Source: a virus
Reading direction: 5' to 3' (one strand)
Length of the DNA stretch: 25,858 nt
IMG/VR virus record: IMGVR_UViG_3300047462_000711
Span: 1-25,858 of that record
Shown here: in pieces, positions 1 to 25,858 of the stretch
Layout: each line of letters starts with the position of its first letter
Numbering within the stretch: position 1 is the stretch's first letter
Position numbers and translations under genes: made by a program
Notes under the pieces: model-generated
The model's input: the letters and a program-made list of their open reading frames with translations, nothing else
Told to the model about the DNA's origin: nothing
Database searches by the model: none

Positions 1-162
1 ATGGCGGTGGACAAGAAAATCATCGGGCATTACGTGCAGTTGGGCGGAGTCGCAGCGTTTGCGCTGGGGGTGGTGCTGAGCTTGCATCACATGGCGATCG
101 GGGCGGCGTTTATTGGAGGCGCGGCAGCGTTTTACCTGGGGCGGAAGATCCAGGCGGTGTAG
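1..162 (+). CDS. Small membrane protein, function unknown
   Basis: A 53-residue ORF begins at the first base of the window with ATG and ends with TAG. After a short polar start (MAVDKK) it is almost entirely hydrophobic. There are two candidate membrane segments, roughly residues 12-26 and 30-46, separated by a short HHM turn, and the end is basic (GRKIQAV). A tiny two-helix membrane protein next to a terminase gene could be holin-like, but nothing specific identifies it. The true start could lie upstream of the window, so the N-terminus is uncertain. It is transcribed in the same direction as the terminase, about 210 bases before it. Confidence 0.55.
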   Translation: MAVDKKIIGHYVQLGGVAAFALGVVLSLHHMAIGAAFIGGAAAFYLGRKIQAV

Positions 163-177
163 GCGCGCGGTCAGGCC

Positions 178-341
178 AGCAAAAGCAGGTCCCTCACCCA
201 TCCGCGCTTTTGCGCCCATGGGCTCAGGATGACACGGGTTGGGGGGGCGGAGATTTGCAGCGTGCCTGCTTCTTCGAGCATGGGCTCAAAGATGACCCGT
301 GTGACGGGAGCGGAGACTTGCGGCACGGCGAGGCGAGACGC
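178..341. repeat. Dispersed intergenic repeat and imperfect ~50-bp tandem repeat
   Basis: This spacer between the small membrane gene and the terminase holds repeat DNA. Bases 178-238 resemble the dispersed 'aaaagcaggtccctc...ggatgac' elements seen elsewhere in the window (near 4700, 13025, 14310 and 14575). Bases 218-279 and 280-341 both begin ATGGGCTCA and continue with GATGAC and GCGGAGA-TTGC blocks, so they form an imperfect tandem duplication with a period of 62. A long open frame runs through it into the terminase, but this looks like repeat sequence rather than coding sequence. Confidence 0.55.
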
Positions 342-372
342 GGCGAGACGAGACGGGCGGGCGGGGCACACC

Positions 373-2031
373 ATGGCGGCGCGGGTTACATCGGGGATGG
401 AGCGGTGGATGGCGGACGAGGACTCCGCGGCCCGCGTGACGCTTTCGCTGGGGTACGAACCGTTTCCCAAGCAGCGCCTGTTTCACGGATCGGCGGCGAA
501 GTACCGGCTGTTTGGCGGGGCGGCCGGGCCGGGGAAGTCCAAGGCGCTGCTGATGGAGGCGATCCTGCAGGCCCACGAGCATCCCGGCGCGAACACGCTG
601 CTGCTGCGGCGCACGTTTCCCGAGCTCGAGCAATCGCTGCTGCTCTACTTCAAGCGCGACGTGCCGCGCGAGCTGTATGACAATTTTCAGGAATCGAAGC
701 ACGTGGTCACCTGGCGCAACGGCTCGACCACGCGCTTCGGGTATTGCGCGCGCGAGAGCGACGTCTACCAGTACCAGGGCGCGGAGTTTCTTTTCATCGG
801 GATTGACGAGCTGACCCTGTTCACGCTGCGGCAGTGGCAGTTTCTCACCAGCCGCAACCGGTGTCCCGTGGCGGGGGCCTTTCCCTGCATGGCGGGCGCG
901 AGCAATCCCGGAAACATCGGGCACGCGTGGGTGAAGGCGCTGTGGATCGATCGCCAGCCCGCGCCGGGAATGGAGCATCCGGAGGAATATGACGCCGCCG
1001 ACTACGACTTTATTCCCGCGCGCGTGGTGGACAACCCGATTTATTCGGGCGATCAGAATTATCTGAAGACCCTGCGCGCGCTGCCTTCGCACCTGAAGCG
1101 GGCGTTTCTGGACGGCGACTGGGATGTGTTCGCCGGGCAGTACTTCGACCGCTTCGATTGTTCGCGGCACGTGGCGCGGGCGGAGGAAATCGACTGGAAG
1201 CCGTGGTGGCCGCGGTGGATTTCGGTGGACTGGGGATTCGAGCATCCGGCGGCGGTGTACTGGCACGCGCAGGGCCAGTGGGAAGCGGCGGACGGCGCGT
1301 CTGACAGCGGCCATGAGCGCTACGCTGGAAGAGAGGGCGCCTCGCTGTCCAGTGCGCTGCACAAAGGGGTGGTGACGTATCGCGAGTACGTGACCCATCG
1401 CACGCCGCCGCGGGAGTTGGCGCGGGAGATCTTAGCGCGGTCGGTGACCAGCGGCGGAGGCGATGCGGCTTTTGGCGCGGAGCGCGGCATGGCCGGCGGC
1501 GGCTGGGGCGACCATCGCGGCTCCGGCGAGCGGGAGACGGAGAGGGAAAAGATCGACGCGATTTATCTCTCGCCCGATGCGTTTGCGCGGCGCACCGATG
1601 ACGCTTCCATTGCCGAGCAGATGGGGGATATTTTCGCGGCGGCGGGGCTGCCGCGTCCCGTACCGGCCGATGATGACCGCGTGGGCGGATGGATGCTGAT
1701 GTATCAAATGCTGGACGCCGGGGAGTGGCTGCTGACCGAGAATTGTATTGAGCTGATTCGCTCGCTGCCGAGCCTGGTGCGCGATCCGGTGCGCATCGAA
1801 GACATCGAGAAGATGGATGGCGACGACGCGGCGGACGCCGCGCGGTATGGGCTGAAGTCGCGCTATGGCGTGGGGCGCGGCCGGCAGGGGCGCATGCCGC
1901 TCGACGAGCGGCTGGCGGCGCGCGCAGTGTCGGCCGACCCGACGATTCGCGCGATCCAGGCGCGCAAGGCGCAGATCGAGGAGACGCGGCGCGCGCAGCC
2001 GGTGTCGTTTGTGCGGCGCAGGCGGCCGTGA
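373..2031 (+). CDS. terL: Phage terminase large subunit (ATPase and nuclease)
   Basis: This is the motor that packages phage DNA into the prohead and cuts it. Numbering from the ATG at 373 (552 aa), the Walker A loop GGAAGPGKS is at residues 48-56 and Walker B (FLFIGIDE, catalytic Glu at 146) at 139-146. A coupling-motif-like ASNPGN follows at 176-181. The RNase H-like nuclease domain opens with WISVDWGF (Asp286), and LSPDAFARR and DDAADAARYGLKSR lie further on. The frame stays open back to 229, but that part is repeat-derived; ATGs at 373, 397 and 409 are all possible starts, none with a strong ribosome site. Two low-complexity Gly/Ser/Arg stretches at about residues 303-331 and 357-388 look like insertions in the nuclease domain. 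The last codons are copied in the tandem duplication that follows. Confidence 0.93.
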   Translation: MAARVTSGMERWMADEDSAARVTLSLGYEPFPKQRLFHGSAAKYRLFGGAAGPGKSKALLMEAILQAHEHPGANTLLLRRTFPELEQSLLLYFKRDVPRELYDNFQESKHVVTWRNGSTTRFGYCARESDVYQYQGAEFLFIGIDELTLFTLRQWQFLTSRNRCPVAGAFPCMAGASNPGNIGHAWVKALWIDRQPAPGMEHPEEYDAADYDFIPARVVDNPIYSGDQNYLKTLRALPSHLKRAFLDGDWDVFAGQYFDRFDCSRHVARAEEIDWKPWWPRWISVDWGFEHPAAVYWHAQGQWEAADGASDSGHERYAGREGASLSSALHKGVVTYREYVTHRTPPRELAREILARSVTSGGGDAAFGAERGMAGGGWGDHRGSGERETEREKIDAIYLSPDAFARRTDDASIAEQMGDIFAAAGLPRPVPADDDRVGGWMLMYQMLDAGEWLLTENCIELIRSLPSLVRDPVRIEDIEKMDGDDAADAARYGLKSRYGVGRGRQGRMPLDERLAARAVSADPTIRAIQARKAQIEETRRAQPVSFVRRRRP

Positions 2032-2048
2032 GGTCGCCCGCCTGGGAT

Positions 2049-2068
2049 CGCCAATCTCCCGATTGGCG
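2049..2068. repeat. REP-like palindrome, copy 1
   Basis: This 20-base element consists of CGCCAATC, the loop TCCC, and GATTGGCG. It is preceded by CCTGGGAT and followed by GGTTT. It forms the left half of an inverted pair with copy 2. Confidence 0.8.
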
Positions 2069-2202
2069 GGTTTGTGTACGGGACGCGCCGCCTGCGCCAC
2101 GCAGCCTGTCACTGGGCTCACTGCTGTGTCACCCCGGACGAACGAAGCAACTTGGGCTCGCTCTAACCATTTGCGGTGTGCTGGTGGAAGGCTCGGAAAA
2201 GG

Positions 2203-2222
2203 CGCCAATCGGGAGATTGGCG
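2203..2222. repeat. REP-like palindrome, copy 2 (inverted partner of copy 1)
   Basis: Same palindrome with the loop GGGA, so it faces the opposite way to copy 1. It is followed by CTCCCAGG, which mirrors the CCTGGGA before copy 1. The pair with its ~134-base interior resembles a REPIN or small MITE-like unit. Confidence 0.8.
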
Positions 2223-2327
2223 CTCCCAGGGGGCACGTCGGAGGCGGAGGAGATATAAGGAGATGCGGCGCGCGCGGCCGGTTTGGTTTGTGCGGCGCAG
2301 GCGGCCGTGAGGTCGCGCGCCTGGGAT

Positions 2328-2347
2328 CGCCAATCTCCCGATTGGCG
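2328..2347. repeat. REP-like palindrome, copy 3
   Basis: Identical to copy 1 and shifted by exactly 279 bases; it belongs to the second tandem unit and has the loop TCCC. Confidence 0.8.
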
Positions 2348-2483
2348 GGTTTTTGCAGGGGATGCGCCGCCTGCGCCACGCAGCGCCTGTCACGGGGCTC
2401 ACTGCTGTGTCACCCCGGAGGAACGAGGCAACTTGGGCTCGCTCTAGCGATTTGCGCTCCTGTGGCGGAAGGCTCGGAAAAGG

Positions 2484-2503
2484 CGCCAATCGGGAGATTG
2501 GCG
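2484..2503. repeat. REP-like palindrome, copy 4 (inverted partner of copy 3)
   Basis: Identical to copy 2 with the loop GGGA, in the second tandem unit. It lies just upstream of the GGAGGAG ribosome site of the next gene. Confidence 0.8.
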
Positions 2504-2527
2504 CTCCCAGGGGGCGGAGGAGATATT

Positions 2528-2959
2528 TTGCGGATCATGCATATTTGGCGGCGGGTGACGGCGACGCGTTATACGCGGTCGCTTGAATGCGAGGTGGTTC
2601 GGCTGCGCGCGGAAAATCGCGCGCTGCTGAATTCGATATTGGGAATCGCCGGCGTCCCGCCGATCACCGTCGAGAGCGCGCCCGAGGATGCTTTTGTGCT
2701 GCCGGCTGGCGATGTGCCATGCGATGGGGACGCCGCAAGTGAAATGAGCATGAGCGGACCGTCGGCGGTTGGCTCGCACGTGACCGCGAAGGGCAGCCGA
2801 GCCGGCAAGACGCCGGCGCTACACCGGGGCAACGTGCAGGTGGCTGCGCCGATGCGGAAACGATCGTGGCAGCAGATCAATCGGGCGCTGGAGTTTGCGT
2901 CGGTGCGGAAAAAGGAGCGGTCGGGCAATTTACCCGGCGCCGGAACGAAAGAGCCATAG
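2528..2959 (+). CDS. Small coiled-coil phage protein, function unknown
   Basis: This is a 143-residue protein if it starts at TTG 2528. That start sits 5 bases after a strong GGAGGAG at 2516-2522, while the first ATG (2537) is 14 bases away, so I prefer TTG. The N-terminal part (RYTRSLECEVVRLRAENRALL) has leucines and charges spaced like a short coiled coil, followed by SILGIAGVPP. The middle is loose and low in complexity. A basic helix near the end (MRKRSWQQINRALEFASVRKKE) could bind nucleic acid or a partner. A dispersed GCCGGC-type repeat (2801-2822) lies within the frame and encodes AGKTPAL. Its place between terminase and portal suggests a packaging or head accessory role, but no family is recognised. 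Confidence 0.65.
   Translation: MRIMHIWRRVTATRYTRSLECEVVRLRAENRALLNSILGIAGVPPITVESAPEDAFVLPAGDVPCDGDAASEMSMSGPSAVGSHVTAKGSRAGKTPALHRGNVQVAAPMRKRSWQQINRALEFASVRKKERSGNLPGAGTKEP
2801..2822. repeat. GCCGGC-type dispersed palindrome inside a coding sequence
   Basis: GCCGGCAAGACGCCGGCGCT, then AC. This is the same element as at 14656-14677 and, more loosely, at 7688-7710 and 23432-23452. Here it is read in frame within the preceding gene. Confidence 0.65.
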
Positions 2960-2969
2960 TCGCGCGGCG

Positions 2970-3368
2970 CTAGTCGGCGGCGTGGGCTCCGGCTAATTCG
3001 CGCTTCGGGGGCTCGGCTCCGGCCAGGGCCAGGGCGCTGCTAAGAAGAGCGATGTTCTTGCTGAAGTGGATCATGTTGTTCTGGCGCTCGCCGGGATTTT
3101 TGTCGTTCCAGAAATTGTGCATGGTGGGCGTGACCGCAGCCAGGAAGCCGATGATTTGCGCCGCGCCAAATTTCGGCTTCACACCCATAGCGAGGCTGGC
3201 GCCGCCGGCGATAAGCACGATTCCTGTAGCGATGACGGCGGCGTCGGGCGCGGGAATGCTTTTGGCTTTGGCGTACCCGGCTAGCTCCTTCTCGTGGATC
3301 AGGTGGTTGATGCCGGCATAGATAAAATAACCGCCAAAGAGCGCGCGTCCGATCTTGTGCAGCTTCAT
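2970..3368 (-). CDS. DoxX-family integral membrane protein
   Basis: A 132-residue protein on the opposite strand to the phage genes. The start ATG at 3368 is preceded by GGAGGAAG six bases upstream, which rules out the longer open frame. The N-terminus KIGRALFGGYFIYAGINHL is the classic first helix of the DoxX/DoxD family. It is followed by helices around AAVIATGIVLIAGGASLAM, AAQIIGFLAAVTPTMHNFW and NIALLSSALALAG, giving four membrane segments. DoxX proteins are linked to redox and thiol stress in some bacteria, although their activity is poorly defined. Its 3' end lies only 10 bases from the end of the convergent upstream gene. It is a host-type gene and probably cargo within the phage region. 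Confidence 0.82.
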   Translation of the reverse strand: MKLHKIGRALFGGYFIYAGINHLIHEKELAGYAKAKSIPAPDAAVIATGIVLIAGGASLAMGVKPKFGAAQIIGFLAAVTPTMHNFWNDKNPGERQNNMIHFSKNIALLSSALALAGAEPPKRELAGAHAAD

Positions 3369-3646
3369 TACTTCCTCCCGAGGCACCAAGCAGCGTGCCG
3401 ATCCGCTTATCGTCAGCCAAAAAAAGACGATTCCAGAAATACTTTGCCGGGACGTGCACGCGCGCGCCATACCGTAAGTTCCGCAGGCGGCGGGTCGGGA
3501 GAAGCCGAGCAAGCTGTACCTCGAAAGTGGGCATTGTAACCGCCCGGCAGATTCAGGCCGCCAGGGGCTTAGTGGGGCACAGGGAACGGCAAAGCGGGCC
3601 AAAACAGGCGCTATTTGATCTAGAATGGGCGCGAGGATCCCCAGCC

Positions 3647-4639
3647 TTGCAAGCCTGGACCGACTGGACACCCAGTTCGCGCACGCACCGCTGGCGTCGC
3701 CGCAAGAAGAGCAATGCGGTGGCGCGGGCCTGGGCGTGGTTTGGCGGGGTGTCCGTTGGAGTGATCGCGACGGGGATTCTGGTGTGGCAGGTCGAGGATC
3801 ATCTGCATCAATCGGTGGCCAACGGGAGTTCGGTCAGCGAGGCGGCCCTCAACATGATTCGCGGCGAGGTGCTGGCGCCCTGGCAGCAGGAAGTGCTGGA
3901 CTCGCTCGACCGGTCGGCGGAACAGGTGGGCGTGAGCGAGCTTACGCAGGCGGAGATCTCGGTGGACCGGGCGGCGTCGCTGCTGGCGTCGGCGAGGTTG
4001 AAGTCGCAGCGCTCGGACCCGGAATTTTTTCAGATGGCGATTACCGGGATGGATCGCGTGTGGAACCAGCGTCCCGACAATGACCGGCTTTTCAGGCATG
4101 TGACGGAGGCTCGAATCGAGCTGGCCACGCTGCGCGCTGCGCAGAATTCCGCCATGCCGGCCGCCAACGGGTCAGCCGTTTCCTCGGACGCCCCGCACGA
4201 CCCGGACATGATTCCCGCGGTGCGGTCCGATGGCGGCGGCGCGGCGGCGCGGGCGAAGGTGAACGGGCGCGTGCCGATCACCGAGACCCGCGAGGTCGCC
4301 GCCAATGCCACCCTTGATCCCGCGCTGCTCGGCGGCAATTATCTGGACGCTACGCGGATGCCCGCTAGCGCGGAGATACTGACGCTGCCGGCGCGTCGTT
4401 CGGCGGACGACACGGTGCGGGTGGAAAACCTGACCCTTGCGGGAGCGTCGCAAACGCTCGATGCCATCCACTGGTCCAATGTGACGTTTATAGGCACGCG
4501 GCTGCGGTACGACAAGGGGCCGCTCGATCTGGAGAATGTTCGCTTCGTAGGATGCACGTTTGAATTGCCTACCGACGTGCGGGGTTCGCGGCTGGCGACG
4601 GCGATTGCGCTGGGGCAGACCTCGTTTACGGCGGAGTAG
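3647..4639 (+). CDS. Membrane-anchored protein of unknown function
   Basis: I do not recognise the family. From the TTG at 3647 the protein is 330 aa. A basic patch (RWRRRKK, residues 15-21) leads into one membrane helix (about 29-48, AWAWFGGVSVGVIATGILVW), typical of a signal anchor with the C-terminus outside the cytoplasm. A helical region follows (about 50-160), then an Ala/Gly/Asp-rich linker. The C-terminal module contains IHWSNVTFIGTRLRY and LENVRFVGCTFELP, which resemble turns of a beta-helix or pentapeptide-like fold. The start is uncertain: the frame stays open to 3395, but that part is arginine-rich and unlikely to be coding. GAGGA at 3633-3637 is a modest ribosome site for 3647. 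It is transcribed divergently from DoxX. Confidence 0.6.
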   Translation: MQAWTDWTPSSRTHRWRRRKKSNAVARAWAWFGGVSVGVIATGILVWQVEDHLHQSVANGSSVSEAALNMIRGEVLAPWQQEVLDSLDRSAEQVGVSELTQAEISVDRAASLLASARLKSQRSDPEFFQMAITGMDRVWNQRPDNDRLFRHVTEARIELATLRAAQNSAMPAANGSAVSSDAPHDPDMIPAVRSDGGGAAARAKVNGRVPITETREVAANATLDPALLGGNYLDATRMPASAEILTLPARRSADDTVRVENLTLAGASQTLDAIHWSNVTFIGTRLRYDKGPLDLENVRFVGCTFELPTDVRGSRLATAIALGQTSFTAE

Positions 4640-4697
4640 TTCCTCCCCGCTGTTTTTCCAATAAAAACCTGCTGCGTAGGCTGTGCAGATTGCGCGG

Positions 4698-4880
4698 AAA
4701 AGAAGAAGCAGATCCCTCGCTGCGCTCGGGATGACATGAGTCGGGTAGGTGCGCTGGCCCACGACATGAGTGGGGCTTGGTGCGCCTTGGTGCGCTTGGC
4801 GCAAGGAATGACATGAGTGGGGCTTGATGCGCTCTGGTGCGCTGGGGTTCGCTTGGCGCGCAGCGTGAGATGAATGCGGT
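4698..4880. repeat. Repeat-rich spacer before the portal gene
   Basis: Bases 4698-4738 are a dispersed repeat (AGCAGATCCCTCGCTGCGCT, then CGGGATGAC). After it come three imperfect copies of a unit starting GACATGAGT-GG (about 4731, 4763 and 4809), the last two continuing GGGCTTG-TGCGC. These give a GTGCGCTTGG-rich degenerate tandem array. No gene is seen. Confidence 0.6.
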
Positions 4881-4934
4881 TTGACGCAGTTTGGGCGTGG
4901 AGAGACTTACCAACATTCACTAGCGAGAAAACGA

Positions 4935-7358
4935 ATGGCCAACGATACGAAATTTGCGAAGGCTGACCCGGCGGTTGTGCCGGTGGAGGGGCCGGCGGCA
5001 GCGCAGGCTGGACCCGCGTCCGGCAAACGCGGGCGTCTTCCGGGAAGCGGGGCTGGCAGAGAGGGCCTTCGCTCCGCCCGGGATGCCAATGAAAAGCAAA
5101 AGCGCGCCGACGCGACAGGACCCGCGGCGAGCGGAGCGCGATCGCCTTACGGGATGAACAATGAACAGTTGCCGGAGCGTCTGCAGGAAGCGCTGCGGCG
5201 GCTGGTGCTCGAGTTTGGCACCGAGTCGGAGGTCTCGCGTCGCCAGGAGATACGCCGGATCAAGCAGGCGCACCAGTTCTGGCGCGGGTTGCAATACCTG
5301 TGGTGGGACGAGCGCGACCAGAACTGGCATCTGCCGTTTGAGCAGAAACTGGTGGACAACTCGTCGGTGGAAGACCTGCCGCGCTACGAGTTTGTGACCA
5401 ACATTTACCAGGCGTTCGGGCTGTCGCTGATCGCCGTGCTCTCGCAGGATGTGCCGCGCGTGCGCTTCTTTCCGTCGTCGGCGCAGGCCGAGGAGGATGT
5501 GGCGGCGGCCAAGGCGGCCACTGAGGTGTCGGGGCTGGTCGAGCGGAACAACCGGGTGGGGAACTTGATTGTCGATGAGGCCTTCAACCTGTGGACCGAC
5601 GGGAAGGTTGGGGCGTACGTGCGGTTTGTGGTGGATGGGCAGAGGTTCGGGTTCCATCCGGAAACCGAGATTGGCGCGCGAGAAGTGCGCGTGGGAGGCG
5701 ATTGCTACGTTTGCCCGGAGTGCGGGGAGGAGACGGGAGGCCGTGGCGAGGGACTCGTGGCTAGCGGCGAGAGTAACGACAACACCGAAGAGCAGAGCCA
5801 AGGACAAAGTGCAAATGGCGACGGTACGGCTGACGGCCATGCTGGAAGAGGGATTCTTCGCTCCGCCGAGAATGACAGCGAAAGACAAAGGCAACGGCAA
5901 CACACCGTGGGCGCTGCCGCGGATGGCAACGAAGAGCAGATGCTGGAGCGGGCGGCGCTCTGCGCGCACTGCGGGGCGCTGCTTACCGAGGAGGACTTTG
6001 TGGCCGAAGAGGTGATTACCGTGCCGGCGGCGCAAACGCGCTTGCGCGTCCCCAACGGGCAGGAGGTAATCACCATCGTGGGCGGCCTGGAATTGAAGAC
6101 GCCGCCGTGGGCCAACGAGATGCATGAGTATCCCTACGTGCAATGGAACATGGAGGTGCACCAGGCACGGCTGCGCGCGGCCTATCCGCACGCGGCGGCG
6201 AAGATCGGGCCGCCGGTGGCCACCGGCAGCCAGGAGTACGAACGGCTGGCGCGGCTCGCGCAGTCGCAGGGAGGACCGCTCACCGAGGGCGGCGACTTCA
6301 ACATCAACCTGATCACGTTTCAGCGGACCTGGCTGCGCCCCTGGGCGTTCTTCGCGCTGGACGACCAGGCGCTGCGCGACGAACTGCTGCAGCTTTTCCC
6401 CAACGGCGCGTACGTGGCGCTGGCGGGCGACGCGTACTGTGAATCGCGCAACGAGAACATGGACGACCACTGGCGCGTGCTGCACGCGCTGCCGGGCGAT
6501 GGATCGAGCGGGCGCCCCGCGCTGGGCGATTCGCTGATCAGCGTGCAGGAGCGCTTCAACACGCTGTCGAATTTGCAGATCGAGACCTACGAGTACGGGA
6601 TTCCGCCGATCTATGCCGACAGCGAGGTGCTCGATTTCGACTCGCTGCAGAATCAGACGGCCGAGCCGGGGGCGCACTACCCGGCGCGGGCCAAGCCCGG
6701 GCAGTCGCTTGCGGCGGGATTCTTTCAGCCCGAGGCGGCGCAGGTGCCTCCCGACCTGGCGCAGCACGCCGCGAGCCTGATGGGCCCGGTGGCGCAATTT
6801 CTTACCGGGGCTTTCCCGGCGCTGTTTGGCGGGTCGATGGCGAATAACGATACCGCCGCGGGCTACTCGATGGCGCGCGACCAGGCCATGGGCCGCATCG
6901 GGCTGGTGTGGCGGCGCATGAAATTCTTCCACGCGGACATCATGCTGCTAGCGGTGGACTGTTTCCGGCGAAACCGTCCCAACGATGTGGAAGTGACGCT
7001 GCTGGGCGCGGGCGCGGCGTTCGAATCGAAGTGGATCCGCCTGGCGGACCTCAAAGGCAACCTGTTCAGCTACCCGGAGACCGACGAGCAGTATCCCACG
7101 CTGTGGTCGCAGCAGCGCGCCGTGCTCCTGCAGCTGCTGGCCAATCCCGACCCGCAGTTGCAGGCGGTGCTGGCGCATCCGGAGAACATGGCGCTGATCA
7201 AGCGGCTGATCGGGCTGGAGGAGTTGGTGGTTCCGGACGAGGAATCGCGCACCAAACAGTATCGCGAGATCGCGCAGATGGGTGGGCGAGGCGCCGGTGG
7301 TGCACCGCGAGGAGGCCAGCGGCGTCGAACTGATCCTGCCGAGCGTGGTGCCGGATGA
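4935..7358 (+). CDS. Phage portal protein (C-terminus displaced by a frameshift)
   Basis: This large (807 aa as read) protein lies between terminase and scaffold/capsid genes. It has the aromatic-rich portal-like start QEIRRIKQAHQFWRGLQYLW (about residues 103-122) and long helical regions. I call it the portal, the ring at the head vertex through which DNA passes; the assignment rests mostly on gene order and size, with no single diagnostic motif. A zinc ribbon is visible: C257-x2-C260-x2-C263 and C343-x2-C346. Its halves are separated by a low-complexity stretch (about 267-333) made partly of dispersed-repeat DNA. A second repeat-derived stretch occurs near residues 41-60. After residue ~783 the frame runs into an atypical Gly/Arg tail (GGRGAGGAPRGGQRRR), while the neighbouring frame continues with normal sequence. 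ATG 4935 is preferred to TTG 4881; neither has a strong ribosome site. Confidence 0.78.
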   Translation: MANDTKFAKADPAVVPVEGPAAAQAGPASGKRGRLPGSGAGREGLRSARDANEKQKRADATGPAASGARSPYGMNNEQLPERLQEALRRLVLEFGTESEVSRRQEIRRIKQAHQFWRGLQYLWWDERDQNWHLPFEQKLVDNSSVEDLPRYEFVTNIYQAFGLSLIAVLSQDVPRVRFFPSSAQAEEDVAAAKAATEVSGLVERNNRVGNLIVDEAFNLWTDGKVGAYVRFVVDGQRFGFHPETEIGAREVRVGGDCYVCPECGEETGGRGEGLVASGESNDNTEEQSQGQSANGDGTADGHAGRGILRSAENDSERQRQRQHTVGAAADGNEEQMLERAALCAHCGALLTEEDFVAEEVITVPAAQTRLRVPNGQEVITIVGGLELKTPPWANEMHEYPYVQWNMEVHQARLRAAYPHAAAKIGPPVATGSQEYERLARLAQSQGGPLTEGGDFNINLITFQRTWLRPWAFFALDDQALRDELLQLFPNGAYVALAGDAYCESRNENMDDHWRVLHALPGDGSSGRPALGDSLISVQERFNTLSNLQIETYEYGIPPIYADSEVLDFDSLQNQTAEPGAHYPARAKPGQSLAAGFFQPEAAQVPPDLAQHAASLMGPVAQFLTGAFPALFGGSMANNDTAAGYSMARDQAMGRIGLVWRRMKFFHADIMLLAVDCFRRNRPNDVEVTLLGAGAAFESKWIRLADLKGNLFSYPETDEQYPTLWSQQRAVLLQLLANPDPQLQAVLAHPENMALIKRLIGLEELVVPDEESRTKQYREIAQMGGRGAGGAPRGGQRRRTDPAERGAG
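5057..5110. repeat. Dispersed repeat embedded in the portal N-terminal region
   Basis: GGGCCTTCGCTCCGCCCGGG, then ATGCCAATGAAAAGCAAAAG. It matches the pattern of the intergenic 'cttcgctccgc..gatgac..aaag' elements and of the second in-gene copy at 5851-5905. Confidence 0.5.
5851..5905. repeat. Dispersed repeat splitting the portal zinc ribbon
   Basis: GGATTCTTCGCTCCGCCGAG, then AATGACAGCGAAAGACAAAGGCAACGGC as a continuing low-complexity stretch. It lies in frame between the two CxxC halves and encodes Ser/Glu/Arg/Gln-rich filler. Confidence 0.55.
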
Positions 7359-7536
7359 GTTTGCGGACAATCACGCGGTCGAGCTGGAGACCTGCATGCG
7401 GTGGTTTTCCTCAGACGCGGGGCAGGTGGCGAAGATCGACGCGCCGGCGGGGTATGCCAACGTGCGGGCGCACGCGATGTTTCACCGCGAGTATTTGCAG
7501 AAGCAGCAGCGGATGGCAGCGCAGCGGGCGTCGTAG
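7282..7536 (+). CDS. Displaced C-terminal segment of the portal protein
   Basis: An 84-residue frame starting with GTG overlaps the end of the portal gene in the +1 frame. Its sequence (VVHREEASGVELILPSVVPD, then a DNHAVELETCMRW segment and AGYANVRAHAMFHREYLQ) is well-behaved protein. It looks like the natural end of the portal; the tail of the portal frame itself does not. Removing one G from ATGGGTGGGCGAG (7278-7290) would join the two. Possible explanations are a frameshift mutation, an assembly error in the G run, translational coupling through the GTG, or programmed +1 frameshifting. The repeat palindrome at 7549 begins 13 bases after the stop. Confidence 0.7.
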   Translation: MGEAPVVHREEASGVELILPSVVPDEFADNHAVELETCMRWFSSDAGQVAKIDAPAGYANVRAHAMFHREYLQKQQRMAAQRAS

Positions 7537-7548
7537 CCGGCCAAAACT

Positions 7549-7568
7549 CGCCAATCGGGAGATTGGCG
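7549..7568. repeat. REP-like palindrome, copy 5 (solitary)
   Basis: Same 20-base palindrome as copies 2 and 4 (loop GGGA), followed by TTCCCAGG. It stands alone just after the portal reading frame. Confidence 0.8.
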
Positions 7569-7574
7569 TTCCCA

Positions 7575-7612
7575 GGGTTTAGGTGTCTTACTGGGCGCAA
7601 ACACCCAAACCC
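7575..7612. terminator. Possible bidirectional terminator hairpin between convergent genes
   Basis: GGGTTTAGGTGT (7575-7586) pairs with ACACCCAAACCC (7601-7612) at 11 of 12 positions or with a wobble, leaving a 14-base loop. It lies between the ends of the portal (+) and PilZ-receiver (-) genes, where a shared terminator would be expected. There is no clear U-tract. Confidence 0.4.
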
Positions 7613-7687
7613 TCGGTCGGCGGGCGGGGGAAATCGAACCGATCCCGGCTTGCACGGGACCGCCACTTCGCCGCTGGCTCGAAGCAC

Positions 7688-7710
7688 GCCGGCAGGAGTG
7701 CCGGCGCCGC
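7688..7710. repeat. GCCGGC-type dispersed palindrome
   Basis: GCCGGCAGGAGTGCCGGCGC, then CGC. It belongs to the same loose family as 2801, 14656 and 23432 and lies just past the stop of the PilZ-receiver gene. Confidence 0.55.
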
Positions 7711-7717
7711 TTGGAAA

Positions 7718-8596
7718 CTACGCCAGCGAGCGGTCTACCGGATCGCCGGCCCGCGAGCCATACGCGGTGCGCAGCGCCGGCGGCGGCGCTACCAGGCGTA
7801 CGACCTGCTGCAGGCGCTCGGGCTTGAACGGCTTGGCCATGCAGACCACCGCGCCCAGTTCATGGCTGGTGGCGTAGTCGGCAGTCTTGGCCGCGCGAGT
7901 CATCAGGATCACCGGCACCTTCGCCAGGCGCTCGTTCTGCTTGATGATCACGCAAAGGTCCTGGCCGGACATATCCTCGGCTTCCACTTCCGCGATAAAC
8001 ACCGACGGAACGGTGGTGCGCAGAATTTCCAGCGCGGCCTGCGCGGAGGGAACGGCGATCACGGTGTAGCCGTCCTGTTCGAGCATGTTGCGCATGGCTT
8101 CGGCGCTCCGCGGGTCGGGCTCGATCGCGAGCACCACCGACTGCGCGGCGGCGGAGGCTGCGGCGCTCTGGGCGGCAGACGGAGAGCCCTTCGAGGAGGC
8201 CGTTTTCCGCTCGCCCTTGGCGTCCGCTTTCGCGGACACAAACTGCACCGCCACGCCGAATTTCCCCGCAGGTTGCGGAACGGTGCGAACTACCTCGGCC
8301 GGCTGGCCCTGGTTCATCGCGCCGGCCATATTCGAGTAGGGGAAGGTGACTTCCAGGATCTGTCCCTTGAAGTAGCCCGAGAATTTCGACGTGAACAGCA
8401 GGCCGTCGCGGGACACATCCACGCTCATACAGACTTCTTCAAACGGCTCGGGCGCGTTCACCGCGCGGACGTGTACCTGCGCGGAGATCTTGGCGCGCCG
8501 GCGCCGTCGGCGGTCGATGCCGCTTTGCGAAGACTTGTCAGCTTGTGCAGGCGCGTTTGCGTTAGGAGCTGCCGGGATAGTGGTGCTTGTCGCCAT
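7718..8596 (-). CDS. PilZ domain fused to a degenerate response-regulator receiver
   Basis: A 292-aa cytoplasmic protein. After a disordered Ala/Pro start, a PilZ domain (about 28-122) shows the arginine cluster at 29-34 and the D60-V-S-R-D-G65 motif, the two signatures of cyclic di-GMP binding. An Ala/Ser linker leads to a receiver fold (about 153-270). There the normal acidic pair is E159/P160-D161, and the phosphoacceptor position is Glu203 (FIAEVEAEDMSG) instead of Asp. Thr233 and Lys255 are kept. It is therefore probably a pseudo-receiver locked in one state. ATG 8596 has AGGGGA six bases upstream. It is transcribed away from the scaffold gene and would link a host second messenger to the element. 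Domain calls are firm; the role in a phage is inferred. Confidence 0.88.
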   Translation of the reverse strand: MATSTTIPAAPNANAPAQADKSSQSGIDRRRRRRAKISAQVHVRAVNAPEPFEEVCMSVDVSRDGLLFTSKFSGYFKGQILEVTFPYSNMAGAMNQGQPAEVVRTVPQPAGKFGVAVQFVSAKADAKGERKTASSKGSPSAAQSAAASAAAQSVVLAIEPDPRSAEAMRNMLEQDGYTVIAVPSAQAALEILRTTVPSVFIAEVEAEDMSGQDLCVIIKQNERLAKVPVILMTRAAKTADYATSHELGAVVCMAKPFKPERLQQVVRLVAPPPALRTAYGSRAGDPVDRSLA

Positions 8597-8714
8597 CGAA
8601 TCCCCTTGGAAACCTGCGCGGTGCCTGGTGCGATTTGCCGGCTGGGGGCCGAGTCGCCGCTGCAGGAGTAGAGTGGCATCGGGCGAACACGCAGCAAATA
8701 GTACGTGCGTACCG

Positions 8715-8746
8715 TTTCGGTACAGGTGTATTCGCCTGTACGAAAG
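8715..8746. promoter_or_regulatory. Inverted repeat in the divergent spacer; operator or leader hairpin
   Basis: GTACAGG (8720-8726) and CCTGTAC (8735-8741) are a perfect inverted repeat around 8 bases. TTTCG on the left and GAAAG on the right extend it with one missing base. A second small palindrome, GTACGTGCGTAC, lies at 8701-8712. The site is between the divergent PilZ-receiver and scaffold genes, where a regulator could control both. It could equally be an RNA hairpin in the scaffold leader. Confidence 0.45.
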
Positions 8747-8815
8747 TGAAACTCGACGCGCTGAAAAGAACCCACGAAAACGTAACTACGAACCAAACAA
8801 ATTGGGAGATTGCTT

Positions 8816-9928
8816 ATGCCAGGCACAGCAAGTCCGGTGGTCGATGCCACCATCGTGCGGAAGGAAAGCGAAGCGCAACGTGGCGGTGCGCGCACTGCTA
8901 CGCGTAATGCCACCGACGACGAGATCCTTGGATTGGTGACTGAGCCGGGGTTGGACCGCACGGCTGCCGGTGAGCGGGATGCCCAGGCCGAGCGCGATTT
9001 TGAGTCAAGCGATGCGACCGCCGCCGAGCCGGACGGCAGGAATCGGCAAGGTGACGCGGAGGATACCGAGCAGACGGGAGCCCAGGGCGATCCCGAAGCG
9101 CTGCGGGCGGCGTTGGAGGCGAATCCCGAGTTGCGCCAGGCATGGGATGACGCGAAGGAGTATCGCGAGGCGTTCGCGACGCCGCAAGAAGCGCGCAACG
9201 CCACGGCTTTGCTGGCAGACCTGAATCGCATGGACGCGCTGTTCTATTCGCGGCGGCCGGAGGATCACGCGGAGCTGGCGCGCTCGATTGCGGAATTGGA
9301 TCCGGGGGTGTTCGCTTCGCTGGCCCAGGCGATGGCCGCGCAAGCGGGGAAGCAGCGTGCCGCACAGCGCACGCAAACCACCGCCGCGGCTACCGCGGCG
9401 CGAGGTCCGCAGGAAGCAAGCGCAGCAAATGCCGCCGGGTTCGCGTCGCCGGCGCAGGCGGAATTCTTTCAAGCGGCCAACGCCGCGGCGGTGCAGGGAG
9501 TGCTGGACGCGATCGAGAAGCAGGTGGAGCGGCTGCTGCCGGAAGGCGCGTCGAAAAACTCGCGGACCCGTGTGGCCGGGGAAATCTACCGCGAGCTCGA
9601 TGCCACGCTGAGCGCGAACCGGCAACTGGCGCAGCAGGTGCGGGACGCGTTCCGCTCGGGCGCGCTCGACGCAAACCACCAGCGCGCGATCGTCTCGCTG
9701 ATTACCGGGCGGGCGCGGCAGGCGCTGCCGGGCGTGGCCAAGCGCGTGATGAACGAATGGACGTCGACGATTGTAGCCGCCAACCAGGACCGCCTGGCGC
9801 GGCAGCGAGCGGCGGAGCGGCGCGTGGATATCGCGGGATCGAGCGGCGGCGGCGAAGGCCGGCGGTCCATGGGGCCGCGCGATATCGATTATGCGCGCCT
9901 GTCGGACGCCGACATTTTGAATCTGTAG
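8816..9928 (+). CDS. Probable capsid scaffolding protein
   Basis: A 370-aa protein just upstream of the capsid gene region, the usual place for a scaffold that guides prohead assembly and is then lost. It has a strongly acidic, polar N-terminal third (DAEDTEQTGAQGDPEALRAA), then predicted long helices rich in Ala, Gln, Glu and Arg (about 90-150 and 210-330). There is no catalytic motif or cysteine pattern. The end is basic and then acidic (MGPRDIDYARLSDADILNL). The start ATG 8816 has GGGAG at 8804-8808, a good ribosome-site spacing. The family is not recognised by a specific motif, so scaffold is inferred from composition and gene order. It might also carry a decoration or ejection function. 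Confidence 0.65.
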   Translation: MPGTASPVVDATIVRKESEAQRGGARTATRNATDDEILGLVTEPGLDRTAAGERDAQAERDFESSDATAAEPDGRNRQGDAEDTEQTGAQGDPEALRAALEANPELRQAWDDAKEYREAFATPQEARNATALLADLNRMDALFYSRRPEDHAELARSIAELDPGVFASLAQAMAAQAGKQRAAQRTQTTAAATAARGPQEASAANAAGFASPAQAEFFQAANAAAVQGVLDAIEKQVERLLPEGASKNSRTRVAGEIYRELDATLSANRQLAQQVRDAFRSGALDANHQRAIVSLITGRARQALPGVAKRVMNEWTSTIVAANQDRLARQRAAERRVDIAGSSGGGEGRRSMGPRDIDYARLSDADILNL

Positions 9929-9961
9929 CGCGACGATGGTCTATTGACCACCAGAGGAGCG

Positions 9962-9975
9962 GTAGGCTAGCCTAC
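9962..9975. promoter_or_regulatory. Perfect 14-bp palindrome upstream of the DUF5678-like gene
   Basis: GTAGGCTAGCCTAC is a perfect dyad in the short spacer after the scaffold gene, about 27 bases before the next ATG. It could be a repressor operator. No good promoter hexamers accompany it. Confidence 0.35.
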
Positions 9976-10002
9976 AGTCTCAAAGTGCGAGAGGGGATTT
10001 GA

Positions 10003-10209
10003 ATGTCCACTATCCGGCCTTCTTCTCCGCGTTCTGTTCCACTTTCCGAGCTGCCCGTCAATTCATGGATTGCCCTTACCGAGGATGAGAATCAGGTCAT
10101 TGCTATCGGATCGACATATGAGGAAGCCGTTAGGAAAAGTGAGAGCGCCGGCGTCTCGGATCCGCTGATCATTAAGACCCCCGGGGAGTGGCTTCCCCTT
10201 TCGGTGTAA
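10003..10209 (+). CDS. DUF5678-like small protein
   Basis: A 68-residue protein with GAGGGG six bases before the ATG. The core (PVNSWIALTEDENQVIAIG, then STYEEAVRKSESAG and a DPLIIKTPGEWLPL end) matches the pattern of small DUF5678-type proteins. In many bacteria such proteins sit next to retropepsin-like protease genes, as here. Its biochemical role is unknown; an antitoxin-like or partner role is only a guess. The base composition is visibly less GC-rich than the flanking virion genes, which suggests it arrived separately together with the downstream protease. Confidence 0.72.
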   Translation: MSTIRPSSPRSVPLSELPVNSWIALTEDENQVIAIGSTYEEAVRKSESAGVSDPLIIKTPGEWLPLSV

Positions 10210-10215
10210 CTGCGA

Positions 10216-10640
10216 TTGCGCTATACCTGCAAGGACTATCCGACCCGAGATGGAGAAGCGGATTGGTGCTGTGTTTTGCCGGTCCAGCTTTCAAATCCAA
10301 AGAGGCATTCCCCGCCTTCGAAAAGGTTCGAGGCCTTAATTGACTCGGGCGCGTCGCGTTGCATTTTTCATTCCCAGATTGGCAGATCGCTGGGATTCGA
10401 TATTGAAACCGGAAGGGAAGAGAGAACCGTTGGAGTGTCCGGAAAGCCACAACCGTCTACATCCATAGCGTGGGCTTGTTTGTGTGCGGCGGCATCGTCA
10501 CGCTGAAGGCGGCTTTTTGCGAAGACTTGCCAATCGCAGGACTGTTAGGGCGGCGCGGTTTTCTGGAGCAGTTCAGGTTCACCTTCGACCCATCATCAAC
10601 GCCCCCGGTGTTTGACCTGGAAAGAATCTACCGCGTTTAG
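10216..10640 (+). pseudogene. Retropepsin-like aspartic protease, frameshifted
   Basis: The first half starts at TTG 10216 (no good ATG) and has the catalytic motif ALIDSGAS (Asp-Ser-Gly-Ala) followed by RCIFHSQIGRSLGF and VGVSGKPQP. Near 10455 the sense continues in the -1 frame: YIHSVGLFVCGG, then GLLGRRGFLEQFRFTFDPSS and FDLERIYRV, ending at TAG 10638-10640. GLLGRRGF is the hydrophobic-Gly element expected after the active-site region in single-domain retropepsins, which dimerise to form one active site. Restoring one base in CAACCGTCTAC would join the halves. It follows the DUF5678-like gene by six bases, so the two were probably an operon. The break is a mutation or assembly error; no slippery heptamer is seen. 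Confidence 0.8.
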
Positions 10641-10712
10641 TTTTTCTCCCGCTAGCCCAAGATTTATCGACCGTTCTACCCGTCCGTGAAGGACACCCCC
10701 GCACCTGACTGG

Positions 10713-10728
10713 CCGCGCGACCGCGCGG
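10713..10728. promoter_or_regulatory. GC-rich leader hairpin upstream of the capsid gene
   Basis: CCGCGCG-ac-CGCGCGG in the 124-base spacer, about 36 bases before the capsid ATG. It may be a leader hairpin, a weak terminator for the protease gene, or an operator. Confidence 0.3.
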
Positions 10729-10764
10729 TGACACGAAATCCATTCCAAAGGGGAAACATCTCAC

Positions 10765-12039
10765 ATGGCACAAATGCAAAATTCACAATCGGTTGCGCTG
10801 CAACTGGAAAAAGTCCGGGACAAGCTTCCGCTGCTCTATGAGCGGAATGACATCCTGCTGACGATGATCCAGCAGCGCGGCGACGTGGAACGCGTCAGCT
10901 CGCGGAACATGCGGCTTCCGCTGCAGATTCGTCCGGGAGGCAAAGCCGGCCTTGCGAACATGGACGGCGGCGACCTCGGGCGCGGCTCGGGGACCGTCTA
11001 CGACGTGGCGCAGGTGACGCCGGTATTCTTCCGGCACGCGGTGGAAATCACCAAGCTGGTCGAATACGCCTCGAATGCGCCGGAGAAGGCCATCGAAAAC
11101 GCGGCCAAGCGCGAAGTGAAAAACGCTATGGCGCAGTTCCGCTCATTCCTCGACAAGGTGATGCAGACCAACGGCAACGGCGTGCTGGGCACGGTCAGCT
11201 CGATCACCACCAGCGGGTTGCCGAGCGGCGTGGCCGCGCAGTTCGGGATGGCCAAGCCGCCCGGCGCGCAGCTTTTCTATTACAACCAGACCGTCCAGGT
11301 GTACGACCCGACGCTTACCACCAATCGCGGCTCGGCCAACATCCTGCTGGTCGACCCGTTCAACTCGCTCATCCAGGTGGACAGCCTGCCCAGCGGCACC
11401 AGCGTGAACGACCTGATCGTGCATGACGGGCTCACCGGCGCTTCGCCGGTGTCGCTCTTCGGCATTTTGTATCACCAGACCAACGCGACCACCGGCACGT
11501 GGCTCAACCTCAACCGCTCGACCTACCCGGTGGAGCTCGCCACGCCCAACGTGAACGCGAGCAACTCGGCGCTCACACCCGGCGCGGTGCGGCTGGCGAT
11601 CAACAAGGTACGCAAGGCATTGGGCACCAACCAGGTGAACAAGCTGGTGGCCTACACCTCTCTCGAGCAGGAGCACCAGTGGGAGCAACTAGGCGTGACC
11701 ATCTCGCAGATCATCAAGGAGGGAGCGGGCGGGCGTGCCAGCGATCTCGACCTGCTCTTTACCGGCGAGAAGACCATGGCCGGCGTGCCGATCAAGGCCA
11801 GCATCAATGCGAACGCGTCGCGGGTGGATTTTCTGGACCTTTCGCACTGGGGCCGCGCGGTGATGCAGGACATCGACTTCTACGATGTCGGCGGGCAAAC
11901 CGTGTTCCCGATCTACGGGGCCAGCGGCGGGCTGGCCAGCGCGTACATCTTTTACTTCGTCACGGGTTTTCAGGTGTGGAACGATTCGCCGCGCAGCGGG
12001 GCGTACATCAGCAACCTGGCGATCCCGACGGGGTACTAA
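10765..12039 (+). CDS. Major capsid protein (HK97-fold, inferred)
   Basis: A 424-aa protein with an AAGGGG ribosome site 12-17 bases before its ATG. The N-terminus is helical (SVALQLEKVRDKLPLLYERN, then DILLTMIQQRGDVERVSSRN). The ordered core includes NAMAQFRSFLDKVMQTNGNG, a VYDPTLTTNRG strand-turn, the helix LAINKVRKALGTNQVNKLVAYTS, and a late GVPIKASINANASRVDFLDL segment of the sort seen in the A domain of HK97-like shells. Size, order after the scaffold and the presence of a matching terminase support capsid. The N-terminus lacks an obvious long cleaved delta domain, consistent with the separate scaffold gene. The adjacent protease is retropepsin-like and not a typical prohead protease, so a maturation role for it is unproven. 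Confidence 0.82.
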   Translation: MAQMQNSQSVALQLEKVRDKLPLLYERNDILLTMIQQRGDVERVSSRNMRLPLQIRPGGKAGLANMDGGDLGRGSGTVYDVAQVTPVFFRHAVEITKLVEYASNAPEKAIENAAKREVKNAMAQFRSFLDKVMQTNGNGVLGTVSSITTSGLPSGVAAQFGMAKPPGAQLFYYNQTVQVYDPTLTTNRGSANILLVDPFNSLIQVDSLPSGTSVNDLIVHDGLTGASPVSLFGILYHQTNATTGTWLNLNRSTYPVELATPNVNASNSALTPGAVRLAINKVRKALGTNQVNKLVAYTSLEQEHQWEQLGVTISQIIKEGAGGRASDLDLLFTGEKTMAGVPIKASINANASRVDFLDLSHWGRAVMQDIDFYDVGGQTVFPIYGASGGLASAYIFYFVTGFQVWNDSPRSGAYISNLAIPTGY

Positions 12040-12069
12040 GCGGCGAGCAGCTGGGAGCGCAAATACAAT

Positions 12070-12138
12070 AAAACAAAAGGGGCGACCGTTATGGTCGCCC
12101 CTGAAATTCGGAACGTGCACTGGACACGCCTGACAAGC
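12070..12138 (-). ncRNA. Predicted ~69-nt antisense RNA against the adjacent tRNA
   Basis: On the minus strand a TTGAAA-16-TATAAT promoter (12172-12145) places the start at G12138. The RNA would end at an intrinsic terminator: the GGGGCGACC stem (12101-12093), loop ATAAC, GGTCGCCCC (12087-12079), then TTTTGTTTT. Its first 20 bases, GCTTGTCAGGCGTGTCCAGT, are complementary to tRNA bases at 12257-12238 (ACTGGACACGTCTGACAAGC), with one G-U pair and no mismatch. The complement covers the 3' side of the tRNA D stem, the 5' anticodon stem and the whole anticodon loop. The short middle (GCACGTTCCGAATTTCA) is unstructured. Transcription and function are inferred from sequence alone. Confidence 0.6.
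12079..12101 (-). terminator. Rho-independent terminator
   Basis: A perfect 9-bp GC-rich stem (GGGGCGACC/GGTCGCCCC) with a 5-base loop. On the minus strand it is followed by TTTTGTTTTATT; on the plus strand it is followed by TGAAATTC, so it is oriented to stop minus-strand transcripts. It may also weakly stop or protect the capsid mRNA 3' end. Confidence 0.8.
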
Positions 12139-12257
12139 AACCTCATTATAGCGCTTCCGGCCACGTTTTCAAGTCGCATTGGGAGCACGAACGGAGAGCG
12201 GGAGACTCGAACTCCGAGGCTGTTCCCAGCCCCCAACGCTTGTCAGACGTGTCCAGT
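12119..12257. repeat. 20-bp inverted repeat linking antisense RNA and tRNA
   Basis: ACTGGACACGCCTGACAAGC at 12119-12138 and its inverted copy at 12238-12257 differ at a single position, with 99 bases between them. The right arm is the D-stem/anticodon part of the tRNA gene. The left arm is the 5' end of the predicted small RNA. Confidence 0.9.
12145..12172 (-). promoter_or_regulatory. Sigma70-type promoter for the small RNA
   Basis: Reading the minus strand: TTGAAA (12172-12167), a 16-base spacer, then TATAAT (12150-12145). This is a near-consensus promoter in otherwise GC-rich DNA. Seven bases past the -10 is G12138, the first base of the tRNA-complementary element. It lies downstream of the tRNA gene on the same strand, so it cannot serve the tRNA itself. 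Confidence 0.7.
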
Positions 12258-12279
12258 ACCCTCACTGGCAGCACTCTCC
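12192..12279 (-). tRNA. Class II serine-like allo-tRNA with 8/4 architecture, anticodon GAC
   Basis: Read on the minus strand, an 88-nt cloverleaf begins GGAGAGTG and ends CGCTCTCC plus discriminator G. These ends pair over 8 bp (one T-G). The T arm is GGAG-TTCGAGT-CTCC, so the T stem has only 4 bp, giving an 8/4 branch where ordinary tRNAs have 7/5. The D arm is CCAGT-GAGGGT-ACTGG (a sixth G-T pair is possible). The anticodon loop is CTGACAA, anticodon GAC, closed by 4 bp plus a C-T mismatch. The long variable arm is GGCTG-GGAA-CAGCC. Long variable arm and G73 are seryl-tRNA synthetase determinants, so it would deliver Ser to Val GUC/GUU codons. tRNAs with 8/4 or 9/3 stems are known, including in Acidobacteria and phages. 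CCA is not encoded. It could be degenerate or purely regulatory. Confidence 0.7.
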
Positions 12280-12294
12280 GAAACACACCTGACC

Positions 12295-12319
12295 GGCGGC
12301 TCTTATGCCAAAGGCCGCC
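12295..12319. promoter_or_regulatory. Hairpin upstream of the tRNA gene
   Basis: GGCGGC (12295-12300) and GCCGCC (12314-12319) are inverted around 13 bases. A second dyad, GGTAC-gttt-GTACC, lies at 12356-12369. On the minus strand, TTGTAG-17-CATAAG overlaps the first hairpin and is the best, though weak, promoter candidate for the tRNA. The 280-392 spacer portion otherwise holds nothing I can support. Confidence 0.3.
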
Positions 12320-12392
12320 AAATCCTACAAGGAAACAAATGTCCGTAGCTGGATAGGTACGTTTGTACCGGGCTTGGCAACGATGCAATCCG

Positions 12393-12986
12393 ATGATTCG
12401 AGTGACACGAGAGACGCATGAGGCGCCGGCGGCGATCTGCGAGCGGATCGCCCGCGCCGGTGGAACGAATCGCTTTGGCGAGCCGAACTTCCGCGTGGTG
12501 TGGGGAGGGTCGCGCCTGGCGTGGATCGGCGGGCGATGGGTTGACCGCGACGCGCACGGCAATGTGACTCGCGAGGCGATCGAGCTGCGCCGCGAGCCGA
12601 AGTATATTCCGGTCGAGCGCTGGCACCTCGAGCGCTGGATGCCGCCGGAGGCCTACGGTTCGCCCGAGGAGTGGTTGGCGCGCACGGTGGAGATCGAGGA
12701 CGGGATTCGCATACCGGCGCTGGGGCCTTATCCGTCGCGCGGGGAGTATGAACACTGCTTTACGCTCGCGGGGCCGTGCGGGGAGTTTATGCCACTCGGC
12801 CCCGCCGCATGCGACTGGGTTGTGCGGGCGGTGGAGTGGGCCAGGCGCCAGCCTCGGCGCGACGGTCGCGCGGCGATTGCGGCGCGCGAGGCGCGGCGGG
12901 AACGCGCCTGGGATCGCGGCGCGGATGACTTGCTGGACGATGCGGTGCCGGCGTTTCATGGGCAGGCGTTTGTCGCGGCGGGTTAG
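12393..12986 (+). CDS. Phage-associated hypothetical protein, soluble
   Basis: A 197-aa protein of no named family. The first half is compact and aromatic-rich (NRFGEPNFRVVWGGSRLAWI, GGRWVDRDAHGN), followed by REPKYIPVERWHLERWMPPE and the acidic EIEDGIRIPALGPYPSRGEY. The second half is helical and basic (VRAVEWARRQPRRDGRAAI). The ATG at 12393 is chosen because the conserved-looking MIRVTRETHEAP begins there; the TTG at 12363 would add ten unlikely residues. Ribosome site is weak. It follows the capsid and RNA locus and appears paired with the next gene, so an accessory packaging or virion role is possible. Confidence 0.75.
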   Translation: MIRVTRETHEAPAAICERIARAGGTNRFGEPNFRVVWGGSRLAWIGGRWVDRDAHGNVTREAIELRREPKYIPVERWHLERWMPPEAYGSPEEWLARTVEIEDGIRIPALGPYPSRGEYEHCFTLAGPCGEFMPLGPAACDWVVRAVEWARRQPRRDGRAAIAAREARRERAWDRGADDLLDDAVPAFHGQAFVAAG

Positions 12987-13334
12987 CGCGGGGCGTTAAA
13001 GGCAAAGACAAAAACTGAAACAAAGAGGGGTCCCTCGTCGCTTCGCTCGCTCGGGATAACAACGAGAAGCAACGACAAAGTCACAATCAAAGAAAGACCC
13101 ACCCTTAAGAACGAAGGGTGGGGCACCCGAAAAAACACGGCCGTGACGCAGGTTTGCTGTTGCTTTTCTGGGTTCGCGATCGTCTGGTTTGAAGGACGGG
13201 CTTTTCTGAGCAAACTTCCTCACAGTAAAAACAAAGCACCGAAATCCGATTCTTAGATACGAATAGGTCGAGACGCGCAAAAGCAGCGGCCACCGTGCGG
13301 CCTTACATGAAAGGAAAATCACTTGAGGGATACG
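12987..13334. repeat. Repeat-rich spacer
   Basis: It holds a dispersed element (GGTCCCTCGTCGCTTCGCTC, then GCTCGGGATAAC, about 13028-13060) and a 9-bp hairpin CCCACCCTT/AAGGGTGGG (13098-13106 and 13114-13122) that belongs to the 'gggtggggcacccg' repeat type. The rest, to 13334, is relatively AT-rich and may carry the promoter of the next gene, but I cannot name hexamers with confidence. No gene is seen. Confidence 0.55.
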
Positions 13335-14060
13335 ATGATGTCGATGGCAGAGCAGGGAACCCCGCGCGCGGCGCCGGGATACGCGGGCGGGCGGCGCGAG
13401 GTGATCGTGGACACGCAGCCCAAGGGCGACACCGCCGCGACCGTGGCGATCGCATCGATTTCGGACCAGGACTGGTATGTGTCGCGCACGCACGGGGTCT
13501 ACCACATCCCCGCGTGCGCCAAGGGCGAGGCCTACGCGCTGCTGCTGCTCACTTCGCGCGGAGATGTGATCGACCTGGGGGATAACCGGCGGTTTCCCTT
13601 CACGATTACGGCGCGGGAAATCGCCGACGACCTGCTGCAGGACCTGCACGACCACGGCGTCTTTGTGTGCGCGGGGGCGCGGCCTTCGGCGGAGGAACTA
13701 GCGTCCGCGGCGGCCCGGCGCGATGCGTATTACCACCGGCTGATCGGCGAGGGCGACACGATGTGGGCGCGCGGCCATTCCTATCGCGAAATTTCGGACC
13801 TGCACCGGCGCGCGGCGATCGCGCTCGGCGTCGAGCGCGAGTGGGCCTACGTGCCGATGAAGATGGGCGAGTGCCCGGCGTGCGGCGAGAAGGTGAAGTC
13901 CGGAGTCGCGGTGTGCAAGCATTGCCATGCCATTCTGGATGCGCACAAAGCGGCGAAGCATGGACTCGGCCAGGCGGCGCGGGAGATCCCCGCGCAAGCG
14001 CCCGTGCCCGAGGGCCAGGCGGAGAGCGCTGCGGTGAAACCGGCTGAGCGCAAGAAGTGA
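13335..14060 (+). CDS. Zinc-ribbon phage-associated protein
   Basis: A 241-aa protein. The N-terminal half contains ISDQDWYVSRTHGVYHIPAC and a DNRRFPFTITAREIADDLLQ segment with a DLHDHGVFVC end. The middle is helical (EELASAAARRDAYYHRLIGE). The C-terminal part has a treble-cysteine-pair zinc ribbon: CPACGEKVKSGVAVCKHCHA, i.e. CxxC-x10-CxxC, at about residues 179-195. A basic, Ala/Pro-rich tail follows. Start codons at 13323 (TTG), 13335, 13338 and 13344 are all possible; GAGGGA sits at 13326-13331, and I use 13335. Zinc ribbons of this sort occur in DNA-, RNA- or protein-binding proteins. It likely works with the preceding gene, but no function can be given. Confidence 0.75.
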   Translation: MMSMAEQGTPRAAPGYAGGRREVIVDTQPKGDTAATVAIASISDQDWYVSRTHGVYHIPACAKGEAYALLLLTSRGDVIDLGDNRRFPFTITAREIADDLLQDLHDHGVFVCAGARPSAEELASAAARRDAYYHRLIGEGDTMWARGHSYREISDLHRRAAIALGVEREWAYVPMKMGECPACGEKVKSGVAVCKHCHAILDAHKAAKHGLGQAAREIPAQAPVPEGQAESAAVKPAERKK

Positions 14061-14155
14061 ATGCAGCCAGCAGCAAGTCGAACAGCTCGCGGAAAAGGCA
14101 CCGCGAGTGGAGGGCGCTTCGCGCCGGCGTTTTGTCGGAGCTGAAGCCCCGACCC

Positions 14156-14177
14156 CCTAAAAACCGAGGTTTTTAGG
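14156..14177. terminator. Terminator-like hairpin
   Basis: CCTAAAAACC and GGTTTTTAGG form a perfect 10-bp stem with a 2-base gap, about 95 bases after the zinc-ribbon gene. The stem has an A/T-rich centre and no following T-run, so it may be only a repeat element. Confidence 0.4.
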
Positions 14178-14284
14178 CAACCTGTGAAGCTATTGCGCAA
14201 CCAGCGCGGGATCACTGCAGCTAGCCGCTGGTGGAATACTTTGCCAGTTACGACACATACTCTTCGGCGGCGGAAAACTGGTTT

Positions 14285-14358
14285 GGCGCTAATCCCGCAA
14301 CAATGTTATCCCGAACGCAGTGAGGGATCTGCTTTTGTCTTTCTGCGCGATGAAGAAA
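14285..14358. repeat. 74-bp direct repeat, copy 1
   Basis: It begins GGCGCTAATCCCGCAACAAT and ends GCGCGATGAAGAAA. It differs from copy 2 only by T for C in GTTATCCC. It contains the dispersed core TCCCGAACGCAGTGAGGGAT. Confidence 0.9.
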
Positions 14359-14549
14359 CCTGTTGCACCACGCCGCGCTTTTGAGGGCGTTGGAGTGAAG
14401 CGCCGACCCTCTAAGAATCGGAGTGGGATTCGTGTATGCCGTGTGGTTTGCGCGGCAGATTTTCGAATTTTGGTTCAGAGGCGGACTTCTGGAATCTCAG
14501 GTTGGCCGCGCCAAGACCCGACCCCTACACTGCGAAGGGCCGGGCACTC

Positions 14550-14623
14550 GGCGCTAATCCCGCAACAATGTCATCCCGAACGCAGTGAGGGATCTGCTTT
14601 TGTCTTTCTGCGCGATGAAGAAA
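14550..14623. repeat. 74-bp direct repeat, copy 2
   Basis: Matches copy 1 at 73 of 74 positions, exactly 265 bases downstream. Confidence 0.9.
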
Positions 14624-14655
14624 ACGTGGAAGACTTCAGTGCGATGCGTTGAAGA

Positions 14656-14677
14656 GCCGGCGAGGCGCCGGCGCTAC
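14656..14677. repeat. GCCGGC-type dispersed palindrome
   Basis: GCCGGCGAGGCGCCGGCGCT, then AC. It is nearly the same as the in-gene element at 2801-2822. Confidence 0.65.
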
Positions 14678-14716
14678 TCGGAAAACCCGGCGAATTTTCG
14701 GCGGAAGGGAAGCGCG

Positions 14717-17700
14717 ATGAACATACAGGCGATGCGTCGGACGATCACTCGAACCCAGGAAGGGACCGCGGCTTTCGCACCGGCGCGGACAACCGTACGC
14801 GCCAGATCCCTTGCAACCCGCGCCGTTTCGCTAACGGCGCTGGCGGCGCTCGCGCTGCTGGCGGCGGCTCCGGGGCTTTACGCGCAGGGATCGCGCAAGG
14901 ACGATATTGTCTTTGGCCCCGCAGGACATCCTGTGTCGGGCGCCACGGTGCGCGTGTGCCAGCCAACGGCTACGGGCACGCCGTGCACGCCGCTGGCTAC
15001 GATTTACACCGACGCCACGCTTTCGGTGACGGCCCCCAATCCGCTGCAGACCGACGGCATCGGCAATTATCACTTCTATGCGCCCGCCGGACGGTACCAG
15101 CTTCAAATTTCCAGTCCGCAGATCAGCGGAACGATCACGCAGGCGGACGTGATTTTGCCGCCCGACGTGTCATCTTCGAGCGCCGGAAATAATATTTCCG
15201 CCTTCGGCTTGACCCTGGGCGGAAACCTGAGCGTCGCGGGAAATGCGACGGTCAGCGGGACGCTGACTGCCGCGGGCTTCAATCCCGGATCGCTCTCGCC
15301 CACCTCGCTCAACGTGACCGGAAGCTCCACCGTCGCCGGCCCGCGGCCCTACGCCGACGTGACTTCGCCGCAGTACGGGGCCATCGCCGACGGCGGCGCG
15401 GAGCAGGCCACCGGCTCGATCAGCGCCGGCTCCAATCACCTGACGATCACGCCGGGCGCCGGAACCTGGGCGGTGGGCATGGGCCTGCACGTGGATGGCG
15501 CGGGCGCGTCGGGAGACGTCCTGCTCGCCAAGATCGCCGCCATCAGCGGCAACGTGTTCACGCTGGACCGCAACGCCGGCACCACGGTGAGCGGCGCGAA
15601 CGTGCAGGACGACGACACACTCGCCATTCAGGCCGCGCTGACCAATTATTGTGCGGCCCCCACCAATGCCAACGGCGGCACGCTGCTGTTTCCGCCCGGC
15701 GTGTACGTGGTCTCGCAGTACCAGTCGGTGAATGCCAATGCCATCCCGTTCCTGAACACCTGCGAAGGCGTTCACTATTTGGGCGGCAACAGCGGCCAGC
15801 ATCCCGGCACGCCGTTCATCGAGCCTCCCACCGTCACGATCCAGGCGCACTGCGGGCCCAGCCCCAACGCGAAACCGCTCTTCGGCGTGTACTACCCCAA
15901 CGGCAACACCACCTTCGAGAATCTGGTGATCAACGGCTGCAACATCGCGGTGGAAGATACCGGGAACGTGGTGCGCTTTCTCAACACCTACCTCACCGCC
16001 GGAGGCGGCGGCACCAACGGCTCGGCGCTCCATATTCAGGACACCTTCTGGACCTACTTCGACTACGGCGGCCTCACCACGAGCAATACCGCGATCCCCA
16101 CGCTGCTGATGACCGGATCGCCCTGCTCGGGGTGCTATGCCGGCGTAGGCGATCTGTACATGAACAGCACGCTGCTGGCCGGCGGCCCGATCTCCTACGT
16201 GCAGCAGGGAACCGGCGGGGCCTCAAGCGGCAACTGGGTGTTCCGCAACATCACGCAGGAGAGCGCCAGCGGCGACTTGATTCAGATCACCGATCCCGGC
16301 GCTTACACCATGCCGCCCATGGGTCCGATCACGCTCGATCACGTGGCGCAGTCGGACAACTCCGCGGGCGCCTCCGCACTGATCAACTTCAATGTTGCCG
16401 GCAGCGGCCTGAGCGGCGTCTACATCAATAATTCCTCGTCCGGCGCGGGCGGCGTCAATGCGCCGGCTATCAAGATGACCGCCGGAACGCTCGATCATTA
16501 CTTCGTGACCGGCTGCGACGCGGGATGCTCGAGCCAGGTGTGGAATTCGTCGGGCAATCCCATGGGAAGCGGCATGACGCAGAGCGCGGGCGGCTTCGAC
16601 TTCACCGGCGACGTGACCAATTACGGCCGCCTGGCCACCTCGCCGCTTTCGGCGTTCAACATCAACGGCTACGGGCCTGCCGCGCGATTCATCCAGTCGG
16701 GAAGCGCGTTCGCGTCCTATGGGATCGATGCGGCCAATGGCTGGATGTTCGGCAACAGTTCGCAGGCGGGATGGAACGCGCAGATCTCGCAATCGACCGC
16801 GCCGAATATCGACATCGCATTCGCGGCCAATTATCCTCCGACGGGCGTTTCCGCGACGGTGACTAACACGGGAGGCGTGTTCGGCACCGGCACCTACTAC
16901 CTGTGGGTGGTCTCGACCACTGGCAGTTCCTGCGCGAGCGCGGGCAGCATGTCCGCGCCTTCCAATATATACGGGCCGCTGACGGTGGGCTCGGGCGTCA
17001 CCACGGCGGAATTCGTTGTCACGTGGACGCCGGCCGCGGCAGGCGTGAGCGCCATCCAGGGCTACTGCGTGTTCGTGAACAACGCGCGGCAATACAACTT
17101 CGCGTCGCAATCGACCAGCCTGGTGTCCGGGGCCACCGCGACCGGCACTACGGTCACCACGACTTCGGTGGCTCCGGGGGCCTTCCCGGTGACCTATCAG
17201 ATGGTGGCGGAGCATCACATCACGCCCTCGGGCGCGATTTTCAACGGCAGCTCGACGCCTGCGGCCGCCGCGGCGCCGCCTTACTCGCCGGCTTGCCTGG
17301 CAGCTGCGACCTGCGGGGCATTTCTCCAGCTGAGTCCGTTTGCGGCGGATTCGTTCGCGCGGGCCAATTCCTCGTCGCTGGGGGCCAATTGGGCGTCCAA
17401 CTTCAGCGCGGCGATGGTGGTCTCCGGCAACGCGGCCGGCGCGCAGAACGCGCAGTATGGCGAGCAGTCGTGGATCGGACAGACGTTCAACGCGGACCAG
17501 TTTTCCCGCGCGACCATCGCCAGCGTGGACGGCAACGGGGTCGGCGTGCTGGTGCGCCTGGCCGGGGCGGGCGTCGATACCGGCTACCTGTATTTCTGCT
17601 CCACGGCTTCGTCCTCGCGGGTGCTGCAGAAGCGCGTGGCCGGGGCTAGCACCACCCTCGCGACTGCCTCGGGCGGATCGTGCGCGGCGAACGACGTGAT

Positions 17701-18379
17701 CGAACTCGACGTGGTGGGAACCAGCCTGATCGCGCTGCACAACGGCACGGTCGACCTGAGCGTCAGCGACGCGAGCATTTCGTCGGGCGCCCCGGGAGTG
17801 GCGGCCTACAACACCTCCACGACCAGCGCCGACACGGTGAAAAACTGGATCGGGGGCAGCCTGGCCGTGGGTAACGCCACCACCTCGATCTTCAACCAGC
17901 CGAACACCTGGGTGCAGCCCCAGACCTTCGCCAGCCCGATCGGTTCGGCATCGCTGGCCACGCCGAACAAGACGCGCGCCTGCAACATCGTCCGCGGCGA
18001 CCAGAGCGGAAGCGCGCTGACCACCGGGAACATCCAGCCGCAGGGCTCGCTGTGCTACATCGACAACGCGTCTACGGTGTCGCAGGTGATCCTGCTGGTG
18101 GACGCGGGCGCCTCGACCATGCAGTTGGGCTACCGGCACAACGGATCGACGACCGCGATCACCCCCACGCTGACTCCTGCCACCGTGACCGGAATTACCG
18201 ACCATGTGGCCTGCGCCAACTCCGGGGGCACGGCGATTACCATCGAGGGAAACAGCGTCACCTGCTCGACGCTCACGAATGCCGCCCTCACGGCAGGGGA
18301 CTTCATCGAGACTATCGGCGGCACAGCCGATGGAACGAGCAAGCGCATGTCGATCGCGATGACGTTTATTCCCAATTAA
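14717..18379 (+). CDS. Exported pectate-lyase-fold spike-like protein
   Basis: A 1220-aa protein with GGAAGGGAAG before its ATG. The N-terminus carries a Sec-type signal: an arginine-containing n-region, a hydrophobic core at about 37-52 (VSLTALAALALLAAAP), and a likely cut after YAQ57. A small beta domain follows (carboxypeptidase-like GHPVSGATVRVCQ). Then comes a right-handed beta-helix module of the pectate-lyase superfamily (about 210-600), with ADVTSPQYGAIADGG, DDTLAIQAAL and GGTLLFPPGVYVVS. Later there is a fibronectin-like module (about 710-820) and a concanavalin/LamG-like module starting DSFARANSSSLGANW (about 878-1050), and the C-terminal cap ends SIAMTFIPN. Such beta-helix proteins often bind or cut polysaccharide as phage spikes. 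The signal peptide is unusual for a virion protein, so a secreted host-surface protein is an alternative. Confidence 0.8.
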   Translation: MNIQAMRRTITRTQEGTAAFAPARTTVRARSLATRAVSLTALAALALLAAAPGLYAQGSRKDDIVFGPAGHPVSGATVRVCQPTATGTPCTPLATIYTDATLSVTAPNPLQTDGIGNYHFYAPAGRYQLQISSPQISGTITQADVILPPDVSSSSAGNNISAFGLTLGGNLSVAGNATVSGTLTAAGFNPGSLSPTSLNVTGSSTVAGPRPYADVTSPQYGAIADGGAEQATGSISAGSNHLTITPGAGTWAVGMGLHVDGAGASGDVLLAKIAAISGNVFTLDRNAGTTVSGANVQDDDTLAIQAALTNYCAAPTNANGGTLLFPPGVYVVSQYQSVNANAIPFLNTCEGVHYLGGNSGQHPGTPFIEPPTVTIQAHCGPSPNAKPLFGVYYPNGNTTFENLVINGCNIAVEDTGNVVRFLNTYLTAGGGGTNGSALHIQDTFWTYFDYGGLTTSNTAIPTLLMTGSPCSGCYAGVGDLYMNSTLLAGGPISYVQQGTGGASSGNWVFRNITQESASGDLIQITDPGAYTMPPMGPITLDHVAQSDNSAGASALINFNVAGSGLSGVYINNSSSGAGGVNAPAIKMTAGTLDHYFVTGCDAGCSSQVWNSSGNPMGSGMTQSAGGFDFTGDVTNYGRLATSPLSAFNINGYGPAARFIQSGSAFASYGIDAANGWMFGNSSQAGWNAQISQSTAPNIDIAFAANYPPTGVSATVTNTGGVFGTGTYYLWVVSTTGSSCASAGSMSAPSNIYGPLTVGSGVTTAEFVVTWTPAAAGVSAIQGYCVFVNNARQYNFASQSTSLVSGATATGTTVTTTSVAPGAFPVTYQMVAEHHITPSGAIFNGSSTPAAAAAPPYSPACLAAATCGAFLQLSPFAADSFARANSSSLGANWASNFSAAMVVSGNAAGAQNAQYGEQSWIGQTFNADQFSRATIASVDGNGVGVLVRLAGAGVDTGYLYFCSTASSSRVLQKRVAGASTTLATASGGSCAANDVIELDVVGTSLIALHNGTVDLSVSDASISSGAPGVAAYNTSTTSADTVKNWIGGSLAVGNATTSIFNQPNTWVQPQTFASPIGSASLATPNKTRACNIVRGDQSGSALTTGNIQPQGSLCYIDNASTVSQVILLVDAGASTMQLGYRHNGSTTAITPTLTPATVTGITDHVACANSGGTAITIEGNSVTCSTLTNAALTAGDFIETIGGTADGTSKRMSIAMTFIPN

Positions 18380-18434
18380 AGTTGCGGAGCGAGCCGATTC
18401 CTATCGTGACTCGTTTGGCGCTTCCGATCCCAAG

Positions 18435-18457
18435 CAGCGGTCGATTTTTTACCGCTG
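18435..18457. terminator. Terminator-like hairpin after the spike gene
   Basis: CAGCGGT (18435-18441) pairs with ACCGCTG (18451-18457) around CGATTTTTT. It lies 56 bases past the stop. The T-run is in the loop rather than after the stem, so the call is tentative. Confidence 0.35.
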
Positions 18458-18507
18458 GAGGGTAATCATTAGGTACACAGGAAAAATTGATCGGAAAGTA
18501 GTGTTTT

Positions 18508-18531
18508 TTTCCTAAAGTCAATTTCCTAAAG
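18508..18531. promoter_or_regulatory. 10-bp direct repeat TTTCCTAAAG in an AT-rich spacer
   Basis: TTTCCTAAAG at 18508-18517 and again at 18522-18531, a 14-base shift. It lies in the AT-rich leader of the small zinc-ribbon gene and could be a regulator binding site. Confidence 0.3.
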
Positions 18532-18618
18532 CCACTGTCGCTTTTCGGTATGGGCGGCTTGGGGAGGGTTCAGTACTCTCAACGTGTAAGCGAGGTTCGG
18601 CGGTTGAGGGAGGGTTCA

Positions 18619-18897
18619 ATGGACAAAACAGCCTCACAATACGCACACGTGCTGCTTTTCCGGTGCCCGCAATGCTCCAAGCCGCTTCCGTGCGTGCAAT
18701 TGAGCGCCGAGCGAAACCTGGAAAAGGTCGACGGCCATCCGATGGATTGCGGATGCAAGTGCGGATGGGCGGGACCCCTTCTGGGCCTGCATGCGCGCCA
18801 GCACTGGGTGGAACCCTGGGATTTCGAAGAGGAAACCGCAGCCCATTACCACCGGAATAGCACCGACGGCGGGCAAACGGATGGTTCACCAAACTAA
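18619..18897 (+). CDS. Small zinc-binding protein, function unknown
   Basis: A 92-aa protein. The ATG at 18619 follows GAGGGAGGG by five bases, which decides it over the upstream ATG at 18550. The cysteine pattern is FRCPQCSKPLPC, then DCGCKCGW (CxxC ... CxCxC), so it probably binds a zinc ion. The C-terminal part is acidic and His-rich (HARQHWVEPWDFEEETAAHY). No family is recognised. It precedes a response regulator by ~50 bases, and both lie between virion genes. It could be a small regulator or an accessory gene from the host. Confidence 0.65.
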   Translation: MDKTASQYAHVLLFRCPQCSKPLPCVQLSAERNLEKVDGHPMDCGCKCGWAGPLLGLHARQHWVEPWDFEEETAAHYHRNSTDGGQTDGSPN

Positions 18898-18949
18898 AAT
18901 ACAGGGTCTTACCTATGGTCGGCGGGGCTAACTCTTCTTATTCTCAACG

Positions 18950-19355
18950 ATGATGTCAGACCCGCCGGGACGTGGACGCCGAATGAGAATACTGCTGGCA
19001 GACGATTTCGAGGTGGTACGCACCGGCCTCAAAAATCTGTTGAATGGGAATGAGAAGTGGGAAGTATGCGGCGAGGCCGAAAACGGCCTGGCGGCGGTGG
19101 AAAAAGCGGTCGAGCTGAACCCCGACCTGGTGGTGCTCGACATTACCATGCCCGTTATGAACGGCTTCGAGGCCGCGCGGGAAATCAGAAAACGCTCCCC
19201 CCAGGACCAAGATCGTCATGTTCTCCATGCACGAATCGGCGCGAATGATGGAAGAGGCCAAGCACGCGGGCGCCGACGCCTACGTGGTAAAAAGCAGCGG
19301 CATCGAAGACATCGAAAAGACCATCGGCCGGCTATTCGACGGCAGCCAGACGTAG
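18950..19355 (+). pseudogene. Receiver-only response regulator (CheY/NarL type), frameshifted
   Basis: The first part reads MRILLADDFEVVRTGLKNLL, with acidic pair D18-D19, then phosphoacceptor D64 in LVVLDITMPVMNG. After KRSP the sense moves to the +1 frame: KIVMFSMHESARMMEEAKHA, then GADAYVVKSSGIEDIEKTIG, ending at TAG 19353-19355. This supplies the missing Ser and Lys of the active site. The break is in a run of six C (19197-19202); five C would give a normal 134-aa receiver. All catalytic residues are then intact, unlike the PilZ-linked receiver at 7718-8596. There is no output domain. ATG 18950, 18953 and 18983 are possible starts, none with a clear ribosome site. A length change in a C run may be an assembly error or phase variation. 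Confidence 0.8.
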
Positions 19356-19625
19356 CATTCTCCCCATCCAGCAGGCGTGAATTAATCCAAGCGGCACGCT
19401 TTTCCGGGTGCCCGACCCGTGGTGTGGAAGGATCGGGTCTTTGACTTGATTTTCGCCTCCGGTGGGTTCGCGGGCATCTCGGATTCGCGCCGGAAGACTC
19501 CGGCCCTCAAACGCGCAGGGCTGGGCACCCGTAAAGCCAAAACGTTCGCTGCGACGCCGGCGGCGACGCGGCCTCGTTTTCGTCTCGCACGACCCATCTC
19601 GCACGAGAAATTCAAGGAAACTTTC
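19356..19625. other. Spacer with small hairpins, no gene
   Basis: It holds a short stem GCCGGA-agac-TCCGGC (19489-19504) and fragments of the 'gggtgcccgaccc' and 'gggctgggcacccg' repeat type near 19407 and 19520. Nothing in the open frames looks like protein. Confidence 0.4.
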
Positions 19626-19994
19626 ATGCAACTACCGGAAAACGCGCACCTGTGGGCGCTGTTCGCGGCGGGGCACGGGCTGCATGTGCTCAAGCGCGCC
19701 AGCCTGTCGACGGACTCGAAAATCTCCGGCACCAGGAGCCGCCTGGACTGGCTGCGCACCAACGCGCTGGCGCTGGCGATTCGCTTCTTCGTAAACGCGG
19801 CGGCGTTCTCTTACTGGCTGGCGCAACCCGGCGCGGCCACCCACGCCATGGGCGGAATGGGATTGCCGGTGGATCTGACGCTCGAGCCCGGCCACGCCAC
19901 GGCCGGGCTGTTCGGCCTTTCCGGGGATAGCATGATCGACTGGGCCGCGGCCAAGGTGCCGTTTCTCCAGAAGGAAATTCCCGCTGTGCAATAG
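19626..19994 (+). CDS. Small phage membrane protein, function unknown
   Basis: A 122-aa protein. ATG 19626 has AAGGAAA eight bases upstream. It has a weakly hydrophobic first segment (LWALFAAGHGLHVL, about 9-22), then a charged loop, and a clear membrane helix NALALAIRFFVNAAAFSYWL (about 44-63). A Gly/Met/Leu-rich region follows, then the end SMIDWAAAKVPFLQKEIP. It lies five bases-to-tens of bases upstream of the connector gene and may be part of the virion or of lysis, but has no motif that decides. Confidence 0.7.
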   Translation: MQLPENAHLWALFAAGHGLHVLKRASLSTDSKISGTRSRLDWLRTNALALAIRFFVNAAAFSYWLAQPGAATHAMGGMGLPVDLTLEPGHATAGLFGLSGDSMIDWAAAKVPFLQKEIPAVQ

Positions 19995-20068
19995 TAAATC
20001 GCGGCGCGACCCGAACCTCACGCGGCCCCGCGGAGCCCACATCTTCGAGCCATACCCGGAGGATGCAC

Positions 20069-20785
20069 ATGCCTGTCGTTCCCACAACGGCGTATTCGCA
20101 AGCGGAAGACGCGCTGAGCCTGGCGCGGGCGCTGGTCAACGATTCGGCGGGCGTGGTGTTCACCGACACGCTGCTGATGCCATTCCTCAATTCGGCGTAC
20201 CGCGGGCTGCAGCGCGAGCTGGCGGAAAACGGCGTGAGCGTGCTCACCGAGCAGCAGGACATCGAGCTGGACGTCAACTCGGGCACGGGCGTGACCAACA
20301 CGGAGCTGAGCGACGTCTCCAGCCCTCAGCTTCCCACCGACTGCCTGGTGCCGCACATGCTGTGGGAGCGGGCCACGGCCAGCACCAGCGACGTGTTCGT
20401 GCCCATGGAGAAGTTCATGAGCGGCGGCGGCATGCTCAACCTGCAGCCCTCGAGCTATCTGCGGCTGTGGGAATGGCGCGAGGACAAGGTGAACCTGATC
20501 GGCGCGACGCAGTCGATCACCGTGCGCATTCGCTACGAGAAAGTGCTTCCGCAGCTGACCCTGGGCACCGATCCGGTGCAGATCCGCTCGGCCACCGATC
20601 CGCTGGCCTTTGCGACGGCGGCGCTGGCGGCCCGGTCGCGGGGAGCGCGCGCGCTGGCCCAGGATCTGCTCGGCGCAGCGCAGATGGCCACCGAAAATTT
20701 GATCGAGCGCTACGTGCGCCCGGAGCAGGTGAAGGGAAGGCGGCGCATTCCCTACAGCTATCGCCGCCGCGTGATTTATCTGTAG
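20069..20785 (+). CDS. Head-tail connector-like protein (podovirus adaptor)
   Basis: A 238-aa protein. The ATG at 20069 is right because GGAGG (20058-20062) is six bases before it and abuts the ATG at 20063. The N-terminal half is helical with the pattern AEDALSLARALVNDSAGVVF, then LLMPFLNSAYRGLQRELAEN. A beta-rich middle follows (LPTDCLVPHMLWERATAS, SSYLRLWEWREDKVNLIGA). The C-terminal part is helical and basic (RYVRPEQVKGRRRIPYSYRR). Size, fold pattern and order resemble the tail tubular A/gp4-type adaptors that join portal and tail in short-tailed phages. The partner nozzle-like gene lies at 23471. Confidence 0.72.
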   Translation: MPVVPTTAYSQAEDALSLARALVNDSAGVVFTDTLLMPFLNSAYRGLQRELAENGVSVLTEQQDIELDVNSGTGVTNTELSDVSSPQLPTDCLVPHMLWERATASTSDVFVPMEKFMSGGGMLNLQPSSYLRLWEWREDKVNLIGATQSITVRIRYEKVLPQLTLGTDPVQIRSATDPLAFATAALAARSRGARALAQDLLGAAQMATENLIERYVRPEQVKGRRRIPYSYRRRVIYL

Positions 20786-20799
20786 GGGACTTACGCGAC

Positions 20800-22788
20800 T
20801 TACAGGCTGACCACGTTCAGGGTGATCGAGACGCCCCGCGAGGTATTCTGCGAATTGCCGTTAATGACCATGTTCGTCGCGCCGATTGGCGTCTGGCCCG
20901 GCACGGAGACGCTTCTTTTGCAGCCGGCCAGGACGGCCAGGGCAACCGCAAGAATCGCCAGCACCGGAAGCGCGCGCCGCATCCACAGCGGCGAGCGGCG
21001 GCGCCTCATCATCCATGCAAGCGACACGAGAGATGCGGCGCACAACGCCACCAGCAATGCCGCGAAGGCGGCCGGAAACGGCGGGAACCGCCGCGGATCG
21101 CTGGGAAACCTCGGAGCCAGCGTATTGACCGGATTCACCAGGCCGGTGGTCTGAAACGTCACTTGAAACGGCGCGGGCGTGCCGGGCGAAACGGTCACCG
21201 TGGGCGTGGAAAACGTGCAGGTGGTGTTGGTCGGCAGGTTGCTCGGGCAGACCAGCGTCACCACGCCGCTGAACACGTTATCGGGCACCACTTGCAGGCT
21301 CATGGTGATGGCGTTGCCGGCCAGCACGGAGACGGACATGAGCTGGCCGGGCGCGAGCGCGAGTTCGTAATCGTCGCCCGTGCCGCTGAGCACCGTGGAC
21401 GCCGAATCGGAAGGGTTCGCATCCGTCACCGTGAACGTGGCGGAGCGCGCGCCGGTGGCCGTGGGCGTGAATGCCACGCTTAGCGTGCAGCTGGAACTCC
21501 CGGGCAGCGTGGCCGTGCAATTGGTGCTTTCCAAAGTGAAATCGGCGGGCGTGGTGGCCTTGGGGATGGTTAATCCGCTCACGGAAGTGGACGCGGTGGT
21601 GTTGCTCACCGTGAATGTCTGGGTCGCGCTGGTGCCGCCGTTGGCGAGGTTCCCAAACGCGGCGGAGGCCGGCGAGAGCGAGATGCTGCCCTGGGACGTG
21701 CCCACCTGCGCGAAGGCCACGATGCGGTTGAGCCCCTGCTCGGCGGCGTAGAGGTTGCCGCTCGGGTCGAACGCGAGCGCGCCGGGCGCGCTCAGTCCGC
21801 TGGCCATCACGCTGGCAGCCGATGTTTGCGCGTCAATCCTCAGGATCCGCCCGCGATCGGCGTCGGCGATGAACAGATTTCCCGCGAAATCCACCGCGAG
21901 CCCCGCGGGGCAGAGCTGCACTGAGGTGGAACAGGCCGTTGGCCCGGCATGCAGGAAACCGCTTGTGGCAGGCGGCCGCGGCGACACGGCGGAAATCGCG
22001 CGCGTCTGCGTGTTGATCGCGAACACCGCCCCGGCTTTGGGCGAGGCTACATAGACAGTGCTGCCGTCGGGGGTGACCGCGACGCTCGCCGGGGAAGCCA
22101 CCTGCGCGAGCGTTTGCAGTTGCCCGCTGCCCGCGGCGATCAGGTCAACCGCCCCGGCGCCATGGTCGGCGATATAGAGGTTCCCCGCGCGATCGAGCGC
22201 GATTCCCAGCGGCTCCACCAGGTTGATGTTCTGTTGGGCCGCCCAGCGCCCCGCGAGGCTGCGAACGATGCCCGGCTCGCTGCTCAATGAACCGGCAATC
22301 GCGCGGATGGTCGCGTTGCCCGTGTCGGCGACGTAAAGAGTGCCGTCCGGGCCGCCGGCGATGCCGCTGCGTTCAATGAGAGATGCGGCGGCGAGATCGA
22401 ACTGGGCCGCGACGGCCGCGCCGCCATCGCCCAGCGAACCGGTTGCGCCGGTTCCGGCGACGGCCGCGATTCGCACATTGGAGACGGGAACGCCTGCTGC
22501 TGACGGCACGCCCACCGTGAAGATTTGATTGGGCGCGGTGGCGTTAGTGAGGTCGATAGCGCCGCTGCCCGGCACCGCCGCCAGCGCCCGCGGCGCAATC
22601 CCGGCGGCTACGACCGACACTTTGTTGGCGGAAACGATACCCGAAGTTGCTGTCGCGGATGCTCCCGCGCTCGAGCCGGACTGGCTGCTCTGGCGCGCGG
22701 CCGCCGCATCTCCCGAATTTTTACCGATGGCGACCAGCGCCGCACATATGGAAACCGCTACCGCGCAAACAACAGCCAGTCGCCGCAC
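20800..22788 (-). CDS. Exported NHL-repeat/choice-of-anchor protein
   Basis: A 662-aa protein facing the phage genes. It begins with GTG 22788, after GGGAGAG. An N-terminal signal (LAVVCAVAVSICAALVAIG) is followed by an Ala/Ser-rich stretch. Then come NHL-type beta-propeller blades: PDGTLYVADTGNATIRAIAG, EPLGIALDRAGNLYIADHGA, PAGLAVDFAGNLFIADADRG and PGALAFDPSGNLYAAEQGLN (about 140-370). Ig-like 'choice-of-anchor D' strands follow (SLSPASAAFGNLANGGTSAT and on, about 375-480), then a second Ig-like domain and two C-terminal membrane segments with an internal LAVLAGC. It is of a type very common on acidobacterial cell surfaces. A TATGAT -10 lies at 22876-22871 on the minus strand. It probably is host cargo, not a virion part. 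Confidence 0.85.
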   Translation of the reverse strand: MRRLAVVCAVAVSICAALVAIGKNSGDAAAARQSSQSGSSAGASATATSGIVSANKVSVVAAGIAPRALAAVPGSGAIDLTNATAPNQIFTVGVPSAAGVPVSNVRIAAVAGTGATGSLGDGGAAVAAQFDLAAASLIERSGIAGGPDGTLYVADTGNATIRAIAGSLSSEPGIVRSLAGRWAAQQNINLVEPLGIALDRAGNLYIADHGAGAVDLIAAGSGQLQTLAQVASPASVAVTPDGSTVYVASPKAGAVFAINTQTRAISAVSPRPPATSGFLHAGPTACSTSVQLCPAGLAVDFAGNLFIADADRGRILRIDAQTSAASVMASGLSAPGALAFDPSGNLYAAEQGLNRIVAFAQVGTSQGSISLSPASAAFGNLANGGTSATQTFTVSNTTASTSVSGLTIPKATTPADFTLESTNCTATLPGSSSCTLSVAFTPTATGARSATFTVTDANPSDSASTVLSGTGDDYELALAPGQLMSVSVLAGNAITMSLQVVPDNVFSGVVTLVCPSNLPTNTTCTFSTPTVTVSPGTPAPFQVTFQTTGLVNPVNTLAPRFPSDPRRFPPFPAAFAALLVALCAASLVSLAWMMRRRRSPLWMRRALPVLAILAVALAVLAGCKRSVSVPGQTPIGATNMVINGNSQNTSRGVSITLNVVSL

Positions 22789-22963
22789 TCAGACTCTCCC
22801 CTAAGAAATATCGGTGATCGACGCGTTTGGATTCACATGCAGGCGTTCGGGTTGTGCGTCGCAGAGCGACATCATAGCAGCGCCCCGCGACTCGTGACCA
22901 GCAATTAAGTGGCTCTACCGGAAGCTTCGCTTCACATCTTCGCCGGAAACAACAGGAGGAATC

Positions 22964-23317
22964 ATGGCACTCGCATTCACGCTCTTGGACACGTGGGACG
23001 ACGGGCAGCGCATTCACGTGGCCGGCACCGTTGCGGCCTCGGGAAATTACGCGACCAGCGGCGACACGCTCGATCTTTCGCAGTCGCCCATCGTCGCCTC
23101 CACCCAGGCGCCTATCCAAGGCACGGCCTGGATGGACGGCTTATCCGGGTACGACTACGTTTTCTATCCGGGCAGCGCCCTCAGCAACGGAAAGGTCAAA
23201 ATCTTTCAGCAGGGCTCGGGCGCGGGAGCCTTTCCGGAGCTGGCCGCCGGCGCGTATCCCGGGGCCATCACATCCGACACGATCACCTTCTACGGAATCT
23301 TCAAGAAACTGCAGTAG
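22964..23317 (+). CDS. Small virion-associated protein
   Basis: A 117-aa protein with a strong AGGAGG seven bases before its ATG, so it is probably made in quantity. It is beta-rich and starts ALAFTLLDTWDDGQRIHVAG, then TVAASGNYATSGDTLDLSQ, and ends DTITFYGIFKKLQ. It has no cysteines and no membrane segment. Its compact size, position between the connector and the nozzle-like gene, and strong ribosome site suggest a minor capsid, decoration or tail protein. No named family is recognised. Confidence 0.7.
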   Translation: MALAFTLLDTWDDGQRIHVAGTVAASGNYATSGDTLDLSQSPIVASTQAPIQGTAWMDGLSGYDYVFYPGSALSNGKVKIFQQGSGAGAFPELAAGAYPGAITSDTITFYGIFKKLQ

Positions 23318-23431
23318 AGGATTTGCGGCAGGAGCGCAACGCGGCTGCGCGTGCGCCGGGGCGGCGCCGTTTACACGCCGGGCCTTTGTTTTTGCGCGCA
23401 TGCCCGTTTCATCCACCGGAACTTCACAACC

Positions 23432-23452
23432 GCCGGCTAAACGCCGGCGCTA
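23432..23452. repeat. GCCGGC-type dispersed palindrome
   Basis: GCCGGCTAAACGCCGGCGCT, then A. It lies 18 bases before the nozzle-like gene, so it may affect the leader of that mRNA. Confidence 0.6.
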
Positions 23453-23470
23453 TAGCGAGCCAGATCGTCC

Positions 23471-25858
23471 ATGTCTATCGAATCCTTTGCGCCGTTGCCG
23501 CTCAACGTGTTTGGCGGCTGGGTTACCCTGCTGGACGCGTCGGACGTGACCCCCGGCATGTCGCCGAATCTCGCCGACGTGGACTTTTTCCCCGGCGGTG
23601 TGCGCACGCGCCCGGGGCTCGTGTCGGAGTATCCGGTGATCGGCGGAGCGCCGCAGATCAATGGACTCAAGACCTACATCACCACCAACCGCGTGTTGCG
23701 GCTTCTCGCGCTCGATTCCAACGGCAACTTGTACAAGGAAACCTCGCCCGGCACGCTCTCGCTCATCACGCCGGGCGGCGTGGCTGCCAACCTCTACCTG
23801 GCCTCGACCACGCTTTTCGGCCGCGAGTACATGGCGTTTGGCGACGGCCTCACCGGGCAGGACCTGCCGCGCCAGTTCGACGACACCTACTTCGATCGCG
23901 TGAGCCAGATCGGCCCGGCGGAAGGTCCGTCGGTGGCCGATTCGGGCACGGGCGGAAATATTTCGCCCGGCGTGCACAAGTGCTCGGTGGTGTTTGTGAC
24001 GCGCCAGGGCTACTGGACCGCGCCCTCCCCGCCGGTTCCGTGGACCGCCGCGGGCGGCCACCAGGCGGCGGTCACCAATATCCCCACCGGCCCATCCAAC
24101 GTGGTGCAGCGCCTGCTGACGTTCACCGGGGCGGGCGGCGCAGACTTCTATCACGTGCCGGCCACCATGGTAATCAATGACAACACCACCACGTCGCTCA
24201 CCGTCGATTTTACCGACACCATCCTGCTCTCCGGCACCAGCATGGATTATCTCTTCAGCCAGATCGAGCTGCCCGAGCAGCTGGGCGTCGTGGCCTACGC
24301 GGAGCGCCTTTTCTGGTGGGGCGAGCGCGCCAACATGGACAACTGGCGCAACCTCACATTCGATGGCGGATGGGACGCCTCCGGCAGCGGCCGCCCGCTT
24401 GGCTGGCAGCAGGACCCGTCGTTTGGCGCGGGCGGGAGCAGGGAAGCGAGCAACGTGGTGTGGGGCGACGCCTATCGCATCACCGCAGACGGCGTGACCG
24501 CCGCGCGCGGCATGATCGCGCAGAGCGCCATCACCGACGTCAACGGCGATCCGCTGCTTGCCAATAACACCGACTACTCCGTGCGCGCGCGGGTGAAGCG
24601 CAGCGCGGGGCTTTCCGCAGGAACGCTGCGCATCAACGCGTATAGCCCCACGGCGGGGCAGCTCGCCACAGGCCTTGCGGTGAGCTTCACGCAGGCCACC
24701 ACCACGTATCAGGAGTTCACCGCGGATTTGCTCCCGCCCCAGACTTCGCTGCCCGCCGACCTTACCCTGCGCGTGTATGCGGACGGCGTGCCCGCGCCCA
24801 GCGGCGAGTCGTTCCTGGTCGACAACATCGAAATATTCCTCACCAACGCGGCGCAGAATGCGTCGCTGGTGCGCGCCTCCGGCACGGAAACACCCGAGGC
24901 CTACGACGGCGTTACCGGGATCATGAGCATCGCGGAGAACAACGGGCAGGGCATTCGCGCGGCGTTCGTGCTGCGCAACAATTTCTACTTTGTGAAGGAG
25001 CGCAGCCTGTACGTCACCGCCACCGACGGCGTGAACGAGCCGGCGCTGTGGGCTGTCGAGGAGGCTTCTAACCAGGTGGGCACGCCCTCGGCGCACGGCG
25101 TGGGCATCGGCGAAGAATGGGTGGTGATCGCCGGACGCTCGGGCCTCTACCTGTTTGACGGCGGCACGCCCATAAAGCTTTCGCAGGAAATCCAGCCCAC
25201 CTGGGACGCGATCAACTGGCAGGCCGGACAAACGCTGTGGGTGCAGGTCGATACGCAGCATAAGCGCATCCTGGTGGGCGTGCCGATGGGATCGGCGACG
25301 CAGCCCAACCAGATCCTTATGCTCGACTACACCGAGGGGTTCGGCGATCCGCTGGTCGCCATGCTTACGGCTCCCGAGCGCGCCCGCAAATGGGCGCAGT
25401 GGATGATCCCGGCAAATTCCTGCGGGCTGATCGAACGCCCGACCGGCGTCGCGCAGGTATTTTTCGGCACCAATAATTCCAGCGGCAAGATTTACGCGCT
25501 CACGCCGGGGCAATACTCCGACGACGGGGCGGCGATCAATTCCTACTACACTACGGCGTTTCTCGCGGCGACCGGCCTCAGCGGCAGAAACCTGTTCGGC
25601 TATCTCACGGGCTACGTGCAGGGAGCGGGATCGCTGGCGCTGACGGCATCTTATCCGGGAAACGCGAGCTCGCTGTCGCTCGGTTCCTGGACGCTGGGCT
25701 CGCCGGCCTCGCGCGACATGGAGCAGTTCACCAACGTGCTGGCCGAGCGCGTTTCCTATCAGTTCGGCACTAACGCCGCCGGCTCATGGTTCTCGCTGAC
25801 CAAGCTTGTGCCGTGGGCCAAGCCCGACCCGTTCGCCGTCGTCCGCGGCGGAAACTGA
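23471..25858 (+). CDS. Tail nozzle-like structural protein
   Basis: A 795-aa protein that ends with TGA at the last base of the window. The N-terminal part (LPLNVFGGWVTLLDASDVTP, then GMSPNLADVDFFPGGVRTRP and GLVSEYPVIGG) has the pattern of podovirus nozzle or tail tubular B proteins, which form the end of the short tail. Blade-like repeats follow, with RLLALDSNGNLYKETSPG, EYMAFGDGLTGQDLPRQFDD and a late EEWVVIAGRSGLYLFDGGTP. In the middle (about 290-455) is a carbohydrate-binding-like beta module (ADLTLRVYADGVPAPSGESF). Size and order after the connector support the call. The ribosome site is weak; only ATG 23471 fits. Confidence 0.7.
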   Translation: MSIESFAPLPLNVFGGWVTLLDASDVTPGMSPNLADVDFFPGGVRTRPGLVSEYPVIGGAPQINGLKTYITTNRVLRLLALDSNGNLYKETSPGTLSLITPGGVAANLYLASTTLFGREYMAFGDGLTGQDLPRQFDDTYFDRVSQIGPAEGPSVADSGTGGNISPGVHKCSVVFVTRQGYWTAPSPPVPWTAAGGHQAAVTNIPTGPSNVVQRLLTFTGAGGADFYHVPATMVINDNTTTSLTVDFTDTILLSGTSMDYLFSQIELPEQLGVVAYAERLFWWGERANMDNWRNLTFDGGWDASGSGRPLGWQQDPSFGAGGSREASNVVWGDAYRITADGVTAARGMIAQSAITDVNGDPLLANNTDYSVRARVKRSAGLSAGTLRINAYSPTAGQLATGLAVSFTQATTTYQEFTADLLPPQTSLPADLTLRVYADGVPAPSGESFLVDNIEIFLTNAAQNASLVRASGTETPEAYDGVTGIMSIAENNGQGIRAAFVLRNNFYFVKERSLYVTATDGVNEPALWAVEEASNQVGTPSAHGVGIGEEWVVIAGRSGLYLFDGGTPIKLSQEIQPTWDAINWQAGQTLWVQVDTQHKRILVGVPMGSATQPNQILMLDYTEGFGDPLVAMLTAPERARKWAQWMIPANSCGLIERPTGVAQVFFGTNNSSGKIYALTPGQYSDDGAAINSYYTTAFLAATGLSGRNLFGYLTGYVQGAGSLALTASYPGNASSLSLGSWTLGSPASRDMEQFTNVLAERVSYQFGTNAAGSWFSLTKLVPWAKPDPFAVVRGGN

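What the first reader, a model, noticed from the sequence alone, without database searches (positions are those of the whole stretch)
12070..12279. A promoter-to-terminator small RNA whose 5' end is a full complement to the neighbouring tRNA anticodon arm
Seen: on the same strand, just downstream of the tRNA, TTGAAA-16-TATAAT leads to a start at G12138, and a 9-bp terminator with a U-tract ends the unit after ~69 nt. The first 20 nt pair with all of tRNA ACTGGACACGTCTGACAAGC, with one G-U. The predicted start coincides with the first base of the complementary element. Inferred: an RNA-only pair in which a mistranslating tRNA is held by an antisense RNA, similar in logic to a toxin-antitoxin or a phage-timed switch. 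Read-through of the tRNA precursor would also let the two arms fold in cis. I know of no described system of this form.
Basis: partly seen in the sequence, partly recalled or inferred. Interest (0 to 1): 0.9.

Follow-up and report, generated by a model that had tools for sequence, protein, structure and literature searches.

The report
Odd tRNA with dedicated antisense RNA
In soil Acidobacteriota and their phages, an unusual tRNA that should insert the wrong amino acid is encoded next to a small RNA whose 5' end is the complement of that tRNA's anticodon arm, and the two change together in evolution, which points to a previously undescribed RNA-only control pair, possibly a toxin and its antidote.

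Summary
The tRNA (12279-12192, minus strand) is an "allo-tRNA": 8-bp acceptor stem, 4-bp T stem, long variable arm, non-serine anticodon. A tRNA-only covariance model, with no information about the small RNA, found 98 places in Acidobacteriota genomes and phages. At 85 of them a downstream RNA is complementary to that locus's own anticodon arm; three more pair with a bulge. It has a TTGACA-16/17-TATAAT promoter, starts at or next to the first complementary base, and ends at a terminator in 84 of 85. Arms covary: own Watson-Crick pairs 12.85 of 14, permuted 8.01 (sd 0.21). In 14 genomes with several modules, the own small RNA pairs best in 35 of 35. I also found two cis complements: the leader pairs with the anticodon arm, the trailer with the 3' anticodon stem and variable arm. 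Both can lock the precursor. UAU-anticodon allo-tRNAs lack all three elements. Best reading: a conditionally unlocked mistranslating tRNA held by a dedicated antisense RNA, hok/sok-like in logic. Charging, toxicity and expression are untested. The primary allo-tRNA paper could not be read, so priority is not fully excluded.

The parts
12192..12279 (-). Allo-tRNA gene, 88 nt: 8-bp acceptor, 4-bp T stem (8/4), 5-bp D stem, long variable arm, loop CUGACAA, anticodon GAC at 12244-12242, discriminator G, no encoded CCA
   Evidence: ARAGORN; Rfam tRNA-Sec 33.8 bits, below gathering; cloverleaf covariation over 96 distinct relatives
12281..12293 (-). 5' leader segment GUCAGGUGUGUUU, complementary to tRNA nt 26-38 (window 12242-12254): cis lock on the anticodon arm
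   Evidence: Leader duplex score 10.6; 69 of 85 family members above the 95th percentile of shuffles
12302..12307 (-). Weak -10-like box (CATAAG) of the tRNA, 22 nt upstream of tRNA nt 1
   Evidence: Boxes with at least 5/6 matches 17-27 nt upstream in 32 of 84 members vs 1 of 84 in a control window; in this window the match is weak
12176..12185 (-). 3' trailer segment CUCCCAAUGC, complementary to tRNA nt 41-50 (window 12230-12239): 3' anticodon stem and 5' variable arm
   Evidence: 10/10 pairs with G-U; footprint in hemA-hemC orthologues
12145..12172 (-). Promoter of the small RNA: TTGAAA (12172-12167), 16 nt, TATAAT (12150-12145)
12070..12139 (-). Small RNA gene, about 69 nt, 5' end antisense, 3' end intrinsic terminator (start predicted, not mapped)
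12119..12138 (-). Antisense arm GCUUGUCAGGCGUGUCCAGU
   Evidence: Inverted repeat; covariation across 74 distinct arm pairs
12238..12257 (-). Target of the antisense arm inside the tRNA (nt 23-42: D stem 3' strand, anticodon 5' stem and loop)
12078..12102 (-). Intrinsic terminator AGGGGCGACC-AUAAC-GGUCGCCCCU followed by UUUGUUUUAU
   Evidence: terminator found in 84 of 85 members vs 1 of 85 shuffles

Best explanation
The module makes two RNAs. The first is an 8/4 allo-tRNA whose body resembles tRNA-Ser/tRNA-Sec but whose anticodon reads a common non-serine codon (here GUC, Val). If charged by SerRS it would put Ser in place of Val. Its precursor is bistable: leader and trailer can pair with the anticodon arm and variable arm and hide the anticodon until processing removes them. 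The second is a ~66-70 nt antisense RNA from a strong promoter, whose 5' end covers the D-stem and anticodon positions of the freed tRNA, blocking decoding and perhaps exposing it to RNase III. Loss or shortage of the antisense RNA would release a mistranslating tRNA. This is hok/sok-like logic with a tRNA as effector, most likely an addiction or toxin-antitoxin-like module carried by phages and chromosomes. Shown: the anatomy, covariation, promoter/terminator conservation and own-pair specificity. Inferred: charging with Ser, processing, toxicity, neutralisation and the addiction role.
For: Arm pairing: at least 12/14 in 85 of 98 loci, at least 13/14 in 78 of 98 vs 0 of 98 shuffles. Own Watson-Crick pairs 12.85/14 vs permuted 8.01, sd 0.21, max 8.78; covariation includes the anticodon letters. 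Own partner strictly best in 35/35 modules within multi-module genomes. Natural compensated change: L111 and L112 tRNAs differ at 3 sites, and anticodon GAG/GAC is matched by CTC/GTC in the small RNA. Promoters and terminators. Leader and trailer complements; the minimum-energy fold locks 35/85 precursors vs 0/85 with shuffled flanks. Five hemA-hemC orthologues keep leader, tRNA, trailer, antisense arm and terminator while spacers drift. Cloverleaf covariation: 437 double-change cells vs 109 shuffled. Anticodons read frequent codons (CGC, GGC, GAC, AUC), none Ser or stop. Small-RNA -35 averages 5.0/6 matches vs 2.4/6 for the tRNA. Literature: allo-tRNAs from Silvibacterium insert Ser in E. coli (PMC7609411); mistranslation is toxic and the tRNA-Ser anticodon does not specify charging (PMC6827378 abstract).
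Against: No expression, charging or toxicity data. U33 is replaced by C in 19 of 85 and the discriminator is U in 17 of 85, which may weaken decoding or charging. One copy (L107) has a poor anticodon stem yet keeps full complementarity, so decoding may not be the preserved function everywhere. Some allo-tRNA groups were inactive in E. coli (PMC7609411). The lock is the predicted minimum-energy state in only 35 of 85 precursors; for the window the trailer lock is predicted but the leader lock is supported only by pairing score. The tRNA -10 in the window is poor.
Confidence: 0.52

Rival explanations
1. Regulated missense suppressor: the tRNA is a useful, conditionally released mistranslating or recoding tRNA (stress or phage timing), and the antisense RNA sets its level; no addiction or killing is involved.
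For: Same anatomy as the best explanation. Long vertical maintenance at hemA-hemC in five genomes suits a housekeeping regulator. Allo-tRNAs can act as efficient missense suppressors in E. coli (PMC7609411).
Against: Scattered distribution and phage carriage, own-pair diversification and several orthogonal modules per genome look more like competing addiction modules.
Confidence: 0.2
2. Non-translational RNA pair: the tRNA-shaped RNA is a stable regulator or sponge and its anticodon arm is only the contact site with the small RNA; the small RNA's real targets lie elsewhere.
For: C33 in 19/85, degenerate anticodon stem in L107, mostly no encoded CCA. Precedent for tRNA-derived sponges such as 3'ETS-leuZ (own knowledge, not looked up here).
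Against: U33 in 64/85, A37 in 83/85, acceptor and T stems paired in about 99% of cells with covariation. Anticodons are restricted to non-serine, mostly common codons.
Confidence: 0.15
3. Decoy or anti-nuclease device: the tRNA lures anticodon nucleases or tRNA-targeting defences and the antisense RNA buffers it.
For: Phage tRNAs that evade tRNA-targeting defences are known (PMC11555353, abstract). Anticodon diversity.
Against: An antisense RNA and cis locks hiding the very site a decoy should expose make little sense. The module is also common in chromosomes.
Confidence: 0.08
4. DNA-level palindrome or mobile repeat (inverted duplication, hairpin site) with no RNA function; the pairing is a by-product of duplication or gene conversion.
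For: Leader, trailer and small RNA together look like inverted copies of part of the tRNA, so duplication is the likely origin.
Against: Promoter at fixed spacing and terminator in 84/85; footprint with drifting spacers; G-U-tolerant pairing; single compensated substitutions rather than conversion tracts.
Confidence: 0.03

Closest known systems
Allo-tRNAs (8/4 and 9/3 tRNAs; Mukai et al. 2017, reviewed in PMC7609411)
   Same: 12-bp acceptor branch split 8/4, long variable arm, Ser-like features, non-serine anticodons, Acidobacteria; the commonest 8/4 anticodons reported (UAU, GCG, GUC) include GCG and GUC, which are also commonest here.
   Different: The review mentions no antisense RNA, leader lock or trailer lock. 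It says a UAU group was hypothesised to be linked to transposons or toxin-antitoxin systems, yet UAU members here lack the antisense RNA. The 2017 paper's full text was not available.
Type VIII toxin-antitoxin systems (SdsR-RyeA, CreTA)
   Same: Both components RNA, closely linked, one predicted to neutralise the other (definition in PMC10767807).
   Different: In CreTA the antitoxin RNA guides Cascade to repress toxin transcription (PMC9458426 abstract); here the predicted effector is itself a tRNA and the partner is a direct antisense of its anticodon arm, encoded on the same strand.
hok/sok (type I toxin-antitoxin)
   Same: A folded, self-inhibited precursor plus a small antisense RNA from a strong promoter (hok/sok details from own knowledge).
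   Different: No toxin mRNA or protein; the effector is a tRNA.
tRNA-Sec (Rfam RF01852)
   Same: Overall shape: 8-bp acceptor, long variable arm; 33.8 bits.
   Different: Below the gathering score of 47, 4-bp T stem, anticodon not UCA.

Membership tests
8/4 allo-tRNA | 12-bp acceptor/T branch split 8+4 | tested here: met
   8 acceptor pairs in 78/85 and 4 T pairs in 81/85; both met in the window
8/4 allo-tRNA | Long variable arm and Ser/Sec-like architecture | tested here: met
   7-bp variable arm
8/4 allo-tRNA | Non-serine anticodon | tested here: met
   GAC here; no Ser anticodon among 85 members when the mis-set loop of L001 is read directly as GAC
8/4 allo-tRNA | Serylation and decoding | not testable with these tools
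   Needs biochemistry
Type VIII toxin-antitoxin | Toxin and antitoxin are both RNA and closely linked (<200 bp) | tested here: met
   Two predicted RNAs on one strand, about 50 nt apart; no protein part recognised, though ORF conservation across the module was not formally tested
Type VIII toxin-antitoxin | Expression of one RNA is toxic | not testable with these tools
   Needs growth assay
Type VIII toxin-antitoxin | The second RNA neutralises the first | not testable with these tools
   Only pairing specificity was shown
Type I toxin-antitoxin (hok/sok) | Toxin is a small protein whose mRNA pairs with the antisense RNA | tested here: not met
   The antisense target is a tRNA with covarying cloverleaf
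tRNA-Sec | Rfam gathering score | tested here: not met
   33.8 vs 47 bits
tRNA-Sec | UCA anticodon | tested here: not met
   GAC

The most novel reading that the evidence does not exclude
A mobile RNA-only toxin-antitoxin class in which the toxin is a serine-charged missense tRNA, caged in its precursor by leader and trailer and silenced when mature by a dedicated antisense RNA to its anticodon arm, with anticodon and antidote co-diversifying into mutually orthogonal pairs.
Probability: 0.38. Interest if true: 0.96.

Novelty: categorically new. Interest (0 to 1): 0.9.

Why it matters
The natural role of allo-tRNAs is still speculative (PMC7609411); a dedicated antisense partner and cis locks make that role directly testable. 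If the tRNA mistranslates, this is a system where the genetic code itself is the weapon and the antidote is an antisense RNA. It would also offer naturally orthogonal tRNA/antisense switches.

Tried and rejected
Chance complementarity: rejected by shuffles, permutation and 85 of 98 recurrence. tRNA-Sec: below threshold. Known Rfam small RNAs: no gathering-level hit; the MicX, suhB and other weak hits are terminator or chance matches. Direct DNA similarity to named phages and plasmids: none. A viral search with the promoter alone returned mostly chance sites. A GGAGGG-type pattern found no viral contig. Ordinary Ser/Leu-type tRNAs found by the model lack a downstream complement to the anticodon arm and serve as controls. 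A strong tRNA promoter was sought and not found; only a -10-like box is enriched. Neighbour genes showed no shared partner on inspection of ORFs; of the chromosomal neighbours only hemA and hemC were searched in Pfam. One Pfam call failed on coordinates, one paper search on a sign, one genome search on a handle, and a first alignment was mis-registered. The loop of L001 was mis-set by the script (AGC); read directly it is GAC with C33.

Full report
Observation. On the minus strand between the major capsid gene (10765-12039) and the next gene lies a tRNA at 12279-12192, then TTGAAA-16-TATAAT at 12172-12145 and a 10-bp terminator at 12102-12078. The 20-nt arms 12119-12138 and 12238-12257 are 95% complementary; the single mismatch becomes G-U in RNA. 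The finding is confirmed as described.

What the tRNA is. The 88-nt cloverleaf has an 8-bp acceptor stem, a 4-bp T stem and a 7-bp variable arm. It scores 33.8 bits with tRNA-Sec, below the gathering score. This is the 8/4 'allo-tRNA' architecture reviewed in PMC7609411: Acidobacteria, Ser-like features, anticodons that do not read Ser codons. The contig is a phage: the large terminase matches strongly, and the capsid protein weakly matches a major head protein family. Capsid relatives lie in IMG/VR contigs and in Acidobacteriota genomes.

Relatives by capsid. Of the phage loci with a related capsid gene, L001 and L010 carry the unit at the same place, with arms changed together, and L048 and L054 carry it with other anticodons. 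The other capsid relatives lack the whole unit in the DNA held, so it comes and goes as a unit.

Relatives by tRNA alone. A DNA pattern from the acceptor and D arm only gave five new viral loci; all five have the antisense arm, for anticodons GCG, GAG and GAC. Covariance models of the tRNA only found hits in 59 of 397 genomes of one order, 5 of 95 of another, and 15 of 399 of the class at a stricter cut-off, with up to five per genome. Ninety-eight places were examined. Eighty-five have an ungapped downstream complement of at least 12 of 14; seventy-eight have at least 13, against none of 98 shuffles. Four shuffles reached 12. Three more loci (L059, L148, L195) pair with a bulge. Three others look degenerate. 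Seven, mostly UAU-anticodon allo-tRNAs with intact cloverleaves, have no convincing complement on either strand within 900 nt where the DNA held allowed it: a natural negative group.

Specificity and covariation. Over 74 distinct arm pairs, own Watson-Crick pairing is 12.85 of 14, against 8.01 (sd 0.21) under 2000 permutations; mutual information is high at the paired register and low when slid. In 14 genomes with two or more modules the own small RNA is strictly best in 35 of 35. Close pairs show single compensated substitutions: the L111 and L112 tRNAs differ at three sites, and GAG/GAC is matched in the small RNA. Not every close pair is fully compensated; for example L133 and L167 share one antisense sequence. 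The cloverleaf itself also covaries: 96.9% of cells paired and 437 double changes, against 109 in shuffles. Sequences are related (38 clusters at 90% identity, 6 at 80%), so counts are not independent events; the within-genome and close-pair comparisons depend on that much less.

The small RNA gene. TTGACA is exact in 42 of 85; spacers are mostly 16-17; the -10 box ends mostly 4-5 nt before the first complementary base; a terminator is found in 84 of 85 against 1 of 85 shuffles; median length is 66 nt. The promoter search was allowed to choose the best site near the complement; shuffles under the same freedom seldom reach 11 (9 of 850, against 60 of 85 observed). In five hemA-hemC orthologues the leader, tRNA, trailer, antisense arm and terminator are conserved while the DNA between them drifts (hemA and hemC identified).

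Two further complements. The 15-17 nt directly before the tRNA pair with the anticodon arm in register in 69 of 85 members above the 95th percentile of shuffles (44 of 85 above that of leaders swapped between anticodons). The first nucleotides after the tRNA pair with the 3' anticodon stem and 5' variable arm; this is clear by eye and in the footprint but weaker statistically with the fixed 10-nt test used (37 of 85 at 9 or more, vs 3 of 85 shuffled and 14 of 85 swapped). With both flanks, 35 of 85 precursors fold into a locked state at minimum energy, 0 of 85 with shuffled flanks. The window precursor shows the trailer lock (14 pairs) but only two leader pairs in that fold. A -10-like box 20-23 nt upstream of the tRNA (32 of 84 vs 1 of 84 control) would make the transcript begin about where the leader complement begins; this is inference.

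Mechanism. Anticodons read frequent codons such as CGC, GGC, GAC and AUC, never Ser or stop. The tRNA-Ser anticodon does not specify charging, and mistranslation is toxic (PMC6827378 abstract, yeast). A Ser-like tRNA with such anticodons, hidden twice in cis and once in trans at its anticodon arm, is best explained as a dangerous effector that must be held in check. hok/sok is the nearest logic; type VIII toxin-antitoxin (PMC10767807) is the nearest formal class. The toxic and neutralising steps are not shown. C33 in 19 of 85 members and a degenerate anticodon stem in L107 leave room for a non-translational role.

Novelty. None of the held papers joins allo-tRNA with antisense RNA in a relevant way; one review mentions toxin-antitoxin only as a hypothesis for another allo-tRNA group. 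The primary 2017 paper was not available, so an earlier remark there cannot be excluded. The tRNA half is known; the pair, the locks and their covariation appear new.

Noticed in passing
L191, L196, L198, L199, L200: UAU-anticodon 8/4 allo-tRNAs (84-85 nt) with intact cloverleaf but no clear leader, trailer or downstream antisense complement: a separate subgroup.
   Followed up: partly
L106:9330-9423 and L077, L115, L117, L120, L155: A GAG-anticodon module is conserved between hemA (glutamyl-tRNA reductase) and hemC in five genomes, suggesting long vertical inheritance at that site.
   Followed up: partly
L166:1020-1419; L168:980-1600: Two modules in tandem, each with its own antisense RNA; in L166 the two anticodons differ.
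   Followed up: partly
L111, L112, L113, L114: The module sits at another intergenic site (next to a zinc-ribbon gene like window 13323-14060, by eye) in what look like related phages, so it seems to have moved within the phage group.
   Followed up: partly
window 20800-22788: Minus-strand protein with NHL/beta-propeller and ASH/HYDIN-like Ig domains inside the phage structural region; looks host-derived.
   Followed up: no
window 7718-8596 and 18950-19444: ORFs that read like response-regulator receiver domains (by eye, not searched) in the phage contig; possible host-derived cargo.
   Followed up: no

Follow-up and report, generated by a model that had tools for sequence, protein, structure and literature searches.

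The DNA stretch analysed here (the window; 25,858 nucleotides of an IMG/VR virus record) carries at 12192-12279, on the (-) strand, an 8/4, class II RNA gene resembling allo-tRNA and tRNA-Sec, with the anticodon GAC, the discriminator G73 and no encoded CCA. ARAGORN called this gene as the sole tRNA of the window, a tRNA-Val(GAC), with exactly the ends given in the original prediction. The predicted fold was a cloverleaf (-40.3 kcal/mol, z = -2.1) as described there, composed of an 8-bp acceptor stem (GGAGAGTG/CGCTCTCC), a D arm of 6 bp with a 4-nt loop as in tRNA-Sec, an anticodon stem of 4 bp plus a C.U mismatch with the loop CTGACAA, a 5-bp variable arm with a GGAA loop and a 4-bp T stem. 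C-1 is able to pair with G73. The acceptor stem, T stem, variable arm, G73 and anticodon loop listed in the original prediction were all recovered, as was the orientation opposite to that of the late genes. The 8/4 tRNA gene at 12279-12192 (-) is real, and a pseudogene reading was rejected. No Rfam family reached its gathering cut-off in the window module. The tRNA-Sec model (RF01852) gave 33.8 bits (cut-off 47), and tRNA-Sec identity was rejected on this score and on the anticodon, which is GAC rather than UCA. A weak putative promoter lies upstream at 12302-12330 on the (-) strand (-35 TTGTAG at 12330-12325, 17 nt, -10 CATAAG at 12307-12302); taken alone it was at chance level in the window (p about 0.43) and in most of the relatives described below, in most of which the -10-like element stops about 20-22 nt upstream of the tRNA. 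Further upstream, at 12356-12369, the palindrome GGTACGTTTGTACC is also kept in the related contigs L002 and L011; it is a possible operator.

A repeat finder revealed a 20-nt inverted repeat, 12119-12138/12238-12257, which the original prediction did not contain. As the arm at 12238-12257 consists of the 3' strand of the tRNA D stem and the anticodon stem-loop, a minus-strand transcript bears its complement downstream of the tRNA. This complement, the guide GCTTGTCAGGCGTGTCCAGT (12119-12138, (-)), comprises 20 nt complementary to tRNA positions 12257-12238 with one G.U pair. It is preceded by a sigma-70-like promoter at 12145-12172 on the (-) strand (TTGAAA at 12172-12167, 16 nt, TATAAT at 12150-12145) and followed by a strong intrinsic terminator at 12069-12102 (-) (AGGGGCGACC-ATAAC-GGTCGCCCCT-TTTGTTTTA), and therefore a separate RNA of about 70 nt (12069-12138, (-)), starting with the antisense stretch, is predicted. 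This RNA contains a 7-bp hairpin with a CCAGU loop (12112-12130, (-)). In the predicted fold the first seven nucleotides of the guide remain unpaired; they are complementary to the anticodon GAC, A37, A38 and GC. Sub-threshold Rfam matches (MicX, suhB, DicF and others) overlapped the terminator or the hairpins and were dismissed as chance.

Seventeen related viral contigs were reached via the capsid protein, and further copies of the module formed by both genes via DNA patterns of the tRNA. Among the 17 capsid-related contigs, L002 and L011 carry the module at the same place as the window, and scanning the whole contigs with a covariance model found none in the remaining 15. Paired modules are available from twelve sources: the window, L002, L011, L023, L031-L037 and L039. 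Across these 12 homologues, 98.5% of the cloverleaf positions are paired and 8 pairs are changed on both sides, with double changes in both the acceptor and the T helices, and sliding controls came nowhere near the observed pairing. Covariation in relatives, which the original prediction had named as a check of its tRNA, was thereby found. Acceptor pair 8 forms in 12/12 members next to a T stem of 4 bp, which indicates that the 8/4 acceptor branch is real; L033 is the only member that can also be read as 7/5. The D stem has 6 bp with a 4-nt loop in all twelve, the variable arm has 5-6 bp, and G73 is present in 11/12, with A73 in L034. The covariance model scored the homologues at 93-111 bits and ordinary tRNA-Ser at no more than 45, and the tRNA-Sec model gave the tRNA homologues 34-46 bits. 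The assignment to the 8/4 allo-tRNA type with serine/Sec-type features, made initially from one sequence, is borne out by these data, and ARAGORN called just 4 of the 12 module tRNAs. All anticodons are non-serine: GAC (6), GAG (4), GCG (1) and CTC (1). Five of the twelve tRNAs have C33 in place of the decoding-critical U33, so at least these are expected to decode poorly.

In the antisense gene a TTGaca-16/17-TAtaaT promoter precedes the guide in 12/12 modules, stopping 6 nt (7 in L023) short of it, and its score at this fixed position was reached in shuffled sequences at a frequency <0.01 in 11/12. The terminator closes the antisense RNA after 59-70 nt in all twelve members, the CCAGU-type hairpin is conserved with 4 pairs changed on both sides, and in most members the predicted fold leaves about 7 nt at the 5' end single-stranded, opposite the anticodon loop. 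The antisense promoter is better than that of the tRNA and looks strong and constitutive.

The two RNAs of each module match each other. Over the 20 pairs of the tRNA:antisense duplex, 98.7% of positions pair in the 12 modules, and 9 pairs have both sides changed (0/500 shuffles), including all three anticodon positions. Since these three positions are unpaired in the cloverleaf, a constraint from the cloverleaf does not explain their double changes. The duplex energy averaged -43.7 kcal/mol for own partners and -30.8 for mismatched ones, with none of 20,000 permutations as good, and net binding after unfolding of both RNAs was -19.7 for own versus -7.8 for crossed partners; both energy matrices contain cross-reactivity inside sub-groups. 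Elsewhere in the window and in the related contigs the guides found at most 18/20 matches, compared to 19-20/20 in their own tRNA. A further matched element, the 11-nt trailer GCTCCCAATGC (12176-12186, (-)), lies just 3' of the tRNA and is complementary to the 3' strand of the anticodon stem and the variable-arm base of its own tRNA (GCGTTGGGGGC), with which it covaries (0/20,000 permutations). The tRNA leader (12280-12295 in the window, and its equivalents) is similar to the guide and able to pair with the anticodon stem; its complementarity to the anticodon arm, reached by 473/20,000 permutations, is only suggestive. A read-through transcript folds as a very stable rod (z = -6.3). These sequence comparisons make a matched architecture of two RNA genes almost certain, and the covariation indicates that the cloverleaf and the tRNA:antisense duplex are two structures under selection.

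Terminase, portal, capsid and other shared genes place all 12 modules in one phage family. There the module occupies five intergenic sites, namely capsid/ORF12363, terminase/portal, ORF12363/ORF20063, zinc-ribbon ORF/ORF23471 and ORF22964/ORF23471, and at every site its strand is opposite to the late genes. We regard the module as an independent cassette with changing insertion sites. At the L023 copy (about 9180-9560) both flanks of the module carry the beginning of the adjacent gene (ATGAGTGTTGCCGG...GATATG), as if the cassette had entered with partial duplication of the gene start. The source viruses are uncultured and of soil type; Acidobacteria as their host, taken by analogy from the allo-tRNA literature, is only a guess. 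A search of 15 related contigs, each of them a fragment, yielded no integrase, which gives no support for a temperate lifestyle requiring addiction.

A search for the antisense unit alone revealed five loci with guide and terminator and without the tRNA: L034 (4270-4420, (-)), there in addition to a complete GAC module, L086 (10838-10861, (-)), L087 (516-539, (+)), L088 (5124-5147, (-)) and L089 (3065-3088, (-)). Scanning L086-L089 over their whole length with the covariance model detected no tRNA. Conversely, five pattern scans yielded no tRNA without an antisense RNA. The guide of L086 fits a GCC anticodon and predicts a partner with this anticodon, which is absent among the tRNAs found. Four orphans are of the CTC type and sit at the site of the complete CTC module of L039. 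Among the three distinct CTC orphan copies guide and hairpin agree at every position (30/30), compared to 80-86% identity in linker and terminator and 88-92% in the 5' flank. CTC-type orphans have poor -10 boxes (CAACCT/CAAGCT), which leaves their strength uncertain; they might be in decay even though guide and terminator persist. Retention of the antidote after loss of the poison is a prediction of a toxin-antitoxin or immunity model, and the putative antitoxin was indeed found alone and the putative toxin was not. As four of the five orphans share one site and two of the orphan contigs are near-identical, there were perhaps only two independent losses, and this pattern of few events carries modest weight.

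Several known systems resemble parts of the module. The 8/4 and 9/3 allo-tRNAs (Mukai et al. 2017, as presented in excerpts of PMC7609411 and PMC7590224) have in common with the window tRNA the 12-bp branch, here as 8/4, the long D stem, the long variable arm, G73, non-serine anticodons and an origin in soil-type metagenomes; in the same excerpts GCG is among the commonest allo-tRNA anticodons reported, and they mention no antisense partner. By its sequence the module tRNA has the structural features of an 8/4 allo-tRNA. It differs from the allo-tRNAs of those excerpts in being part of a phage cassette, in having a dedicated, covarying antisense RNA and in the C33 of 5/12 members. With tRNA-Sec (RF01852) it shares the 8-bp acceptor, the 6-bp D stem with 4-nt loop, the long variable arm and G73, and it differs in its score below the cut-off and in lacking a UCA anticodon. 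As in the type VIII toxin-antitoxin systems SdsR/RyeA and CreTA both partners are RNA, and two linked, complementary RNA genes were found in the module; CreTA, in addition, also harms via tRNA supply and translation. Unlike RyeA and SdsR, which overlap on opposite strands, the module RNAs are arranged in tandem and separately promoted, and whereas CreA acts via Cascade at a promoter (PMC12737573), the module antisense RNA is predicted to bind the tRNA directly. A further difference from type VIII is that the presumed toxin of the phage module is a tRNA. The hok/Sok system and plasmid antisense RNAs (e.g. RNAII of pMV158) resemble the module in the short RNA with a terminator and a 5' tail, predicted to be single-stranded in most module members, and in the matching of sense and antisense (PMC6562991, PMC4485353); such a tail combined with a hairpin is the usual layout of antisense RNAs that approach a target loop by a free 5' end (PMC4485353, PMC6562991). 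Their landing site is a YUNR U-turn loop. In the window tRNA CUGA of the anticodon loop is such a YUNR U-turn, which the C33 members lack. In contrast to hok/Sok, the target here is a tRNA-like RNA rather than an mRNA and the antisense gene lies in tandem, not on the opposite strand. By analogy, the module may be compared with RNA-RNA toxin-antitoxin systems or hok/Sok-type control, and we do not claim a toxin-antitoxin type for it.

Given the antisense partner, the tRNA is likely not just an additional tRNA but an RNA under control and probably harmful. From the sequences we infer transcription, charging, toxicity and duplex formation in cells as well as the biological role, and we slightly favour an RNA-only toxin-antitoxin or inter-phage immunity module in which a mis-serylating allo-tRNA would be the poison and the antisense RNA the antidote. 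The more specific proposal, by which the tRNA is a poison, mis-serylating allo-tRNAs have diversified in their anticodons together with matched antidotes and stand-alone antidotes of rival phages act as immunity genes, falls somewhat short of an even chance. The first RNA is the 8/4 allo-tRNA, which combines serine/Sec-type features with a non-serine anticodon; serine identity depends mainly on the variable arm and G73 and not on the anticodon (PMC9976931). Serylated, it would put Ser at GUC/GUU, CGC/CGU, CUC/CUU or GAG codons. Codon use in the window per 1000 is 34.9 for CGC, 35.5 for GAG, 16.1 for CTC and 11.8 for GTC, so that several targeted codons are common in this genome and mis-serylation would hit common codons. 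Members with C33 would poison translation in some other way. The second RNA, predicted to span 59-70 nt from its own promoter just downstream, matches the anticodon loop and arm with its extreme 5' end: its free 5' tail would first pair with the anticodon loop, and the duplex would then run through the anticodon stem and the D-stem 3' strand, inactivating the tRNA. With a stable tRNA and a presumably shorter-lived antisense RNA, carriers would be protected by the antisense RNA, and free-standing antisense copies might shield phages or hosts devoid of it. In E. coli, high suppressor activity is described for many allo-tRNAs (PMC7590224), and one allo-tRNA(UAU) group is reported to be inactive in translation (PMC7609411). 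The latter result, the C33 in 5/12 tRNAs, the weak tRNA promoter and the failure to find an integrase in the 15 contig fragments count against a toxin-antitoxin function.

Other readings explain parts of these data. The module could be a useful missense suppressor under regulation, whose timed use, for instance late in infection, would alter host or phage proteins and which the antisense RNA otherwise keeps off. The anatomy is equally compatible with this reading, which would suit a strong, constitutive-looking antisense promoter combined with a weak tRNA promoter and the efficient suppression by allo-tRNAs possible in E. coli (PMC7590224). We nevertheless regard it as unlikely, as the tRNA-less antisense orphans and the changing anticodons better fit conflict or immunity, and the C33 members and the absence from 15/17 capsid-related contigs also argue against it. 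A plain missense suppressor is disfavoured by C33 in 5/12 together with the dedicated antisense RNA on the anticodon arm. An ordinary additional phage tRNA-Val without special control, which is what the ARAGORN assignment with anticodon GAC amounts to, is exceedingly improbable in view of the 8/4 acceptor branch, the long variable arm, G73, the varying anticodon of the homologues and the matched antisense RNA.

The inverted repeat has also been considered with the antisense RNA in another role or never made. The antisense RNA could be the effector, directed at another RNA (host or phage mRNA, or host tRNA), with the tRNA-like RNA as sponge or decoy; a 5' seed and a terminator are typical of many bacterial sRNAs, and at five loci the antisense RNA indeed stands by itself. 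A conserved third target would, however, forbid the free change of the guide together with the tRNA, and comparable complementarity was found nowhere else in the window or related contigs, which renders this reading quite improbable. Improbable, too, is a mobile or incompatibility element that governs its own spread by its RNAs, much as plasmids and transposons do by antisense control: it would account for five insertion sites within one phage family, for the partial duplication at the L023 copy and for the transposon-related ORF to which some allo-tRNAs are reported to be linked (PMC7609411), but the surroundings of the module showed neither a protein gene nor a terminal repeat or target-site pattern, and L023 alone has the flanking duplication. 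If no antisense RNA were made, the repeat might be a processing or termination hairpin or a product of template switching (quasi-palindrome correction), as the stable rod of the read-through transcript would allow. The promoter exactly before the guide in 12/12 modules, repeat arms about 100 nt apart and orphan guides that are constant even where a correcting tRNA copy is missing make this very improbable. A pure cruciform was rejected.

Allo-tRNAs have to our knowledge been described since 2017 with their biological role not settled; allo-tRNA and antisense RNA are each known kinds of RNA, and from a limited open-access literature search we know of no system joining both, nor did that search yield a description of such a pair. 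GenBank phages and plasmids gave only short, non-significant matches to the module, one scan of bacterial genomes, with a pattern that caught ordinary tRNA-Ser genes, picked up these and nothing else, and the covariance model gave no hit in 82 genomes from one other phylum, a result that says little. Should the tRNA prove toxic, we would know of no earlier tRNA toxin that has an antisense antitoxin; the module would then be an RNA control device with matched parts and offer phages a new route to self-protection or competition. An antisense partner that follows the anticodon through evolution links this group of allo-tRNAs to RNA-RNA conflict and opens the question of their role to direct tests.

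Some other features of these phages were observed. Host-like cassettes on the opposite (-) strand lie between phage genes of the window at 2970-3671, 7718-8596 and 20800-22788 and encode DoxX-like, PilZ/response-regulator and NHL-repeat/Ig-like proteins. Repeated intergenic sequences at 2028-2586 and 14184-14652, with the frames ...ISRLAG... and ...CYPERSEGSAFVFLRDEE..., are probably REP-like. The contig that carries the L031 module also contains, at L082:16003-17244 (-), a gene for a rolling-circle (Rep_1) replication protein that also weakly matches an IS91-type zinc finger, a possible phage-plasmid trait.
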